Shown here in pieces: positions 1 through 64,000 of a stretch of 64,000 bases of DNA. Origin of the DNA: Polaribacter sp. MED152 (GTDB lineage: Bacteria > Bacteroidota > Bacteroidia > Flavobacteriales > Flavobacteriaceae); the NCBI RefSeq assembly GCF_000152945.2, contig NC_020830.1:1498501-1562500 (forward strand). The letters run 5' to 3'. A program made the position numbers and the translations under genes. How positions within the stretch are numbered: position 1 is the first letter of the stretch; each line of letters begins with the position of its first letter. A model generated the notes under the pieces. The model saw nothing but the letters and a program-made list of their open reading frames with translations. It had not been told where the DNA came from and searched no databases.

Positions 1-994
1 TATTGGTATAAGTACCACCACTTGCAGAATAAACACTTAAATAAATGTAATTGCTATCTGCAGCAGATACTGCCAATTCAAAACGACCATGACTTGGGTT
101 AAAATTGGCTCTATCAAAAGAAGTAGACCAAGTTAAACCACCATCTGTGCTTTTTACGATTCCGAAATTACCCACTGAACCATACTGAATATTAAAATCT
201 GTAGGATCTGCATCTAAATCTTCTACAGTATCAGAAGAAACATAGGTTTGAGACCAAGTAGCACCACCATCTGTAGTTCTATAAATTCCGCTAGTTGTAC
301 CTACAAGTACATTGTTTTTATCAGTTGGATTAAGTATAATTCTTCCTACATCTCCAAAATTAGCGGTATTTGGCAAATTAGTCCAAGTAGCACCACCATC
401 TGTAGTTTTATAAACACCTGAGCCACCAATAGCACCCAAATTACCATAAGGTTCTCCTGTACCTACATATAGCGTGTTTTTGTCTTGAGGACTAATAACG
501 ATTGTTGATGTTGCCAAGTTAGGAATTGTACTATCTGTTATATTCGTAAACGTAGTTCCTGCATCTTCTGTAAGCCAAACTCCACCACCTACTGTACCAA
601 AAAACCATCTGTTTGCATCTGTAGGATCTACTGCTATACCTCTAGTTCTTCCTGGTACGTTTGCAGGCCCTCTTTCCGTAAAAACGGCTGTAATTTCTTT
701 GGCACTTTTGCTAGGTATTCTTCGTTTTCTAGCCTTTTTAAATTCTTCTATTAAATAGCCATTTTTATAAGTAGATTTTTCAGCATCAATAGGTTTTCTA
801 ATTTCCTTTTGATAATCTGCCATGTGTTCAATACCCTTTTTAAGTCTTGTATTTGGACTTTTCTTCGTCTTCTTTTCATTAATAACTTTAATTTTAGTTT
901 CAGAAGAAGTTTTAGTTTCTTGCTTGTTTTCTATATTACAAGAAATAGAGATTACACTTAAAAGTGCTATTAAAAGGTAGTTAACTTTTTTCAT
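1..994 (-). CDS. BNR/Asp-box repeat surface lipoprotein, 3' part outside window
   Basis: The reading frame is open from the ATG at 994 to the window edge, so the C-terminal part is missing. The N-terminus is a lipoprotein signal peptide ending in a lipobox (SISC at about residue 20), followed by a charged linker and then repeated Asp-box units (TTDGGATWT, TTDGGATWS, STDGGLTWS) of a sortilin/BNR-type beta-propeller. It is a paralogue of the 909-residue protein at 2002-4731: both share the signal type, the linker and a GGRTR/GRTRG-like segment before the first blade. Its start codon abuts the stop codon of the small lipoprotein gene at 995-1399, so the two are probably cotranscribed. A type IX sorting domain is expected at the missing C-terminus but cannot be seen. 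Substrate unknown. Confidence 0.85.
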   Translation of the reverse strand, partial: MKKVNYLLIALLSVISISCNIENKQETKTSSETKIKVINEKKTKKSPNTRLKKGIEHMADYQKEIRKPIDAEKSTYKNGYLIEEFKKARKRRIPSKSAKEITAVFTERGPANVPGRTRGIAVDPTDANRWFFGTVGGGVWLTEDAGTTFTNITDSTIPNLATSTIVISPQDKNTLYVGTGEPYGNLGAIGGSGVYKTTDGGATWTNLPNTANFGDVGRIILNPTDKNNVLVGTTSGIYRTTDGGATWSQTYVSSDTVEDLDADPTDFNIQYGSVGNFGIVKSTDGGLTWSTSFDRANFNPSHGRFELAVSAADSNYIYLSVYSASGGTYTN

Positions 995-1399
995 TTATTT
1001 TATTTCTATTATTATACTATTCTCTTTATTCTTTGAATCATTTTCTAACAAAACACCATCATTATCCTGTTTAATCATTCCTATATGTGGGTATCCTATT
1101 AACTGTGTATTTGAATGCCAAATCAATTTTGTGCCCTCGAACTTGCCTGTTTTTATTACTTTTTTATCATCTGCATTTAAAACTTTATAATCGATAATTT
1201 TTCTTGCAGTTAAATCGTTTTTATAACTTGTAATTAAAATATAGGTTTTGTTATTGTTGTAATTCTGCTCTACAATCATGTCTTTGCTAGTAGTTTCTAT
1301 AATTTGCTCTGAATCAGTAGATAATTTATTGCATTTGCATGAAGTAAGAAAGCAAAATAATAGTAGCAATTTTAAGGGTAAACTTACTCTTTTTAGCAT
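995..1399 (-). CDS. small hypothetical lipoprotein
   Basis: A 134-residue protein with a lysine-containing hydrophobic signal ending in the lipobox LTSC (Cys about residue 21), hence a predicted lipid-anchored envelope protein. The rest is polar, rich in Lys, Asn and Ile, with no motif I recognise. It is the first gene of a unit that continues, with no intergenic base, into the BNR-repeat lipoprotein at 1-994. The close coupling suggests that it works with or accompanies that protein. The function is unknown. Confidence 0.7.
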   Translation of the reverse strand: MLKRVSLPLKLLLLFCFLTSCKCNKLSTDSEQIIETTSKDMIVEQNYNNNKTYILITSYKNDLTARKIIDYKVLNADDKKVIKTGKFEGTKLIWHSNTQLIGYPHIGMIKQDNDGVLLENDSKNKENSIIIEIK

Positions 1400-1526
1400 T
1401 TTTTATTGAGTATTTGATATTTCTAGTAAAAATAAAGCTAAAAACTTAAAACTAAATCAAGATAATTGTTAATTTTTTAGCTTTTCCTAATTTTTAGCTT
1501 AACCAAAAAGTCAAATTATGGTAAAC

Positions 1527-1558
1527 AAAAAAAGGAGGCTATTAAGCCTCCTTTTTTT
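1527..1558 (-). terminator. bidirectional-looking intrinsic terminator
   Basis: GGAGGC (1534-1539) and GCCTCC (1546-1551) form a perfect stem around TATTAA, extended by A-T pairs and flanked by an A run and a T run. It lies 17 bases beyond the stop codon of the 140-residue lipoprotein gene, so it ends the unit transcribed from the right. It thereby separates the two BNR-lipoprotein units. Confidence 0.85.
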
Positions 1559-1574
1559 GTTTTAAAATCAACTA

Positions 1575-1997
1575 TTATCTAGGTATATCATCCATAGAAA
1601 TTTTTCTATCAATAGTATATTTAGCATATTTAATTTTATTGTTTTTCTTGTAAGATAAAACAACTTCATTCGGTTGTAATTCAAAAGGAAAATCTTCGTT
1701 TGCTTTTAACGTAAGTTCTTTATTGATACTACCTGAAATACTAAACTTTTCTGTATTCTTTTTAGAAGGTACAATTTGGTTTTTAAAATAGATAGCCATC
1801 AACTCATAAGTATTTGTATCAAACTTATTAAAGTTTAGATTTACTTGAATGTAGGCATCCTCATCTGCAATTGCAGGTGGAATTTCTTTATAAATCCCTT
1901 CTTTTAATTGCAAATCGTAGTCTTTTACCAAAGTATAGTCTTGCGATTTACAACCAAACATTAAAACCACTAAAAAGAATGAAAATAGAATTCTCAT
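1575..1997 (-). CDS. small hypothetical lipoprotein
   Basis: A 140-residue protein whose N-terminus (MRILFSFFLVVLMFGCKSQ) is a lipoprotein signal with Cys16 as the predicted lipidated residue. The mature part looks like a small beta-rich domain but carries no motif I recognise. It starts 4 bases after the stop codon of the 909-residue BNR protein and is followed by an intrinsic terminator, so it is the last gene of that operon. The pattern of a small lipoprotein next to a large BNR lipoprotein is repeated at 1-1399, although the two small proteins are not obviously homologous. Function unknown. Confidence 0.75.
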   Translation of the reverse strand: MRILFSFFLVVLMFGCKSQDYTLVKDYDLQLKEGIYKEIPPAIADEDAYIQVNLNFNKFDTNTYELMAIYFKNQIVPSKKNTEKFSISGSINKELTLKANEDFPFELQPNEVVLSYKKNNKIKYAKYTIDRKISMDDIPR

Positions 1998-2001
1998 AGG
2001 T

Positions 2002-4731
2002 TTAGTTTTTTACAAATTTTCTAGAAATTGCTCTATTATTTTCATTCAACTTTACAATGTAAACGCCTTTGGTTAAACTAGATACATCTATAGATTTTTC
2101 ATCTAAAAGACCTTTTAAAACCTCTTTACCTCTAATATCATAAACAGCGAACTTTGTATCGTTAGACAATTCAATATCATTAGAACCAAACTGTAATTTA
2201 AATTGAGTTGGATTTGGATACATTGCCAATGTTACATCGTCAATCGTATTTGAACTTACTGATAAAGGACTATTTAAATCGGCTTGATAAATTCCATTTC
2301 CATGTGTACCCATTAATAAAATGTTGTCTGATGGTCTATAGACTAAACCACTTACAACTGGAATACCCATTGTATTTGCACCTTGTAACTCCCAATCTTC
2401 AGTTGTAGGATCATCTGAGCTATATAAACCTCTAGCAGTACCTACAAAGTAAGTAGTTACTCCATTTACTGAAGCTATTGCTCCAGCTCTAACTGAAAAT
2501 GCCTCTAAGTTACGTTCAACCTCTGTCCAAGTTGGAGTTGCAGCAGTTGCATTGTTGGTAATGAAAATGTTTCTAATATCATCTCCATAACTTGCGTAAG
2601 TAACCATCACAATATCTGGGTTTGTTGGATGCACAGCAATATCTGAAGTATATTGCCCATTATTGGTTTCAACAGGATCAATTACCACTTCATCAGGAGT
2701 AATTTTTACCAAAGTTGATAAATCAGTAGCATTGATTGGATCTTGTAAACGAAATATATTACCACCTCTACCACCAATAAATAGGTAACTATTTGCTGGA
2801 TCATAAGTTCCTCTGGTTGTTTCAAAAGTTGTAATTCTTTCTGAGAACTGAGTACTACCCACTAAGGTCCATTCTGTACTAGTTACATTTGGAGCATCGT
2901 TTGTTCTTACCAAACTTCCATTACTTGCATAATAGATGGTTGATGGATTATCTGGATCCATATGAAAGTAAGTCACAAACTGACTAGGATATGCCTCTCC
3001 ACCAGTTGTTGGAGTTATCGTTGCTGTAATATTAGTTCCTGTTCCTCTGTACATAGAACCATTTTGAGTTGTTACATACGTAGTATAGCCTTCTGCCAAT
3101 AAACCTGTTTGCGGAGTTACTGCAACTGCAGCACCATCACCACCAAACAAATCAATCATGGTAGCAGCATCTGCACTACCCGCTTCTATACCACCAATTG
3201 TAGTACCATTGTCTTGTGCTCCACCAATTATAAAATCGTTTCCAGCCTCATTAACCATATTAACATGGTAATATTGATAGGTTAAATAGTTATTATTTAA
3301 ATTCTCCCACTGAACAAAATTAGAATTGATATTATTTGTTTTGTGCACACCACCATCTGTACCTGTAAAGAATACATTACTATCTGTTATGCTCCATGTT
3401 AATGCATGAATATCTGGATGATGATCTACACCTCCTTCATTATATGTTGCATATGTTGCTGCTCCTCTATAACCACCAATTCTTTTAAAAGTGTCATCTG
3501 TAGTGATGTCTGCAATTTTATACACGTTTGTACCACCAATAGTTACAAAGTTTTCATCATCTGGCTTAACAGAAATTACTAAATCATAAGCACCTTGAAT
3601 TGAGAATGGATCATTACCATCACTATCTCCACTAGGATCATCTGGTAATTTACTGCTATAATCTGTCCATGTAGTTGTAGCAGCATTGTATTGCCATAAA
3701 TCTGCTTCAGGAACTCTGTTTCCTTCTCTATTACTTTCACCATTGTTATACAAAATGTATAAAATATCTTCATTAGATGGCGCTAAAGCCATTGTAATTC
3801 TATTTGAAGGTGTAAAGTCTGCTGAAGTAGGATTTATTTGTAGCCAATTTCCATTTCCTGTAGCTGATGTGTAAACACCTCTACTAATAGAACCACCTCC
3901 ATCTAAAGATGCATAAACTCTACCTGTACTAGCAATAACTATATCTGTCCAACCTGTATCATTATCTGTTAATTCTAATTCTACAACTGGGCCACCTTCT
4001 GCCATTCTGTAAATTTTACCTGCTGTACCAACAAATAATTCACCTGTTGTAGGGTGTACCTCTAAATCAATTACAAAATCAAAGAAGTTATCAAAAACTT
4101 GAAAAGTACCATTAGCTGTTGCTGGTAATTGTTGCCAAGTTACACCACTGTCTGTAGATTTCCAGATTCCATTTCCTAAATAGCTTTCTTGTATTCCTGC
4201 ACTGTTTCCTCTTAACTCACCTGTTCCATAGTACCAAATATTTTGGAAACCATCTCTAGGATCTTGAGCAATTGCTGTAACATTATGTATGTCGTTTAAA
4301 CCAGAAACTTTGGTCCAAGTTGCACCACCATTTGTTGTTCTGAAAACACCACTACTCACACCACCAGCTATCATTGTGTTACCTGTAGCATCAGACAAAT
4401 CTATTTTCAAGGCTCTTGTTCTACCTCCTAAATTAGAAGGCCCTCTACTTACAAAATCATAAGCTGCAGATTTTTTAGCTACATTTTTTTGTCTTTCAAT
4501 AAAAGCAGTTTCTAATTCTTTATTCTTTTCCGCTTCTGGAATTAACCCTGTTTTCGGGTTCTTTTGCATGTCAAATTCATGCAACCATCTAGCCTCTGTA
4601 TCCTCTGCTTTTTCGGCTAAGGTTTTCTTTTTCTTTTTAGGCAATTTTGCATCATCATTGTTACTAACGTTACAAGACAAAACCAAACTCATTGTAAAAA
4701 CAACAAGCATTACATTGTAGATTTTTTTCAT
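2002..4731 (-). CDS. BNR/VPS10-like repeat protein with T9SS type A sorting domain
   Basis: A 909-residue envelope or secreted protein. Residues 1-20 form a signal peptide with a lipobox-like end (LVLSC, Cys20). A Lys-rich linker follows, then many Asp-box blades (for example TNGGATWT and STDGVTWQ-type segments) forming one or two beta-propellers of the sortilin/BNR kind. The last 75 or so residues are a type IX secretion sorting domain: MYPNPT, then VYDIRGKEV, then LTKGVYIVKL and a basic C-terminus. T9SS export fits with the sprA translocon gene in this window. It lies 9 bases after the stop codon of dgt and 4 bases before the next lipoprotein gene. The ligand or substrate is unknown; BNR propellers occur in glycosidases and adhesins, but no catalytic signature is evident. 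Confidence 0.88.
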   Translation of the reverse strand: MKKIYNVMLVVFTMSLVLSCNVSNNDDAKLPKKKKKTLAEKAEDTEARWLHEFDMQKNPKTGLIPEAEKNKELETAFIERQKNVAKKSAAYDFVSRGPSNLGGRTRALKIDLSDATGNTMIAGGVSSGVFRTTNGGATWTKVSGLNDIHNVTAIAQDPRDGFQNIWYYGTGELRGNSAGIQESYLGNGIWKSTDSGVTWQQLPATANGTFQVFDNFFDFVIDLEVHPTTGELFVGTAGKIYRMAEGGPVVELELTDNDTGWTDIVIASTGRVYASLDGGGSISRGVYTSATGNGNWLQINPTSADFTPSNRITMALAPSNEDILYILYNNGESNREGNRVPEADLWQYNAATTTWTDYSSKLPDDPSGDSDGNDPFSIQGAYDLVISVKPDDENFVTIGGTNVYKIADITTDDTFKRIGGYRGAATYATYNEGGVDHHPDIHALTWSITDSNVFFTGTDGGVHKTNNINSNFVQWENLNNNYLTYQYYHVNMVNEAGNDFIIGGAQDNGTTIGGIEAGSADAATMIDLFGGDGAAVAVTPQTGLLAEGYTTYVTTQNGSMYRGTGTNITATITPTTGGEAYPSQFVTYFHMDPDNPSTIYYASNGSLVRTNDAPNVTSTEWTLVGSTQFSERITTFETTRGTYDPANSYLFIGGRGGNIFRLQDPINATDLSTLVKITPDEVVIDPVETNNGQYTSDIAVHPTNPDIVMVTYASYGDDIRNIFITNNATAATPTWTEVERNLEAFSVRAGAIASVNGVTTYFVGTARGLYSSDDPTTEDWELQGANTMGIPVVSGLVYRPSDNILLMGTHGNGIYQADLNSPLSVSSNTIDDVTLAMYPNPTQFKLQFGSNDIELSNDTKFAVYDIRGKEVLKGLLDEKSIDVSSLTKGVYIVKLNENNRAISRKFVKN

Positions 4732-4740
4732 TTGTTTATT

Positions 4741-6075
4741 TTAAAATATATTTCCAAAAATTTTTCTTCTTAGTCTAATTGCATAGCTATCAGACATCCT
4801 CGAAACGTAAGTACAAACAGCCATAATTCTATCATACTGACTATCAGATTCACTAACGAATTCTTGAGGCATTAAATTTACTAATAAGTTGTCATAATTA
4901 CTATTATTGTTATTATAATTATTATTAATGGCAGTTATAAAAACATCTAATAAATCGCCAATAATTCGATAACCTGCCACTTCTTTCTCTAGCACCTCTT
5001 TACTCTTGTAAATTTTATCGATACTTATTTTTATAATGTCGTTAATTTGTGCCTCATACTTACACTTGTCTAGTAAAGAATTTTTAAAATCACCATTTAA
5101 AATGGCTATTTCATTATCTAAAAAGATAGTTACAGCCTCATCAATTAAAGCATTAATTGCTATTGCTCTTAAATAAGCTGTTCTATCTTTGGTATGTTGT
5201 AAAGCATAATATTTGTCTCTATTGATGCCATAAATTAATTTAGACATGTATTCTAAGGCATAATCTTCTTCGATTAAACCTAAGTTTATACCATCTTCAA
5301 AATCAATAATCGTGTAACAAATATCATCTGCAGCTTCTACCAAATACGCTAAAGGATGTCTGTAAAATGAATTGGCTTCTAAATTTTTAGGCTTCATACC
5401 CAATTCTGCAACAACATCTATAAAAGCTTCTTTATCCGATTGAAAAAAACCGTACTTTTTATCGACAATATGAGAGGTTGGTTTTTTAGGTAAACTCTCT
5501 TTAGGATACTTTAAAAAGGCACCCAAAGTTGCATAGCAAAGACGCAGACCTCCAGAGATACCTTCTCTAGATTCGGTTAAAATCTTGAATCCGTTTGCAT
5601 TACCTTCAAAATCTACTAAATCTTGATATTCTTTTGCTGAAAGATGCTCTTTGTACTGTAACCCTTTTCCTGTTTTAAAATACTCGCCAATGGCTTTTTC
5701 TCCTGAATGACCAAAAGGAGGATTCCCAATATCATGAGTTACAGATGCTGCTGCAACTATAGCTCCAAAATCGTTAAATGTATAACCTAATTCAACTAAG
5801 TTTGGATGACGTTCTAGCAATACTTTACCTACTCTTCTACCTAAAGTTCTACCTACAACAGAAACTTCTAAACTGTGTGTTAAACGTGTATGAACAAAAT
5901 CGGTTTCTGACAATGGTATTACTTGTGTTTTGTCTTGTAGACTTCTAAATGCTGATGAAAATATGATTCTATCAAAATCTACTTCAAAACCTAAACGTGT
6001 TTCATCTTGTGCAATTCTTGGTCTTTTTTGAGTATCACCAAAACGTTTTAGAGAGAGTAATTGTTCCCAGTTCAT
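4741..6075 (-). CDS. dgt: deoxyguanosinetriphosphate triphosphohydrolase (Dgt family)
   Basis: A 444-residue HD-domain phosphohydrolase that splits dGTP into deoxyguanosine and triphosphate in the cytoplasm. The HD metal ligands are visible: His67 in THSLEV, His114-Asp115 in THDIGNPPFGHSG, and a later Asp in the EAADDICYTIIDFED segment. The N-terminal RxxFxxDxxRIIFSSAFRxLQ pattern is typical of Dgt. Its length agrees with the family. It lies downstream of nrdBA, but the terminator at 6104-6133 separates them. The neighbourhood (dNTP synthesis by ribonucleotide reductase, dGTP breakdown by Dgt) is consistent with a dNTP-pool role. The BNR lipoprotein gene follows after only 9 bases. Confidence 0.95.
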   Translation of the reverse strand: MNWEQLLSLKRFGDTQKRPRIAQDETRLGFEVDFDRIIFSSAFRSLQDKTQVIPLSETDFVHTRLTHSLEVSVVGRTLGRRVGKVLLERHPNLVELGYTFNDFGAIVAAASVTHDIGNPPFGHSGEKAIGEYFKTGKGLQYKEHLSAKEYQDLVDFEGNANGFKILTESREGISGGLRLCYATLGAFLKYPKESLPKKPTSHIVDKKYGFFQSDKEAFIDVVAELGMKPKNLEANSFYRHPLAYLVEAADDICYTIIDFEDGINLGLIEEDYALEYMSKLIYGINRDKYYALQHTKDRTAYLRAIAINALIDEAVTIFLDNEIAILNGDFKNSLLDKCKYEAQINDIIKISIDKIYKSKEVLEKEVAGYRIIGDLLDVFITAINNNYNNNNSNYDNLLVNLMPQEFVSESDSQYDRIMAVCTYVSRMSDSYAIRLRRKIFGNIF

Positions 6076-6103
6076 TTTTAAAATTTAAGATTACCGAAAA
6101 TAC

Positions 6104-6133
6104 AAAAAGAGAGGCATTTCTACCTCTCTTTTT
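6104..6133 (-). terminator. intrinsic terminator after nrdA
   Basis: GAGAGG (6109-6114) pairs with CCTCTC (6123-6128) around an 8-base loop, with AAAAA on one side and TTTTT on the other. It sits 30 bases past the nrdA stop codon and before the dgt start at 6075. Confidence 0.85.
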
Positions 6134-6162
6134 ATCAACTTTTAATTTATGTAAAGTTTGGT

Positions 6163-8562
6163 TTAAGATCCACACATTAAACAATCATCATCTGGCCCTG
6201 CTCCTTTAGAAGCATCTACCATTGCTTTAAATTCTGCAGGCGTCATTGGTTTCTCTTCTTCAATAACCTCTGCCTTTTTCTCTTTAGAAACCGTAAACTG
6301 AATTGCATTTACTGCAGATTTAGTTCTTAGGTAATACATTCCTGTTTTTAATCCAGATTTCCAAGCATAGAAATGCATTGATGTTAATTTACCATAATCT
6401 GGATCTTTTAAGAATAAGTTTAAAGATTGAGACTGATCGATAAAGTATCCTCTATGACGTGCCATATCAATAATATCTTTCATACTCATTTCCCAAACAG
6501 TCTTATACAATTCTCTTAATTCTGAAGGAATTTCTTCTATGTGTTGTATAGAACCATTTGCACGCATAATGCTTTCTTTCATATCATTATCCCACAAACC
6601 TAATTCTACCAAGTCTTCTAATAAGTGTTTGTTTACCACAATAAACTCACCAGATAAAACTCTTCTTGTATAAATATTAGAAGTATAAGGCTCAAACGCT
6701 TCATTGTTTCCTAATATTTGTGATGTTGATGCAGTTGGCATTGGTGCAACTAATAAAGAGTTTCTAACTCCGTATTTCATTACGTTTTTACGCAATTTAT
6801 CCCAATCCCAGTTTCCACTTAATTCATTATCATTTACACCCCACATATTAAATTGGAATTCTCCTTCAGACATTGGAGATCCTTTAAATGTAGAATATGG
6901 TTCTTTTGCTTTTGCAATTTCCATAGAAGAAGTTACAGCAGCATAATACATTGTTTCAAAAATATCTTGATTCAATTTTTTAGCCTCATCACTGGTAAAA
7001 GGCAAACGTAAATTGATAAATGTATCTGCTAAACCTTGAATACCTAAACCAACTGGTCTGTGTCTGAAGTTTGAATTTTCTGCTTCTTTTACTGGGTAAA
7101 AGTTTGCATCAATTACTGTATCTAAATTACGAGTAACTTTCTTAGTTACATCGAATAATTTTTTATGATTGAAGTATTTTTCTCCATTTTCTCTTTCAGA
7201 AACAAACATTGGCAATGCTATAGAAGCTAAGTTACATACAGCAACTTCGTCTTTTGCAGTGTACTCCATAATTTCTGTACATAAGTTAGAAGAACGAATT
7301 GTACCTAAATTTTTCTGGTTTGTTTTTCTGTTTACTGCATCTTTATATAACATATAAGGAGTTCCTGTCTCTATTTGAGATTCTAGAATTTTCTCCCATA
7401 ATTCACGTGCTTTAATGGTTTTTCTTCCTTTACCAGCAGCTTCGTAACTTGTATACAAACGCTCAAACTCTTCACCATAAGTATCATATAAATGAGGACA
7501 CTCATGAGGACACATTAATGTCCACTCTCCATCTTCTTGAACACGTTTCATAAATAAATCTGAAATCCACATTGCATAGAATAAATCTCTTGCACGCATT
7601 TCTTCTTTACCATGGTTTTTCTTTAAATCTAAAAAGTCGAAAATATCTGCATGCCAAGGTTCTAAATACATTGCAAAAGAACCTTTACGCTTACCTCCAC
7701 CTTGATCTACATAACGTGCTGTATCATTAAAAACACGTAACATTGGTACAATACCATTACTTGTACCATTTGTACCTGCAATGTAAGAACCTGTAGCTCT
7801 AATATTATGTAAAGACAAACCTATACCTCCTGCTGACTGAGAAATTTTAGCTGTTTGTTTTAATGTATCGTAAATACCCTCTATACTATCATCTTGCATT
7901 TGTAATAAGAAACAAGAAGACATTTGTGGCTTTGGTGTACCTGAGTTAAAAAGAGTAGGAGTTGCATGTGTAAAATATTTTTTACTCATTAACTCGTAAG
8001 TTGCAATTGCTTCATCAATATCATTTTTATGAATACCAATAGAAACACGCATTAACATGTGCTGTGGACGTTCTGCTATTTGACCATTCAACTTTAATAA
8101 GTATGAACGTTCTAATGTTTTAAAACCAAAATAATCGTAGTTAAAATCTCTATTATAAATGATGGTAGAATCTAGCTTTTCTGCATTTGCTTTGATAATT
8201 TCATATACATCATCTGCCAATAAAGGTGCCTTTTTTTCTGTACGTGGATTTACATAAAAATACAAATCATCCATAGTTTCTGAGAATGACTTCTTAGTAT
8301 TTTTATGCAAGTTAGAAACTGCAATTCTTGCAGCTAATTTTGCATAATCTGGATGAGCAGTCGTCATGGTTGCAGCTGTTTCTGCAGCTAAATTATCTAG
8401 CTCTGAAGTAGTTACACCATCATACAAACCTTCTATAACACGCATGGCCACTTTTACAGGATCAACAATTTTATTTAATCCATAACACATTTTTTTTACT
8501 CTAGCAGTGATCTTGTCGAACATCACTGGCTCTTTTTTGCCATCTCTTTTAACTACGTACAT
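6163..8562 (-). CDS. nrdA: ribonucleoside-diphosphate reductase, alpha subunit (class I)
   Basis: A 799-residue catalytic subunit that reduces ribonucleoside diphosphates to deoxyribonucleotides, using a radical delivered by NrdB. An ATP-cone allosteric domain occupies roughly the first 90 residues (starting [16 protein letters not shown]). The catalytic region shows SSCFLLQM (first redox Cys), the SNLCTEI motif (radical Cys with its Asn and Glu), CNLAS (second redox Cys), and the C-terminal swinging-arm cysteines in CLMCGS. Length is normal. The nrdB gene is 129 bases upstream on the same strand, and the pair is probably one operon. The spacer holds two small hairpins, described separately. 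Confidence 0.97.
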
Positions 8563-8597
8563 AGGTTTGTTTGTTTAATTTATTACTAATTTATTTA

Positions 8598-8655
8598 GCC
8601 GACAAAACATCCACATTTGGCGGCTTTTTATTTTTTTCTGACGAGAAATCATCAG
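8598..8655 (-). promoter_or_regulatory. two small hairpins in the nrdB-nrdA spacer
   Basis: GCCGACAAA (8598-8606) and TTTGGCGGC (8616-8624) form a stem with one internal mismatch; TCTGA and TCAGA (8637-8655) form a second, weaker one. In the direction of transcription the first stem is not followed by a T run, so it is not a clear terminator. It could tune nrdA expression or mRNA stability relative to nrdB. Function is unproven. Confidence 0.3.
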
Positions 8656-8691
8656 AAGGAATTTATTTGTTGAAGATTTAGTTACTTAAAT

Positions 8692-9663
8692 CTAGAAATC
8701 TGAATCGAAACTAATACTACCTGTACCACCAGATTTTACTCCAGCTTTTTGGTATTCTGATACTCTTTTTTCGAAGAAGTTTGTTTTACCTTCTAAAGAA
8801 ATCATTTCCATAAAATCGAATGGATTGGTAACATCGTATACTTTTTCACAACCGAATTCTAACAATAACCTGTCTGTTACAAATTCTAAGTATTGTGTCA
8901 TAAGTTTTGCATTCATACCAATTAAACTTACTGGTAATGACTCTGTTACAAACTCTCTTTCAATATCTAAAGCATCTACAATGATTTCTTTAATCCTGTC
9001 TTTTGGCACTCTATTTACAATGTGATTGTTGTGTAAGTGGACAGCAAAATCACAGTGCATACCCTCGTCTCTAGAAATCAATTCATTAGAAAAAGTTAAA
9101 CCAGGTAATAAACCTCTTTTCTTTAACCAGAAGATAGAACAGAACGCTCCTGAAAAGAAGATACCTTCTACTGCTGCAAAAGCAATTAAACGCTCTGCAA
9201 AAGATTCTGATTCAATCCACTTTAAAGCCCAATCTGCCTTTTTCTTAATTGCAGGAAAAACTTCAATTGCTCTAAATAACCTGTCTTTTTCTACTTCATC
9301 TTTTACATAAGTATCAATTAGTAAAGAGTAGGTTTCTGAATGAATGTTCTCCATCATGATTTGAAAACCATAGAAAAATTTAGCTTCTGAATATTGCACT
9401 TCGTTCACAAAGTTTTCTGCTAAGTTTTCATTTACAATACCATCTGATGCTGCAAAAAATGCTAAGATGTGCTTAATGAAATAACGCTCATCATCTGTTA
9501 ATTTGGTTGTCCAGTCTACTAAATCTGAATGCAAATCAATTTCTTCAGCTGTCCAAAAACAAGCCTGCTGTTTTTTATACCATTCCCATAAATCGTTATG
9601 TTGAATAGGGAAAATTACAAAGCGGTTATCATTTGGTTGTAAAATTGGTTCTTGTTTAGACAT
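8692..9663 (-). CDS. nrdB: ribonucleoside-diphosphate reductase, beta subunit (class I)
   Basis: A 323-residue radical-generating subunit. The di-metal ligands fall at the expected spacing: Asp74, Glu105 and His108 ([10 protein letters not shown]), Glu166 ([10 protein letters not shown]), Glu200 and His203 (RDEGMHCDF). Tyr112, four residues after His108, is at the place of the stable tyrosyl radical, which argues for a tyrosyl-radical class I enzyme rather than class Ic. The acidic, Phe-ending C-terminus (SISFDSDF) is the tail that docks in the alpha subunit. It is the first gene of the nrdBA unit, followed by nrdA. The cold-shock gene lies divergently about 400 bases upstream. Confidence 0.97.
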
Positions 9664-10059
9664 TGTGTTGTGTAATTTGAGCGTTATTGAATGTTATTTA
9701 ATCGTTAAGAACGACCTCTACAAATATTGAAAATTTTGTTCCAAAAAGAAAGTCTTACTTATTCACAAATCCCTTGAAGTTTTTAACAAAATGAAAAAAA
9801 GTAGAAAAAATAGCCATTTTTAAAATTTATATAAATATCTCATTATCAGTTTTTTAAAATGTTAAAAAATCCTTAAAGCCTAATTCTATTGACATTCTTA
9901 AAAACGCGCTTCAGAATTTTATTTTTTAAATTTTGAAACGAATTAAAATTCAGAAAATTAAATTTTAACGTTAAACAAAATGATTAATTTTTAGAAAATG
10001 CAAAACATAGACCTTTATATAGTATCTTTGTTTCATTATTAACATTTATTTATAACAAA
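9664..10059. promoter_or_regulatory. divergent promoter region between nrdB and the cold-shock gene
   Basis: About 400 very AT-rich bases with no open frame of note. The + strand holds a perfect -7 element TATCTTTG at 10023-10030, about 30 bases before the cold-shock start; a matching -33 TTTG is not clear. On the - strand, AATATTTG (complement of 9727-9734 region) about 60 bases before nrdB matches 7 of 8 bases of the consensus and is a weak candidate. No paired NrdR-type box could be identified with confidence. Confidence 0.5.
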
Positions 10060-10251
10060 GTGAAAAACGGAACAGTAAAATTCTTCAACGAATCTAAAGG
10101 ATTTGGATTTGTAATTGAAGACGGTTCAAAAACAGAGTATTTTGTACACGTATCAGGTTTAATTGACGAGATTAGAGAAGGTGATGCAGTAGAATTTGAC
10201 CTGAAAGAAGGTAGAAAAGGTTTAAACGCAGTAGACGTTAGAGTTATCTAA
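10060..10251 (+). CDS. cold-shock domain protein
   Basis: A 63-residue single cold-shock domain, the usual CspA size. RNP1 is KGFGFV (residues 13-18) and RNP2 is YFVHVS (27-32); these bind single-stranded nucleic acid. The start is a GTG at 10060, preceded by AACAAA rather than a strong ribosome site; no ATG gives the full domain. Members of this family act as RNA chaperones. A perfect TAnnTTTG element lies upstream and a strong hairpin terminator downstream, so it is monocistronic. Confidence 0.95.
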   Translation: MKNGTVKFFNESKGFGFVIEDGSKTEYFVHVSGLIDEIREGDAVEFDLKEGRKGLNAVDVRVI

Positions 10252-10283
10252 TTATATTATTTAGAATTTTTTTACATAAGAAC

Positions 10284-10317
10284 AAGTCGCTTAATTTTTT
10301 TTAAGCGACTTTTTTTT
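10284..10317 (+). terminator. intrinsic terminator of the cold-shock gene
   Basis: AAGTCGCTTAA (10284-10294) and TTAAGCGACTT (10301-10311) form an 11-bp perfect stem with a T6 loop and a following T run. The next gene, ctaA, begins only 30 bases later and has its own -7 element. Confidence 0.92.
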
Positions 10318-10321
10318 GCCT

Positions 10322-10329
10322 TATTTTTG
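10322..10329 (+). promoter_or_regulatory. -7 promoter element of ctaA
   Basis: TATTTTTG is a perfect match to the Bacteroidota -7 consensus TAnnTTTG, 19 bases before the ATG at 10349 and immediately after the cold-shock terminator. It lies inside the longest possible open frame (from 10316), which argues for the later start. Confidence 0.55.
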
Positions 10330-10348
10330 CATAAATATTTTATTAGGC

Positions 10349-11368
10349 ATGAAAAAAAGGTTTCCACAAATTGTACAAATTGCTATTATTTCTCTGTACC
10401 TTATTTTTCTAGCAGGCTCTATTGTTAGAATGACTGGTTCTGGAATGGGTTGCCCAGATTGGCCTAAATGTTTTGGCTATTATATACCACCAACATCTGA
10501 AGAGCAAATAACTTGGAAACCAAATACCGAGTTTAAAGAAGGCTTTATCATAATAAAAGACGAAGTTTTATTCGTAGCCGAAAAAGACCTTACAACATCT
10601 AATGAATTTGATGCTGATAATTGGTCTGAATACACAAAACATGATTACAACATTTTTAATGTCTATCATACTTGGACAGAGTACATCAATAGACTAGTAT
10701 CAGTATTAGCAGGCTTTGTATTTCTGTTTCTAATTTATGGTTCTACTAAATATTGGAAAGAGAATAAAACCATCACCTTTTTATCTTTTGGTGCCTTTTT
10801 CTTGATGCTATTTGAAGCTTGGCTTGGTAAAACAGTTATAGAAAGCAACTTAACACCTACTATCATTACCATACACATGGTTGTTGGCTTGATAATTATT
10901 GCTCTTCTTTTGAACTTAAAATACATTATTTCAGATCAAAAAACTTATCCTTATAACTCACTATTTAATAAATTACTTATTGTTTCTGTGATATTTTCTT
11001 TGATACAAATTGCAATGGGTACTCAAGTAAGACAATTTATAGACGAGCAAGTAAAACTATTTGGTTTCGAAAATAAGAACCATAGTTTAATGAACCCAAG
11101 TTTTAAATTTTACTTTCATAGATCGTTTACAATTGCAATTGTTTTGGTAAACTTTGGCTTATTTTACATCAATCAAATAAAAAAATTAGGCTACAAATTA
11201 ATTAATTGGATTGTATTTCTAATTTTCCTTGAAGCAATAACAGGTATTTTAATGTATTATGCAGAAATTCCTATTGGTACTCAAGCTATACATTTAATGG
11301 CAGGTGCTTTATTATTTGGGATGCAGTTTTATTTATGGCTACAGAGCAGAAAAACGATTAAGCGTTAG
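10349..11368 (+). CDS. ctaA: heme A synthase (COX15/CtaA family)
   Basis: A membrane enzyme that oxidises the C8 methyl of heme O to make heme A for cytochrome oxidase. I start it at the ATG at 10349 (339 residues) because an upstream in-frame ATG at 10316 lies within the preceding terminator and before a -7 promoter element. The first helix is followed by RMTGSGMGCPDWPKC, the family hallmark. Heme-ligand histidines are seen in NVYHTWTEYINRL, IHMVVGL, FYFHRSF and IHLMAG, spread over about eight membrane helices. A polar insert follows the first helix. Its partner, heme O synthase (cyoE), is at 35723-36625 with other oxidase genes, in a separate operon. Confidence 0.93.
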   Translation: MKKRFPQIVQIAIISLYLIFLAGSIVRMTGSGMGCPDWPKCFGYYIPPTSEEQITWKPNTEFKEGFIIIKDEVLFVAEKDLTTSNEFDADNWSEYTKHDYNIFNVYHTWTEYINRLVSVLAGFVFLFLIYGSTKYWKENKTITFLSFGAFFLMLFEAWLGKTVIESNLTPTIITIHMVVGLIIIALLLNLKYIISDQKTYPYNSLFNKLLIVSVIFSLIQIAMGTQVRQFIDEQVKLFGFENKNHSLMNPSFKFYFHRSFTIAIVLVNFGLFYINQIKKLGYKLINWIVFLIFLEAITGILMYYAEIPIGTQAIHLMAGALLFGMQFYLWLQSRKTIKR

Positions 11369-11382
11369 CAGTTAGCAGTTAG
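11364..11382. repeat. 7-bp tandem repeat (GTTAGCA), 2.7 copies
   Basis: GTTAGCA is repeated at 11364 and 11371 with a partial third copy ending at 11382. The ctaA stop codon TAG lies inside the first unit. A second heptanucleotide repeat of different sequence follows at 11423. Confidence 0.8.
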
Positions 11383-11422
11383 GAGAAAATCATGCAAAAA
11401 ACCCTCTTTTTCGCACCAAAAC

Positions 11423-11446
11423 ACTGAATACTGAATACTGAATACT
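11423..11446. repeat. 7-bp tandem repeat (ACTGAAT), 3.4 copies
   Basis: ACTGAAT is repeated at 11423, 11430 and 11437 with a partial copy to 11446. It runs into the last codons of moaE (stop codon complement at 11445-11447). The period equals that of the neighbouring GTTAGCA repeat. Confidence 0.85.
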
Positions 11447-11867
11447 AAGGATGTGCATTCACCCAAACTTCACCATCAGAAAAGTATTCTTTTTTCCAAA
11501 TAGGCACAGTTTCTTTTAAAGTATCTATTGCAAATTCACAGGCTAAAAACGCTGCTTTTCTATGCTTAGAGGATGCTGTAATAATTACTGGAATTTCTCC
11601 TATTTGCAACATACCTTCTGCATGATGTATAGCGATTTTATGGATTTCAAATTTAGCTAAAGCTGCATCTGCAATTTTCTGCATTTCTTTTACAGCCATG
11701 GGTTTGTATGTAGAAAAATCTAGCTGTTTTACTTCTTTACCTTCTGTATCATTTCTAACAGTTCCAATAAATGCAGTTATTCCTCCACAAATAGCATCTT
11801 CTACAAAAGCATAACATTCTTGTAGATTTAATTTATCTGCAGTAATTTTAATTGAAGTTCTTTGCAT
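11445..11867 (-). CDS. moaE: molybdopterin synthase catalytic subunit
   Basis: A 140-residue MoaE that transfers sulfur from MoaD thiocarboxylate to precursor Z to make molybdopterin. Family features seen are CGGITAFIGTVRN near residue 30, the HHAEGMLQIGE segment, SSKHRKAAF, and the catalytic lysine region KETVPIWKKE near the C-terminus. A perfect -7 element on the minus strand (11875-11882) lies only 8 bases before the start, so the mRNA would have a very short leader. MoaD is encoded 335 bases away on the same strand, separated by a + strand DUF3817 gene. The other moa genes are not in the window. Confidence 0.95.
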   Translation of the reverse strand: MQRTSIKITADKLNLQECYAFVEDAICGGITAFIGTVRNDTEGKEVKQLDFSTYKPMAVKEMQKIADAALAKFEIHKIAIHHAEGMLQIGEIPVIITASSKHRKAAFLACEFAIDTLKETVPIWKKEYFSDGEVWVNAHP

Positions 11868-11874
11868 ACATCAA

Positions 11875-11903
11875 CAAAAATAATAATTCGCAATGTATCT
11901 TTG
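11875..11903. promoter_or_regulatory. back-to-back -7 elements for moaE and the DUF3817 gene
   Basis: On the - strand TATTTTTG (11875-11882) faces moaE; on the + strand TATCTTTG (11896-11903) faces the gene at 11929. Both match TAnnTTTG exactly. They are separated by 13 bases, so the two polymerases must compete for overlapping DNA. Confidence 0.5.
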
Positions 11904-11928
11904 TCATCAAATGAGAAATAGTTAAAAA

Positions 11929-12201
11929 ATGAAAACAGCATTTAGAATAATAAGCTTTTTAGAAGGAGTGTCTTATTTATTGTTACTTTTTGTAGCTACA
12001 CCTATAAAATATTTACAAGGTGATGCTTCTTACGTGAAACTTTTAGGTATGCCTCATGGAATTTTATTTATGCTCTACATTGTGCTAGCTGTTGTAATTC
12101 AGAAACAAATTAATTGGAATACAAAAACTTTAGGCATTGTATTGTTGTGCTCTATAATTCCTTTCGGAACCTTTTATGTAGATAAAAAATATTTGCGATA
12201 A
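11929..12201 (+). CDS. DUF3817 family membrane protein
   Basis: A 90-residue membrane protein with three predicted helices: FRIISFLEGVSYLLLLF, a middle segment starting at MPHGILFMLYIVLAVVI, and a third at LGIVLLCSIIPFGTF. The N-terminal FRxxSFLEGxSYLxLL and central HG are typical of DUF3817, whose function is not known. It has its own -7 element at 11896-11903. Its TAA stop (12199-12201) abuts the complement of the moaD stop codon (12202-12204), so the two convergent genes share no spacer. Confidence 0.85.
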   Translation: MKTAFRIISFLEGVSYLLLLFVATPIKYLQGDASYVKLLGMPHGILFMLYIVLAVVIQKQINWNTKTLGIVLLCSIIPFGTFYVDKKYLR

Positions 12202-12444
12202 TTAACCTCCACTAACAGGTGGAATTACAGCAACAACATCATTAGGTTTTAAAAGAAAATCGTCTGTTGCGTAAGCTTCATTAACGGCTAATGCATAGGT
12301 TTTAATATTCTCTAAAGCTGGATAAACTTCTAGTAAATGCCTTCTAAATTCAGCTATTGAAATTGTTTTATCTAAAGTTAAATCTACTTTATTTTCTGTT
12401 ACTAAATCAGATGAAATTCCAAAAAATAGCACTGTTATATTCAT
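12202..12444 (-). CDS. moaD: molybdopterin synthase sulfur carrier subunit
   Basis: An 80-residue ubiquitin-fold protein ending in PPVSGG; the terminal Gly-Gly is adenylated and thiocarboxylated to donate sulfur in molybdopterin synthesis. Length and C-terminus are those of MoaD. It starts 12 bases after the stop codon of the DUF5686 gene and is probably read through from it. Its partner gene moaE lies beyond the DUF3817 gene on the same strand. Confidence 0.92.
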   Translation of the reverse strand: MNITVLFFGISSDLVTENKVDLTLDKTISIAEFRRHLLEVYPALENIKTYALAVNEAYATDDFLLKPNDVVAVIPPVSGG

Positions 12445-12456
12445 GCAGTAAAGATA

Positions 12457-14922
12457 TTAAAACAAACTAATTCTAAAGACCAAACCACTTTCTTTTACAT
12501 CTCCATATTGGGCATTTACATAGGCTACTCTTAAAAATCTGTATTTACCAAAACCTAAATTATCTAAACCTACTGAGTATTCTGTGTACGGTTTTTTATC
12601 TGCCATAAATAAAGCTTTACCTCCAGCAACCAAATGAAAATTAAGTTTATTAAACAACGGAATTTTACCCAAAACAGAACCTTTAAAATTATGTTCTACA
12701 TGCATTTCTGCATATTTATCATTGGTATAATATTGGTAATAATCTAGTAAATTAAAACTGTTTAACTCTCTATCTATAGGAAAAATCAATTGATTTCCAT
12801 TCGCCTGTAAATTATCCATAAAGGCTATATCTTTTGGTTTTACAAAAGCAGCTGCTCTTAAATTATAGGCAAACTTACCAAAGTTACCAGCATTAATATT
12901 TTGTCTAACATTTGCTATAAATAAATCTGAATTTAAAGCATCATTATCTGCGCCAAAACGCTTAATATAATTTAATGATACTGTTGGGTATTTATTATTA
13001 CCCTGATTTACTTTACGATCTGGGTAGCTCAAATATTTCTGACCGAAAACAAAAGTTGTTCCTAAGTTTAAAGTAGCAATATTATGCTCTGTAAATGCTG
13101 GGTTTACAAAATCTGTCGGGTCTAAAGGATTGTTAGAAGTATATCCATTTGTTCCTGGCTTTGCAAAAGAATAATCTGTAGTATTAAACAACGGAGTTCT
13201 TTTGGCATATTCTAAAGATCCCGAAAAATACAAACCATTTTTCACTTCTTCAGAGTACTGAACTTTAGCAAAAGTTTTCTCGTATATTTTCATATAATTT
13301 TGCCTGTAAAACAAAGAAGCTATTGTATTGTTTAATCTAAAAATAGGGTTTCTACCATTAAATTGCGGAGTAACAATTCCTCCAGTAATAGAAAGTCTTG
13401 GTCTTGATAGGTTATTCCATTTTTTGGTAAATGAAAATGTAGGTCTTAATTTTTGATCTGAAAAACCATAATTTAAATTGGCTGAAGCATTCCACCATTT
13501 GCCTTGCTCATTAATTTGCTCAAAATAACTTACACCAGCAGAAGTATAAACCCCCTGAACTGTATTAAAACCTGTTCTAAGCAAAGGACCATTGAAAGAA
13601 AAAGTTCGATTTTTATAAGAGTTTCTGTACGAATAACCTAATAAAGGATCTGACCAATTGAACTTATTACCTTTAGCATCAATAGAATCTAAATACTTTT
13701 TAGACTTTCGAATAACTTTAATACTGTCTTTAATTTTATAATCCTTAACCTCTTCTTGCGTTAAAGAAACTGGTCTTAATTCATTCCAAAAAACGCTATC
13801 TTTTTTAGTTGCATTTTCTTCAAATGAAAGCACTTCATTTGTAAAAGTATCTTCTGTAAAATTAGGATTAAAATCATAGTCTGAATACACGTAAGAAAAC
13901 TTTCCTCTAGGTTTAAATCCGAAAATGGAAATATCAAAATCTATAGATTGACTAATTAACACCCATGCATCTATTTTTTCTGAATAAGCATACCCTTGTT
14001 TTAAACCTAAAGAATTTACAAACGGTAAATTCACTTGTACACCAGAAGTAACCAAATCACAACCATAAATTGCCCAGTCATTCTCCACAATATAAATAGA
14101 TCCTTCAAAAACACGATCGTTATTTCTTCTCGGAATTAATTTAATTTTATTGATTAAAATTCCGTTTGCATCATAAAAAGTACCTTCTAATTTGTATTTG
14201 TAATAACTAAATGCATTTGAAGAAATAGGTGACACCAAATCATTAAAAACCTCAATACTATTGTCATACAAATTAATATTCGAATCTTCTGCCCTATTAA
14301 AACTTACTCCATTATCTTCTCCAGAAACTTTGCTTGCTACAATTTTTTCTTTAAATTTTTTCGGTTTCTTCTGAAACGAAATTTTAGAAAATGTTTCCGA
14401 TAAATAAATAATACCACTCCTTGTAGAATCTAAACCACCCCCAAAATCTCCTGTACTTTGTCCGAAAAATTTTTCTGGAGCATCTTTAATTCTGGTTAAT
14501 CCTCTTGAATAAAATTGCGCAGTATAATTGGCATACTTATCAGTATTTTTACTTTTGGCTGCAATTGCATTTCGTATAATAACATTAGCAGGATTTTCAT
14601 CTGTAGAAATCGAAATCTCACTTAATTGCACACTTTCTTCTTCTAAAGAAACATCTAGAGTGTAAGGAAATTCAGTAACAACTATATTTTTTTTAAGAGT
14701 TTTGTATCCTAAAAATTGAAAAACGATAGTGTGCTTTCCTTTAGACGTTATGTCTAAAATATAAACCCCATTATCATTAGAAGTTGTACCATTTACAGTT
14801 TTATCTAAATAAATACTAACAAAAGAAAGTGGCTCTCCTCTAGTATCTGTAACAACACCTTTTACCTGTGCAAATTGAATGGATGATACACACAAAAAGA
14901 TTAAAAACGTAATTTTTTTCAT
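12457..14922 (-). CDS. DUF5686/carboxypeptidase-like regulatory domain outer-membrane protein
   Basis: A Bacteroidota outer-membrane protein of 821 residues from the ATG at 14922. A longer frame begins at 14952, but a perfect -7 element (14946-14953, minus) covers that codon. Residues 1-19 are a signal peptide (MKKITFLIFLCVSSIQFAQ). Then comes a carboxypeptidase-regulatory-like Ig fold (VKGVVTDTRGEPLSFVSIYL ... FLGYKTLKK) of the kind placed before TonB-dependent barrels. The remainder is the DUF5686 region with many alternating aromatic strands and a Phe-ending C-terminus (VFRISLF), which suggests a beta-barrel. No TonB plug is evident. Function is unknown. moaD follows after 12 bases. Confidence 0.88.
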   Translation of the reverse strand: MKKITFLIFLCVSSIQFAQVKGVVTDTRGEPLSFVSIYLDKTVNGTTSNDNGVYILDITSKGKHTIVFQFLGYKTLKKNIVVTEFPYTLDVSLEEESVQLSEISISTDENPANVIIRNAIAAKSKNTDKYANYTAQFYSRGLTRIKDAPEKFFGQSTGDFGGGLDSTRSGIIYLSETFSKISFQKKPKKFKEKIVASKVSGEDNGVSFNRAEDSNINLYDNSIEVFNDLVSPISSNAFSYYKYKLEGTFYDANGILINKIKLIPRRNNDRVFEGSIYIVENDWAIYGCDLVTSGVQVNLPFVNSLGLKQGYAYSEKIDAWVLISQSIDFDISIFGFKPRGKFSYVYSDYDFNPNFTEDTFTNEVLSFEENATKKDSVFWNELRPVSLTQEEVKDYKIKDSIKVIRKSKKYLDSIDAKGNKFNWSDPLLGYSYRNSYKNRTFSFNGPLLRTGFNTVQGVYTSAGVSYFEQINEQGKWWNASANLNYGFSDQKLRPTFSFTKKWNNLSRPRLSITGGIVTPQFNGRNPIFRLNNTIASLFYRQNYMKIYEKTFAKVQYSEEVKNGLYFSGSLEYAKRTPLFNTTDYSFAKPGTNGYTSNNPLDPTDFVNPAFTEHNIATLNLGTTFVFGQKYLSYPDRKVNQGNNKYPTVSLNYIKRFGADNDALNSDLFIANVRQNINAGNFGKFAYNLRAAAFVKPKDIAFMDNLQANGNQLIFPIDRELNSFNLLDYYQYYTNDKYAEMHVEHNFKGSVLGKIPLFNKLNFHLVAGGKALFMADKKPYTEYSVGLDNLGFGKYRFLRVAYVNAQYGDVKESGLVFRISLF

Positions 14923-14945
14923 GGGTTGGTTTTGTTGTATAGACG

Positions 14946-14953
14946 CAAACATA
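14946..14953 (-). promoter_or_regulatory. -7 promoter element of the DUF5686-moaD unit
   Basis: On the minus strand TATGTTTG matches TAnnTTTG exactly, 23 bases before the ATG at 14922. The 250 bases from here to the maeB promoter are AT-rich and hold no other recognisable feature. Confidence 0.5.
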
Positions 14954-15189
14954 TAGTTTCTGTTACAGGAAAGTCTTTAAAAATTGTTAAACATATCACT
15001 TCTAACTTGCTTTAATTGTTAATTATTTTAAAATTTAAGCAATTAATTTTAAAAATTTATACACTTAATTACTATTTGGAATATAACTTTTAAACGAGCC
15101 TTAATTTTAATTGTTAACCCATCATTTAGAAAGAGTTTTAATAACGTAAAAGAATAGAAAACATTTTATTACTCTTACATTGAAAAGTA

Positions 15190-15197
15190 TATATTTG
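15190..15197 (+). promoter_or_regulatory. -7 promoter element of maeB
   Basis: TATATTTG matches TAnnTTTG exactly, 28 bases before the maeB ATG. A convincing -33 TTTG is not seen at the usual spacing. Confidence 0.5.
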
Positions 15198-15225
15198 TAG
15201 GTCTAAACAAAGGAAACAAGTATTT

Positions 15226-17499
15226 ATGAGTAATTCAAGAAAAAGACACGAAGCATTACTTTATCATGCCAAACCAAAGCCTGGTAAAATTGCAGTTGTA
15301 CCCACAAAGAAATACGCAACTCAACATGATTTAGCACTAGCCTACTCACCAGGAGTTGCAGAGCCTTGTTTAGAAATTGCCAAAGACAAAAACAACATTT
15401 ACAAATACACTTCTAAAGGTAATTTGGTAGCAGTAATTTCTAATGGAACTGCTGTTTTAGGTTTGGGTGATATTGGGCCTGAAGCCTCAAAACCTGTTAT
15501 GGAAGGTAAAGGTTTGTTATTTAAAATATTTGCAGACATTGATGTTTTTGATATTGAAGTTGATGCTACAGATGTCGATAAATTTATAGAAACTGTAAAA
15601 GCAATAGCACCAACTTTTGGTGGTATTAATTTAGAAGATATAAAAGCACCAGAAGCGTTTGAAATTGAAACGCGTTTAAAAGAGGAGTTAGATATTCCTG
15701 TAATGCATGATGATCAGCATGGAACTGCAATAATTTCTGCTGCAGCATTAAAAAATGCGATAGAAATTACTGGTAAAGATATTTCTAAACTAAAAATAAT
15801 AGTAAATGGTGCAGGTGCTGCTGCCATTTCATGCACACGACTGTATTTAAAGCTTGGTGCAGTTAGAGAAAATATTATCATGTGTGATAGTAAAGGGGTT
15901 ATTAGAAAAGATAGAGACAACTTAACTACACAAAAAGCAGAATTTGCAACAGACCAAGATGTAAACACCTTAGAAGAGGCAATGCAAAATGCCGATGTTT
16001 TTATAGGGCTTTCTATGGGAAATATAGTTACCCCAGAAATGTTGCTTTCTATGGCAAAAAATCCTATTGTTTTTGCAATGGCAAATCCTGTACCAGAAAT
16101 TGAGTACGATTTAGCTATAGCTACAAGAGAGGATATTATTATGGCTACAGGAAGATCAGATCATCCTAATCAAGTAAATAATGTATTAGGTTTCCCTTTT
16201 ATTTTTAGAGGAGCATTAGATGTTAGAGCTACTAAAATTAATGAAGCTATGAAATTAGCTGCTGTGCATGCTTTAGCTGATTTAGCCAAAAAATCTGTAC
16301 CAGAACAAGTAAACATTGTTTATGATGAAGTAAGCTTAAACTTTGGTAAAGAATATATTATTCCAAAACCTTTTGATCCTCGATTAATTTACGAAATTCC
16401 ACCAGCAGTTGCCAAAGCTGCAATGGAATCTGGAGTAGCCTTAGAACCAATTTCTGATTGGGACGCTTATAGAGAGGAATTGATGGAGCGTTCTGGTTCT
16501 GGAAGTAAAGAAATTAGACAAATTCACAACAGAGCTAAAAGAAATAAAAAACGTATTGTTTTTGCAGAAGCAGATCATTTAGACGTTTTAAAAGCTGCGC
16601 AAAGAGTACAAGAAGAAAAACTAGGACTACCAATTCTTTTAGGAAGAAAAGAGGTAATTTTAGAATTGAAAGAAGAAATTGGTTTTACTGAAGATGTACC
16701 AATTTTTGATCCAAAAACAGACGAGGAAAAAGAAAGAAGAGATCGTTTTGGAATTGCTTATTGGGAGTCTAGACAGCGTAAAGGAAGAACATTAACAGAA
16801 GCAAAAAAATTAATGCGAGAGCGTAATTATTTTGCAGCAATGATGGTAAATGTTGGTGAGGCTGATGCTTTAATCACAGGTTATTCAAGACCTTACCCAA
16901 CTGTTATTAGACCAATTTTAGAGTCAATACAAAAAGATAGTGGTATTTCTAAAGTGGCTGCTTGTAACTTAATGCTTACAAAGCAAGGCCCAATGTTTTT
17001 GGCAGATACTACCATAAATCTGAATCCGACTGCTAAAGATTTGGTTAAAATTTCGCAAATGACATCTAACTTGGTTAAAATGTTTGGTATGAAACCAAAT
17101 GTGGCCATGTTGTCTTTTTCAAACTTTGGTTCTACTAAAAATGAATCTTCTCAAAAAATTAGAGAAGCTGTTTCTTATATTCATCGTAATTTTCCGAATG
17201 CAGTTGTAGATGGAGAAATTCAAGCAGATTTTGCATTGAATCCAGAAATGTTAGCCAAAGAGTTTCCTTTCTCTAAATTGAATGGTAAAAAAGTGAATGT
17301 ACTTATATTTCCAAATTTAGAATCTGCAAACATTACCTACAAATTATTAAAAGAAATGCAAGGTGCAGAATCTATTGGACCTGTAATTTTAGGGCTAAGT
17401 AAAGCTGTGCATATTGTGCAATTAGGGGCAAGTGTAGATGAGATGGTTAATATGGCTGCTTTAGCTTGTGTTGATGCTCAGCAAAGAGAGAAAAAATAA
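15226..17499 (+). CDS. maeB: malic enzyme with C-terminal phosphotransacetylase-like domain
   Basis: A 757-residue MaeB-type enzyme that decarboxylates malate to pyruvate, most likely with NADP. The malic N-terminal domain covers about residues 15-150 and contains YSPGVAEPC. VMHDDQHGTAI is the metal and substrate signature, and IIVNGAGAAAISC starts the Rossmann nucleotide site. From about residue 430 to the end is a phosphate acetyl/butyryl-transferase-like domain (KRIVFAEADHLDVLKA ... VILGLSKAVHIVQLGASV), which in this subfamily is regulatory (acetyl-CoA sensing) rather than catalytic. It is the first gene of a + strand series; ruvA follows 29 bases later. Confidence 0.96.
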   Translation: MSNSRKRHEALLYHAKPKPGKIAVVPTKKYATQHDLALAYSPGVAEPCLEIAKDKNNIYKYTSKGNLVAVISNGTAVLGLGDIGPEASKPVMEGKGLLFKIFADIDVFDIEVDATDVDKFIETVKAIAPTFGGINLEDIKAPEAFEIETRLKEELDIPVMHDDQHGTAIISAAALKNAIEITGKDISKLKIIVNGAGAAAISCTRLYLKLGAVRENIIMCDSKGVIRKDRDNLTTQKAEFATDQDVNTLEEAMQNADVFIGLSMGNIVTPEMLLSMAKNPIVFAMANPVPEIEYDLAIATREDIIMATGRSDHPNQVNNVLGFPFIFRGALDVRATKINEAMKLAAVHALADLAKKSVPEQVNIVYDEVSLNFGKEYIIPKPFDPRLIYEIPPAVAKAAMESGVALEPISDWDAYREELMERSGSGSKEIRQIHNRAKRNKKRIVFAEADHLDVLKAAQRVQEEKLGLPILLGRKEVILELKEEIGFTEDVPIFDPKTDEEKERRDRFGIAYWESRQRKGRTLTEAKKLMRERNYFAAMMVNVGEADALITGYSRPYPTVIRPILESIQKDSGISKVAACNLMLTKQGPMFLADTTINLNPTAKDLVKISQMTSNLVKMFGMKPNVAMLSFSNFGSTKNESSQKIREAVSYIHRNFPNAVVDGEIQADFALNPEMLAKEFPFSKLNGKKVNVLIFPNLESANITYKLLKEMQGAESIGPVILGLSKAVHIVQLGASVDEMVNMAALACVDAQQREKK

Positions 17500-17528
17500 A
17501 AACAGTACATTAGAGCCAAGAAATAGCC

Positions 17529-18110
17529 ATGATTACACAAGTTAGAGGAAGATTAGTTGAAAAAAGTCCAACAGAAGTTGTAATAGACTGCAATGGAGTT
17601 GGGTATTTATTGCACATTTCTTTAAATACATTTTCGGGTTTACCTGAAGATGAAAATGTAGTTTTATACACCCATTTATCTATTAGAGATGATGCTCATA
17701 CCTTGTTTGGTTTTATCAACAAAACAGAGAGAGAAGTTTTTAAATTATTAATATCTGTTTCTGGAGTTGGGCCAAGCATTGCAAGAACCATGTGTTCTTC
17801 TATGACCTCAGACGAAATACAGCAAGCAATTGCATCAGAAAATGTGGCAGTAATTCAGTCTGTAAAAGGCATAGGAGCTAAAACTGCACAAAGAGTAATT
17901 GTAGATCTAAAAGATAAGATTTTAAAAACCTTTAATATTGATGAAGTTTCTGTTTCTGCAAGCAATACAAACAAAGATGAAGCGTTATCTGCTTTAGAAG
18001 TTTTAGGTTTTAATAGAAAACAATCTGACAAAGTTGTAAATACAGTTCTAAAAGCAAACCCTGATGCTTCTGTAGAAAACATTATAAAACTCGCTTTAAA
18101 AAATTTATAA
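17529..18110 (+). CDS. ruvA: Holliday junction branch migration protein RuvA
   Basis: A 193-residue RuvA that binds four-way junctions as a tetramer and loads RuvB helicase. Domain I starts MITQVRGRLVEKSPTEVVIDCNG-like. The two helix-hairpin-helix motifs appear as LLISVSGVGPSIARTM and IQSVKGIGAKTAQRV. The C-terminal RuvB-binding domain is the last 45 residues (ALSALEVLGFNRKQSDKVV). ruvB and ruvC are not nearby. The next gene, sprA, begins four bases past the stop codon. Confidence 0.97.
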   Translation: MITQVRGRLVEKSPTEVVIDCNGVGYLLHISLNTFSGLPEDENVVLYTHLSIRDDAHTLFGFINKTEREVFKLLISVSGVGPSIARTMCSSMTSDEIQQAIASENVAVIQSVKGIGAKTAQRVIVDLKDKILKTFNIDEVSVSASNTNKDEALSALEVLGFNRKQSDKVVNTVLKANPDASVENIIKLALKNL

Positions 18111-18114
18111 TCAA

Positions 18115-21100
18115 TTGACTAGGGTATTAAAACACATAATTTTATTAGTCCTATTTACTTTTACAGTAAGTTTCTCTTTACAGGCACAAACCAAAACTAC
18201 TAAAGATTCTTTAGCTGTTAAAAAAGACACTTTAAACTTAAAATACGATTTTAAATACACCCAAAAAGGTGGTCTTTTTCTAGATGATTTGGCTAAGAAA
18301 GAAGTCATTTTTGATAAAGAACTCAACAAATACGTAATTCTAGAAAAAATTGGAGATTATTACACCAAAACTCCAATTTATTTAACACAAAGAGAATACC
18401 AAGAATACCGTCTTAAAAGAGACATGTTGCAATACTTTAAAGACAAAGTAAGTGCTACAAATAGCAAGAAAAAAGGAAGTGCAGCCGCTCAAAAAGATTT
18501 ATTACCAAGTTATTATGTAAACTCTAAATTCTTTGAAACTGTTTTTGGTGGCAACAAAATAGAATTTACACCAACAGGAAATCTAAACCTTAAACTTGGC
18601 TTCATTTATCAAAATACAGAAAACCCACAAATTTCTGAAGAAAACAGAAGTAGTTTTACCTTTGATTTCGATCAGCAAATTAATGCTAGTATTCGCGCAA
18701 AAGTTGGTGAACGTCTCGAATTTACTGCAAACTACGATACACAAGCAAGTTTTGATTTTCAAAATTTAGTAAAAGTAGATTACACACCTACAGAAGATGA
18801 TATTTTACAAGGTATTGAGGCAGGTAATGTTTCTATGCCGATTAAAAATTCGCTTATCAACGGTGCACAAAGCTTATTTGGTGTAAAAACAAAATTGCAA
18901 TTTGGTAAAACAAGTGTTACAGCAGTTTTTTCGCAGCAAAACTCAGAAAGTAAAACAGTAGTTGCAGAAGCTGGTGCATCTATTCAAGAGTTTGAGTTAA
19001 GAACAACAGATTATGATAATGATCGTCACTTTTTCTTATCTCAATTTTTTATAGACAATTATGCCAATTCTTTAAAACAATATCCACTAGTAAGTAGCCA
19101 AGTAAACATCACCAGAATCGAAGTTTGGATTACCAATAGAAATGCAACCACAGAAGATTTTAGAAGTATTGTAGCACTTGCAGATATTGGAGAATTAAAC
19201 AATCCTGGTTCTAATTATCAAAATTTAGTTGATGACAATAACACAGTACAACCTGTAACACCTGTTAGCGTTAATACAAATGGTAATGTATTTTTCTTAC
19301 CTCAAAATGATGCCAATAATATTTACGACCCAACTGTTTTAGCGGGTATAAGAGATATTTCTGATGTAGACAATACCCTGCAAAGCCGTTTTCAAATGGA
19401 GCAAGGTACTGACTATTCCATTTTAGAAAATGCCCGAAAATTAACTACTAACGAATATATTTTAAATTCAAAATTAGGTTACATTTCTTTAAACAGACGT
19501 TTAAACGATGGTGAAGTTTTAGCAGTAGCTTATGAATATACAGTAGCTGGTTCTGTAAATGGCAGTACTAAAAAATCATTTAAAGTTGGTGAGTTTTCAA
19601 ATGATGGTATACAAGCTCCACAAAATTTAGCTGTAAAATTATTACGTTCAGAAATTTTACAAACAGTTAGGCAAAATCCTACCACAAATGAGGCAGAAGC
19701 GTTTCCTACTTGGAGGTTAATGATGAAAAACATCTATGCCTTAGGTGCTTACCCACTTACGCAAGATGGTTTTCGTTTTGAAATTCAATATAGAGATGAT
19801 GAAACAGGAATTGCCTCTAACATTTTACAAAATGCTAGCACACCAAACATACCTACCACTCCATTAATTCAAGTTTTAAACTTAGACCAATTAGACCAAA
19901 GCCAGTTTAGAACTCCAGATGGCTTTTTTGATTATGTAGAAGGTATTACTGTAAATTCACCTAATGGATACATTATTTTTCCAGAACCTGAACCTTTTGG
20001 TAATGACTTGGTTTTAGACCCTTCAGACCCAAATGATATTGGTTTAGATGAAACTTTAGATGCTCAATATCTTTTTAAAGAACTGTATTTAAACACCAAA
20101 ATTAATATTCAAAATAACTTTCAAGCAAAAGACAAATACTTTTTAAAAGGATATTTCAAATCAGAAACTGCAGGTGGTATTCCTATTGGAGCGTTTAACG
20201 TACCTCAAGGATCTGTAACAGTTACTGCAGGTGGAAGACAATTGGTAGAAGGTGTAGATTTTGTGGTAGACTATTTACAAGGTCGTGTACAAATTATAGA
20301 TCCAGGATTACAAGCAAGTGGAACACCAATTAGTGTTTCTACAGAAAATAATGCTGTATTTAATCAACAAAGAAAAACATTTATGGGTGTTGATGTAGAA
20401 CATCAATTCTCAGAAAACTTTGTAGTAGGTGCAACTGTTTTAAATGTAATGGAAAGGCCACTTACACCTAAAATCAACTTTGGTTCTGAACCTATAGACA
20501 ACACTATGTTTGGTCTAAATGTAGATTTCTCTACAGAAGTACCTTACTTTACAAAATTGGCAAATAAATTACCTTTTGTAGATACAGATGTACCTTCGAA
20601 TTTATCTGTAAGAGCAGACATGGCTTATTTGTTACCAGGAACACCAAGTGGAATTGATGTAACTGGAGCTGCAACTTCGTATATAGATGATTTTGAAGCC
20701 TCACAAATACCAATTAGTTTACTATCTGCCTTAGATTGGTATGAAGCAAGTACACCAAGAAACCAATCTAATGATCGTTTTAATGGTGGTAATAGCGATT
20801 TATCTTACAATTATAAAAGAGCAAAATTGGCTTGGTACAGCATAGATCAAATCTTTTATGGTTTTGGAGAAACACCTCCAAGTATAGATGCAGACGAACT
20901 GTCTAGAGCTGAAACCAGGCAAATTAATTTTAATGAGTTGTTTCCAAATCAGCAGTTTGATATTACTCAGAATACACAAATAAGAACCTTAGATTTAGCG
21001 TATTTCCCAGAAGAAAGAGGTTCTTACAACTACAACCCAAATGCTACAATAGTTGGCGATAAAGCTGTATTACCAAGTCCTGAAACAAATTGGGGTGGAA

Positions 21101-24100
21101 TTATGCGTCCTTTAAACACCAACAATTTTGATCAGGCCAATGTAGAGTATATTCAGTTTTGGGTAATGGATCCTTATCAAAATTACTCAATCACGCAAGA
21201 AGAAGGTTTACCTCAAGGCGTAAATCCAGATGATATCTCTAATCAAGTTGGAGATTTATACATCAACCTTGGTAATATCTCTGAAGATATCACCAAAGAC
21301 AATCGTAAAATGTTCGAAAATGGGTTACCTGAAGATGGAGCTAAAGTTGATGGTGTAAACGTAAACAGAACAATTTGGGGAGATGTACCTAGAAATCCAT
21401 CAATCATTTATGCTTTTAGTGAAGAAGACGCAGCAAGAACTAATCAAGATTTAGGTTTTGATGGTTTAACCAATGATGGTGAACGTAATTTGGCCAATGT
21501 AGATCCAAAATTTGCAGCGTTAACAGATCCTGCAGCAGATGATTTTCAGTTTTTTAGAGGATCGCAATTAGATGGTTTAAATGCATCTATCTTAAGAAGG
21601 TATAAAGACTTTAACAATACACAAGGTAACTCACCAACGTTAAATCAATCTCCAGAACCTTATCCAACGTCATCAACAACATATCCTGATGTAGAAGACA
21701 TCAATAGGGATCAAACAATGAATACTGTAGAGAGCTATTTTGAATATCGAATTTCGATGAACAGAAACGATTTGCAGAAAGGAACCAATTTTATTGTTGA
21801 TGAAAAAACCACAACTGTAACCTTAGAAAATGGGAATACTCAAGATACAAAATGGTATCAATTTAGAGTACCTGTAAGAAATGGAACGCCTGTAAATGGT
21901 ATTACCGATTTTAACAGCATACGTTTTGTTAGAATGTTCTTAACCAACTTTAAAATGCCAGTTGTAATTCGTTTTGGAGAATTAGATTTGGTAAGAGGAG
22001 ATTATAGAAGATACACTAGAACTATAGACCCTGCAATAGATCCTGATAGAGAATTAACACAAGCAGAACTAGAAGGTTTTGAAGTTGGGGTAGTAAGTAT
22101 AGAACAAAATAATGGTAGCTACATTCAGCCACCAGGAATTGAGCGTGAGCGTTTACAAGGAAGTACAACTGTACAATTACAAAATGAGCAATCTGTAACT
22201 TTAAAAGTAACCAACTTAGAACCAAATAAAACCAGAGCCATTTATAAAAACTTAAGTGTAGATTTAAGACGTTTTAAGAATCTAAAAATGTTTATGCATT
22301 TAGAAGGTGATGATGGTTTTGCAGGTGTAATTCGTTTAGGAACAGATTTGAACGATAACTATTATGAGGTGCAATTGCCTTTAACAGTAAGTTCAGGAGG
22401 AAATAGCCAATTAGATATTTGGCCAGAAATTAATAACCTAGATGCACTTCTAGAAACTTTTGGTAAAGTAAAATTAGAAAGAGATGCAATAGGCGCTCCA
22501 ATAAACGAATTGTATACCTCAATTGAGCAAAGTTCTAATGTACCTTATACATTAAGCGTAAAAGGTAACCCTACTTTGGCTCAAATTAGAACAGTAGTTT
22601 TAGGATTAAAAAATACAAGTAACGTAAATAGAACTGGTGAGGTTTGGTTTAACGAATTAAGAGCTGCTGGTTTTGATAATGATGCTGGTTGGGCAGCCGT
22701 TTTAAATGCTGATGCAAATTTTGCAGATGTTGCTAACGTTTCTTTATCTGGTAGTATGCAAACCATAGGTTTTGGTAATGTAGAAGATAGAGTAAACCAA
22801 AGATCTTTAGATGAAACAAAACAATATGATGTTTCTACCACAATTAATTTAGGTAAAGTAATTACACCTAAAGATTGGGGAATTCAAGTACCTATGTCTT
22901 ATAGTATTGGAGAAAAATTTATAGACCCTAAATTTGATCCTCAATACCAAGATGTACTGCTAGAAGATGCCATAGATCAAAATCCTAATAGTGAATTCTC
23001 TAGAGATTATACCAAAAGAACCAGCATTAGTTTTGTAAATGTAAAGAAGAATAGAAACCCAAATTCAAGTAAAAAACCAAGATTTTACGATATAGAAAAC
23101 ATTGCAGTTTCTTACGCACACAACAAAGAGTTTCATAGAGATTATAATATAGAAAAATACATTAACGAAAATGTTACAGCATCTGCTGCCTACAACTACA
23201 ATTTTAATAGCAAACCAATAGAATTATTTAAAAATTCAGAGAAATTTAAAAGTAAGTATTGGCGATTTATAAAGGATTTAAACATAAATCCTGTACCAAG
23301 TTTATTGGCAATCAATTCTAGAATTAACAGAAGTTATAATGAGCAGCAATCTCGTAATTTAGTACCAGGTTTATCTCCTCAACCAGAATTAATTCAAAGA
23401 AGATTTTTATTTGATTGGGATTATACTGTAGGTTTCGATTTAACAAAATCGCTTCAGCTAAATTTTAATGCTACCAATAACTACATATATGATGCTTTTG
23501 GAAGTGGAGAAGAATTGCAAATTTTTGATAACTTCTTCAATACAGGTAGAGCAAATCAATATCATCAAAAGTTAAATGCAACTTACCAATTGCCATTAGA
23601 TAAATTTCCTTTCTTAAAATTCATTAAGGCAGATTATGCATATACTGCAGATTTTGATTGGCAAGTACAATCTCAAGATGAATCTATTGCAGAGCAAATT
23701 GGTAATGTAATTCAGAATGCAAATACACACAATTTAAATACTACTTTCTCTTTTGATAAGATTTACAAAAGTGTTGGCTTCGAAAAATTACTCTTAACGA
23801 AACAACAAAGAAAATTAGCTAAAGAGAATAAAAATGCTAGAATTCAACCTAAAAAGAATTTACCAACAGGAAAGAAAATTTTAAAACTTTCTTGGGATGT
23901 TTTAACATCGGTTAAACAAGCAAAAATTAGCTATTCAGAAAATAATGGGCAATACTTACAAGGGTATGATGAAGGTATTGGTTTCTTAGGAGGTGCACCA
24001 ACTTCATTTGCTTTTGGTAGTCAAGTAGATATTAGAAACAAAGCATTAACCAATGGTTGGTTAGTTTCTCCAAGAGCTTTGGTAGATGACCCTAACACAC

Positions 24101-25242
24101 CAATAGATGAAAGCGCCTTCTACAACAAAACTTATAGCAGAACACATTATAACAAATTAGATTACACCTTTACTTTAAAACCAATAAAGGATTTAAATAT
24201 AGATGTTAGAGGTAATAAAATTAAAACAACAGACTTGTCACAGCAATTAGATATTATTGCAGATGGTACAGAAAACGGAACAATTGATTTTGGCATTGAT
24301 GCTTTCGAAACTGGTAACTTTAGTACAAGTCATTCTATGTTCGGAACCGCATTTACAGATGGTGATGCACTTTTTCAAAGAATGAAAGATTACAGAACAA
24401 CTGTAGCTAACAGGTTTGCAAGTGAAAACCCAAGTGCAGATCCTGCTGGATTTGGAGAGAATAGTCAGCAAGTATTATTACCAGCTTTTATAGCAGCTTA
24501 TTCTGGCAAAGACCCTAATACAGTAAAAACAGGTTTGTTTAGAAATATTCCTATACCTAACTGGACTTTACGTTACAATGGATTAATGAAGTTAAAATGG
24601 TTCAAGAAAAACTTTTCTACGTTTATCATATCTCATGGATATAGATCATCATATACCATTTCTAGTTTTACTAACAATTTACAATATGATGAAGCAACAA
24701 AATTCACCACAGTAAATGCAGCTGGTAATTATGAGGCTCCTAAATTAGTAGCAGCTGCTACTTTAGTAGATGAGTTTTCACCTTTAATTAAGGTAGATAT
24801 GAAAATGAAAAACTCTTTTTCTTTAAGAGGAGAAGTAAAAAGAGATAGAACTTTAACCATGAACTTTAACAATAGTACTTTAACAGATATTGCAGGTACA
24901 GAATATATTTTCGGTCTAGGTTATGTATTTAAAGATGTTAAAATGAATACTCGTTTTACCGGCAAAAAAACAACCTTAAAAGGCGATATTAATTTAAGAG
25001 CAGATGTGTCTTTAAGAGATAATTTAACACAAATTAGATATATAGATGAAGATAATAACCAAATTAGTGGTGGTCAACGATTATTTTCTATTAAATTTGT
25101 GGCAGATTATAGGTTAAGTAGTAGTTTAACAGCATCATTTTATTACAATCATCAAACATCGAAATATGCCATTTCTACCACTTTTCCAAGACAAGCAATT
25201 AATGGTGGTATTAATATCATATACAACTTAGGAGGAAATTAA
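18115..25242 (+). CDS. sprA: SprA, T9SS outer-membrane translocon / gliding motility protein
   Basis: A 2375-residue protein, close to the size known for SprA (Sov), the giant beta-barrel that is the type IX secretion pore. The start is a TTG at 18115: it is the only start codon that includes the full signal peptide (VLKHIILLVLFTFTVSFSLQAQ), and it lies 4 bases after the ruvA stop. Long stretches of alternating polar and aromatic residues occur throughout. The C-terminus (INGGINIIYNLGGN) is a final strand. It is known to be required for secretion of proteins with T9SS sorting domains, such as the one at 2002-4731, and for gliding in flavobacteria. Probably cotranscribed with ruvA before it and gcvH after it. 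Confidence 0.96.
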   Translation: MTRVLKHIILLVLFTFTVSFSLQAQTKTTKDSLAVKKDTLNLKYDFKYTQKGGLFLDDLAKKEVIFDKELNKYVILEKIGDYYTKTPIYLTQREYQEYRLKRDMLQYFKDKVSATNSKKKGSAAAQKDLLPSYYVNSKFFETVFGGNKIEFTPTGNLNLKLGFIYQNTENPQISEENRSSFTFDFDQQINASIRAKVGERLEFTANYDTQASFDFQNLVKVDYTPTEDDILQGIEAGNVSMPIKNSLINGAQSLFGVKTKLQFGKTSVTAVFSQQNSESKTVVAEAGASIQEFELRTTDYDNDRHFFLSQFFIDNYANSLKQYPLVSSQVNITRIEVWITNRNATTEDFRSIVALADIGELNNPGSNYQNLVDDNNTVQPVTPVSVNTNGNVFFLPQNDANNIYDPTVLAGIRDISDVDNTLQSRFQMEQGTDYSILENARKLTTNEYILNSKLGYISLNRRLNDGEVLAVAYEYTVAGSVNGSTKKSFKVGEFSNDGIQAPQNLAVKLLRSEILQTVRQNPTTNEAEAFPTWRLMMKNIYALGAYPLTQDGFRFEIQYRDDETGIASNILQNASTPNIPTTPLIQVLNLDQLDQSQFRTPDGFFDYVEGITVNSPNGYIIFPEPEPFGNDLVLDPSDPNDIGLDETLDAQYLFKELYLNTKINIQNNFQAKDKYFLKGYFKSETAGGIPIGAFNVPQGSVTVTAGGRQLVEGVDFVVDYLQGRVQIIDPGLQASGTPISVSTENNAVFNQQRKTFMGVDVEHQFSENFVVGATVLNVMERPLTPKINFGSEPIDNTMFGLNVDFSTEVPYFTKLANKLPFVDTDVPSNLSVRADMAYLLPGTPSGIDVTGAATSYIDDFEASQIPISLLSALDWYEASTPRNQSNDRFNGGNSDLSYNYKRAKLAWYSIDQIFYGFGETPPSIDADELSRAETRQINFNELFPNQQFDITQNTQIRTLDLAYFPEERGSYNYNPNATIVGDKAVLPSPETNWGGIMRPLNTNNFDQANVEYIQFWVMDPYQNYSITQEEGLPQGVNPDDISNQVGDLYINLGNISEDITKDNRKMFENGLPEDGAKVDGVNVNRTIWGDVPRNPSIIYAFSEEDAARTNQDLGFDGLTNDGERNLANVDPKFAALTDPAADDFQFFRGSQLDGLNASILRRYKDFNNTQGNSPTLNQSPEPYPTSSTTYPDVEDINRDQTMNTVESYFEYRISMNRNDLQKGTNFIVDEKTTTVTLENGNTQDTKWYQFRVPVRNGTPVNGITDFNSIRFVRMFLTNFKMPVVIRFGELDLVRGDYRRYTRTIDPAIDPDRELTQAELEGFEVGVVSIEQNNGSYIQPPGIERERLQGSTTVQLQNEQSVTLKVTNLEPNKTRAIYKNLSVDLRRFKNLKMFMHLEGDDGFAGVIRLGTDLNDNYYEVQLPLTVSSGGNSQLDIWPEINNLDALLETFGKVKLERDAIGAPINELYTSIEQSSNVPYTLSVKGNPTLAQIRTVVLGLKNTSNVNRTGEVWFNELRAAGFDNDAGWAAVLNADANFADVANVSLSGSMQTIGFGNVEDRVNQRSLDETKQYDVSTTINLGKVITPKDWGIQVPMSYSIGEKFIDPKFDPQYQDVLLEDAIDQNPNSEFSRDYTKRTSISFVNVKKNRNPNSSKKPRFYDIENIAVSYAHNKEFHRDYNIEKYINENVTASAAYNYNFNSKPIELFKNSEKFKSKYWRFIKDLNINPVPSLLAINSRINRSYNEQQSRNLVPGLSPQPELIQRRFLFDWDYTVGFDLTKSLQLNFNATNNYIYDAFGSGEELQIFDNFFNTGRANQYHQKLNATYQLPLDKFPFLKFIKADYAYTADFDWQVQSQDESIAEQIGNVIQNANTHNLNTTFSFDKIYKSVGFEKLLLTKQQRKLAKENKNARIQPKKNLPTGKKILKLSWDVLTSVKQAKISYSENNGQYLQGYDEGIGFLGGAPTSFAFGSQVDIRNKALTNGWLVSPRALVDDPNTPIDESAFYNKTYSRTHYNKLDYTFTLKPIKDLNIDVRGNKIKTTDLSQQLDIIADGTENGTIDFGIDAFETGNFSTSHSMFGTAFTDGDALFQRMKDYRTTVANRFASENPSADPAGFGENSQQVLLPAFIAAYSGKDPNTVKTGLFRNIPIPNWTLRYNGLMKLKWFKKNFSTFIISHGYRSSYTISSFTNNLQYDEATKFTTVNAAGNYEAPKLVAAATLVDEFSPLIKVDMKMKNSFSLRGEVKRDRTLTMNFNNSTLTDIAGTEYIFGLGYVFKDVKMNTRFTGKKTTLKGDINLRADVSLRDNLTQIRYIDEDNNQISGGQRLFSIKFVADYRLSSSLTASFYYNHQTSKYAISTTFPRQAINGGINIIYNLGGN

Positions 25243-25265
25243 AACTTAAATAAATATATTATACA

Positions 25266-25646
25266 ATGAATATTCCAGCTACTTTAAAATACACAAAAGA
25301 TCACGAGTGGGTTAAAATTGAAGGCAATATTGCAACAGTAGGAATTACAGATTTTGCACAAGGCGAATTAGGAGACATCGTTTATGTAGATGTAGATACT
25401 TTAGATGATACTGTAGAAGAAGGTGAAGTGTTTGGTTCTGTAGAAGCAGTAAAAACAGTTTCTGATTTATTTATGCCTTTGTCAGGTGAAGTTATTGAAT
25501 TCAATGACGAGTTAGAAGACGATCCAGAATTGGTAAATTCAGATCCTTATGAAAAAGGATGGATGATAAAATTAGAAATTTCTGATGAAGCTCAGATTCA
25601 AGACTTACTAGATGCTGAAGCGTATAAAAGTCTTATTGCTGGATAA
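25266..25646 (+). CDS. gcvH: glycine cleavage system H protein
   Basis: A 126-residue lipoyl carrier that shuttles the aminomethyl group between the P, T and L proteins of glycine cleavage. The lipoylated lysine is Lys63 in [19 protein letters not shown]. The YTKDHEWV N-terminus and the GDIVYVD segment are typical, and the length is normal. It lies 23 bases after sprA. gcvP and gcvT are elsewhere. The next gene overlaps its 3' end by 35 bases. Confidence 0.97.
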
Positions 25647-25989
25647 TTTTATTTTTATAGCCATAACTTTTACAATAACAATTGTAGGGTTAAGCTTATT
25701 TAAATTACCAAGTACAGATATAGGTGTTAAGAATGTAGATAAAATTTATCATCTTATCGCCTATTTTAGTTTAGCTTTTGCTTGGTTGGTTAGTTTTTAC
25801 CAACAAAAAAGCAAAAAAATGCTAATAGTTTTAGCTTGTGTGGTATTTGGCATAATAATTGAAGTATTACAAAGTGTCTTAACAAATTACAGAACAGGCG
25901 ATTACCTAGATGTTTTTGCAAACACTTTAGGTGTTTTATTAGCTTTACTCTTTTTTAATGCTATTTTTAAAAAAAAGCAGATTAATTAA
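25612..25989 (+). CDS. VanZ-family membrane protein
   Basis: A 125-residue protein with four predicted membrane helices and the VanZ-like core [15 protein letters not shown] (helix 2) and the [24 protein letters not shown] loop and helix. The first ATG (25612) lies 35 bases inside gcvH. A TTG at 25636 would shorten the overlap to 11 bases and still keep helix 1, so the exact start is uncertain. Overlap indicates translational coupling with gcvH. VanZ in enterococci is linked to teicoplanin resistance, but the role of flavobacterial relatives is not known. Confidence 0.85.
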
Positions 25990-26052
25990 TAGTAGAATTG
26001 TAAATAAAACAATTTTTTATTTAAATTAGCAATCTATTAAAAACTCTTTATA

Positions 26053-26772
26053 ATGCAAATTAAGAAAAATCCAAAATCGAATTTAGAAAATTTTAGTAAG
26101 ATTTTCATGCAGATAGGGCTTGTATTAGCTTTATTTGTTACATATGTTGCAATCGAACAAAAGACTTACGACAAGACTTATGGTGATTTAGCTGTAGTAA
26201 GTATGGATGCTGAAATGGAAGAAGAAGTTCCAATTACAGAAAGAATAGAACCAGTAAAACCTAAAACTCCACCACCACCAACTCCAGAAAAAATTGAAGT
26301 TGTTGAAGATGAAAAGGAAATAGAAGAAACTGTAATAGAATCTACAGAAACTGATGAAACAGAAGCTGTAGAAGTAGAAGAAATTGTAGAGGTTGAAGAA
26401 GCTGAAGAAGTTGTAGAAGATGTAAGTTTCATGATTATTGAAGATGTACCAGTTTTTCCTGGGTGTAAAGGAAATAAAGCTGAGTTAAAAGCATGTTTCA
26501 GTAAAATGGTACAAAAACATTTCTCTAGAAAATTTGATGCAGAGTTACCAAATGAATTAGGTTTATCACCGGGAAAAAAGAGAGTTTTTATTGGATTTAA
26601 AATTGATAAACAAGGTAACATTGTTAATATTCAAGCAAGAGGTCCTCACCCAAAAATCGAAAGTGAAGTTATTAGTGTAATGAATAAATTACCAAAAATG
26701 ACTCCTGGAAGACAAAGAGGTAAACCAGTAGGTGTAAAATATAGTATTCCTTTCTCTCTTATTGTAGAGTAA
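26053..26772 (+). CDS. TonB-like energy transducer
   Basis: A 239-residue protein. One N-terminal membrane anchor (about residues 18-34, IFMQIGLVLALFVTYVAI) is followed by a Pro-rich stretch (VKPKTPPPPTPEK, residues 68-80), a long Glu/Val-rich periplasmic linker to about 125, and a TonB C-terminal domain (VFPGCKG ... FIGFKIDKQGNIVNIQARG ... VKYSIPFSLIVE). PVFPGC is the Bacteroidota TonB-CTD entry motif. It would transmit proton-motive force to outer-membrane receptors, but no ExbB or ExbD is in the window. A terminator follows it directly and ends the maeB-to-tonB gene series. Confidence 0.9.
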   Translation: MQIKKNPKSNLENFSKIFMQIGLVLALFVTYVAIEQKTYDKTYGDLAVVSMDAEMEEEVPITERIEPVKPKTPPPPTPEKIEVVEDEKEIEETVIESTETDETEAVEVEEIVEVEEAEEVVEDVSFMIIEDVPVFPGCKGNKAELKACFSKMVQKHFSRKFDAELPNELGLSPGKKRVFIGFKIDKQGNIVNIQARGPHPKIESEVISVMNKLPKMTPGRQRGKPVGVKYSIPFSLIVE

Positions 26773-26796
26773 TTAAAATCTTATATCAGTATAATA

Positions 26797-26829
26797 AAAA
26801 CGTTTAGAATTTTTCTAGACGTTTTTTTT
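26797..26829 (+). terminator. intrinsic terminator after the TonB-like gene
   Basis: Inverted arms at 26797-26809 and 26813-26825 pair over 13 positions with one G-T pair around a short T loop, followed by a T run. It closes the maeB/ruvA/sprA/gcvH/vanZ/tonB series. Confidence 0.85.
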
Positions 26830-26887
26830 GCTTTACATTGAAATGCAAATTCAGTTTTAAAAGCTTAAGAACTAATACAAAATCAAT

Positions 26888-27526
26888 ATGAAAATAATAT
26901 CTACAAATATTGGTAAGCCAACCGAATTTATTTGGAATGGTAAAAAAGAAACTACTGGAATATTTAAAACACCAACTACAGAACCAATTTATTTAACCAA
27001 AAATGATGTATTAAAAGATGAAGTTTCTAATCGATTAAATCATGGGGGTTACTATAAAGCTTGTTATATATTTTCTGCAGATCATTATCCTTATTGGAAA
27101 GAATTATATCCTAATTTAGATTGGACCTGGGGTATGTTTGGAGAAAATTTAACCCTTACCAATTTTAATGAAAAAGAGGTTTATTTGGGTGATGTTTTTA
27201 AGGTTGGTGAAGCTATTGTACAGGTATCTCAATACAGAGAGCCTTGCTATAAATTTGGTTATAAATTCGGAACTCAAAATGTTCTAAAACAATTTATACA
27301 ATATGGTTTTGGTGGCACTTATCTAAGTATTTTAAAAGAAGGATTCGTAAAAGTAAACGATGAATTTGAACTCATTGAGCGTTCTGAAAAGAGAGTCTCT
27401 GTTTACGACTTGTTTAAACTAGTGTTTGATAAAGATAAAAACCAAGAGTTGTTAAAGATTGCAGCAGAGAGCACCGCAATTCCTGCCAAGAAGAGAATGA
27501 TGTTAAGTAAATTTCTTAAAGAATAA
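26888..27526 (+). CDS. MOSC-domain protein (YiiM-like)
   Basis: A 212-residue cytoplasmic protein with a MOSC domain followed by a YiiM-type C-terminal helical part. Markers are LNHGGYYKACY near residue 50, WGMFGENLTL (81-90), the GDVFKVGEAIVQVSQ strand pair, and REPCYKF with Cys120 at the MOSC cysteine position. MOSC proteins bind molybdopterin or handle sulfur; YiiM acts in N-hydroxylated base detoxification. Which applies here cannot be told from sequence. It is monocistronic, between two terminators. Confidence 0.88.
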   Translation: MKIISTNIGKPTEFIWNGKKETTGIFKTPTTEPIYLTKNDVLKDEVSNRLNHGGYYKACYIFSADHYPYWKELYPNLDWTWGMFGENLTLTNFNEKEVYLGDVFKVGEAIVQVSQYREPCYKFGYKFGTQNVLKQFIQYGFGGTYLSILKEGFVKVNDEFELIERSEKRVSVYDLFKLVFDKDKNQELLKIAAESTAIPAKKRMMLSKFLKE

Positions 27527-27566
27527 AAAAAGCTCAATAAAATCTAACGATTTTATTGAGCTTTTT
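27527..27566. terminator. bidirectional terminator between convergent genes
   Basis: A perfect 17-bp stem (27527-27543 with 27550-27566) around CTAACG, with A5 on the left and T5 on the right. It serves the MOSC gene on the + strand and the YwqK-like gene on the - strand. Confidence 0.93.
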
Positions 27567-27586
27567 AAAATAGTGTAAATAGAACC

Positions 27587-27940
27587 TTAATCGTTATTTA
27601 CAGCTACTTTAGATTCTGGCTTCCATACATTCACAGAAGCAATTGCATTACTTTCGTAATTAATTTCTTTTAAAGAGTCTGCTGTCCAAACAAACCACTT
27701 ACCTACTTTCTTACCATTGTCATAATAAGCTAGCTGAACTTTGTTACCTTCTTTATCAAAACGTACCCATTCACCAGTTAATTTTTTATCCTTAAAAAAT
27801 CCTTGTGTTTTAATTGATCCATCTTCATGATAATAAGTTGCTTTAACTAAATCTCCTTCAGCCTTAAAAGTAGGTTTTTGTTCCTGTGCATATCCACTCA
27901 TAGTAAGACTGAATATTACAATTGCTAAAAATTTTTTCAT
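27587..27940 (-). CDS. secreted YwqK/MORN-repeat-like protein
   Basis: A 117-residue protein with a signal peptide (MKKFLAIVIFSLTMSGYAQ) and three repeats of the YwqK/MORN type: YYHEDGSIKTQGFFKDKKLTG, RFDKEGNKVQLAYYDNGKKVG and a third, degenerate one at WFVWTADSLKEINYESN. Such repeats fold as a small beta-meander. In flavobacteria these proteins are often labelled nicotinate-mononucleotide adenylyltransferase, for which nothing in the sequence speaks. A perfect -7 element lies at 27973-27980 on the minus strand. Role unknown, probably periplasmic or surface. Confidence 0.8.
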   Translation of the reverse strand: MKKFLAIVIFSLTMSGYAQEQKPTFKAEGDLVKATYYHEDGSIKTQGFFKDKKLTGEWVRFDKEGNKVQLAYYDNGKKVGKWFVWTADSLKEINYESNAIASVNVWKPESKVAVNND

Positions 27941-27972
27941 AATTCTATGTTTTAAGGTTTACATTTCCTTTA

Positions 27973-27980
27973 CAAATATA
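27973..27980 (-). promoter_or_regulatory. -7 promoter element of the YwqK-like gene
   Basis: TATATTTG on the minus strand matches TAnnTTTG exactly, 32 bases before the start codon at 27940. Confidence 0.5.
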
Positions 27981-28139
27981 CAATTTAAATTACATAAACT
28001 AAACATTTTGGTAACATTAATTTAACATTGGAGTTAATTTTAACATATTATAAATCATAATTCACATAAAATCAGTAATTTAGATTGTTAACATTACTCA
28101 GTGTTTTGGTAACATTGAAATTAACTTTATACCTTTTTT

Positions 28140-28496
28140 ATGAATATTTTACAAATTTTACTGATAGCTCAAGTAATCTTAATCCATATTTACATCGTTT
28201 TATTAGAAATGGTTTGGTGGACTAGCAAAAGAGGTATGAAAGCTTTTGGTCTTAAAGATCTACACTTTGCTAATGAAACCAAAGTGATGGCTGCCAATCA
28301 AGGTTTGTATAATGGTTTCTTAGCAGCTGGGTTGTTTTGGTCTGTTTTAATAACAAAAACAGACGTGGCCTTATTCTTTTTAGCCTGTGTAACTGTTGCT
28401 GGTATTTATGGTGCTTATTCTACCCAAAAAATTAAAATTCTTTACATACAAACCATACCAGCATTGTTAGCTGTTATTTCATTATTATTCTTATAG
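28140..28496 (+). CDS. DUF1304 family membrane protein
   Basis: A 118-residue integral membrane protein with four predicted helices. The first helix is followed by the family pattern HIYIVLLEMVWW, then NQGLYNGFLAAGLFW and a YGAYSTQK loop between helices 3 and 4. Length is the family norm. DUF1304 has no established function. The upstream 200 bases are AT-rich spacer shared with the divergent YwqK-like gene. Confidence 0.85.
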   Translation: MNILQILLIAQVILIHIYIVLLEMVWWTSKRGMKAFGLKDLHFANETKVMAANQGLYNGFLAAGLFWSVLITKTDVALFFLACVTVAGIYGAYSTQKIKILYIQTIPALLAVISLLFL

Positions 28497-28563
28497 AATT
28501 TATCGCTTCGTTTTCTTAGATATCTTTATTTTAGCTATTTAAAAAGATATAAAAACAAAAATA

Positions 28564-29373
28564 ATGGAAGAATACATTGAAAAGTTTCAAGACATATTCG
28601 TTGAATATGCACCAAAAGTACTTACAGCGTTAGTAATATTAATAGTAGGTTTATTTGCGATTAAGATTGTTGTTAGTTCTGCAAGAAAATTAATGGGTAA
28701 GGGTGGTGTGGATGTTACACTTCAAAAATTCTTAGGAAATTTAGCAGGTTGGGCATTAAAAATTTTACTATTTATTGTTGTTATCTCTAAATTAGGAGTA
28801 GAAACTACTTCATTTGCAGCTATAATTGCAGCTGCTGGTTTAGCTGTTGGTTTAGCCTTGCAAGGTTCTTTAGCTAATTTTGCTGGTGGAGTATTAATTA
28901 TGATTTTTAAACCTTTTAAAATTGGAGATTTAGTAGAAACTCAAGGAGAAATTGGTGTAGTTAAAGAAATCGAAATCTTTACAACCAAGTTAAAAGGTCT
29001 TTCTAATAAAGAAATTATAATACCTAATGGAGCCTTGTCTAATGGTAATATCGTTAACTATACTACAGAAGGTACAAGACGTGTAGATTTAGTTATAGGC
29101 GTTTCTTATGATGCTGATATTAAAAAAACCAAAGAAGTTTTAATGAATGTTTTAACGTCTCATCCTAAAGTATTAAAAGAACCAGCACCAACTGTAAATG
29201 TTTCTGAATTAGCTGATAGTTCTGTAAACTTTGCTGTAAGACCTTGGTCTACTTCTGATGACTATTGGGATGTTTATTTTGATATTACAGAAAATGCAAA
29301 AATAGCATTAGACAACGCAGGAATAGAAATTCCTTATCCACATAGAGTAAACATTAATAAAACAGAAGATTAA
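28564..29373 (+). CDS. small-conductance mechanosensitive channel (MscS family)
   Basis: A 269-residue MscS-type channel, releasing solutes on hypo-osmotic shock. Three membrane helices are seen: about 18-36, 58-78 and the pore-lining helix with the Ala/Gly-rich AAIIAAAGLAVGLALQGSLA near residues 88-107. The beta domain follows (FKIGDLVETQGEIGVVKEI, IPNGALSNGNIVNY) and an alpha-beta C-terminus. Length matches minimal MscS. It converges on tsaB with only three bases between the two stop codons. Confidence 0.94.
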   Translation: MEEYIEKFQDIFVEYAPKVLTALVILIVGLFAIKIVVSSARKLMGKGGVDVTLQKFLGNLAGWALKILLFIVVISKLGVETTSFAAIIAAAGLAVGLALQGSLANFAGGVLIMIFKPFKIGDLVETQGEIGVVKEIEIFTTKLKGLSNKEIIIPNGALSNGNIVNYTTEGTRRVDLVIGVSYDADIKKTKEVLMNVLTSHPKVLKEPAPTVNVSELADSSVNFAVRPWSTSDDYWDVYFDITENAKIALDNAGIEIPYPHRVNINKTED

Positions 29374-29376
29374 TAA

Positions 29377-30063
29377 TTAAAAAGAAGGTTTCTTTTTCTT
29401 TTCAGGAATTACTACAAAATCTTTCAAGTAAAAAGGTTCAAAATAAGCGACATCTTCGATGTCGTTTTTTTTGTACTTCTCATATGATAAAACCGCCATT
29501 TCTTTTGACGAAGGAAAATAATCTGCCAAAAATACGGCATTCTTATGAGTGATTACTTCTTTGCATTTCAAAGCACCATCACCTAAAAAAGTTACTTTAT
29601 TAGTTTCTAAATAAGATAAAAACGAATTTTCTGTGATAACTTCTGCCTTTATTGCTCTAACCTCATTGTAATTCGCATCAAATACAGAAGCATAAACCTC
29701 CATTCTTCTAGCATCAATCATGGGTACAATAAAACCTTCAGATACTTTAGTGGCATATGCTAGTGACTGTAAGGTATCAATTGAAATCAAAGGTTTGTCA
29801 AAAGCAAAACATAAGCCCTTGGCAGCAGACACTCCAATTCTTAAGCCTGTATAAGAACCAGGGCCTTTACTTACAGCAACAGCATCTATATCTTTAGAAC
29901 TTAAATTGGCTTCTTTTAAAACATCAGCTATAAATGGGTGTAATACTTCAGCATGTGAATAATTGCCATTATTAAGTTCTTTAATAGCCAAAATAACACC
30001 TTTGTCTGCTATGCTTACAGAGCAGTTTTTTGTAGCTGTTTCTATATTTAAAATAATACTCAA
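29377..30063 (-). CDS. tsaB: tRNA threonylcarbamoyladenosine biosynthesis protein TsaB
   Basis: A 228-residue ASKHA-fold protein that partners TsaD in making t6A37 of ANN-decoding tRNAs. NIETATKNCSVSIA opens the fold, and VSKGPGSYTGLRIGVSAAKGL is the family signature. The C-terminus is basic (EKKKKPSF). It lies downstream of the TolC-like gene, but a terminator-like hairpin sits between them. tsaD and tsaE are not in the window. Confidence 0.94.
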   Translation of the reverse strand: MSIILNIETATKNCSVSIADKGVILAIKELNNGNYSHAEVLHPFIADVLKEANLSSKDIDAVAVSKGPGSYTGLRIGVSAAKGLCFAFDKPLISIDTLQSLAYATKVSEGFIVPMIDARRMEVYASVFDANYNEVRAIKAEVITENSFLSYLETNKVTFLGDGALKCKEVITHKNAVFLADYFPSSKEMAVLSYEKYKKNDIEDVAYFEPFYLKDFVVIPEKKKKPSF

Positions 30064-30088
30064 ATTCTTTTTTTTACAAAGATAGATA

Positions 30089-30120
30089 TAAAAGAAAACC
30101 CCACTAAAAAAGTGAGGTTT
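30089..30120 (-). terminator. intrinsic terminator after the TolC-like gene
   Basis: Read on the minus strand, AAACCTCACT and AGTGGGGTTT pair over 10 positions with one G-T pair around T5, and a T-rich run follows. It separates the TolC-like gene from tsaB. Confidence 0.75.
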
Positions 30121-30141
30121 ATTGATGAAATATTTTTCTGA

Positions 30142-31473
30142 TTACTCTAACACTAACTCACCCGCATAAAATTGCAATACTTTAGTTTTAAAAACATAAT
30201 CATATTTAGAACGTATTAATGTAGTTTGCGCATTCACCAAACGATTTCTTACTTGATCGAAATCAAATTGAGTCATTGCCCCAAAATTATAACGTTCTTG
30301 CGCATTCTTAAACGATTCTTCTTGTGCTTCTAAAGAAATTTTAGCAGCCTCATAACTCTTTAATGCTGTTTTTACATCTAAGAAAGATTGTTCTATAGTT
30401 TGTTGTAAATTTAATTTTTCGCTCTCTAATCTTGTTTCAAAAATATCTTTATTTATCTCTGCTTGAGAAACTCTGTTTCTTGTTTGAAAACGATTAAAAA
30501 TTGGTATACGTACGTTAAAGCCTAAACCATAACCAAGGTTGTCGTTAATTTGATCAAAGAAATCTGTGTTAGAAAAACCTGGAGGTAAATTTAAGTTATA
30601 ACCGTAATTAGTAGAAACACCTGCAGATGCAGTGATTGATGGTAAAAAATCTGCTTTAGAAATTTCGATACCCAATGCTGCATTGTCTATGGCTAATTTT
30701 GCTCTTTCAATCTCTGGTAAATTATTTAAAGACTTTTCGTAAACATTACTTGAGTTTGTGTAAAACAAGTTTTCTGATGGCGTACCAACATCTACAGGTG
30801 CTACATCAAAGCCTTCTGCAGGTACTTGTAACAACTGAGCTAAGTTTAATAAAGCTAAATCTAATGCATTTTCGTTACTTATTACAGTTTGTAAATTAGA
30901 CGCAGCTGTAGATTGGGTATTTAATAAATCTCCTTTAGGTATTACACCAGATTTGAACCTACTTTCTGCAGCTTCAATTTGCTTTTCACTGATTTCGTAC
31001 TGAACTCTAGCAGCATTTAAATTTTCTTTTGCAAACAAGACATTTAAATATCCGTTAACTACAAATAAAGAAATATCATTTTCTATTTTCTTTAAATCTA
31101 ATTTACTCGATTCTACACCTAATTGTGCCTGCTTATAAATATTGGTATTTCTAAAACCGTTAAAAACGGTTATACCTGAACTTAAATTGATAGATCCACC
31201 AAAGAAACTTGTGTTTACCCTATCTTGAGATACAGGATCGAAACCAGTACCAAAGTTTAAGTTACCACCTGTGTTACCAGATAAGTTTGGTAGAAAGTTA
31301 CCTTTAGCTATTTCTACATCAATTTCTGATGATGCTAAATCTAATTTATTCTGCTGTATAGAGATGTTCTTAGCCAAGGCTTCATCTACACATTCTCTTA
31401 AAGTCCATTGTTTTTGTGAAAAAGTAGCAATAGAAGTAAATAAAGCTACAAGTACTATTAGTTGATTTCTCAA
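30142..31473 (-). CDS. TolC-family outer-membrane efflux protein
   Basis: A 443-residue outer-membrane channel protein. Signal peptide MRNQLIVLVALFTSIATFSQ is followed by the first TolC repeat (WTLRECVDEALAKNISIQQ) and long coiled-coil helices, with a second repeat from about residue 260 (NNLPEIERAKLAIDNAALGIE). The start is a TTG at 31473; an in-frame stop codon lies two codons upstream, and no later ATG keeps the signal peptide. The usual RND or ABC pump and membrane-fusion genes are not adjacent, so its transport partner is unknown. Confidence 0.92.
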   Translation of the reverse strand: MRNQLIVLVALFTSIATFSQKQWTLRECVDEALAKNISIQQNKLDLASSEIDVEIAKGNFLPNLSGNTGGNLNFGTGFDPVSQDRVNTSFFGGSINLSSGITVFNGFRNTNIYKQAQLGVESSKLDLKKIENDISLFVVNGYLNVLFAKENLNAARVQYEISEKQIEAAESRFKSGVIPKGDLLNTQSTAASNLQTVISNENALDLALLNLAQLLQVPAEGFDVAPVDVGTPSENLFYTNSSNVYEKSLNNLPEIERAKLAIDNAALGIEISKADFLPSITASAGVSTNYGYNLNLPPGFSNTDFFDQINDNLGYGLGFNVRIPIFNRFQTRNRVSQAEINKDIFETRLESEKLNLQQTIEQSFLDVKTALKSYEAAKISLEAQEESFKNAQERYNFGAMTQFDFDQVRNRLVNAQTTLIRSKYDYVFKTKVLQFYAGELVLE

Positions 31474-31596
31474 AACTTAAATATTTTTTGGTTGGTTAAC
31501 ACTTTCTTATCACTAGAAAGAAATGCGTTTATTTCAATTTGCTAATAAGACGATTAAAAGTAAAATTTGTTACAGTATTTTACTCTTATTGAAATG

Positions 31597-31815
31597 TTAA
31601 TTTTTAATTCTCTTTCTATATCTGTATAAAGTGAAGAATAATACACCAATTAATAAGTAAGGAAAAACCATTAAATATGTAATTCCGTTATTTACGCCTT
31701 CAGCCATAGAAATATCTCCATTTTCTACTACAGCCTTACACATGGCACATTGAGCGTAACCAAATTGCGATAGTAATAAAAAAACTGCAATAAAAAAGTG
31801 TTTATATCTAAGCAT
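31597..31815 (-). CDS. small CxxC membrane protein of the oxidase accessory operon
   Basis: A 72-residue protein with a cleavable-looking N-terminal hydrophobic segment, then CAMCKAVVENG (Cys23 and Cys26), then one C-terminal membrane helix (YLMVFPYLLIGVLFFTLY) and a basic tail. The CxxC motif would face the periplasm. Its start overlaps the end of the DUF420 gene by 8 bases, in an operon with SCO proteins, so a part in copper or redox assembly of cytochrome oxidase is plausible. No assigned family is known to me. Confidence 0.8.
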   Translation of the reverse strand: MLRYKHFFIAVFLLLSQFGYAQCAMCKAVVENGDISMAEGVNNGITYLMVFPYLLIGVLFFTLYRYRKRIKN

Positions 31816-32347
31816 AATAAGGAGCTATCATTAAATATACAATAACACCTGTTACTGCTACATATAACCAAATAGGAAACGTTTTTCTCGCTATCTTTTT
31901 ATGAGCTGCAAAATTACCCAACTTTGCTCTCATATAGGTTAATAGCACGAAAGGTATTACTATTACAGATAGTACGATGTGCGTTATTAAAATAAAATAA
32001 TACAAATAAGCAATAAAACCTTCTCCACCAAAAGTAGTAGAATCAGAGGTCATATGATAAGCGATATACATTACCAAGAAAACCAATGATAAAAGAATTG
32101 CAAACGTATTCAATTGTTCATGTAACTTTTGATTTCCATTTTTAATAGCAACTACAGCTGCAATTAAAACAACTGCTGTTAACCCATTAATAGTTGCATA
32201 TATAGGTGGTAAAAAAGTTAAAGGCTCTACATCAAAACCTAATTCTCTTAAGTTAATTCCAAACAATGCTGCTACAGCTAAAGGAATAATAATAGTTAAA
32301 GCCGTAATAATTTTCTTGTACTTCTTTTCTTGTGCTAGGCTACTCAT
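31808..32347 (-). CDS. DUF420 membrane protein (CtaM-like oxidase maturation factor)
   Basis: A 179-residue protein with five predicted membrane helices. Conserved histidines are seen in QKLHEQLN, AYHMTSDS, ITHIVLSV and AAHKKIARKTFPIWLYV, the pattern of DUF420. A DUF420 member in Firmicutes (CtaM) is needed for maturation of heme-A-containing oxidases, which fits the location between SCO and a CxxC protein. It overlaps both neighbours by 8 bases, which indicates translational coupling. Confidence 0.9.
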   Translation of the reverse strand: MSSLAQEKKYKKIITALTIIIPLAVAALFGINLRELGFDVEPLTFLPPIYATINGLTAVVLIAAVVAIKNGNQKLHEQLNTFAILLSLVFLVMYIAYHMTSDSTTFGGEGFIAYLYYFILITHIVLSVIVIPFVLLTYMRAKLGNFAAHKKIARKTFPIWLYVAVTGVIVYLMIAPYYA

Positions 32348-32984
32348 TTAATAATAATTTTATGTCTTCTTTTAATTCTTTCATTTGATCTGGAAAATCT
32401 TCATCACCCAAAGCACTATAATACATTAAAGGGTTACCTAGTTCGTCTTTTCTAGATCTTATGTAACCATCTTTATCTACTAATGCAAATAAACCTGAAT
32501 GTTCAAAACCTCCATGCTCTTCTTCTCCTTTTCCAACATACAATTTAAAACCTTTGGTGGATAAATTATAAACTACCTCTTCTGACTTTCCTGTAAGCAA
32601 ATGCCAATTTTTATGAGTTATACCATTATTCTTAGCATATTCTTTTAATACTTCTGGAGTATCAATTTCTGGTGTTATTGATATAGATGCAATACCAAAT
32701 TCTGGATTTCCAAAAAACGAGTTTTGTAAAACCAGCATTTTTTGATTCATAATAGGACAAATACTAGGGCATGTAGAAAAGAAAAACTCTACTACATATA
32801 CTTTGTCTTTATAATTTTCATTGGTAATAGTTTCACCCTCTTGATTTATAAATTCGAAATCAGGTACTTTACCAAATTTCATTAAACCAGAGTCTTCGAA
32901 TCTGCCCACTATTTTAGGAATAGCATAAATACCAAATAACAATATAATAAAAGCAATACCTACGTATGAATACTTCTTTTTCAT
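32340..32984 (-). CDS. SCO1/SenC family copper chaperone
   Basis: A 214-residue membrane-anchored thioredoxin-fold protein that delivers copper to the CuA centre of cytochrome oxidase. An N-terminal anchor (about residues 8-24) precedes the domain. The copper ligands are Cys72 and Cys76 in STCPSICP, and a His in GGFEHSGLFALVD (His162 is the best candidate). It overlaps the preceding SCO-like gene by 4 bases and the DUF420 gene by 8 bases. Confidence 0.95.
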   Translation of the reverse strand: MKKKYSYVGIAFIILLFGIYAIPKIVGRFEDSGLMKFGKVPDFEFINQEGETITNENYKDKVYVVEFFFSTCPSICPIMNQKMLVLQNSFFGNPEFGIASISITPEIDTPEVLKEYAKNNGITHKNWHLLTGKSEEVVYNLSTKGFKLYVGKGEEEHGGFEHSGLFALVDKDGYIRSRKDELGNPLMYYSALGDEDFPDQMKELKEDIKLLLNE

Positions 32985-33652
32985 AATCCTACTTCCTTTC
33001 TGTTGGCTTTATTCTTATTTTTATCTTTAAAGGCTGCATAATATTCATAGTACAAAACCTTAACATCATCCTTTAGTTTACTATTTAATACAGAAACCGA
33101 ATTTATATTGTACCCATAAAGTTTTCCATCTGAAGTATCATCATCATTTGTTCTACCTCTTAAGTTACCTTCTCTATCTATTAAAAAAACATTATTGGTT
33201 GTCAAATCTACCAATGGTTCATTAATAGACATAGTATCGTAAAAACCTTCTATTTCGCCTTCTGAGCTTTCTACAAAAATCCAGTTTTGCATATCTGTAA
33301 AATCAGATAGCTTTTCTTTTAAACGATCAACTGCTGCATCACTCCCTTTAGGATAAATAGCGATAATTTGAAATTGCTTATAGTCTAAGAAAGTTTTGTA
33401 AATCTTTTCATTCAAGGCTAAAATTCCGGGTCTCATATTTTCAGTATTGTTTCCAAGAAAACTAACAATTGAAATATGGCCTTTAAATGAAGTTTGATTT
33501 TTGCTATCTATTTCAGAAATATCTGCAACGTTCTTAGTTAGCACAGGTAACTTTGTAAAGTTATTAGTACCTGTAGATAAAATTAAAAACAGTATTAATG
33601 GAAAGATAAAAAGTAGAAATAATACAATTCTTTTCTTGGTAAAAAACTTCAT
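32981..33652 (-). CDS. cysteine-free SCO/thioredoxin-fold relative, membrane anchored
   Basis: A 223-residue protein with an N-terminal membrane anchor (residues 9-26) and a domain that follows the SCO layout: an opening strand SIVSFLGNNT at the place of the CxxxC loop, a following helix (RPGILALNEKIYKTF), a middle strand FQIIAIYPKG, and the VFLIDREGNLRGR strand where SCO has its His-to-DKDG segment. It contains no cysteine at all and lacks the metal His. It is therefore unlikely to bind CuA copper like SCO. It is the first gene of the accessory operon, overlapping the true SCO gene by 4 bases. Homology to SCO is by eye and moderate. Confidence 0.7.
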   Translation of the reverse strand: MKFFTKKRIVLFLLFIFPLILFLILSTGTNNFTKLPVLTKNVADISEIDSKNQTSFKGHISIVSFLGNNTENMRPGILALNEKIYKTFLDYKQFQIIAIYPKGSDAAVDRLKEKLSDFTDMQNWIFVESSEGEIEGFYDTMSINEPLVDLTTNNVFLIDREGNLRGRTNDDDTSDGKLYGYNINSVSVLNSKLKDDVKVLYYEYYAAFKDKNKNKANRKEVGL

Positions 33653-33705
33653 AAGGGAATAAATTATAATTGAACTAGAACTAGTTTTGTGCTTATTAAG
33701 TATAG

Positions 33706-33733
33706 AAAAAGGTGGTTAAAACCACCTTTTTTA
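33706..33733 (-). terminator. intrinsic terminator after oxidase subunit IV
   Basis: AAAAAGGTGGT (33706-33716) pairs with ACCACCTTTTT (33721-33731) around TAAA. It lies right after the subunit IV gene and splits the oxidase region into a structural operon (right) and an assembly operon (left). Confidence 0.9.
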
Positions 33734-33738
33734 TTTTT

Positions 33739-34080
33739 TTACCAACGTACAAGTGGCGCTAAAGTATCGAACAAATAATTACCTTCTATTAGTAATAAAG
33801 TTACTAAGTAACAGATTAGGAAAATTCCTGTCCAAACTATAGATCTTCTAAACCATTTTTTCTCACCTTCTAAGTGCATAAAAGACCATGCAATGTAGTA
33901 AGCTTTAAACAAGGTTAAAATTATAAAGATCCAGTTTAAAGGACTTGTACCTAAAAAACTTGTTAAATGTAAAATGTCTGGTTTTATGATACCTAATGCT
34001 ACTTCAACAATAGTAACTATAGATAGTAAACCAAATACCATCCATATTTTCTTAACGTTAGATTCGTGTGCGTGTGCCAT
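33739..34080 (-). CDS. cytochrome c oxidase subunit IV family protein
   Basis: A 113-residue protein with three membrane helices (starting at IWMVFGLLSIVTIVEVALG, NWIFIILTLFKAYYIAWSFMHL and TGIFLICYLVTLLLIEGNY) and a His-containing N-terminus (MAHAHES). The FKAYYIAWSFMHLEGE segment is typical of prokaryotic subunit IV. It follows two subunit III genes in the same operon and is followed by a terminator. Subunits I and II are not in the window. Confidence 0.9.
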   Translation of the reverse strand: MAHAHESNVKKIWMVFGLLSIVTIVEVALGIIKPDILHLTSFLGTSPLNWIFIILTLFKAYYIAWSFMHLEGEKKWFRRSIVWTGIFLICYLVTLLLIEGNYLFDTLAPLVRW

Positions 34081-34100
34081 TTGTTGCTCTTATTTTTTAA

Positions 34101-35081
34101 TTATACTAAGTAGAAGAATGTAAATACGAATACCCAAACTAAATCTACAAAGTGCCAATATAATCCTACCTTTTCTACCATTTCATAATGTCCTCTTTTT
34201 TCATAAGTACCAAGAATTACATTAAAAAATATGATGATGTTAATTACTATTCCAGAGAATACGTGAAAACCGTGGAAACCTGTAATAAAGAAAAAGAAAT
34301 CTGCAAATATGGTGTTACCATATTCGTTTACTTTTAAGTTAGCGCCTTCAACAACCATGTTTGCTTTAGCCAACTCTTCTAAACCTTTTTCTCTAGAAAA
34401 GATAATTTTTTGTTTCTTATCCATATCTATTTGCTCACTTCTAATTAAAATAGAAGGGTTTGCCTCATAAGAAGCCATAACTTGAGCTACAGAATATTCA
34501 GGTACTGTTTTTTCACCTTCAAACCACAAACCATTCTTTTTGGTATGTGTTATTCTACCATCTGTTCTTTCTCCCACAACAAAATCAGAAAGTGCTATTT
34601 GATGACCATCTTTTACAAACTGTAATACTTTACCATCTGTAGTTTTAACTGCACCATAAGAACCTTTAATAAACGTATTCCATTCCCAAGCTTGAGAACC
34701 AACGAAAATTAAACCTCCAATAATGGTAGCAAACATATACCAAGCTACTTTATTCTTTTGCATTTTATGACCAGCATCTACAGCCAATACCATAGTTACC
34801 GAAGAAAATATTAATACAAACGTCATAAATGCAACATAATACATAGGGAATTCTCCATGTATAAAAGGGATGTGCGTAAATACCTCATCTGCAATTGGCC
34901 AAGAATCGATAAATTTAAAACGCGTTAAACCATAAGCTGCTAAAAATCCTGAGAATGTTAGTGCATCAGATAGAATGAAGAACCACATCATCATTTTACC
35001 ATAGCTTGCACCAAATGGTCTTACTCCACCACCACTCCAAGTGTTTTTTCCGTCTGAAGGTATAGCAATATTTGCTTCCAT
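34101..35081 (-). CDS. cytochrome c oxidase subunit III (with large hydrophilic insert)
   Basis: A 326-residue subunit III. Membrane helices cover about residues 25-130 and 260-326, including FFFITGFHGFHVFSGIVINI and the C-terminal GLYWHFVDLVWVFVFTFFYL, the family hallmarks. Between helix 4 and the next lies a polar segment of about 115 residues (roughly 135-250) that classical subunit III does not have. It starts 52 bases after the shorter subunit III homologue and ends 20 bases before subunit IV. Confidence 0.93.
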   Translation of the reverse strand: MEANIAIPSDGKNTWSGGGVRPFGASYGKMMMWFFILSDALTFSGFLAAYGLTRFKFIDSWPIADEVFTHIPFIHGEFPMYYVAFMTFVLIFSSVTMVLAVDAGHKMQKNKVAWYMFATIIGGLIFVGSQAWEWNTFIKGSYGAVKTTDGKVLQFVKDGHQIALSDFVVGERTDGRITHTKKNGLWFEGEKTVPEYSVAQVMASYEANPSILIRSEQIDMDKKQKIIFSREKGLEELAKANMVVEGANLKVNEYGNTIFADFFFFITGFHGFHVFSGIVINIIIFFNVILGTYEKRGHYEMVEKVGLYWHFVDLVWVFVFTFFYLV

Positions 35082-35133
35082 AAATAATATTTAATTAAAA
35101 TCTTAAATGTTTGTCAAAATTAATCAATTTTCA

Positions 35134-35721
35134 TCACCTAATAAAATAGAAAAAGAAAAATAGATAAATCCATAATAAATCTACAAAATGCCAGAAAATA
35201 GCTCCTAATTCGAACCCTAGCAAATCATTTGGCTTGTATTTATATTTAAAATGATTATAAATTACAACAAATAGTACAATAACCCCTGCAAAGATGTGCA
35301 AGATGTGCATAAATGTAATACCAATTATAAAAGATGTAGATACTGTGCTTTCTGGCCCAGTAAAAAATAAACCTACACTTTTTAACTGATTAAAACCTAC
35401 ATATTGTTGCCAAATAAAACCTAGTCCTAAAGCCAAGGTAAGTACCAAGAAAATTAGTGACATTTGTCTTTTATCTTTCTTTAAAAAGCTTTGCGATAAA
35501 AATAAAGTAATACTGCTTAATACAATTAAGCCAGTACTAATAAAAAAGGCCTGTGGCAAATCAAAATCTACCCAGTCATCACGCTTCATACTTATTACAT
35601 AAGCACTGGTTAGCCCTGCAAAAAACATAACCATACTAATCATGGCTACCCATAACATAGGCTTGGCTGATTTACTTTGAGCTGCCTTATACTCTTGTTC
35701 TAATGCTTGTTCTTCTATCAT
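35134..35721 (-). CDS. second cytochrome c oxidase subunit III homologue
   Basis: A 195-residue protein with five predicted membrane helices and the subunit III elements MHILHIFAGVIVLFVVIY and IFWHFVDLLWIYLFFFFYFI. I start it at the ATG at 35721, one base after the cyoE stop codon. A TTG at 35742 would give seven more residues and overlap cyoE. Two adjacent subunit III genes of different length are seen here, so both may be part of one caa3-type complex. Which is structural in the mature oxidase cannot be told. Confidence 0.9.
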   Translation of the reverse strand: MIEEQALEQEYKAAQSKSAKPMLWVAMISMVMFFAGLTSAYVISMKRDDWVDFDLPQAFFISTGLIVLSSITLFLSQSFLKKDKRQMSLIFLVLTLALGLGFIWQQYVGFNQLKSVGLFFTGPESTVSTSFIIGITFMHILHIFAGVIVLFVVIYNHFKYKYKPNDLLGFELGAIFWHFVDLLWIYLFFFFYFIR

Positions 35722-35722
35722 C

Positions 35723-36625
35723 TTAATGTAAAAATTTATCAACTACATATATAACTTGTACAATGGTTATGTACAAAACACTGGCTAGCATTAATTTTCG
35801 GGCATCTGTATTTTGTTCAGATTTGTGCAATTTTACACCATAATACAACATTACCAATCCTAGTAACGCTACTATTACAGCTGTTAGTGGATAGATATAA
35901 AAATCTCCAGAAACTTTTAACACAGGTGCTATAGAAACCAAAATCATAATAACCGTGTAAAAAATAATTTGTTTTACAGCACTTTTATCTTTGGTATTCA
36001 TTGGCAGCATATTAAAACCTGCCTTTTTATATTCTTCGAACTGCAACCAACCTATGGCCCAGAAGTGTGGAAACTGCCAAAAAAACTGAATCATAAATAG
36101 CATACCAGCTTCTATACCAAACTGATTTGTTGCAGCTACCCAACCTAACATAAATGGTATAGCTCCAGGTATTGCACCTACAAAAACGGTTAAAGGTGTA
36201 ACAGATTTTAATGGTGTATAAACTGAGGTATATAAAAATATAGAAATAGCCCCAAATAATGCTGTTTTTGGGTTAATGCTATACAAAATACCTAAACCTA
36301 AAAGTGTAAACAAAACTGCAACAAACATGGCAAAATTAACAGACATTCTACCTGTTGGTAATGGCCTATTCATTGTACGCAGCATAAGAGCATCAGTATC
36401 TTTTTCTATAACTTGATTAAATGCGTTAGAAGCACCAACCATAAAAAAACCACCTAAACCTAATAAAATTAATGTTGAAAAATTCACGACATCAACTGCT
36501 AATAAATAGCCAGCAACAGACGAAAAAACTACGCTTAAAGATAAGCCAACTTTAGTAAGCTGTTTTAAGTCTGATAAAAGCGTATCCATTGCTATTTTTG
36601 TCTCTGAAATTACAGTTGAATTCAT
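35723..36625 (-). CDS. cyoE: protoheme IX farnesyltransferase (heme O synthase)
   Basis: A 300-residue UbiA-family membrane enzyme that adds the farnesyl tail to heme B, giving heme O, the substrate of CtaA. The aspartate-rich motif NAFNQVIEKDTDALMLRT and the YTPLKSVTPLTVFVGAIPGA loop are visible, with about nine helices. The start is the ATG at 36625; a TTG at 36646 falls inside a perfect -7 promoter element. It is the first gene of the oxidase structural operon, followed after one base by a subunit III homologue. Confidence 0.96.
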   Translation of the reverse strand: MNSTVISETKIAMDTLLSDLKQLTKVGLSLSVVFSSVAGYLLAVDVVNFSTLILLGLGGFFMVGASNAFNQVIEKDTDALMLRTMNRPLPTGRMSVNFAMFVAVLFTLLGLGILYSINPKTALFGAISIFLYTSVYTPLKSVTPLTVFVGAIPGAIPFMLGWVAATNQFGIEAGMLFMIQFFWQFPHFWAIGWLQFEEYKKAGFNMLPMNTKDKSAVKQIIFYTVIMILVSIAPVLKVSGDFYIYPLTAVIVALLGLVMLYYGVKLHKSEQNTDARKLMLASVLYITIVQVIYVVDKFLH

Positions 36626-36643
36626 ATTGCCACGAATGTTTTG

Positions 36644-36651
36644 CAAAGATA
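36644..36651 (-). promoter_or_regulatory. -7 promoter element of the cyoE-oxidase operon
   Basis: TATCTTTG on the minus strand matches TAnnTTTG exactly, 18 bases before the cyoE ATG at 36625. It decides the start, since the longer frame would begin within it. Confidence 0.55.
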
Positions 36652-36705
36652 TTTGATAATTATGAATTTACCATACAAATCGATGGTTTTGTGATTTAAA
36701 ACACA

Positions 36706-36734
36706 TAAAAAAACCCACTCATAATATGAGTGGG
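36706..36734 (-). terminator. intrinsic terminator of the 198-residue membrane protein gene
   Basis: CCCACTCATA (36714-36723) and TATGAGTGGG (36725-36734) form a strong stem; on the minus strand a T7 run follows. A second hairpin, GTGGTTT (36760-36766) with AAACCAC (36773-36779), lies between it and the stop codon at 36798. Confidence 0.85.
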
Positions 36735-36797
36735 AAAATTGCTATGAAAAAGAAAAAGTGTGGTTTAATAAAAAACCACGTGCAAATATAAATATAA

Positions 36798-37394
36798 TTA
36801 TTTAGAAAAATATTTATATTCCTCTTTTTTTGATAAATCAGTCACTTGATACAAAATTGTATTATTTATAGTAGTAGCTTGTAATACACCTCTAATTCTA
36901 TTAAAATAATACACGGAATCAATATCATTATTCTGAGTATATCTATTGTTAAATTTTAAATAAATAGAATCATTTTGCATGGTAAATGTTCCTTTATTTA
37001 TGCATCTATATGTTTTATATAAGGTTTTTAATTCGAAATCTTTATCGGTAAAAAGTGTAAGCTTTACATTGGTTTTTGCTGTAGCTGGAGATTTAAAAGC
37101 CAACTTTGGTGTTTTGAATAAATTATCATCATGAAAGCGTAATAAAAACAACAGCACAATTGTATACACGACTGCAATAAGTACAGGTCTGTAATTAAAA
37201 AGTTCTTTCTTTAGTGCAATGCCATATAAATTATTGAATAGCACCACCAAAAACACAATAACAAAGAGTAACGCAAACGCACCAATTACAATAATTTCTG
37301 TAACACCATAACAAAAATCTCCTGGATGAACTAGGTGGATTAATGGCAATAGTGCTATTAAAATGAGCAGGATGTATCTCTTTCTTATTTTCAT
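36798..37394 (-). CDS. hypothetical membrane protein
   Basis: A 198-residue protein with three predicted membrane helices (about 7-24, 32-54 and 68-86, the last LIAVVYTIVLLFLLRFHDD) and a C-terminal soluble domain of about 110 residues, apparently beta-rich (KLTLFTDKDFELKTLYKTYRC-type strands). I recognise no family. It is 31 bases downstream of the enoyl-CoA hydratase gene on the same strand and has its own terminator. Confidence 0.75.
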   Translation of the reverse strand: MKIRKRYILLILIALLPLIHLVHPGDFCYGVTEIIVIGAFALLFVIVFLVVLFNNLYGIALKKELFNYRPVLIAVVYTIVLLFLLRFHDDNLFKTPKLAFKSPATAKTNVKLTLFTDKDFELKTLYKTYRCINKGTFTMQNDSIYLKFNNRYTQNNDIDSVYYFNRIRGVLQATTINNTILYQVTDLSKKEEYKYFSK

Positions 37395-37425
37395 TAGGGG
37401 TCTTTGAATAAAGTAATATAGTGTA

Positions 37426-38196
37426 TTATTTTTTAGAAAACTTAGCCAATGCCTTTTTAGTGGCTTCAGATAGGACTAATTCTCCAGAAACCTTAGCTCT
37501 TTCTACAAGTAAATTTCCCCAATGATCTGTATTTTCCCAAAGCACTTTTTTCATTTCTGCCAAGGCTTGTGAATTGTACGAAGCTAGTTTCTGTGTAAAA
37601 TACTCAAGTTCTGTATCTAATTCTTTTGTATTTTCTAAAACCTTTGCATACAAACCTTTTTCTTTTGCCCAATAAGCATTTTTCCAATTGGTTGCATCTA
37701 AAGTTAATTCGCTCAAAGCAGCCAAACCAATTTTACGTTTTACTGCTGGCTCTATAACGAAAGGCCCAATACCTATAGTTAGTTCAGATAGTTTTATAGA
37801 CGCTGCTTCTGTTGCCAAAACATAATCGCAAGCTGCAGCCAAACCTACACCTCCACCCACAGTTTTACCTTGCACTCTACCTACAATTAATTTGCTGCAG
37901 GTTCTCATGGCATTAATCACATTTGCAAATCCAGAGAAAAATTGTTTTCCTTGTTCTAAATTTTCGATAGCAACTAACTCATCAAAAGAAGCACCAGCAC
38001 AAAAAGCTTTTTCTCCTTCAGATTTTAAGACAATTACAGCTACTGCATCATTAGTAGAAATAGCAGTAAATTCTTTTGCCAATCGATCTAATAATTCACT
38101 AGGAAATGAGTTACTGGCAGGATGTCCAAATTCTATAGTAGCAATATTTCCTTGAATATTGGTATATAAACTTCCATTTTGTCTTGTAGTAGTCAT
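37426..38196 (-). CDS. enoyl-CoA hydratase/isomerase family protein
   Basis: A 256-residue crotonase-fold enzyme. The two oxyanion-hole segments are visible: AFCAGASFDEL (about 65-75) and VQGKTVGGGVGLAAACDYVLA (about 107-127). A catalytic-type Glu stands in KLSELTIGIGPFV, but the second Glu of classical hydratases is not evident, so the reaction (hydratase, isomerase or another crotonase chemistry) is open. The C-terminal helical trimerisation part is present. No other fatty-acid or amino-acid breakdown genes are adjacent. Confidence 0.9.
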   Translation of the reverse strand: MTTTRQNGSLYTNIQGNIATIEFGHPASNSFPSELLDRLAKEFTAISTNDAVAVIVLKSEGEKAFCAGASFDELVAIENLEQGKQFFSGFANVINAMRTCSKLIVGRVQGKTVGGGVGLAAACDYVLATEAASIKLSELTIGIGPFVIEPAVKRKIGLAALSELTLDATNWKNAYWAKEKGLYAKVLENTKELDTELEYFTQKLASYNSQALAEMKKVLWENTDHWGNLLVERAKVSGELVLSEATKKALAKFSKK

Positions 38197-38244
38197 ATCT
38201 AAAGTTTTATCAAAAGTATGTTATTATAAATGAAAAATCAAAGT

Positions 38245-38278
38245 AAAAAGAAAGTCATTATGCGAACATAATGACTTT
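38245..38278 (-). terminator. intrinsic terminator of leuS
   Basis: AAAGTCATTATG (38251-38262) and its complement (38267-38278) form a perfect 12-bp stem with a tetraloop (UUCG on the transcribed strand), followed on the minus strand by a T-rich run. Confidence 0.9.
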
Positions 38279-38314
38279 AACTTCTTAAACAATTGAAATT
38301 GTAAATTACAATAA

Positions 38315-41266
38315 TTAACCTACAATATTTACAATTTTACCTGGTACAATTATTACTTTTTTAGGTGTTCTACCTTGTAATTGTGCCTGAGTTTTTTCGT
38401 GAGCCATTACCGTTTTTTCTATTTCTTCTTTAGATAAATCTAAAGACAATTCTAATGTAAAACGCATTTTACCATTAAATGAAATAGGATAGTTCTTTGT
38501 ACTTTCTACCAAATGTTTTGGTTCAAAAACAGGAAAAGGAGCTGTTGAAATTGAACTTGAATGCCCTAACTTATTCCACAACTCTTCTGTAATATGTGGT
38601 GCATATGGTGATAACAAAATCAATAAAGGTTCTAAGATTTCTCTTTTATTGCATTTTAGAGCTGTCAATTCATTTACTGCAATCATAAAAGTAGATACTG
38701 ATGTATTGAAAGAAAAATTTTCGATATCATCTTCTACCTTCTTAATGGTTTTATGTAATGTTTTTAATTCGTCTTTAGTAGCAGCTTCATCAGAAACTTC
38801 AAATTGTTCTCCATTAAAATTTAGTTTCCATAATTTTTTCAAGAATGATGAAACTCCAGAAATACCAGAAGTTTTCCAAGGTTTGGTTTGTTCTAAAGGC
38901 CCCAAGAACATCTCGAATAAACGCAAGGCATCTGCACCATATTCTAAAACAATATCATCAGGATTTACAACATTGTATTTAGATTTAGACATTTTTTCTA
39001 CTTCACGCCCTACTTTATACGTACCATCATTTAAAATGAATTGAGCATTTTTAAACTCTGCTCTCCAATTTTTAAAAGCTTCAGTATCTAATTCATCAGA
39101 AGCATTTACAAACGAAACATCTGAATGTATTCCACTTTTTATAATGGTTAATAATTCTGATTCTTGCTGATTTATAATTTTCTCATCCAATAAATATTCC
39201 AATACTATATTTTCAAACTCATCTGCATTTGAAAACAAATCTTTAGAAACAAATATCAACGGAATTTTAGCTTTTATATCATCAAAAGAACTGCTTACGG
39301 AACAACCCGATTTTACAAAAACATCTGCTTTATAAACAAAAGCACTTGTTCCCAAAATCATTCCTTGATTAATTAACTTTTTCGCAAATTCATCTACAGG
39401 TAGCACACCTCTATCAAATAAAAACTTTTGCCAAAAACGCGCGTATAATAAATGTCCTGTTGCATGTTCTGAACCTCCTATATATAAATCTATATTCTGC
39501 CAATAGGCTAAATTTTCCTTAGATGCGATTTCGCTGTCATTATTCGGATCCATATACCTATTAAAGTAATACGAACTACCAGCCCAACCAGGCATTGTGT
39601 TCAACTCTAATGGAAAAACAGTTTCATTATCAATCAACTCATTAGCAACAACTTCATTCGTTTTTGTATTCCAAGCCCAAACTTCTGCATTTCCTAAAGG
39701 TGGTTTACCATCTTCTGTTGGCAAATACTTTTCTACTTCTGGCAACACAATTGGCAAGTGCTTTGCATCAATCATTTGTGGCATTCCGTCTTTGTAATAT
39801 ACAGGAAATGGCTCACCCCAATAACGTTGTCTGCTAAATACAGCATCACGTAATCTGTAATTTATTTTACCATAACCAAAGCCTCTTTTTTCCATTTCGT
39901 AAATGGCAAGTTTCAGTGCTTTCTTATATTTTAAGCCTGATAAAAAGTCTGAATTTGCAATTACAGTACCTTCTTTATCTGCATGTGCAGCTTCAGAAAT
40001 ATCAACACCTTCAAAAATATTAGGAATAGGAATATCAAAATGTTTTGCAAAATCATAATCTCGTTGATCTCCACAAGGTACAGCCATTACAGCTCCTGTA
40101 CCATAAGATGCTAAAACGTAATCACCAATCCAAATTTGAACCTTCTCACCAGAAAAAGGATGAATTGCATACGCTCCTGTAAATGCACCAGAAATGGTTT
40201 TTACATCTGCCATTCTATCACGTTCAGAACGTTTGGCTGTTGCTTCTATATACGCTTCTACTTCTGCTTTTTGAGCATTGGTAGTAATTTTAGACACCAA
40301 CTCATGTTCTGGTGCTAATGTCATAAAACTAACTCCAAAAATAGTGTCAGGACGTGTTGTAAAAACGGAAATACTATCTTCAAAACCATCAATTTTGAAA
40401 GAAACCATTGCTCCTTGAGAACGACCAATCCAATTGGTTTGCGAATCTTTTAAAGGTTGTGGCCAATCAATAGTGTTTAAACCATCTAACAAACGTTGTG
40501 CATATGCAGAAATTCGCATAGACCATTGTGTCATTTTTTTACGAACCACAGCATGACCTCCTCTTTCTGAAACTCCGTTTACAATTTCGTCATTGGCTAA
40601 AACTGTTCCTAAAGCAGGACACCAGTTTACTTCTGTATCAGACAAAAAGGTTAAACGATATTGTAATAAAATTTCTTCTTTTTTGGTTGATGAAAAAGCG
40701 CTCCAATCTTCTGCTGAAAAAGAAATGATATCTTCATCGCAAACGGCATTAACTGTGGCATTTCCTTCTGTTTCAAAAATTGAAATTAAGGTTGAAATGT
40801 CTTCTGCTTTGTCTGAATCTTTATTGTACCAAGAATTGAATAATTGAATAAAAATCCATTGTGTCCATTTGTAATAATCAGGATTTGAAGTGCGTACTTC
40901 TCTACTCCAATCAAAAGAAAAACCAATTTGATCTAATTGTCTTCTATATGTTTTAATATTTTCTTCTGTAGTTTTTGCAGGATGTTGCCCAGTTTGAATG
41001 GCATACTGTTCTGCAGGCAAACCAAAAGAATCATAACCTTGTGGGTGCAATACATTAAACCCTTTATGACGTTTGTAACGTGCATAAATATCACTAGCAA
41101 TATACCCTAAAGGATGCCCAACATGTAAACCTGCCCCTGAAGGATAAGGAAACATATCTAACACATAATACTTAGGTAAATCTGAAGTATTAGAAGCTTT
41201 AAATGTTTGGTTTGCTGCCCAATATTTTTGCCAATTCTTCTCTATTTCTTGATGATTGTATTGCAT
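38315..41266 (-). CDS. leuS: leucyl-tRNA synthetase
   Basis: A 983-residue class I synthetase charging tRNA-Leu. The HIGH-type motif is in PYPSGAGLHVGHPLGY (His48-His51) and the KMSKS loop is near residue 760 (VEKMSKSKYNVVNPDD). The editing domain lies in between (TTRPDTIFGVSFMTLAPEH ... GTGAVMAVPCGDQRD). The protein is over 100 residues longer than the 860-residue E. coli enzyme. Extra segments are visible at about 145-205, before VNWCPALGTV, and at about 655-745, before KMSKS. A perfect -7 element lies 20 bases upstream. Confidence 0.97.
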   Translation of the reverse strand: MQYNHQEIEKNWQKYWAANQTFKASNTSDLPKYYVLDMFPYPSGAGLHVGHPLGYIASDIYARYKRHKGFNVLHPQGYDSFGLPAEQYAIQTGQHPAKTTEENIKTYRRQLDQIGFSFDWSREVRTSNPDYYKWTQWIFIQLFNSWYNKDSDKAEDISTLISIFETEGNATVNAVCDEDIISFSAEDWSAFSSTKKEEILLQYRLTFLSDTEVNWCPALGTVLANDEIVNGVSERGGHAVVRKKMTQWSMRISAYAQRLLDGLNTIDWPQPLKDSQTNWIGRSQGAMVSFKIDGFEDSISVFTTRPDTIFGVSFMTLAPEHELVSKITTNAQKAEVEAYIEATAKRSERDRMADVKTISGAFTGAYAIHPFSGEKVQIWIGDYVLASYGTGAVMAVPCGDQRDYDFAKHFDIPIPNIFEGVDISEAAHADKEGTVIANSDFLSGLKYKKALKLAIYEMEKRGFGYGKINYRLRDAVFSRQRYWGEPFPVYYKDGMPQMIDAKHLPIVLPEVEKYLPTEDGKPPLGNAEVWAWNTKTNEVVANELIDNETVFPLELNTMPGWAGSSYYFNRYMDPNNDSEIASKENLAYWQNIDLYIGGSEHATGHLLYARFWQKFLFDRGVLPVDEFAKKLINQGMILGTSAFVYKADVFVKSGCSVSSSFDDIKAKIPLIFVSKDLFSNADEFENIVLEYLLDEKIINQQESELLTIIKSGIHSDVSFVNASDELDTEAFKNWRAEFKNAQFILNDGTYKVGREVEKMSKSKYNVVNPDDIVLEYGADALRLFEMFLGPLEQTKPWKTSGISGVSSFLKKLWKLNFNGEQFEVSDEAATKDELKTLHKTIKKVEDDIENFSFNTSVSTFMIAVNELTALKCNKREILEPLLILLSPYAPHITEELWNKLGHSSSISTAPFPVFEPKHLVESTKNYPISFNGKMRFTLELSLDLSKEEIEKTVMAHEKTQAQLQGRTPKKVIIVPGKIVNIVG

Positions 41267-41286
41267 CTATTCTCTATTTAAGGGTG

Positions 41287-41294
41287 CAAATTTA
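41287..41294 (-). promoter_or_regulatory. -7 promoter element of leuS
   Basis: TAAATTTG on the minus strand matches TAnnTTTG exactly, 20 bases before the leuS start. The divergent M16 peptidase gene has only an imperfect TAAATTAG at 41355-41362. Confidence 0.5.
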
Positions 41295-41381
41295 CGTTTA
41301 TTCTATGAAAGAATAAATTCGAATTTTAACAATTCTACTCTTACAATCATTTTGTAAATTAGCCAGATAAATCCATCCAAA

Positions 41382-44216
41382 ATGAAAAAAATTTTTATTG
41401 CTTTATTAGTAACAGTTGGTTTAGTTGGCTGCAAAACGCCTTCTGAAGAAAAAACAAAAGAGTTAAGTGTAAATTATAAAAAAATTGAACTAGACAATGG
41501 CTTAGACGTTGTTTTTCATATCGACAAATCAGATCCTGTAGTGGCTGTAGAGTTGATGGTTCATGTAGGTTCTGCCAGAGAAATTGAAGGCAGAACAGGT
41601 TTTGCACACTTGTTTGAACACTTACTTTTTTTAGAATCAGAAAATTTAGGAAAAGGTGGTTTAGATAAAATGAGTGCAAGAATTGGTGGTTCAGGTGCTA
41701 ACGGTTCTACCTCTAGAGATAGAACAAATTACCTACAAACCGTGCCAAAAGATGCTCTAGAAAAAATGATTTGGGCTGAGGCTGATAAATTAGGGTATTT
41801 TATTAATACTGTAACAGATCCTGTTTTGGCGAAAGAAAAGCAAGTGGTTAAAAATGAAAAAAGACAAAGCATAGACAACAGACCTTATGGACATAATCAA
41901 TATGTGATTGATAAAAACCTATACCCAAAAGATCATCCTTACAACTGGCAAGTAATTGGTTCTTTAGAAGATTTGCAAAATGCAACTTTAGAAGACGTAA
42001 AAACATTTTTTAGAAAGTGGTACGTACCCAACAATTCTACTTTGGTTTTATCTGGTGATATTGACATTGAGCAAGCTACAAAATGGGTAAAGAAATATTT
42101 TGATGAAATTCCTAGAGGTGAAGAAATTGAACCACTAGCTAAAAGACCAGGTAAAGTAGCCGAAACTAAATTGTTGTATTATGAAGATAATTTTGCGAGA
42201 GTACCTCAACTAACTATGGCTTGGCCTAGTGTTGCTCAATACCACAAAGATTCTTATGCTTTAGAGGTATTAACACAATATTTAACCAATGGTAAAAATG
42301 CACCTTTCAATCAGGTTTTAATTGATGATTTAAAATTAACATCAAACACAACCATGTACAATTACACTTCTGAATTAGCAGGTCAAACACAACTAGTTGT
42401 AAGAGCTTTTAACGGAGTAAAATTAGATGAAGTAAAAGAAGGTATTGAAAAAGCTTTTGCGAAATTTGAAGAAGAAGGTATTTCTGAAAAAGATTTAAAT
42501 AGGATTAAAGCAGGTCAAGAAACGCGTTTTTATGGCAGTTTATCTAGTGTTTTGGGTAAAGGTACTGGCTTAGCTTCTTACAACACCTATACTGGTAATC
42601 CTGGTTTTGTAACTCAAGACATCAATAGCACTTTAGCTGTTACTGCAGAAGATGTAATGGATGTGTATAACAAGTATATTAAAGGGCAAAATTTTATTGC
42701 AACTAGCTTTGTACCAAGAAATCAAGCAGATTTAGCATTAACAGGTTCTGATTTGGCAGATGTGGTTGAAGAGAAAATTGTTATTGGTGCAGAAGAAAAA
42801 TTCGACCCTAAAATTGCTGCAACTTATGAAAAAACACCTTCTTCTTTTGACAGAAGTATAGAACCAGATTATGGAGAAACGCCTTCTTTGGCAGTGCCTG
42901 ATGTATACAAAGCTAGCCTAGAAAATGGCTTAAAAATATACGGAATAGAAAATGATGAAGTGCCTTTAGTGCGTTTTAATTTATCTATTAAAGGTGGCCA
43001 GTTATTAGAATCTATGGATAAATTAGGTTTGGCCAATTTAACTGCAAGTTTGTTAGAAAAAGGTACAGCCAATAAAACAGTAACAGAATTGGAAGAGGCT
43101 ATTCAAGAGTTGGGTGCCTCTATCAACGTATATTCGGGCACAGAAAACATTACAATAAGCGCAACTACTTTAGCTAAAAATTACGATAAAACATTAGCTC
43201 TAGTAAAAGAAATGCTTTTAGAACCAAGGTTTGATAGCAATGAATTCGATTTATTGAAGAAGGCCACAATAGCTCGTTTACGTCAGCAAGAAGCTAGTCC
43301 AAATGCAGTAGCTAGAAATACGTATAATGAGTTGATTTATGGTAAAGACAACATGCGTGCAAAAAATAATTTAGGGAGCACAGCTTCTGTAGCTAATATT
43401 ACTTTAGAAGATATAAAGAATTTTTACAACGCAAACATTTCTCCATCTGTAGCTAAAATGTTGGTAGTTGGTGATATTTCAGAAGCACAAGTAACTTCAT
43501 CTTTACAAGATTTAAATGATAATTGGATGGCAAAAAAGGTAACTATACCTGAATATAAAACACCAGATGCACCTACTGAACCAACTGTATATTTTTATGA
43601 TATTCCAAATGCAAAACAATCAGTTTTACAATTTGGTGCTCCTGCTTTGGCTGCAACAGATGAAGATTTTTATCCTGCAACTGTTATGAATTACATTTTA
43701 GGTGGTGGTGGTTTTGCTTCTAGATTAACTCAAGAATTAAGAGAAGGTAAAGGATATACATATGGAATTAGATCTGGTTTTTCAGGTTCTAATGCAAAAG
43801 GTGCTTTTACTATTTCTAGTGGAGTTAGAAGTAATGTAACTTTAGAATCTGCGCAAGCTGTAAAACAAATATTAGAAGAGTATCCAGAAACATTTTCTGA
43901 TAAAGATTTAGAAACTACAAAAAGCTTTTTAATTAAAAGTAATGCCAGGGCTTTTGAAACTTCTAGAGCCAAATTAAACATGTTATCGAACATGAGTGAA
44001 TATGGTTGGGAATCTGATTATGTAAAAGACAGAGAGGCTGTTGTAAACAACATGACTAAAGAGCAAATTAAAGCTTTGGCCAACAAATATGTAAATCCAA
44101 ATAAAATGATTTGGTTGGTTGTTGGAGATGCAGAAACTCAATTAGATAGAATGAAGGAGTTGGGTTATGGAGAACCTGTTCTTTTAAACAAACGTCAAGA
44201 AAAAATAAAGAAATAA
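41382..44216 (+). CDS. M16-family zinc metallopeptidase, two-domain lipoprotein
   Basis: A 944-residue envelope peptidase. A lipoprotein signal ends in LVGC (Cys17). The inverted zinc motif HxxEH is His76-Leu-Phe-Glu79-His80 in GFAHLFEHLLFLES, with the downstream Glu in the KEKQVVKNEKRQS helix. Two M16 halves are visible: residues about 35-480 with the active site and about 510-930 without the HxxEH motif, the usual inactive half that closes the chamber. Substrates are likely peptides in the periplasm. A strong terminator follows. Confidence 0.94.
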   Translation: MKKIFIALLVTVGLVGCKTPSEEKTKELSVNYKKIELDNGLDVVFHIDKSDPVVAVELMVHVGSAREIEGRTGFAHLFEHLLFLESENLGKGGLDKMSARIGGSGANGSTSRDRTNYLQTVPKDALEKMIWAEADKLGYFINTVTDPVLAKEKQVVKNEKRQSIDNRPYGHNQYVIDKNLYPKDHPYNWQVIGSLEDLQNATLEDVKTFFRKWYVPNNSTLVLSGDIDIEQATKWVKKYFDEIPRGEEIEPLAKRPGKVAETKLLYYEDNFARVPQLTMAWPSVAQYHKDSYALEVLTQYLTNGKNAPFNQVLIDDLKLTSNTTMYNYTSELAGQTQLVVRAFNGVKLDEVKEGIEKAFAKFEEEGISEKDLNRIKAGQETRFYGSLSSVLGKGTGLASYNTYTGNPGFVTQDINSTLAVTAEDVMDVYNKYIKGQNFIATSFVPRNQADLALTGSDLADVVEEKIVIGAEEKFDPKIAATYEKTPSSFDRSIEPDYGETPSLAVPDVYKASLENGLKIYGIENDEVPLVRFNLSIKGGQLLESMDKLGLANLTASLLEKGTANKTVTELEEAIQELGASINVYSGTENITISATTLAKNYDKTLALVKEMLLEPRFDSNEFDLLKKATIARLRQQEASPNAVARNTYNELIYGKDNMRAKNNLGSTASVANITLEDIKNFYNANISPSVAKMLVVGDISEAQVTSSLQDLNDNWMAKKVTIPEYKTPDAPTEPTVYFYDIPNAKQSVLQFGAPALAATDEDFYPATVMNYILGGGGFASRLTQELREGKGYTYGIRSGFSGSNAKGAFTISSGVRSNVTLESAQAVKQILEEYPETFSDKDLETTKSFLIKSNARAFETSRAKLNMLSNMSEYGWESDYVKDREAVVNNMTKEQIKALANKYVNPNKMIWLVVGDAETQLDRMKELGYGEPVLLNKRQEKIKK

Positions 44217-44234
44217 AACGTTTTCTCTTAAATT

Positions 44235-44270
44235 AAAAAAGGCTTTCAATTAATTTTGAAAGCCTTTTTT
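44235..44270. terminator. bidirectional terminator between convergent genes
   Basis: Arms 44235-44249 and 44256-44270 form a 15-bp perfect stem with A6 and T6 ends around a 6-base loop. It serves the M16 gene on the + strand and the lipoprotein gene on the - strand. Confidence 0.92.
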
Positions 44271-44289
44271 AATAATCAATATTTTATGT

Positions 44290-44712
44290 TTAAATACAAT
44301 TTAGATAATCTGAACCTCTTTCATATAAGGTTAGCTGTATTACTCCATCAGCATAAAAATTAACAATACTATTGTTACAGGTAAATTCAACTTCATACGT
44401 TTTTACATTTCCAAAATGGAAATCCATCGTTAAAAGATCACCTGAAATGGTATAATCTACAGTACCTGGTATCGCTTCACTTGTAAACTCATTATCTACA
44501 GCATAATAGGTAAATCTTTCTCCGTTTGAAAACGTATACATTACCCTATCCTCAAAATCTTTAAGCAACCATTCTTGCTTTTCTAAAACAGCTACTTTTT
44601 CATCTATAGTTAATGGTGCTCCATAATCATTTGAATCATCATTACAACTTGTAAATAGAATTACAAATGTTACTATAAAAAGCCCTACTACTTTGTTCAT
44701 TTTGTTTTTCAT
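44290..44712 (-). CDS. small hypothetical lipoprotein
   Basis: A 140-residue protein from the ATG at 44712 (an ATG at 44700 is also possible). A longer frame from a GTG at 44757 would put 15 polar residues before the signal peptide. The signal ends in the lipobox LFTSC, followed by an acidic spacer (NDDSNDYG). The remainder resembles small lipocalin-like lipoproteins of Bacteroidota (EKQEWLLKDFEDRVMYTF, then short strands), but that assignment is weak. It is the only gene of its unit. Confidence 0.75.
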   Translation of the reverse strand: MKNKMNKVVGLFIVTFVILFTSCNDDSNDYGAPLTIDEKVAVLEKQEWLLKDFEDRVMYTFSNGERFTYYAVDNEFTSEAIPGTVDYTISGDLLTMDFHFGNVKTYEVEFTCNNSIVNFYADGVIQLTLYERGSDYLNCI

Positions 44713-44827
44713 CTTGTTTGGTTTTAATTGGTTGCTGTAAATAAAAGAACAACCCACGTTTTGAGCAACTTAAACTACATCAAAAGGAAAATTATACGTT
44801 AAAAAGGAAAAACAAAGGTTTAAATTT

Positions 44828-45712
44828 CTACAAAGAAGCACCACTTGCAGTTACACTTCTATCTATTTTACGCATTAACCCTTGTAAAACTTTTCCTGGT
44901 CCAACTTCTATAAATTCAGTTCCTCCATCAGCAACCATAGCTTGTATACATTGTGTCCATTTCACAGGCGCCGTTAATTGTGCAATTAAATTACTTTTAA
45001 TTGTAGCTGCATCTGTTATAGCCATTGCTGCCACATTTTGATACACAGGACAAACAGGTTCGTTGAATGTTGTATTTTCTATTGCAGCTGCTAACTCTTC
45101 TCTGGCTGGCTCCATTAATGGCGAATGAAATGCACCACCAACAGGCAACAATAATGCTCTTCTTGCACCTTTTTCAGTCAATACTTCACAAGCTTTTTTA
45201 ACAGCTTCAATATCTCCAGAAATCACCAATTGACCTGGGCAGTTATAATTTGCTGCAACTACTACTCCTTCTTCAATAGCAGCACAGGTTTCTTCTACAA
45301 CAGCATCTTCTAAACCTAAAACTGCAGCCATAGTAGATGGTACATCTTCACAGGCTTTTTGCATAGCCAAAGCTCTTTTAGATACTAAGCGTAAACCATC
45401 CTCAAAAGAAAGTACACCATTTGCAACCAATGCAGATAATTCTCCTAAAGAATGCCCAGCAACCATTTCTGGCTGAAAATCATCACCCAACACTTTCGCT
45501 AAAATAACCGAATGTAAAAATATGGCAGGCTGTGTTACTTTAGTTTCTTTTAATTCTTCTGGTGTTCCAGTAAACATTACATCTGTTATCGAAAAGCCTA
45601 AAATATCATTGGCTTTCTCAAACATTTCTTTAGCCAAGTCTGAGTTTTCGTATAAGTCTAAACCCATGCCTGGAAATTGTGCTCCTTGTCCTGGAAAAAT
45701 ATATGCTTTCAT
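44828..45712 (-). CDS. fabD: malonyl-CoA:ACP transacylase
   Basis: A 294-residue cytoplasmic enzyme that loads malonyl groups onto acyl carrier protein for fatty-acid synthesis. It begins YIFPGQGAQFPGMG; the nucleophile is Ser88 in AGHSLGELSA, and the catalytic His is His196 in GGAFHSPLMEP. The start is the ATG at 45712. The longer frame from a TTG at 45760 overlaps a -7 promoter element (45758-45765). Other fab genes are not adjacent. Confidence 0.96.
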   Translation of the reverse strand: MKAYIFPGQGAQFPGMGLDLYENSDLAKEMFEKANDILGFSITDVMFTGTPEELKETKVTQPAIFLHSVILAKVLGDDFQPEMVAGHSLGELSALVANGVLSFEDGLRLVSKRALAMQKACEDVPSTMAAVLGLEDAVVEETCAAIEEGVVVAANYNCPGQLVISGDIEAVKKACEVLTEKGARRALLLPVGGAFHSPLMEPAREELAAAIENTTFNEPVCPVYQNVAAMAITDAATIKSNLIAQLTAPVKWTQCIQAMVADGGTEFIEVGPGKVLQGLMRKIDRSVTASGASL

Positions 45713-45757
45713 TGTAAGTTTTTTATAAGTTGATTTCTTTTCTAAATTTTCAAGCGA

Positions 45758-45765
45758 CAAAAATA
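45758..45765 (-). promoter_or_regulatory. -7 promoter element of fabD
   Basis: TATTTTTG on the minus strand matches TAnnTTTG exactly. It overlaps the TTG that would start the longer frame, which supports the ATG at 45712. Confidence 0.5.
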
Positions 45766-45850
45766 ATGAAATTTAGTTGAAGCTTCATCTTTGTTCTTCT
45801 CTGCACATTTTGCCTCTTGAACTTCAAACAAAATTTGTAACTTCGTTTGT

Positions 45851-46552
45851 ATGAATAAAAAAGACAAACAGGCTGCAGACCGAATTTACCTCATTCTAGC
45901 AGCACTTTTTATAGCATCCTTAGTGACCTCTAACTTAATTTTTCAAAAATTTTTTTACTGGTATCCTTTTCAACTAGAAGTATTTGATGTAAAATTATTT
46001 GAAGTTTCTGTAGGCCTATTGCCTTACCCAATCACCTTTTTAATTACAGATATTTTATCGGAAATTTATGGTAAACGAAAAGCAAATGAAGTTGTAATTG
46101 CTGGTATTTTTGCTTCTTTCTTTTCATTACTCATTATATATGTATCCAAAGAAGTACCTGCAACCTCTTGGTCTAAGGTAGATGACACCACGTTCGTAGA
46201 AGTTTTTGGTGCTGCACCTTTAGCTGTATTGGCTTCTATGTTGGCTTATTTATTTGCACAGTTTATAGATATTAGAGTTTATCATTTTTGGAAAAAACTT
46301 ACAAATGGGAAACACCTTTGGCTGAGAAATAATTTCTCTACATTTTCTTCTCAGTTTATAGATACAATGACTGTTCTTTTATTGCTTTGTTCTTTTGAAA
46401 TTATTGAATGGAATAAATTCTGGGGATTATTAATTAGTGGTGTACTTTTTAAAATAATCATTGCAGCTTTAGACACTCCGTTTTTATACTTGGCTGTTTA
46501 TGCATTTAGAAAACGATTCCGATTAAAAATAAATGAGGAAATTTTAGACTAA
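45851..46552 (+). CDS. yhhQ: queuosine precursor transporter (YhhQ/VUT family)
   Basis: A 233-residue membrane protein with about six helices. LVTSNLIFQKFF in helix 1, PITFLITDILSEIYGKRKAN and the FIDTMTVLLL segment are family signatures. YhhQ members import preQ0/preQ1 bases for queuosine tRNA modification. Very little space separates an imperfect -7 element (TAACTTCG, 45838-45845) from the ATG, so the mRNA may be nearly leaderless. Queuosine enzymes are not in the window. It is 53 bases upstream of the DUF547 gene and may be read into it. Confidence 0.9.
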   Translation: MNKKDKQAADRIYLILAALFIASLVTSNLIFQKFFYWYPFQLEVFDVKLFEVSVGLLPYPITFLITDILSEIYGKRKANEVVIAGIFASFFSLLIIYVSKEVPATSWSKVDDTTFVEVFGAAPLAVLASMLAYLFAQFIDIRVYHFWKKLTNGKHLWLRNNFSTFSSQFIDTMTVLLLLCSFEIIEWNKFWGLLISGVLFKIIIAALDTPFLYLAVYAFRKRFRLKINEEILD

Positions 46553-46605
46553 TCTTTTTGTAAAGTTCTAAAAAGTTGCTCGTCTAAAAAAGAAACCAAT
46601 CTATC

Positions 46606-47316
46606 ATGAAACAATTATCTTTATTATTTTTTGCCCTTGTTTTTAGTACTCAGGTAAATGCACAAACATCAATATTTTCAAATTTACTAGAAAAACATGT
46701 TAGCACAGAAGGGTTTGTAAACTATGATGCCTTTAAAGCAGATGAGGCACAGTTAGACAACTATTTATCACATTTAAAAAGTACTATTCCAGATAATTCG
46801 TGGTCAGAAAATCAATTAAAAGCCTTTTGGATTAATGCTTACAATGCTTATACCATAAAACTTATTTTAAAAAATTATCCTTTAAAATCGATAATGGATA
46901 TTAAGAAGGATGGCAAAACTGCATGGAAAATTCCGTTTGCAAAAGTAGGTGGAGAAACCTATACTCTAGATGAGATAGAGCATACTATTTTAAGAAAAAA
47001 ATACTTTGACCCAAGAATTCATGTTGGTGTAAATTGTGCATCTATTTCTTGTCCAAAAATCTTAAATAAAGCCTTTACTGCTGTAAATATTGATAGTGAG
47101 TTAGAAGAACTAATGAAAGAATTTGTGAACGATTCATCTCGAAACAAATTAGGAAAAAAGAAAGTTCAAATTTCTTCTATTTTTGATTGGTTTAAAGACG
47201 ATTTTACAAAAAATGGTAGTGTAATCGATTACTTAAATAAATATGCCAACACAGCAATTAATCCAAAAGCAAAAATCTCTTATTTGAAATACGATTGGAG
47301 ATTGAACAGTAAATAA
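46606..47316 (+). CDS. secreted DUF547 protein
   Basis: A 236-residue protein with a signal peptide (MKQLSLLFFALVFSTQVNAQ) and one DUF547 domain: FWINAYNAYTIKLIL (about 67-81), then HVGVNCASISCPKIL (about 145-159), with conserved His and Cys residues reminiscent of a thiol-peptidase-like fold, and a C-terminal IFDWFKDDF. Function is not established. It is 39 bases before the AhpD-like gene and begins the ArsS-centred gene series. Whether it belongs to that pathway or is only a neighbour is open. Confidence 0.85.
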   Translation: MKQLSLLFFALVFSTQVNAQTSIFSNLLEKHVSTEGFVNYDAFKADEAQLDNYLSHLKSTIPDNSWSENQLKAFWINAYNAYTIKLILKNYPLKSIMDIKKDGKTAWKIPFAKVGGETYTLDEIEHTILRKKYFDPRIHVGVNCASISCPKILNKAFTAVNIDSELEELMKEFVNDSSRNKLGKKKVQISSIFDWFKDDFTKNGSVIDYLNKYANTAINPKAKISYLKYDWRLNSK

Positions 47317-47320
47317 TTAC

Positions 47321-47328
47321 TATCTTTC
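47321..47328 (+). promoter_or_regulatory. possible -7 element of the ArsS cluster
   Basis: TATCTTTC matches 7 of 8 positions of TAnnTTTG and lies 28 bases before the AhpD-like start. A TTGG at 47295-47298 could be a -33 element at slightly long spacing. Confidence 0.3.
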
Positions 47329-47355
47329 ATATTTTTTATAAAACAAATTCAATTT

Positions 47356-47691
47356 ATGTCTAAAACATATTACGATGCTGCTGATTTGAGAAAATTTGGC
47401 AAAATAACAGAATGGAGTGAAGAACTAGGAAACAAGTTTTTCGATTATTATGGAAAAGTTTTTGAAGAAGGTGCCTTAACTGCTCGTGAAAAATCGTTAA
47501 TAGCCTTGGCTGTTGCACATACAGAACAATGCCCTTATTGCATAGATGCCTATACTAAAGATGGTTTACAACGAGGCATTACCAAACCAGAAATGATGGA
47601 AGCCATTCATGTAGGTGCTGCTATTAAAAGTGGAGCAACTTTGGTGCATGGTGTTCAAATGATGAACAAGGTGAATAAACTAGAAATGTAA
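47356..47691 (+). CDS. AhpD-like carboxymuconolactone decarboxylase family protein, ArsS-associated
   Basis: A 111-residue AhpD-fold protein. The redox-type motif is EQCPYCIDAYTKDGL (CxxC around residues 57-60), followed by the family helix with EMMEAIHVGAAI and a His in LVHGVQMM. This small peroxidase-like subfamily is regularly encoded with the arsenosugar radical-SAM enzyme ArsS, as here (104 bases upstream of arsS). It may protect or reduce trivalent arsenic or thiol intermediates; that role is inference. Confidence 0.88.
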   Translation: MSKTYYDAADLRKFGKITEWSEELGNKFFDYYGKVFEEGALTAREKSLIALAVAHTEQCPYCIDAYTKDGLQRGITKPEMMEAIHVGAAIKSGATLVHGVQMMNKVNKLEM

Positions 47692-47795
47692 GTGATTCAC
47701 TAAAAAGTGATGGGGCTTAAAAAACCACAAAACCATTTTCTGCGTACATAAAGTAAATAACCTAAAAAAGATTCTGAGATAACTTCAGCATACAT

Positions 47796-48851
47796 ATGGC
47801 TACAAAATCATTAAAAGCAAGAAATAACGATATCGCAAATACCTCTCGTCAAATGGAAATTCTTTCAAACGGAATTTTCGCAGACGGTGAGTTGCCAACC
47901 TTTGCAAAAAAAATAAAAGAAACCAATCAATTTCCTTTACGTCCAAAAAAATTAGAAATTCTTCAAATTAACTTAGGCTACATGTGTAACCAAGTTTGTG
48001 AGCACTGTCATGTAGATGCAGGTCCAGACCGAAAGGAAATTATGACTGTAGAAACCATGCAGCAATGTTTGGATATTATAAAAAAAACAGAAGCCCACAC
48101 TTTAGATTTAACTGGTGGTGCCCCTGAAATGAATCCTAATTTTAGATGGTTTGTAGAAGAAGCATCTAAAGCCGGAATTAAAGATTTTATTGTGCGTTCT
48201 AATTTAACCATTATTAGAGCCAATAAAAAATATTACGATTTACCTGAATTCTTTAAAAAACACAATGTACATGTGGTTTCTTCAATGCCTCATTGGACTC
48301 GTGGAAAAACAGACAAACAAAGAGGTGATGGTGTTTTTGATAAATCTATCAAAGCATTGCAAGAACTAAATGCTGTTGGTTATGGTATGCCTGGTTCTGA
48401 TTTAAAATTAGACTTGGTTTACAATCCTTCAGGAGCATTTTTACCTGGAGATCAACAAGCCCTAGAAAACGATTTTAAGAAAGCCTTAAAAGAGGAATTC
48501 AATATCGATTTTCATAGTTTGTTTGCCATCACAAATTTACCAATCAGTAGATTTTTAGATTATTTAATTGCTTCAGACAATTATGAAGATTATATGTATG
48601 CTTTAGTAGACGCTTATAATCCTGCAGCTGTAGAGAATGTAATGTGTACAAATACATTATCTATTAGTTGGGATGGTTGGTTATATGATTGTGACTTTAA
48701 CCAGATGCTAAATTTAAAAGTAGCCAATAAAGTAAAGCATGTTTCTGATTATAATGAAGAATTGTTACAAGACAGAAACATTATTATAAACCAACATTGC
48801 TATGGTTGTACTGCAGGTGCAGGTAGTAGTTGTCAAGGTGTAGTTGCATAA
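47796..48851 (+). CDS. arsS: arsenosugar biosynthesis radical SAM protein ArsS
   Basis: A 351-residue radical SAM enzyme. The cluster-binding motif CxxxCxxC is Cys64, Cys68 and Cys71 (MCNQVCEHCHVDAGP), and DLTGGAPEMNPNFRW is the SAM-binding GGE-like segment. The C-terminal DUF3641 part carries further cysteines (VMCTNTL, YDCDFN, HCYGCTAG, SSCQG) that could hold a second cluster. ArsS transfers the 5'-deoxyadenosyl group to dimethylarsenite, giving 5'-deoxy-5'-dimethylarsinoyl-adenosine, the precursor of arsenosugars. ArsM, which makes dimethylarsenite, is not in the window. Cysteines, not selenocysteine, are used at the motif. Confidence 0.93.
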   Translation: MATKSLKARNNDIANTSRQMEILSNGIFADGELPTFAKKIKETNQFPLRPKKLEILQINLGYMCNQVCEHCHVDAGPDRKEIMTVETMQQCLDIIKKTEAHTLDLTGGAPEMNPNFRWFVEEASKAGIKDFIVRSNLTIIRANKKYYDLPEFFKKHNVHVVSSMPHWTRGKTDKQRGDGVFDKSIKALQELNAVGYGMPGSDLKLDLVYNPSGAFLPGDQQALENDFKKALKEEFNIDFHSLFAITNLPISRFLDYLIASDNYEDYMYALVDAYNPAAVENVMCTNTLSISWDGWLYDCDFNQMLNLKVANKVKHVSDYNEELLQDRNIIINQHCYGCTAGAGSSCQGVVA

Positions 48852-48894
48852 TTTAAGATTCTAATTTCTCCCCCAAAAGAGAAAATAAAACTAT

Positions 48895-49572
48895 TTGATT
48901 CAAAATACTGCCATATTAATTTTTGCAAATTCAGCTGAAAAAGATGCTGAAAGAAAATCGTTTCTTTCTGCTGATGCTATTGCTGCATTAAATAAAGACA
49001 CTTTAAAGAAGGTTAAGAAATCTGGAATTACGTATTTCCATTTTTCTGAAAAAAATCAAGTTGGCGCTAATTTTGGTGAGCGTTTTTCTAATGCAATTGC
49101 TTCCGTTTTTAAGAAAGGATATCAGAATATAATTACCATTGGTAATGATACTCCTCATTTAAAAACAAGCCATATTCTCAAAGCTGCTCATCAGCTAGAA
49201 CATAACCATTTAGTTTTAGGACCTTCTAAAGATGGTGGTTTTTACTTAATGGGAATCAAAAAAGCACATTTCAATAAAAAAGCTTTTGTAAAATTACCTT
49301 GGCAAACAAAGTTGTTAAACGCTTACATTTCTAAACTTTCTGCTGGCAGTAATAGTTCTATTGCTTACCTAGAGCTTTTGAATGATTTAGATGTACAAGA
49401 AGATATTGCCACAATTTTAGAAAGTCGTTTTTATATTAATAAAGAAGTACTTCTAATTTTAAAAAAGCTTTTCATTTTTAATAAAGCTACTTTTTATCAT
49501 CTAGAAAAAAGTATTGAATCTTTTCTGCAACCTTTATATTACAATAAAGGCTCACCTAGCCTTGCTGTTTAG
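48895..49572 (+). CDS. DUF2064 glycosyltransferase-like protein, divergent copy
   Basis: A 225-residue protein of the TIGR04282/DUF2064 group associated with arsenosugar clusters. The core TIGNDTPHLKTSHILKAAHQL and VLGPSKDGGFYLMGIKK match the family's nucleotide-sugar or NTP site region. The N-terminal KTRL-type motif seen in the second copy (56979-57593) is missing here, and the C-terminus has an extra tail of about 45 residues. The start is a TTG at 48895, since no ATG precedes the first strand. It follows arsS by 43 bases. Confidence 0.82.
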   Translation: MIQNTAILIFANSAEKDAERKSFLSADAIAALNKDTLKKVKKSGITYFHFSEKNQVGANFGERFSNAIASVFKKGYQNIITIGNDTPHLKTSHILKAAHQLEHNHLVLGPSKDGGFYLMGIKKAHFNKKAFVKLPWQTKLLNAYISKLSAGSNSSIAYLELLNDLDVQEDIATILESRFYINKEVLLILKKLFIFNKATFYHLEKSIESFLQPLYYNKGSPSLAV

Positions 49573-49633
49573 TTCGTTTTTGTTGCCTTAGCAACACCTC
49601 AATCAAAATTCTTTTACACAAAATTACTACGTA

Positions 49634-52600
49634 ATGAAACACATTTTTATGTGGATTTTACTGTTGGCAACTAGCATCAGTTTTTCACAAATTAAAATAT
49701 CGGGTACAGTTACCGATAAAAGTTCTGGAATGGGTATTCCTTCTGTAGCCATAGCTACTTCATCAGAAAACGGAACAACTTCAGACATAAATGGATCGTA
49801 TACCATTTTTGTAACTGATAACAATCAGGTATTAACCTTTTCGTATTTAGGATACAAAACACAAAAAATAACTATTGGAACTCAAAGAATCATCAATGTT
49901 CAATTAGAAGAAATTGAAACCAATTTAGATGAAATTGTGGTAACAGCCTTAGGTTTAAATAGAAAAACAAAAGAACTGGGTTATGTGGTTCAAGAACTAA
50001 AATCAAAAGAAGTTACCAGCGTAAAAACAGTAAACTTCCTAGATAACTTAGCTGGTAAATTGGCAGGTGTTACTATTTCACAAGGAGCTACAGGTGTAGG
50101 TTCTTCCTCTAAAATTACCATTCGTGGAGAAGCTTCTTTCTCAAATAATAATCCGCTTTTTGTGGTAGATGGTACACCAATAAACAACAACTCCGTATTT
50201 AATTTTACCAACGAAGCAGCTGCTGGTTTTCAAGAAATTGATTTTGGTAATGGAGCTATGGAAGTAAATCCTGATGATATTGAATCTGTTACAGTTTTAA
50301 AAGGGCCAAGTGCAGCAGCTTTGTATGGTACTCGTGCTTCAAATGGTGTAATTGTAATTAACACGAAAGATGGTAGTAAAAAACAAGGTTTAGGGGTAAG
50401 CATTAATTCTTCTATTACGTTTGATTCTGCCTTTCGTTTACCAGATTTTCAAAACGAATATGGTCAAGGAAATTCAGGAAATTTTGAATATGTAGATGGT
50501 TTAGGAGGTGGAGTTAATGATAACATTACCTATTCTTGGGGGCCAAGATTAGATGCAGGAAACTTAATTGCACAATTCGATTCGCCTGTAACTTTAGCTG
50601 ATGGTACTGTTGTAAGAGGTGGAGATACCTCTTTATATTCAGGCAACACTATTACTCCTACTCTTTTTCAATCAAATCCAGATAATTTAAAAGACTTTTA
50701 TCAAACAGGAGTAACCACCATTAATAACATTGCTATTAACGATAGTTTTGAAAGAGGTTCTTACAGATTATCTATTACAGATTTAGATAGTGAATCTATT
50801 ATTCCTGGTGTTAACTTAGAGCGAAAAACGGCTGCTTTAAAGTTAAATTTCAATCCTTCAGAAAAAACAAGAATTACAAGTTCTGTAAACTATGTAAATT
50901 CAAGTTCAAACAATAGACCTGCAAATGGTTATGGTAGCGAAAATGCAAACTATTCTTTAGTTGCTTGGGGGCCAAGATCTTTAAATATTGATAGTTTACG
51001 CGATTATTGGCAGCCAGGTTTAGAGGGCGTTCAGCAATACTCTTTCAATTATACATTTTTCGATAATCCGTTTTTTATTTTAAAAGAAAATACGAATGCT
51101 TTCAATAGAGATCGTGTTTTTGGAAACATTGCTGTAAAACATCAATTTACAGATAATTTAAGTGTTTCTCTTCGATCAGGAATGGATTATTCATCAGAAA
51201 AGAGAGAACTAAAACGAAACTTTAGTAGCAATCGTTTTAAAAATGGTGCTTATGCAGAACACGATGTTTTTTACAGAGAGGTTAATACCGATTTTTTAGT
51301 GAATTACAACAATACTTTTGGTGATGTTTCTTTCGATGTTTCTTTTGGTGGTAACAGATTAGACCAAAATGCAAGTACAAAACAAACACAAACTACCAAT
51401 TTGGCTCAGCCTGGTATTTTTAGCTTAAACAATGCAGCATCTCCTTTAGAGGTTTTTGAATTTACGTCTAAAAAGAGAATCAACTCTTTATATGGTATCG
51501 CTAAATTTGGTTACAAAGACTTTTTGTTCGTAGACATTACAGGCAGAAACGATTGGTCTAGTGCATTAGCCACACCTTTTTCTATAGATGGTACATCCTT
51601 CTTTTACCCTTCTGTATCTTCTAGTTTCATTCTTTCTAATTATACAGAATTGCCTTCGGCTATTTCTTTTGCAAAGCTAAGAGCAAGTATTGCTCAAGTG
51701 GGTAATGACACCAATCCTTATCAAACTTCTGGTGCCTTTGTGTCACAAACGCCATTTAATGGGCAACCCACCTTTAGCAATCAAGAATTTATACCGAATT
51801 CAAATCTAAGGCCAGAAATTACCACTTCTTATGAATTGGGTGCAGATTTGCGTTTCTTTAAAGATCGATTAAATATTGACTTTACCTATTACAATGCCAC
51901 CACAAAAGATCAAATCATTTCTTTACCAATTCCTATTTCTTCAGGATACAATCAACAGGTTATTAATGGCGGAAAAGTAAATACCTCTGGTGTTGAAATT
52001 ATTTTAGGAGGTACACCAATACAAACCGAAAACTTTACTTGGAACACCACTTTTAACTTTGCAAGTAACAAATCTGTAATTAAAGATTTACCTCAAAATG
52101 ATGGACGTTTAACTTTGGCTTACAGCAGAATTTACAACAGTGCCAATCAAACAGTTTGGTTTCAAGTAGAAGAAGGTGGTCAAATAGGTGACATGTATGG
52201 TACAGGTTATGAAAAAAATGCAGAGGGTGAATTTCTCCTAGATGATAATGGTAGATATATTGCCAATAACGATTTAATAAAAATTGGAAACTACAATCCA
52301 GATTTCACTTTAGGTTGGAACAACTCTTTTCGTTACAAAAACTGGAACTCAAGTTTCTTGTTCGATTGGAGACAAGGAGGAGAAATTGTTTCGAGAACCA
52401 GAGCTTTAGGTAATGTAGGTGGCCAATTAGCAGAAACTGCTTTCAGACCAGATGCAGGTATTGTTGCTCAAGGTGTAAATATAAATACAGGTCTGCCCAA
52501 CACAGTTGCTGTAACTGCAGAAAGCTATTACAGACAATTTTACGATAGAAACCATGAAGAAAACAATGTGTATGATGCATCTTTCTTAAAACTTCGTCAA

Positions 52601-52828
52601 GTTTCTATAGGCTATGTATTAAATTTAGAAGAAGGTTTTTTAGGTTTAAAAGATACCTCTAGCATGAGTTTTTCATTTATAGGCAACAACCTTTTTGTGC
52701 TTACAGAAAACCCACATTTCGATCCAGAACAATTGGCTGTACAAGGCAATGGTTTTGTAAGTGGTGTAGAAGATATGAGTTATGCCACTAGCAGAAGTTT
52801 AGGGTTTAAAGTAGGGTTTAATTTCTAG
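49634..52828 (+). CDS. SusC/RagA-type TonB-dependent outer-membrane receptor
   Basis: A 1064-residue outer-membrane importer. Signal peptide (MKHIFMWILLLATSISFSQ), carboxypeptidase-regulatory-like domain (about 22-95, ISGTVTDKSSGMGIPSVAI), TonB-box-like DEIVVTALGLNRKTKELGYV, plug domain with NPLFVVDGTPINN and SAAALYGTRASNGVIVI, then the beta-barrel ending in GFKVGFNF. It is followed by the SusD gene 36 bases later, the standard pair for energised uptake of a bulky ligand. No glycan-degrading genes accompany it. Location in the ArsS cluster suggests an arsenic-related organic substrate, which is inference. Confidence 0.95.
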   Translation: MKHIFMWILLLATSISFSQIKISGTVTDKSSGMGIPSVAIATSSENGTTSDINGSYTIFVTDNNQVLTFSYLGYKTQKITIGTQRIINVQLEEIETNLDEIVVTALGLNRKTKELGYVVQELKSKEVTSVKTVNFLDNLAGKLAGVTISQGATGVGSSSKITIRGEASFSNNNPLFVVDGTPINNNSVFNFTNEAAAGFQEIDFGNGAMEVNPDDIESVTVLKGPSAAALYGTRASNGVIVINTKDGSKKQGLGVSINSSITFDSAFRLPDFQNEYGQGNSGNFEYVDGLGGGVNDNITYSWGPRLDAGNLIAQFDSPVTLADGTVVRGGDTSLYSGNTITPTLFQSNPDNLKDFYQTGVTTINNIAINDSFERGSYRLSITDLDSESIIPGVNLERKTAALKLNFNPSEKTRITSSVNYVNSSSNNRPANGYGSENANYSLVAWGPRSLNIDSLRDYWQPGLEGVQQYSFNYTFFDNPFFILKENTNAFNRDRVFGNIAVKHQFTDNLSVSLRSGMDYSSEKRELKRNFSSNRFKNGAYAEHDVFYREVNTDFLVNYNNTFGDVSFDVSFGGNRLDQNASTKQTQTTNLAQPGIFSLNNAASPLEVFEFTSKKRINSLYGIAKFGYKDFLFVDITGRNDWSSALATPFSIDGTSFFYPSVSSSFILSNYTELPSAISFAKLRASIAQVGNDTNPYQTSGAFVSQTPFNGQPTFSNQEFIPNSNLRPEITTSYELGADLRFFKDRLNIDFTYYNATTKDQIISLPIPISSGYNQQVINGGKVNTSGVEIILGGTPIQTENFTWNTTFNFASNKSVIKDLPQNDGRLTLAYSRIYNSANQTVWFQVEEGGQIGDMYGTGYEKNAEGEFLLDDNGRYIANNDLIKIGNYNPDFTLGWNNSFRYKNWNSSFLFDWRQGGEIVSRTRALGNVGGQLAETAFRPDAGIVAQGVNINTGLPNTVAVTAESYYRQFYDRNHEENNVYDASFLKLRQVSIGYVLNLEEGFLGLKDTSSMSFSFIGNNLFVLTENPHFDPEQLAVQGNGFVSGVEDMSYATSRSLGFKVGFNF

Positions 52829-52864
52829 TTCTTGCTAGCTTAAGAATTCTTAAAATAAGAAAAC

Positions 52865-54304
52865 ATGAAAAAATATATAGTCATCATTACAATATTCATT
52901 GCAGCTACTACAGGCTGTACCAAAGATTTTGAAGAAATCAATACCAACCCAAATGCACCTGTGGCTGTGCAACCAAGTTTGCTATTAAGGCAGGTTATTT
53001 ATGATTTTGGTGAACAAATGAGTTACGAAGGTTTTGTTGCAGGCGATTTGTTAGGGCAGCACAGAACTGCATTAGATTTTAATTTATTTGATAGACACGA
53101 TTTAAAAAGTCCGCAATTGGGTGGAAATCCTTGGTCTATTTTTTACACCAATTTGCGTGATAATGAAATCATACTAAACCAAAGTAGAACTACAGATGCT
53201 TTTGCTGTGTATGAGGGTCCTGCCTTAATTTTAAAAGCTTATATGGCTGCTGGTTTAACAGATTTATTTGGAGATGTTCCTTACTTTGAAGCCTTTAATG
53301 GTGTAGAAGGTACTGTAACCCCTAAGTATGATTTGCAAGAAGATATCTATCAAAATGAAAACGGAATTTTAGACAATTTAGAAAAAGGTATTGCTGCCAT
53401 AAACGCCTACAATGGTTCTATTGGTTTAGAGGGTGATATCTTATTTGACGGAAACTTGCAATTTTGGATTCAGTTTGCCAACTCTTTAAAAATTAAATAC
53501 CTCATTCGTATTTCTAAAAAAGTAGATGTTGCTGCTCAGCTGCAAAGCATCTATACTCAAGGCAATTATATTACCAATAATAGTGATAATGCAGTATTCG
53601 ATTTTACCAATTCAGAACCAAACAGTTTTAGATTAGCGCAATTAAGAGTTGGAGATTTCAACAACTTTGTGCTTTCTGAAACTATGGAAGAAATTCTGTT
53701 AGATTTAGATGATGCTAGAATTGCCACCTTTTTTAGACCTTTTGCAAACGCATCTTCCAACGAATTTAATGGTTTAATAAACGGAATTAACTCTTCTACA
53801 ACCTCAATTGCTTTAGCAGATTATTCGCTATCAGGCACTGCTTTTAGAGAAGACACCTCTACTCTAGATGCCAATTTTATGACTGCTTGGGAAACTAGTT
53901 TCTTACTGGCAGAAGCTGCAGCAAAAGGGTTGATTACTGCCAATGCAGAAACGCTTTACAATGAGGGTGTTGCACAAGCTTTTGAGTATTGGAATACTGC
54001 TTTGCCAAGCAATTATTTAGTAGGTAATGCCAATTACAATGCTGCAGGTACGACTCCTTTAGCGCAAATCATAACCCAAAAATGGATTGCCTCTATCATT
54101 CAAGGTTATGAAGGGTGGATAGAATATAGAAGAACAGGTTTTCCTGCACTTAAGGCTGTTTCTGCAAGTTTAAATAACGGATTAATTCCTGTTAGAATGC
54201 CTTATCCTGCAGAAGCTGCAACTTTAAATCAAGAAAATTACAGTGTAGCTGAAGCTGCAACAAATGGCAATAGTTTAGATGTAAACGTTTGGTGGAACGA
54301 ATAA
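52865..54304 (+). CDS. SusD/RagB-family surface lipoprotein
   Basis: A 479-residue lipoprotein with lipobox TTGC (Cys18) and the SusD-like opening TKDFEEINTNPNAPVAVQP. The helical TPR-type region includes ANSLKIKYLIRISK and TAWETSFLLAEAAAKGLI, and the C-terminal half includes ITQKWIASIIQGYEGWIEYRRTGFP. It pairs with the SusC protein encoded just upstream to capture ligand at the cell surface. The symporter gene starts 1 base after its stop codon. Confidence 0.93.
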   Translation: MKKYIVIITIFIAATTGCTKDFEEINTNPNAPVAVQPSLLLRQVIYDFGEQMSYEGFVAGDLLGQHRTALDFNLFDRHDLKSPQLGGNPWSIFYTNLRDNEIILNQSRTTDAFAVYEGPALILKAYMAAGLTDLFGDVPYFEAFNGVEGTVTPKYDLQEDIYQNENGILDNLEKGIAAINAYNGSIGLEGDILFDGNLQFWIQFANSLKIKYLIRISKKVDVAAQLQSIYTQGNYITNNSDNAVFDFTNSEPNSFRLAQLRVGDFNNFVLSETMEEILLDLDDARIATFFRPFANASSNEFNGLINGINSSTTSIALADYSLSGTAFREDTSTLDANFMTAWETSFLLAEAAAKGLITANAETLYNEGVAQAFEYWNTALPSNYLVGNANYNAAGTTPLAQIITQKWIASIIQGYEGWIEYRRTGFPALKAVSASLNNGLIPVRMPYPAEAATLNQENYSVAEAATNGNSLDVNVWWNE

Positions 54305-54305
54305 T

Positions 54306-55637
54306 ATGGATGTAATCAATTGGCAATGGGCGTTGGTTATTTGTTCAAGTATAATCTTGTTCTTTTTATCACCACTCGCAAAAACTACAGATGAATTCTT
54401 TAAAGCAGTTCATAAAAAGAAAGCACCTAACACCTTAGTGCTAACTGGTAGCTTAATCATTTCATGGATTTTTGCAAAGAGTATAACCAATGCAGCCAAT
54501 TTAGGCTTGGCATTTGGTTTAGTAGGTGGTGTTGCTTATGCTGGGTATTACCTATCTTTTGCTGTAGCAGGCGTTATCATTTATCAATTAAGAACGCAAG
54601 GTAATTTTACAAGCATCCATCATTTTCTAAGTTCTAAATTTGGGAAACAAGCTGTAGCTATTTTCTCATTGCTTATCGCATTTAGATTGTTCAACGAAGT
54701 TTGGAGCAATACCATGGTTATTGGCAATTATTTTGGTGATGTTGGCAGTGCCTCTTACTATTGGTCTATATTAATTTTTACAGGTTTAACCTTAAGCTAT
54801 GCCTTAAAAGGTGGTTTAAGTAGTTCTATTTTTACTGATGTACTTCAAATGGTATTGTTTGCAGTTTTACTCATTGTAATATTAGCTTCGTTGTTTCAAA
54901 CCGAAGATTTTTCCTCAAAAGAAATTCTAAATTCAGGAACTTGGAGTTTTGAACTGGGGCTGAATTTGTTTTTTGCAGCACTTTTACAATCCTTTAGTTA
55001 TCCTTTTCACGACCCTGTTCTTACAGATCGCGGATTTATAAGCAGCCCAAAAGTAACGCGTAAAAGTTTTCTTTGGGCAAGTATTTTAGGTGCTTTCTGT
55101 ATCATCTTTTTTAGTTTTATTGGTATTTATGCACAAACGCAAGGTTTAGATGGACAAGCTGCAGTTGCTGTAGGTAAAGCTTTTGGTGTAGTGTTGTTAT
55201 TAGTCATTAATTTTATAATGATTACCTCTGCAGCCTCTACCTTAGACTCAACATTTTCATCATTTTCTAAATTATTGGCGGTAGATTTAAATTTAGGAAA
55301 ATCCGTTTCTTTTGGACGATTGGCCATGGTTGCAGCAGCCATTTTAGGTACAATTCCTGTTTTTTTAAATGCAGAAATTTTATCAGCAACCACCATATCA
55401 GGAACAATGGTAATTGGGTTAACACCTATCTTTATTTTCTGGAAACAGAACGTTCCTAAAATTAGTTTTTACCTATCTGTAGGTGCTGGCTTGGTTTTTG
55501 GCATCCTTTTAGTGTTTGATGTTTTACCTGAAGCACTCATTTTTACTGAAGGCAAGTATGCCAGTTTATTGTGGGTAAATCTTTGGGGCATTAGCAGTTG
55601 TATCATTTTATATTTTATTCCAAAATGGATCAGATAA
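54306..55637 (+). CDS. sodium:solute symporter family protein
   Basis: A 443-residue inner-membrane transporter with about 12-13 helices of the SSS/LeuT fold. Family signals include the helix 5-6 region YALKGGLSSSIFTDVLQMVLF, PFHDPVLTDRGFIS and ITSAASTLDSTFSSFSKLLAVDL, the latter near the sodium site. It starts one base after the SusD stop codon, so the outer- and inner-membrane steps are translationally linked. The substrate is unknown. Its 3' end overlaps the metallophosphoesterase-like gene by 13 bases. Confidence 0.92.
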   Translation: MDVINWQWALVICSSIILFFLSPLAKTTDEFFKAVHKKKAPNTLVLTGSLIISWIFAKSITNAANLGLAFGLVGGVAYAGYYLSFAVAGVIIYQLRTQGNFTSIHHFLSSKFGKQAVAIFSLLIAFRLFNEVWSNTMVIGNYFGDVGSASYYWSILIFTGLTLSYALKGGLSSSIFTDVLQMVLFAVLLIVILASLFQTEDFSSKEILNSGTWSFELGLNLFFAALLQSFSYPFHDPVLTDRGFISSPKVTRKSFLWASILGAFCIIFFSFIGIYAQTQGLDGQAAVAVGKAFGVVLLLVINFIMITSAASTLDSTFSSFSKLLAVDLNLGKSVSFGRLAMVAAAILGTIPVFLNAEILSATTISGTMVIGLTPIFIFWKQNVPKISFYLSVGAGLVFGILLVFDVLPEALIFTEGKYASLLWVNLWGISSCIILYFIPKWIR

Positions 55638-56452
55638 CAGAAAAATTAGGTCAGAAATCAGGAAAACTACTTGTTTTTGGTGGTGTGTATAGCAATTTAC
55701 AAGCCCTAGAGGCCTTAAAGCAAGTTGCAGAACAAGAAGGTATTGCACCAGAAAACTGCATTTGTACAGGAGATATTGTAGGCTATTGTGCTCAACCAGA
55801 AGAAACAGTACAACTCTTTAAATTATGGGGCGCAAAAAGTATTGTGGGAAACGTAGAAATACAATTACGAGAAAATGCTGCAGATTGTGGTTGCGATTTT
55901 AGAGAAGGCTCAAGATGCGATGGCTTTTCGCAATTGTGGTATCCTTATGCACAAAGCAAACTTTCTGAAAATTCGTTAGCTTTTCTAAAAACATTACCCA
56001 ATTACATCAACTTTAGGTATGCTAATCAAAAGGTTAATGTGGTGCATGGTTCGTATTTTAATGTATCAGAATTTATATTTAAATCTACACCTTGGGCAAC
56101 AAAACAACCTAATTTTAAAGCCACAAAAAGTGATATAATTATTGCTGGGCATTGTGGTTTACCCTTTTATCATCAAAAAGAAAATAAGTTATGGTTAAAT
56201 CCTGGTGTTATTGGTATGCCAGCAAATGATGGTAATCCTTCTGTTTGGTACGCCATTTTAGATGATGCACAGAATACTTTGTCTTTTACACATAAAACCT
56301 TAAATTACAATTATAAATTAACCAGTAAATTAATGCAAAATGATTTGTTACCAGAAGAGTATTCAAGAACCATAGTTACTGGCATTTGGGACAATACAGA
56401 AATTTTACCTGCCATAGAAAGTGGCTTGCAAGGTTTTGGAATACAATTATAA
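55625..56452 (+). CDS. metallophosphoesterase-fold protein with missing metal ligands
   Basis: A 275-residue protein. The calcineurin-like phosphoesterase layout is clear: KLLVFGGVYSNLQALEAL (normally DxHGN), CTGDIVGYCAQPEE (GD, Asp50), IVGNVEIQL (GNH-type, Asn76), VVHGSY (His141), IIAGHCGLPF (GHxH, His176). However, the Asp and His of motif I are Gly and Tyr, the His of GNHD/E is Val, and the second His of GHxH is Gly. Seven cysteines (45, 47, 55, 88, 90, 98, 177) are present, some near metal positions. The start is the ATG at 55625; a longer frame lies inside the symporter. The enzyme may be inactive, or use a different metal or arsenic ligation. Confidence 0.85.
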   Translation: MDQITEKLGQKSGKLLVFGGVYSNLQALEALKQVAEQEGIAPENCICTGDIVGYCAQPEETVQLFKLWGAKSIVGNVEIQLRENAADCGCDFREGSRCDGFSQLWYPYAQSKLSENSLAFLKTLPNYINFRYANQKVNVVHGSYFNVSEFIFKSTPWATKQPNFKATKSDIIIAGHCGLPFYHQKENKLWLNPGVIGMPANDGNPSVWYAILDDAQNTLSFTHKTLNYNYKLTSKLMQNDLLPEEYSRTIVTGIWDNTEILPAIESGLQGFGIQL

Positions 56453-56457
56453 TCATC

Positions 56458-56949
56458 ATGAAAAGAATTGCTTTTTTACTACTATTTATTAGTACGGCTA
56501 CTTTTGGGCAACATAAATTAGATAAGTTACTCGAAAAATGGAACAAGAGAAATGTGCCCTACATGTCTGTAGAAACTTTAGCCTTGCCACAAACTGATGC
56601 TATTTTATTAGACGCAAGAGATCAAAAAGAATATAATGTAAGTCATTTGAAAAACGCCATTCGAGTGGGATATGATGATTTTAAAATCAACGAAACCCTA
56701 CCCAAATTACCCAAAGATAAAAATGCAAAAATAGTGGTTTACTGCTCTTTAGGCATTCGCTCTGAAACTGTAGCGTACAAATTAATGCAAGAAGGCTATA
56801 CCAACGTTTACAATTTGTATGGTGGAATTTTTGAATGGAAAAACGCCAATTTTAAAGTCGTAGATACTTTGGGCAATGACACAGAAAAAGTACACACGTT
56901 TAACAAGACTTGGAGCAAATGGCTTCAGAAAGGAAAAAAAGTGTACTAA
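56458..56949 (+). CDS. secreted rhodanese-like protein
   Basis: A 163-residue single rhodanese domain with a signal peptide (MKRIAFLLLFISTATFGQ), so it acts in the periplasm. The persulfide loop is VVYCSLGIRSETVA, with Cys at the catalytic place and a six-residue loop (CSLGIR) of the sulfurtransferase rather than phosphatase type. NAIRVGYDDF and NLYGGIFEWKN are typical. The ATG at 56458 is 5 bases after the preceding stop codon; a longer frame overlapping the upstream gene lacks a signal peptide. It may supply sulfur for thio-arsenic species, which is inference. Confidence 0.9.
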   Translation: MKRIAFLLLFISTATFGQHKLDKLLEKWNKRNVPYMSVETLALPQTDAILLDARDQKEYNVSHLKNAIRVGYDDFKINETLPKLPKDKNAKIVVYCSLGIRSETVAYKLMQEGYTNVYNLYGGIFEWKNANFKVVDTLGNDTEKVHTFNKTWSKWLQKGKKVY

Positions 56950-56978
56950 GTTCTAACCTCTAAAAGCACAAAAAATTC

Positions 56979-57593
56979 ATGCATAAAAACCTACTACTCA
57001 TTTTTACAAGAAATCCAGAATTGGGTAAAGCTAAAACACGTTTGGCCAAAACAGTGGGCGATGAAACTGCACTTGATATTTATAAGTTCTTATTAGAAAG
57101 GACAAGAGATGAAGCTATTCAAGTAGCAGCAGATAAAGCAGTTTACTATTCAGTTAAAGTTAGAGAAAATGACATTTGGGATGCTGCTCTATTTCAAAAA
57201 CACCAACAAAAAGGAGCAGATTTAGGCCATAGAATGCAACATGCTTTTGAGCAAGGATTTAAAGCTGGTTACGAAAAAGTACTTATTGTAGGCAGTGATT
57301 TGTATGATTTGTCTTCTAAAAATATCGATTATGCTTTTGAAACATTAGACCAACATGATGTAGTACTTGGTCCTGCAGAAGATGGTGGGTATTATTTATT
57401 GGGCATGAAAACTTTACATGCGTCTATATTTCACCACAAAGAATGGGGTACTTCCACAGTAAGAGCAGATACTTTAGCAGATTTAAAATCACAAAACGTT
57501 AAACTATTAGCAATAAAAAACGATATTGATTTGTATGAGGATATAGAATCTATACCAGAAATTATGAATCGTTTTATTCTAAATAAAAATTAA
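56979..57593 (+). CDS. TIGR04282/DUF2064 arsenosugar-associated glycosyl- or nucleotidyltransferase
   Basis: A 204-residue protein with the GT-A-like nucleotide-binding fold. LLLIFTRNPELGKAKTRLAKTVGDE (shown here by its key residues Arg, Pro, Gly, Lys-Thr-Arg-Leu) is the NTP-loop type N-terminus. VLIVGSDLYDL and VVLGPAEDGGYYLLGMK complete the site. Named in databases as an arsenosugar glycosyltransferase family, but the fold is equally that of nucleotidyltransferases, so it might activate a sugar 1-phosphate. It is the intact counterpart of the divergent copy at 48895-49572. PNP follows 24 bases later. Confidence 0.9.
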   Translation: MHKNLLLIFTRNPELGKAKTRLAKTVGDETALDIYKFLLERTRDEAIQVAADKAVYYSVKVRENDIWDAALFQKHQQKGADLGHRMQHAFEQGFKAGYEKVLIVGSDLYDLSSKNIDYAFETLDQHDVVLGPAEDGGYYLLGMKTLHASIFHHKEWGTSTVRADTLADLKSQNVKLLAIKNDIDLYEDIESIPEIMNRFILNKN

Positions 57594-57617
57594 AAAACAC
57601 ACAATTCGATAGCTATT

Positions 57618-58433
57618 ATGAAAGCAGCACAGTTACAAGAAACCATACAATTTTTAAAAGCAAAAGGCATAGACAACCCAGAAGTTGGTATTGTTTTAGG
57701 TACGGGCTTAGGTAAATTGGTAGACGAGATTGAGATTAGTATTGAAGTCGCTTATTCAGATATTCCGAATTTTCCATTAGCTACTGTAGAATTTCATTCA
57801 GGTAGAATTATATACGGAACCTTATCAGGTAAAAAAGTTGTGGTGATGTCTGGTCGCTTTCATTTGTATGAAGGCTACACGCCTTGGGAGGTTACTTATG
57901 GCATTCGTACCCTACATGGTTTAGGCATTCAAAATTTATTGATTTCTAATGCTGCAGGTGCTATAAATCTAGACTATAACAAAGGCGATTTAATGCTAAT
58001 TGAAGACCATATCAATTTACAAGGCAGTTCTCCTCTAGCCTTTAAAGGTGCTAATGAGTTTGGAAACATTTTTGCTGATATGTTAGAACCTTATTCAAAA
58101 GCCACGAACACCCAAATAAATTTAATTGCAACAGAACAAAACATTCAGTTACACAATGGAACCTATGCCAGTGTTTTAGGCCCTCAATTAGAAACAAGAG
58201 CAGAATACAGAATGCTTCAAATTTTAGAGGTAGATGCAGTAGGTATGAGTACTGTACCAGAAGTAATTGTTGCCAAGCAATTAAACCTACCTTGTGCAGC
58301 CATTTCTGTATTAACAGATGAATGCGATCCTAAAAACTTACAACCTGTAGATATTGCAGAAATCATCGCTATTGCTGGTGAAGCAGAACCAAAAATGATT
58401 GCATTATTTAAAGGAATTATAGAAAAATTATAA
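57618..58433 (+). CDS. purine nucleoside phosphorylase-like enzyme, probable 5'-modified adenosine specificity
   Basis: A 271-residue trimeric (PNP-I/MTAP) phosphorylase. The phosphate site is kept: VLGTGLG, Arg80 and His82 ([10 protein letters not shown]), and Ser211 in GMSTVPEV. Glu192 corresponds to human PNP Glu201. Two differences matter: Asp234 (SVLTDECD) stands at human Asn243, the purine-recognition residue, and the His that contacts the ribose 5'-OH (human His257) aligns with Ala247. Human MTA phosphorylase also has Asp and a small residue at these places and cleaves a 5'-substituted adenosine. In this cluster the likely substrate is the ArsS product. Specificity is inference from a by-eye alignment. 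Confidence 0.88.
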
Positions 58434-58465
58434 AAAGCGCTATAGCCCTTGAGTGCTACTTTTTT

Positions 58466-59425
58466 ATGAACCATCACTTCCAATCTTTTATCCTACAACA
58501 AACAAAAGCAAACTCTCTACTAGAAAAAGAGGTTATCCAATCGCTTTGGAGTGGCTATGGCCAAATTAAACGCATTGCTTTACAGGGTTCTGATATTAAA
58601 AGTGTAGTGGTTAAAAACATACAATTGCCTCAGCAAGATCTTCATCCTAGAGGTTGGAATTGCGAAATTGGCCATCAGCGTAAGCTAAAATCGTATCAAG
58701 TAGAAACACATTGGTATAAAAAGTATGCCTCAAATAGTAAAGCTAGATTACCTAAATGTTATGGCATCACTACTCAAAAAGATGAAGTTTGTATCCTATT
58801 AGAAGATTTAGATTCAGCTGGCTATAACCATAGAAAACAAAGCCTTTCTTGGCAAGGTATTGCCAATTGTTTAGCATGGCTAGCCAAGTTTCATGCCTCT
58901 TATTTAGACAAACACCCTCAAGATTTATGGAATATAGGCACCTATTGGCATTTAGCAACAAGACCCCAAGAATTAGAGGCTTTACAAGATCAAAATTTAA
59001 AAGCAGCTGCTCATAAAATTGATGAAAAATTAAACCAATGTACCTACAAAACTTTTGTACATGGTGATGCCAAATTGGCCAATTTTTGTTTTTCTGATTC
59101 TAATGAAGTGGCTGGTGTAGATTTTCAATATGTAGGTGCTGGTTGTGGTATGAAAGACGTTGCTTATTTTATAGGCAGTTGTTTGTCTGAAAAAGAATGC
59201 GAGCGTTTAGAATCACAAATTTTAGATACCTATTTTGAATATTTACACAAAGCTTTAAGCAAAGAACAAAAAGCCTTAGAAAAAGAATGGCGTGCATTGT
59301 ACCCAGTAGCTTGGGCAGATTTTCATCGTTTTTTAAAAGGATGGAGTCCTGGCCATTGGAAAATAAATTCTTACAGTGAGCGTGTTACGCAAGAAGTAAT
59401 CAAACAGCTAAATTATGGATCTTAA
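58466..59425 (+). CDS. choline kinase/APH-like phosphotransferase
   Basis: A 319-residue kinase-fold protein. A lysine (Lys50, SVVVKNI) is at the ATP-binding strand, [11 protein letters not shown] is the hinge, [13 protein letters not shown] (His199, Asp201, Asn206) is the catalytic Brenner motif, and [20 protein letters not shown] (Asp219) binds metal. The DFQ variant and the GMKDVAYF helix are typical of CHK/ecdysteroid-kinase-like enzymes. It would phosphorylate a small hydroxylated compound, here perhaps an arseno-ribose or its aglycone (inference). Its last 11 bases overlap the inositol-monophosphatase-like gene. Confidence 0.87.
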
Positions 59426-60230
59426 AGCACTTGCAGATATTGCCACAAAAGCGGCCTTAAAAGCTGGTGAGGTCATCCAAAAATTTGATAGAACCAGCTT
59501 AAAAGTTCAGCAAAAAGAGGGAGGCAATACCTTAGCCTCTCAAGTAGTCACAGCGTTAGATTTGGAGTGCGAAAAGGTAATTCGCACTTATTTAGAACCA
59601 ACATGCACCCAATTTCATTTGGGCATTTTGAGTGAAGAAACCGAAGATGACCAAAGTAGATTTACCAACGACTATTTTTGGTGTGTAGATCCTTTAGATG
59701 GCACCTTAGCGTTTATAAATAATCATCCTGGTTTTTCAGTTTCTATTGCTTTAGTTTCAAAAGAGGGCAAACCTGTAATCGGAGTTGTATTCGACCCAAG
59801 TACTAACAACCTCTATGTGGGTATTTATGGCATTGGCGCTTTTAAAAACGGAAAACCTTGGTTACTAAACAAACCCAATAACAAACTAACCTATATTACC
59901 GATAAAACTTTAAAAGATACTCCACAAAAGGAGGTCATCAAAAAGCACATTCAAAACAGGGTGCAAGTTTTAGACTTAAATGAGTACTGTATAATTTCAG
60001 GAGGTGGTGCAGTATTGAATGCCATCTTAGTTGCAGAAAACAGCCCTGCACTTTTACTTAAACCTCCAAAACTAGAAAAAGGTGGAGGTAGCCTTTGGGA
60101 TTTTGCAGCTACAGTGTGCATATTTCAAGAATTGGGCCTTTCTGCAACTGCTTACAATGGCACAGCCCTAAACTTAAACCCTAAAAACACTACTTTTTTA
60201 AATACACAAGGGGTTTATTTTTGTTCATAA
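59415..60230 (+). CDS. inositol monophosphatase / 3'(2'),5'-bisphosphate nucleotidase family protein
   Basis: A 271-residue lithium-sensitive-type phosphatase fold. The metal residues are Glu74-Glu75 (ILSEETEDD), Asp92 and Asp95 ([11 protein letters not shown]), and Asp229 (GGSLWDFAA). The family removes phosphate from inositol phosphate, fructose bisphosphate or PAP (CysQ). Sequence does not decide among these. As the last gene of the ArsS cluster it could dephosphorylate an arsenosugar phosphate, or clear PAP if a sulfated arsenosugar is made; both are inference. The ATG overlaps the kinase gene by 11 bases. Confidence 0.88.
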
Positions 60231-60405
60231 CAACTATATAATTTTCAGACATAAAACATCATGGAATTTCAATAGCAATGCAAAAATCATTTTATATTTA
60301 TTTTTAAAATTAAAAATGTATCACCATAAATTTTGAAATAATAGACCTCAATCTTACTTACTAAAAAATCTATAACTATTAATTTACATCAAATCCTATA
60401 CTTCA

Positions 60406-60432
60406 ATAATGAGATAAAAATAGCTGCATTAT
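60406..60432 (+). promoter_or_regulatory. possible operator before the Crp/Fnr gene
   Basis: ATAATG (60406-60411) and CATTAT (60427-60432) form an inverted repeat with 15 bases between, 22 bases before the regulator's ATG. Such a placing would suit autoregulation, but short AT-rich repeats are common here. The remaining 224-base spacer from 60231 holds nothing else recognisable. Confidence 0.2.
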
Positions 60433-60454
60433 CCCATAAATTTTACTAAAAAAG

Positions 60455-61090
60455 ATGTACTTTTATGAAGATATAATACGTTGTGGCACATTTAAAGAAA
60501 CATTGGAACAATACAACAACATATTAGAAAATATTAATAGATACGTTTCTCTAAACGAAGATGATGAGAAACAATTTATCTCTATTATAAGGACAACAAA
60601 AATAAAACGAAGACAATTCATTGTCCAACCAAATTTTATCTGTTCTCACCAAACTTATATACTAAACGGAGCTTTTAGAAGCTATTTTGTAAATGATGAA
60701 GGAATAGAACACACAATTCAATTTGGGATTGAGGATTGGTTTATAAGTGACTTTAATAGCTACGTAAATCAAAGTCCTGCTTCTCTATTTGTAGAAGCTT
60801 TAGAGGACTCAACAGTTCAACAAATCTCTTATGAAGATGTTGAAAATCTTTGTGATAGAAATCCAAAATTTGAACGTTTTTTTAGACTTGTAGCTCAAAA
60901 GTCATTTGCTTTTTCTCAACGAAGAGTTTTATCAAATTTAGGTAAGTCAGCCGAAGAACGATATTTAGAATTCCTAAATCTGTATCCTGCTATTGTCCAA
61001 AGAGTACCTCAATATGCTTTAGCTTCCTATCTTGGAATGTCTGCAGAGTTTTTAAGTAAAATTAGAAAGCGTATTACTACAAAATCTTGA
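60455..61090 (+). CDS. Crp/Fnr family transcriptional regulator
   Basis: A 211-residue regulator with an N-terminal cyclic-nucleotide-binding-like beta roll (about 40-140, including FICSHQTYILNGAFRSYFVNDEG and EHTIQFGIEDWFISDF) and a C-terminal winged helix (YALASYLGMSAEFLSKIRKR). It lacks the canonical cAMP-binding RxA motif and Fnr cysteines, so the signal is unknown. The ATG at 60455 gives a 16-residue lead; a TTG at 60503 would start at the more usual place. It is 99 bases upstream of the peroxiredoxin-like gene, which it may control. Confidence 0.88.
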   Translation: MYFYEDIIRCGTFKETLEQYNNILENINRYVSLNEDDEKQFISIIRTTKIKRRQFIVQPNFICSHQTYILNGAFRSYFVNDEGIEHTIQFGIEDWFISDFNSYVNQSPASLFVEALEDSTVQQISYEDVENLCDRNPKFERFFRLVAQKSFAFSQRRVLSNLGKSAEERYLEFLNLYPAIVQRVPQYALASYLGMSAEFLSKIRKRITTKS

Positions 61091-61132
61091 ACTACTTCAA
61101 GAATATTTCCTAAACCAGTTCATTTTTAAAGT

Positions 61133-61180
61133 TGGCACATTGCCACACCTTTGTAAAGTCAATTTTGGCTTTATATTAAA
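61133..61180 (+). promoter_or_regulatory. promoter with palindromic operator candidate before the peroxiredoxin gene
   Basis: TGGCA-CAT-TGCCA (61133-61145) is a perfect palindrome immediately upstream of a TTTG (61150-61153) that, with TATATTAA 18 bases further on (61172-61179), could be a -33/-7 pair. The start codon follows at 61190. A Crp/Fnr-type dimer could bind the palindrome; the neighbouring regulator is the obvious candidate. Confidence 0.4.
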
Positions 61181-61189
61181 CAAAGAAAA

Positions 61190-61849
61190 ATGAATACAGA
61201 AACAAATTCTTACCAAGAAAATTTAAAAGAACTACGTACAAATTTAGGAACAATGCTTCCTAAAGATGCATTAAATGTTTTCGACCAAGATGCAGAAAAC
61301 CTAAAATCCAACCATAATTCCATTTTGAAATTAAAAGTTGGCGATAAAGCACCAGATTTTGCACTTTCAAACGCAATAGATAAAACAACCAAACTTTCAG
61401 AGTTGCTTAAAAAAGGTAGAGTTGTACTTATTTTTTACAGAGGTTCTTGGTGTCCTTATTGCAATCTTCAATTAGCTCACTATCAAAAATCATTAAGTGA
61501 AATTCACGATTTAGGTGCAGAATTAGTTGCCATTTCACCACAAACACCTGATGAATCTTTAAACGTAAAAGAAAAGAACGAACTTGATTTTGAGGTTTTA
61601 AGCGATAATGGAAATATTGTTGCAAGAAAATATACAACCGTTTTTAAAAATGCAGATGCACCAGTAAATACAATGACCGAACTCGGTTTCAACTTTGATG
61701 CACATTATTCTGACGACTCAAGGGAATTGCCAATTCCAGCGGTATTTGTTATCGAAAATGACGCAACTGTTTCTTTTGCAAAATCTTTGGGTCGCGATTA
61801 TAGAAATCGGGTAGAAGTTTCAGAAATCATTAACGCTTTAAAAAAATAA
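61190..61849 (+). CDS. peroxiredoxin-like (AhpC/TSA) protein
   Basis: A 219-residue thioredoxin-fold peroxidase-like protein. About 45 helical residues precede the domain, which begins LKVGDKAPDFALSNA. The active site is FYRGSWCPYCNLQL with Cys88 and Cys91, a CxxC form of the peroxiredoxin-like group. ELVAISPQTPDES and AVFVIENDATV are typical. It probably reduces peroxides or organic hydroperoxides in the cytoplasm. The SDR gene follows 5 bases later, so the two are cotranscribed. Confidence 0.92.
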   Translation: MNTETNSYQENLKELRTNLGTMLPKDALNVFDQDAENLKSNHNSILKLKVGDKAPDFALSNAIDKTTKLSELLKKGRVVLIFYRGSWCPYCNLQLAHYQKSLSEIHDLGAELVAISPQTPDESLNVKEKNELDFEVLSDNGNIVARKYTTVFKNADAPVNTMTELGFNFDAHYSDDSRELPIPAVFVIENDATVSFAKSLGRDYRNRVEVSEIINALKK

Positions 61850-61854
61850 AAACA

Positions 61855-62688
61855 ATGAAAAATAAAATATGGTTAATCACAGGAATATCGAGCGGATTGG
61901 GTAAAGCACTTGCTGAATCTGTAATTGAACAAGGAGATTTTGTAATCGGCACATTCCGAAAGCAATCGCAAGTTGATGAATTTAATAAAAACAGTACTAA
62001 AAACGCACAGGCAATTTTATTGGATATAACCAATGAAAAGAGCATTGAGGACAATATCAAAAACATTATTTCTGAACACGTAAAAATTGATGTTTTAGTC
62101 AACAATGCAGGGGTGGGATTTGTTGGAGCAGTTGAAGAAACATCATTAAAGGAGGTTAGAACTGTCTTTGAACCTAACTTTTTTGGAACTCTAAAAATGA
62201 CACAGTCTGTTTTACCATATATGCGTAAAGAAAAGAGCGGAAACATTGTTCAGATTTCTTCTCACGGAGGAATTAAGGCTTTCGCAGGTTTTGGTATTTA
62301 CAACGCCAGCAAATTTGCTTTAGAAGGCTTTAGCGAGGCAATGGCACAAGAAGTTGCACCTTTGGGTATAAAGGTTTCTATAGTTGAGCCAGGACCATTC
62401 CGAACAAATTTCGCAGGAAATGGACTTGGACAAGCGGAAAATGTAATTGACGACTATTCCAATACTGCAGGAGCATTTAGAACTAAATTAAAAAGTGTTG
62501 ACGGAAAACAAGAAGGCGACCCAATAAAAGCATCTAAAGCAATTATAGACTTGGTAAATTCCGAAAATCCAACGCTTCGTTTACCTCTTGGAAAAGTTGC
62601 ATTAATGACAATCGGAATGAAATTAGACAGCGTAAAATCGGACTTGGAAATAAACCGAAAAACCTCTGAAGACGCTGTGTACGGATAA
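61855..62688 (+). CDS. short-chain dehydrogenase/reductase
   Basis: A 277-residue classical SDR. The cofactor site is ITGISSGLGKALAES (residues 8-22), NNAGVG (83-88) is present, and the catalytic set is Ser135/136 with Tyr149 and Lys153 (IYNASKFALEG). The FRKQSQVDEF segment after strand 2 has a basic residue that suggests NADP(H). The substrate is not predictable. It pairs with the peroxiredoxin-like gene upstream. Confidence 0.94.
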   Translation: MKNKIWLITGISSGLGKALAESVIEQGDFVIGTFRKQSQVDEFNKNSTKNAQAILLDITNEKSIEDNIKNIISEHVKIDVLVNNAGVGFVGAVEETSLKEVRTVFEPNFFGTLKMTQSVLPYMRKEKSGNIVQISSHGGIKAFAGFGIYNASKFALEGFSEAMAQEVAPLGIKVSIVEPGPFRTNFAGNGLGQAENVIDDYSNTAGAFRTKLKSVDGKQEGDPIKASKAIIDLVNSENPTLRLPLGKVALMTIGMKLDSVKSDLEINRKTSEDAVYG

Positions 62689-62696
62689 AAACGTGC

Positions 62697-63054
62697 CACA
62701 ACAACGTATATAAAAAATAGCGGTTTAGGTGCTTACCTGAACCGCTATTGTATTTAATTAAGTATCTTGCTTTACGAAAAGTTAGTGCTTATAATTCCGC
62801 TACTTTTCCTATACCAGACCGTTGAAAGCAATTGCCTACGGCACGCAGAAATCGAGTTTTAACAAACTCTTCCTTTTCTGCTAATTCCTTTCAACAGCCC
62901 ATGTTAATTGCGCAAGCCGAATACATTGATTATAATAGAGATATCTGCGTCTACGACATACGAAACTTCTATCAACTAAATGTATCGTGAATAAGGCGCA
63001 ATTATCGACTCCGTAAGGCGCGCCTTACTACACGATACACATGGGCTGTTAGGC
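62697..63054. repeat. nested inverted-repeat element, attC-like ends
   Basis: This 358-base intergenic region has no convincing gene but dense secondary structure. A first hairpin has 15-bp arms at 62716-62730 and 62735-62749 (one G-T pair). A second, imperfect fold-back has arms at 62821-62833 and 62883-62895. The third has perfect 12-bp arms 62893-62904 and 63039-63050, with nested arms 62906-62913/62996-63003 and 62981-62989/63031-63039 (which cannot all form at once) and a 16-bp palindrome at 63013-63028. The right end GTTAGGC (63048-63054) matches the attC core box GTTRRRY; its partner TTTCAAC (62889-62895) matches RYYYAAC at 6 of 7 positions. Confidence 0.75.
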
Positions 63055-63100
63055 AAAAGCTAAAAAAACATTGTAACACCAATTAAAAATTTGCATCTAA

Positions 63101-63991
63101 ATGATAAACGATAGTAAGATGCACAATCCACTCGAAAATATTCACTCAAAAAGTGCGGACTTTGATTTAGTAAAAAAGTCTTTGAACGGAAATCGAATAG
63201 CACTGGACAAACTGATAAAAAAACACCAACCTTTTATCTATAACGTTGCTTGGAAAATGTCTCACAATCCAAATGATGCAAAGGACTTAACGCAAGAAGT
63301 ACTAATAAAAGTAATAACCAACCTTTCGAAATTTTCCTTTAAAAGTACATTTACAACTTGGTTGTATAGAATAGTAGTAAATGAATTCTTACAAGCTAAA
63401 AGGAAAAATAAAAATCAACAATTTACTTCTTTTGAGCAATACGGAAAACAACTCGATGAAATACCCAATCTTGAATTAAATAAAGAAGAAGAAATTGAAT
63501 ATGCAGAACTGTCAAAAGAAATGCAGATTAGCTGTATGTCTGGAATGTTAATGTGTCTCAATAAAGAACAACGGCTTATTTATATATTGGGCGACACATT
63601 TTGTATTGACCACAACTTGGGAGCAGAAGTTTTTGACATTTCACCACAAAATTTTAGAGTAAAGTTACACAGAGCAAGAAAAGAACTTTATAATTTTATG
63701 AATAACAAATGTGGTTTAGTAAAGACCTCAAATCCTTGTCGTTGTCCAAAGAAAACAAAAGCACTTAAAAAAGGTGGTTATTTAAAAGAGGATGAAATGC
63801 TTTTCAATATTAATACCACTAAAAAAATAAAAAATTACGTTACCGAAAATCATTCGGATTTAAAAGGAACAATTGATGATAAATACACACACCTATTTAG
63901 AAACCATCCTGCTAAAGAAGATTTTGGAAAAGAAACAATTATAGACGAACTATTAAATGATAATGAACTAATGAAACACTTACGAAATTAG
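63101..63991 (+). CDS. sigma-70 family RNA polymerase sigma factor (ECF-like) with C-terminal extension
   Basis: A 296-residue sigma factor. Region 2 spans about 33-110 (DLTQEVLIKVITNLSKF, then TFTTWLYRIVVNEFLQAKRK). Region 4 spans about 150-205 (CLNKEQRLIYILGDTFCID, then ISPQNFRVKLHRARKELYNFM). An extension of about 90 residues follows, starting with a cysteine group (NKCGLVKTSNPCRCPKK) and ending in a charged helical tail. No anti-sigma gene is seen before the window ends. The start may be the ATG at 63101 or the one six codons later (63119). Confidence 0.88.
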   Translation: MINDSKMHNPLENIHSKSADFDLVKKSLNGNRIALDKLIKKHQPFIYNVAWKMSHNPNDAKDLTQEVLIKVITNLSKFSFKSTFTTWLYRIVVNEFLQAKRKNKNQQFTSFEQYGKQLDEIPNLELNKEEEIEYAELSKEMQISCMSGMLMCLNKEQRLIYILGDTFCIDHNLGAEVFDISPQNFRVKLHRARKELYNFMNNKCGLVKTSNPCRCPKKTKALKKGGYLKEDEMLFNINTTKKIKNYVTENHSDLKGTIDDKYTHLFRNHPAKEDFGKETIIDELLNDNELMKHLRN

Positions 63992-64000
63992 TTTTATTAA

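Follow-up and report, generated by a model that had tools for sequence, protein, structure and literature searches.

A putative import block linked to arsS and the apparent absence of ArsM in Polaribacter sp. MED152

In the ArsM-ArsS route to arsenosugars, the methyl groups on arsenic are supplied by the cell's own ArsM. As outlined in PMC12159101, a radical SAM enzyme adenosylates arsenic en route to oxo-arsenosugars; the cluster described here, from Polaribacter sp. MED152 (genome label G000), likewise encodes the radical SAM enzyme ArsS, but its methyl source would be external. Among the arsenosugar genes of NCBIfam, those for ArsS (TIGR04167), an AhpD-like protein (TIGR04169), one TIGR04282 member, and a rhodanese (NF045521) score over their cut-offs within the cluster. 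Compared with this NCBIfam set, G000 has no detectable ArsM (NF038099), and the cluster adds a purine nucleoside phosphorylase (PNP) and a SusC-SusD-symporter-MPE series, MPE being a phosphoesterase-fold protein.

A precedent for importing methylated arsenic is taken from Pelagibacter, a marine heterotroph examined for its ability to take up and oxidize phytoplankton dimethylarsenate; there the compound is oxidized for energy (PMC6426599), whereas in the present case it would be incorporated into a sugar. A different arsenic role has been described for PNP, namely, arsenate reduction in vitro (PMC12608789). Among the literature matches listed (titles and abstract starts, with most subscription journals outside the search), none concerned the block or PNP in arsenosugar synthesis. 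The SusC protein of the cluster has its nearest solved relative in BT_2264 (406 bits). BT_2264 is part of a peptide system; in contrast to SusCD loci of the BT_2263/BT_2264 type, the present cluster is tied to an ArsS locus. It shares the SusC/SusD pair with polysaccharide utilization loci but has no degradative enzymes among its 13 proteins.

Cluster layout, arsenosugar core, and local additions

The window analyzed is a 64,000-nucleotide stretch of the MED152 genome, in which 13 open reading frames on the + strand span positions 46606-60230 (Table 1). With the rhodanese start taken as ATG 56458 and the MPE start as ATG 55625, the intergenic gaps from g1 to g13 are 39, 104, 43, 61, 36, 1, -13, 5, 29, 24, 32, and -11 bases; 10 of the 12 are at most 45 bases, which agrees with a first-pass annotation that had reported same-strand genes with gaps mostly under 45 bases, a 1-base gap, and overlaps of 13 and 11 bases.

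Table 1. Genes of the cluster, with positions in the window, family matches, and occurrence in 120 arsS neighbourhoods of Flavobacteriaceae
Gene	Assignment	Position	Strand	Match	Neighbourhoods
g1	DUF547 protein, accessory of arsenosugar core	46606..47316	+	PF04784, 98 bits	82/120
g2	AhpD-like CxxC protein, ArsS core	47356..47691	+	TIGR04169, 192.8 bits (cut-off 120)	119/120
g3	ArsS, radical SAM enzyme	47796..48851	+	TIGR04167, 439.6 bits (cut-off 300), and DUF3641	
g4	DUF2064a, divergent TIGR04282 relative, first import-block gene	48895..49572	+	TIGR04282, 103.3 bits (cut-off 134)	25/120
g5	SusC/RagA TonB-dependent outer-membrane transporter, block	49634..52828	+	TIGR04056, 608 bits	
g6	SusD-like outer-membrane lipoprotein, block	52865..54304	+	PF12771, 304 bits	
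g7	Na+/solute symporter (SSS family), block	54306..55637	+	PF00474, 25.4 bits (cut-off 22.8)	
g8	Phosphoesterase-fold protein (MPE), block	55625..56452	+	PF12850, 40.9 bits (cut-off 27); 13-base overlap with g7	
g9	Rhodanese-domain protein, core	56458..56949	+	NF045521, 209 bits (cut-off 145)	80/120
g10	DUF2064b, core	56979..57593	+	TIGR04282, 213.6 bits (over cut-off)	95/120
g11	Trimeric-type PNP, core	57618..58433	+	NF006054, 315 bits (cut-off 218)	95/120
g12	EcKL/APH-like small-molecule kinase, local addition	58466..59425	+		0/120
g13	Inositol-monophosphatase-family phosphatase (IMPase), local addition	59415..60230	+	PF00459, 126 bits	0/120

ArsS scores over its cut-off in 148 of 199 Flavobacteriaceae genomes. 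The 120 neighbourhoods compared were drawn from the 147 ArsS genomes besides G000, the remaining 27 being those with the lowest ArsS scores and including seven block carriers; a gene counted as present if tblastn matched it (E 1e-6, 30% of the query) at any point along the stretch, whichever the strand. Counted this way, ArsM occurs in 75 of the 120 neighbourhoods, and the frequencies of PNP, of the intact DUF2064 protein, and of the rhodanese (Table 1) sustain the proposal that these proteins belong to the ArsS system. Because the arsS neighbourhood is found repeatedly within the family, the cluster is not a chance arrangement; it is confirmed as real and consists of three layers, namely, the arsenosugar core, the import block, and local additions.

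Within the core, ArsS retains the conserved residues C64, C68, and C71 (CxxxCxxC) together with the C-terminal cysteines C284, C299, C335, C338, and C346, and Cys97 of the rhodanese (counting from the residue that precedes the ATG) is found in all 129 alignment rows. DUF2064b has an intact GxxKTRLA motif and matches PDB entry 3cgx (96 bits); it is a probable core transferase of nucleotidyl or glycosyl groups. Both DUF2064 assignments of the first-pass annotation hold, as DUF2064a also passes the cut-off of PF09837 (DUF2064), but the latter protein falls below the TIGR04282 threshold and lacks the GxxKTRL motif. In PNP, the base-specificity position, presumably equivalent to human Asn243, is occupied by Asp234, which is conserved in 154 of 154 rows but is also an Asp in the PDB relatives 4lna, 4m1e, and 8swt; the residue is consistent with adenosine derivatives as possible substrates without being diagnostic. 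The retained Glu is of the 6-oxopurine type. PNP is a frequent partner of the core, and its family name is silent on arsenic. The N-termini of the DUF547 and rhodanese proteins look signal-peptide-like by eye.

The kinase and IMPase, earlier regarded as parts of the system, do not belong to its conserved portion and are ruled out as pathway members, since neither was found in any of the 120 neighbourhoods and a clear kinase match was obtained in only 3 of 36 genomes of the genus (G000 included). The genus gave one further match of 19 bits, and among 23 genomes from elsewhere in the order a single one has a clear match. The IMPase gene adjoins that of the kinase at three loci (L326, L327, and L360). 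Both are local additions, g13 travelling with g12.

The block beside arsS and its phosphoesterase-fold protein

In G000 the block has the order DUF2064a-SusC-SusD-symporter-MPE. Its SusC-SusD-symporter-MPE portion was found in 19 of the 120 arsS neighbourhoods and symporter-MPE only in three more, in keeping with the suggested association of ArsS with SusC/SusD and the symporter. Among the 22 loci that pair symporter with MPE, the block lies downstream of ArsS in 17, all of which contain PNP and DUF2064b, and upstream of AhpD in 5, where rhodanese, DUF2064b, and PNP are absent from the stretch examined. Twelve of the 25 neighbourhoods with DUF2064a lack the remainder of the block in the stretch; stretches reach 7400 bases upstream, and DUF2064a falls outside them where the block precedes AhpD.

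The tie to ArsS is nearly exclusive. MPE is encoded in 30 of the 199 family genomes, all with scores of at least 359 bits and the next match at 71 bits; every carrier has ArsS, and in 29 of the 30 the two genes share a contig and lie no more than 10 kb apart, the lone exception (G087) having them 179 kb apart. Outside Flavobacteriaceae, ArsS is present in five of five genomes with a strong MPE match; in two (G368 and, on the opposite strand, G379) it shares the contig of the MPE gene and lies no more than 2 kb away, in three it is on other contigs, and one of the five has NF038099 ArsM. Thus, no MPE-bearing genome without ArsS was found among the 30 carriers in the family and the 5 outside it. 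The neighbourhood comparison that the first-pass annotation had called for therefore gave a divided answer: PNP stays by arsS in most neighbourhoods, SusCD lies beside it only in a minority although its MPE partner is nearly always close, and the kinase and IMPase are in none of the 120.

The transporters are less informative about their cargo. SusD has its best PDB match in 5j5u, and the symporter, at 38.2 bits well under the TIGR00813 cut-off of 184, matches the choline transporter SLC5A7 only remotely (E 1e-5 with a single sequence, 6e-7 with a profile) and gave two weaker hits to SGLT1; no substrate was deduced from the choline-transporter match. Arsenic specificity is not readable from transporter sequences. 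SusCD systems usually move molecules larger than dimethylarsinate, which speaks against dimethylarsinate as the cargo. None of the families matched by SusC, SusD, symporter, or MPE is named for arsenic.

The description of MPE as a metallophosphoesterase relative is right as to fold and family (PF12850), but the catalytic metal motifs are gone. Compared with metallophosphoesterases of the YfcE/SapH type, DxH has become GxY, GNHD has become GNVE, and GHxH has become GHCG, and extra invariant cysteines are present. In the best 120 of 3786 homologues, GGxYSN is found in 120, GHCG in 119, and DxH in none, which rules out an active phosphodiesterase and contradicts the database names carried by these proteins (metallophosphoesterase, predicted phosphodiesterase, and diadenosine tetraphosphatase). 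The cysteines are not all novel, as Cys88 and Cys90 (DCGC) and the Cys47 position also occur in the catalytically intact relatives L313-L315. The MPE alignment has 38 rows, in which named and unnamed loci are mixed and some probably come from the same genome. No signal peptide is evident in MPE.

ArsM absence and competing readings

A whole-genome search for arsM, also advised at first pass, revealed no recognizable ArsM in the complete genome G000, the best matches being 27 bits (NF038099) and 38 bits (NF008823). Since no ArsM was found, calling the system complete was wrong for synthesis starting from inorganic arsenic; the TIGR04283 glycosyltransferase, moreover, is encoded outside the cluster. 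Across the 199 genomes, NF038099 ArsM is over cut-off in 116, all inside the ArsS set. It is missing from 15 of 30 block carriers versus 17 of 118 other ArsS genomes (p 9e-5), and both ArsM kinds are missing from 14 of 30 versus 7 of 118 (p 5e-7), the generic-ArsM set having been read by score from one search with which a second agreed. Simulations on an ArsS tree, which is poorly resolved and holds 140 of the 148 ArsS genomes, gave p 0.0003-0.0013 for the association of ArsM absence with the block; the run without incomplete genomes dropped 8 hand-picked tips rather than all genomes less than 90% complete. An independent-pairs test on the same tree gave no signal with only 4 usable pairs. Four congeners display the order symporter-MPE-ArsM-rhodanese, and the window shows that order minus ArsM; ArsM would have been lost from the G000 lineage rather than never present.

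Because the uptake genes occur almost only beside arsenosugar genes and ArsM is apparently absent, import of arsenic methylated by other organisms appears probable. The whole reading, an arsenosugar pathway that has lost ArsM and is fed with methylated arsenic through a dedicated import block, is the one that we tentatively prefer. It leaves the first-pass pathway sketch partly right, and the link between block and ArsM absence is an addition to it.

The block cannot be read as a plain stand-in for ArsM, given that NF038099 ArsM persists in 15 of 30 carriers and that one further carrier, G121, has a generic ArsM (a match with one internal stop); an exact substitution is thereby weakened. Three genomes at 99% completeness (G046, G063, and G098) encode ArsS but lack both ArsM and the block, so some other provision can be enough. 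Both observations suit a rather unlikely alternative, in which the block imports some other need of the pathway, or a finished algal arsenosugar or arsenolipid for re-use, while dimethylarsinate enters unaided and ArsM loss is tolerated where methylated arsenic is abundant in the habitat, merely correlating with the block. Pairing SusCD with a Na+ symporter is typical of organic-nutrient uptake, and the later genes PNP and DUF2064b accompany all 17 blocks downstream of ArsS. Against this alternative, the excess ArsM absence among carriers would need a separate cause, and, if finished arsenosugar were imported, it would be hard to explain why carriers without ArsM conserve ArsS so strictly.

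That conservation bears equally on the improbable idea that ArsS of ArsM-less genomes acts on a non-arsenic substrate, its neighbourhood handling another thiophilic or organo-element compound imported by the block. The arsenic chemistry is here predicted from genes, and ArsM accompanies ArsS in 75 of the 120 neighbourhoods, yet in the 14 ArsM-less carriers 143 of 147 conserved ArsS columns are unchanged relative to ArsM-containing genomes and the metal-binding cysteines are kept; the four congeners, moreover, hold an arsenosugar-type ArsM inside the same gene run. It is quite improbable that an unrecognized methyltransferase methylates arsenic while the block serves redox handling or product secretion: G000 does encode generic methyltransferases scoring 27-38 bits with the ArsM models, but these matches are partial, covering only part of the methyltransferase region, and SusCD and SSS proteins are importers. 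A polysaccharide or phosphate-ester scavenging locus merely adjoining arsS, as SusC/SusD, a symporter, and a phosphoesterase-fold protein might suggest at first sight, is highly improbable given the proximity of MPE to arsS in nearly all carriers, the two different positions of the block, the lost MPE motifs, and scans at E 0.001 that found no carbohydrate-degrading enzyme family among the 13 proteins.

Proposed route

Under the preferred reading of imported methylated arsenic, SusC/SusD in the outer membrane and the Na+ symporter in the inner membrane would take up an arsenical methylated beforehand, the simplest candidate being dimethylarsinate or a compound releasing it. The cysteine-bearing MPE, encoded by a gene that overlaps the symporter gene, may receive this arsenical and keep or make it trivalent. 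ArsS would add a 5'-deoxyadenosyl group, PNP would remove adenine by phosphorolysis to yield an arseno-ribose 1-phosphate, DUF2064b would activate the latter, and the TIGR04283 glycosyltransferase could transfer the arseno-ribose to glycerol or glycerol phosphate. Were import to operate in this way, heterotrophic bacteria would be the link through which arsenic methylated by algae enters arsenosugars, with no arsenic methylation of their own, and the picture of marine arsenosugar makers would change.

A bolder and unlikely proposal is an "arsenic-methylation auxotrophy" of marine Bacteroidota, in which ArsM was given up, SusCD/TonB and a Na+ symporter were gained, and a protein of phosphatase fold was remodelled to feed ArsS as a thiol-based dimethylarsinate reductase or carrier. 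Phosphatase folds have been turned into arsenic reductases before, and MPE would be a further case; to our knowledge, no other outer-membrane importer is dedicated to an organoarsenical. The arsS-tied block, with its symporter and rebuilt phosphoesterase-fold protein, provides named genes for tests. G000 encodes both the TIGR04282 transferase (g10) and the TIGR04283 glycosyltransferase, the latter located at G000:C1:1969640 (191.8 bits, cut-off 182). TIGR04283 proteins are frequent companions of the arsenosugar core.

The arsS gene cluster and its recurring partners

The Polaribacter sp. MED152 genome is a single contig of 2,957,500 bases (completeness 99.95%), and the run of 13 same-strand genes proposed for it in the first-pass annotation was confirmed by ORF listing. 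ArsS was recognized by family assignment (439.6 bits versus a cut-off of 300), with its closest named relatives in Polaribacter at 93–94% identity, a comparison that may omit records from the same or a very near genome. The AhpD-like protein and one of the two DUF2064 proteins (DUF2064b) have family assignments whose NCBI names refer to arsenosugar synthesis; the rhodanese falls in a family carrying the label "near glyco". The second DUF2064 protein (DUF2064a) scores below the TIGR04282 cut-off and has lost the GxxKTRL motif, which DUF2064b keeps.

Locations of the cluster and of associated features
Feature	Location	Strand	Remarks
13-gene run	window 46606-60230	all genes on the same strand	families by NCBIfam and Pfam
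Queuosine-precursor-transporter-family gene	window 45851-46552		53 bases 5' of the DUF547 gene
Surroundings of the TIGR04283 glycosyltransferase gene	L286:1275-9453 (MED152 C1, about 1965914-1974092)		glycerol kinase, GlpD-like protein, NAD(P)H-dependent glycerol-3-phosphate dehydrogenase (GpsA-like)
Second, partial ArsM-like stretch	L235:8340-8696 (genome G131)		3' of ArsM; 33% identical

The neighbourhood comparison drew on two samples: the top 80 of at least 587 named arsS loci, and 120 arsS neighbourhoods of at most 20 kb each from evenly drawn Flavobacteriaceae genomes, a subset of the 147 ArsS genomes other than MED152, with genes counted on either strand. Core genes recurred in most of the 120 (AhpD-like 119, PNP 95, DUF2064b 95, DUF547 82, rhodanese 80), joined by ArsM (75) and a TIGR04283-like glycosyltransferase (71). 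The most frequent order in Flavobacteriaceae is AhpD–ArsS–rhodanese–DUF2064b–PNP–ArsM–DUF547–glycosyltransferase. The cluster had initially been read as a complete arsenosugar uptake and processing system; the ArsS–PNP–DUF2064 part of that reading and the link to a transporter stand, while the roles given to the kinase, the IMPase, and a phosphatase do not, with neither kinase nor IMPase found in any of the 120 neighbourhoods.

Other genes were seen near arsS. A sterol-desaturase/OlsE-like membrane enzyme, whose best NCBIfam match (OlsE, 86 bits) is below the cut-off, accompanies the arsenosugar core in 46 of 120 neighbourhoods and at named loci such as L099 and L103, and might act on an arsenolipid. 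A Pit/sulfate-permease-like transporter with family matches below cut-off lies close to arsS in 6 of 120 (L043, L053, and others). Queuosine-precursor-transporter matches occur near arsS in 3 of 120 and also precede DUF547 in loci L039–L041.

Linkage of a putative import block to ArsS

The genes for DUF2064a, SusC, SusD, a symporter, and a phosphoesterase-fold protein with lost catalytic motifs (MPE) form a block that is strongly linked to ArsS. Among the 120 neighbourhoods, DUF2064a was counted in 25, the symporter and MPE in 22 each, SusC in 20, and SusD in 19; one of the SusC matches, encoded on the opposite strand at 24% identity and with no other block gene in its stretch, is discounted, which reduces SusC to 19. 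The block was complete in 13, ran from SusC to MPE in 6, and was reduced to symporter–MPE in 3, with DUF2064a alone in 12, SusC alone in 1 (the false case), and none of it in 85. Among the best 80 of at least 587 named loci, window excluded, SusC, symporter, and MPE were each found in 15 and SusD in 14.

Genome-wide searches gave the same association. MPE scored at least 359 bits in 30 of 199 Flavobacteriaceae genomes, the next match reaching 71 bits; ArsS was present in all 30 and lay within 10 kb of MPE in 29. A phylum sample of 395 yielded five strong MPE matches outside the family (50–53% identity), all in genomes with ArsS and all with the symporter immediately 5' of MPE. MPE and ArsS shared a contig within 2 kb in two of these five (one on the opposite strand) and were on different contigs in three; NF038099, the arsenosugar-type ArsM model, was matched in one, and two others gave 91- and 116-bit matches. 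At locus L211 (genome G002), symporter–MPE directly follows an ArsS 55% identical to that of the window, and ArsM is present; no AhpD match was found at this arsS locus.

In 17 of 22 carriers the block lies 3' of ArsS, and rhodanese, DUF2064b, and PNP are present in all 17. It lies 5' of AhpD in the other 5, from whose fetched stretches these three genes are absent, and 4 named loci share this upstream placement. At least two arrangements of the block at arsS thus exist.

Uptake of small organoarsenicals is described as largely unknown in the accessible text of PMC12608789, and dimethylarsenate uptake and oxidation have been assayed in Pelagibacter and Sargasso Sea water, according to that of PMC6426599. 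Among the titles and abstract openings listed in literature searches, none described the block.

Frequent absence of ArsM among block carriers

The best MED152 matches to NF038099 and to the generic ArsM model NF008823 were 27 bits (cut-off 400) and 38 bits (cut-off 263), respectively, and no ArsM was found in this genome; the meaning of the transporter changes with ArsM missing. NF038099 was above cut-off in 116 of 199 Flavobacteriaceae genomes, every one an ArsS genome. It was absent from 15 of 30 block carriers versus 17 of 118 other ArsS genomes, and both NF038099 and generic ArsM (verified by NF008823 in 11 of 35 tested genomes) were absent from 14 of 30 versus 7 of 118. Completeness was 99% for three of the seven ArsM-less non-carriers (G046, G063, G098) and 77–88% for the other four; one of the 14 ArsM-less carriers, G140, is 75% complete. 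When the absence of ArsM was simulated on an ArsS tree with 140 genomes, the p values were 0.0013 (NF038099) and 0.0003 (any ArsM), and both were 0.0003 after removal of 8 of the less complete genomes. A stricter independent-pairs test had four usable pairs only and was without power. In the 14 ArsM-less carriers, ArsS retains the cysteines that bind metal, and of the 147 alignment columns that are conserved among ArsM-containing genomes 143 are unchanged; ArsS therefore appears to be under continuing selection in these genomes.

Within the genus, NF038099 was above cut-off in 37 of 58 genomes. Fetched loci from 30 of these 37 place ArsM directly after ArsS (11), after PNP (15), or in the MPE/rhodanese interval (4), and the window has the MPE–ArsM–rhodanese order minus ArsM. 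The congener G602, with no ArsM above cut-off, carries the same 13 genes in identical order, kinase and IMPase included. MPE is also present in several named Polaribacter species. In G131, the genus-wide ArsM search gave a short additional C-terminal match.

Steps downstream of ArsS

Radical SAM adenosylation of arsenic is part of oxo-arsenosugar synthesis, as stated in the accessible text of PMC12159101, which cites the ArsS paper; that of PMC13171826 does not name ArsS. The base-specificity position of PNP is Asp in 154 of 154 aligned rows. We take this position to correspond to Asn243 of human PNP, where Asp favours 6-aminopurine nucleosides in mutant studies, but Asp is also found there in other PDB relatives. 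A different role, arsenate reduction in vitro, has been described for PNP of other organisms (accessible text of PMC12608789). A PDB match of DUF2064b is annotated as a putative nucleotide-diphospho-sugar transferase.

The TIGR04283 glycosyltransferase of MED152 scores 191.8 bits (cut-off 182), and the GlpD-like protein encoded nearby 350 bits, slightly below its cut-off of 360. Such glycerol-related neighbours, seen in this one genome, fit the glycerol moiety of known arsenosugars. The glycosyltransferase gene also adjoins another DUF547-like gene, which shares 28% identity with the DUF547 gene of the cluster.
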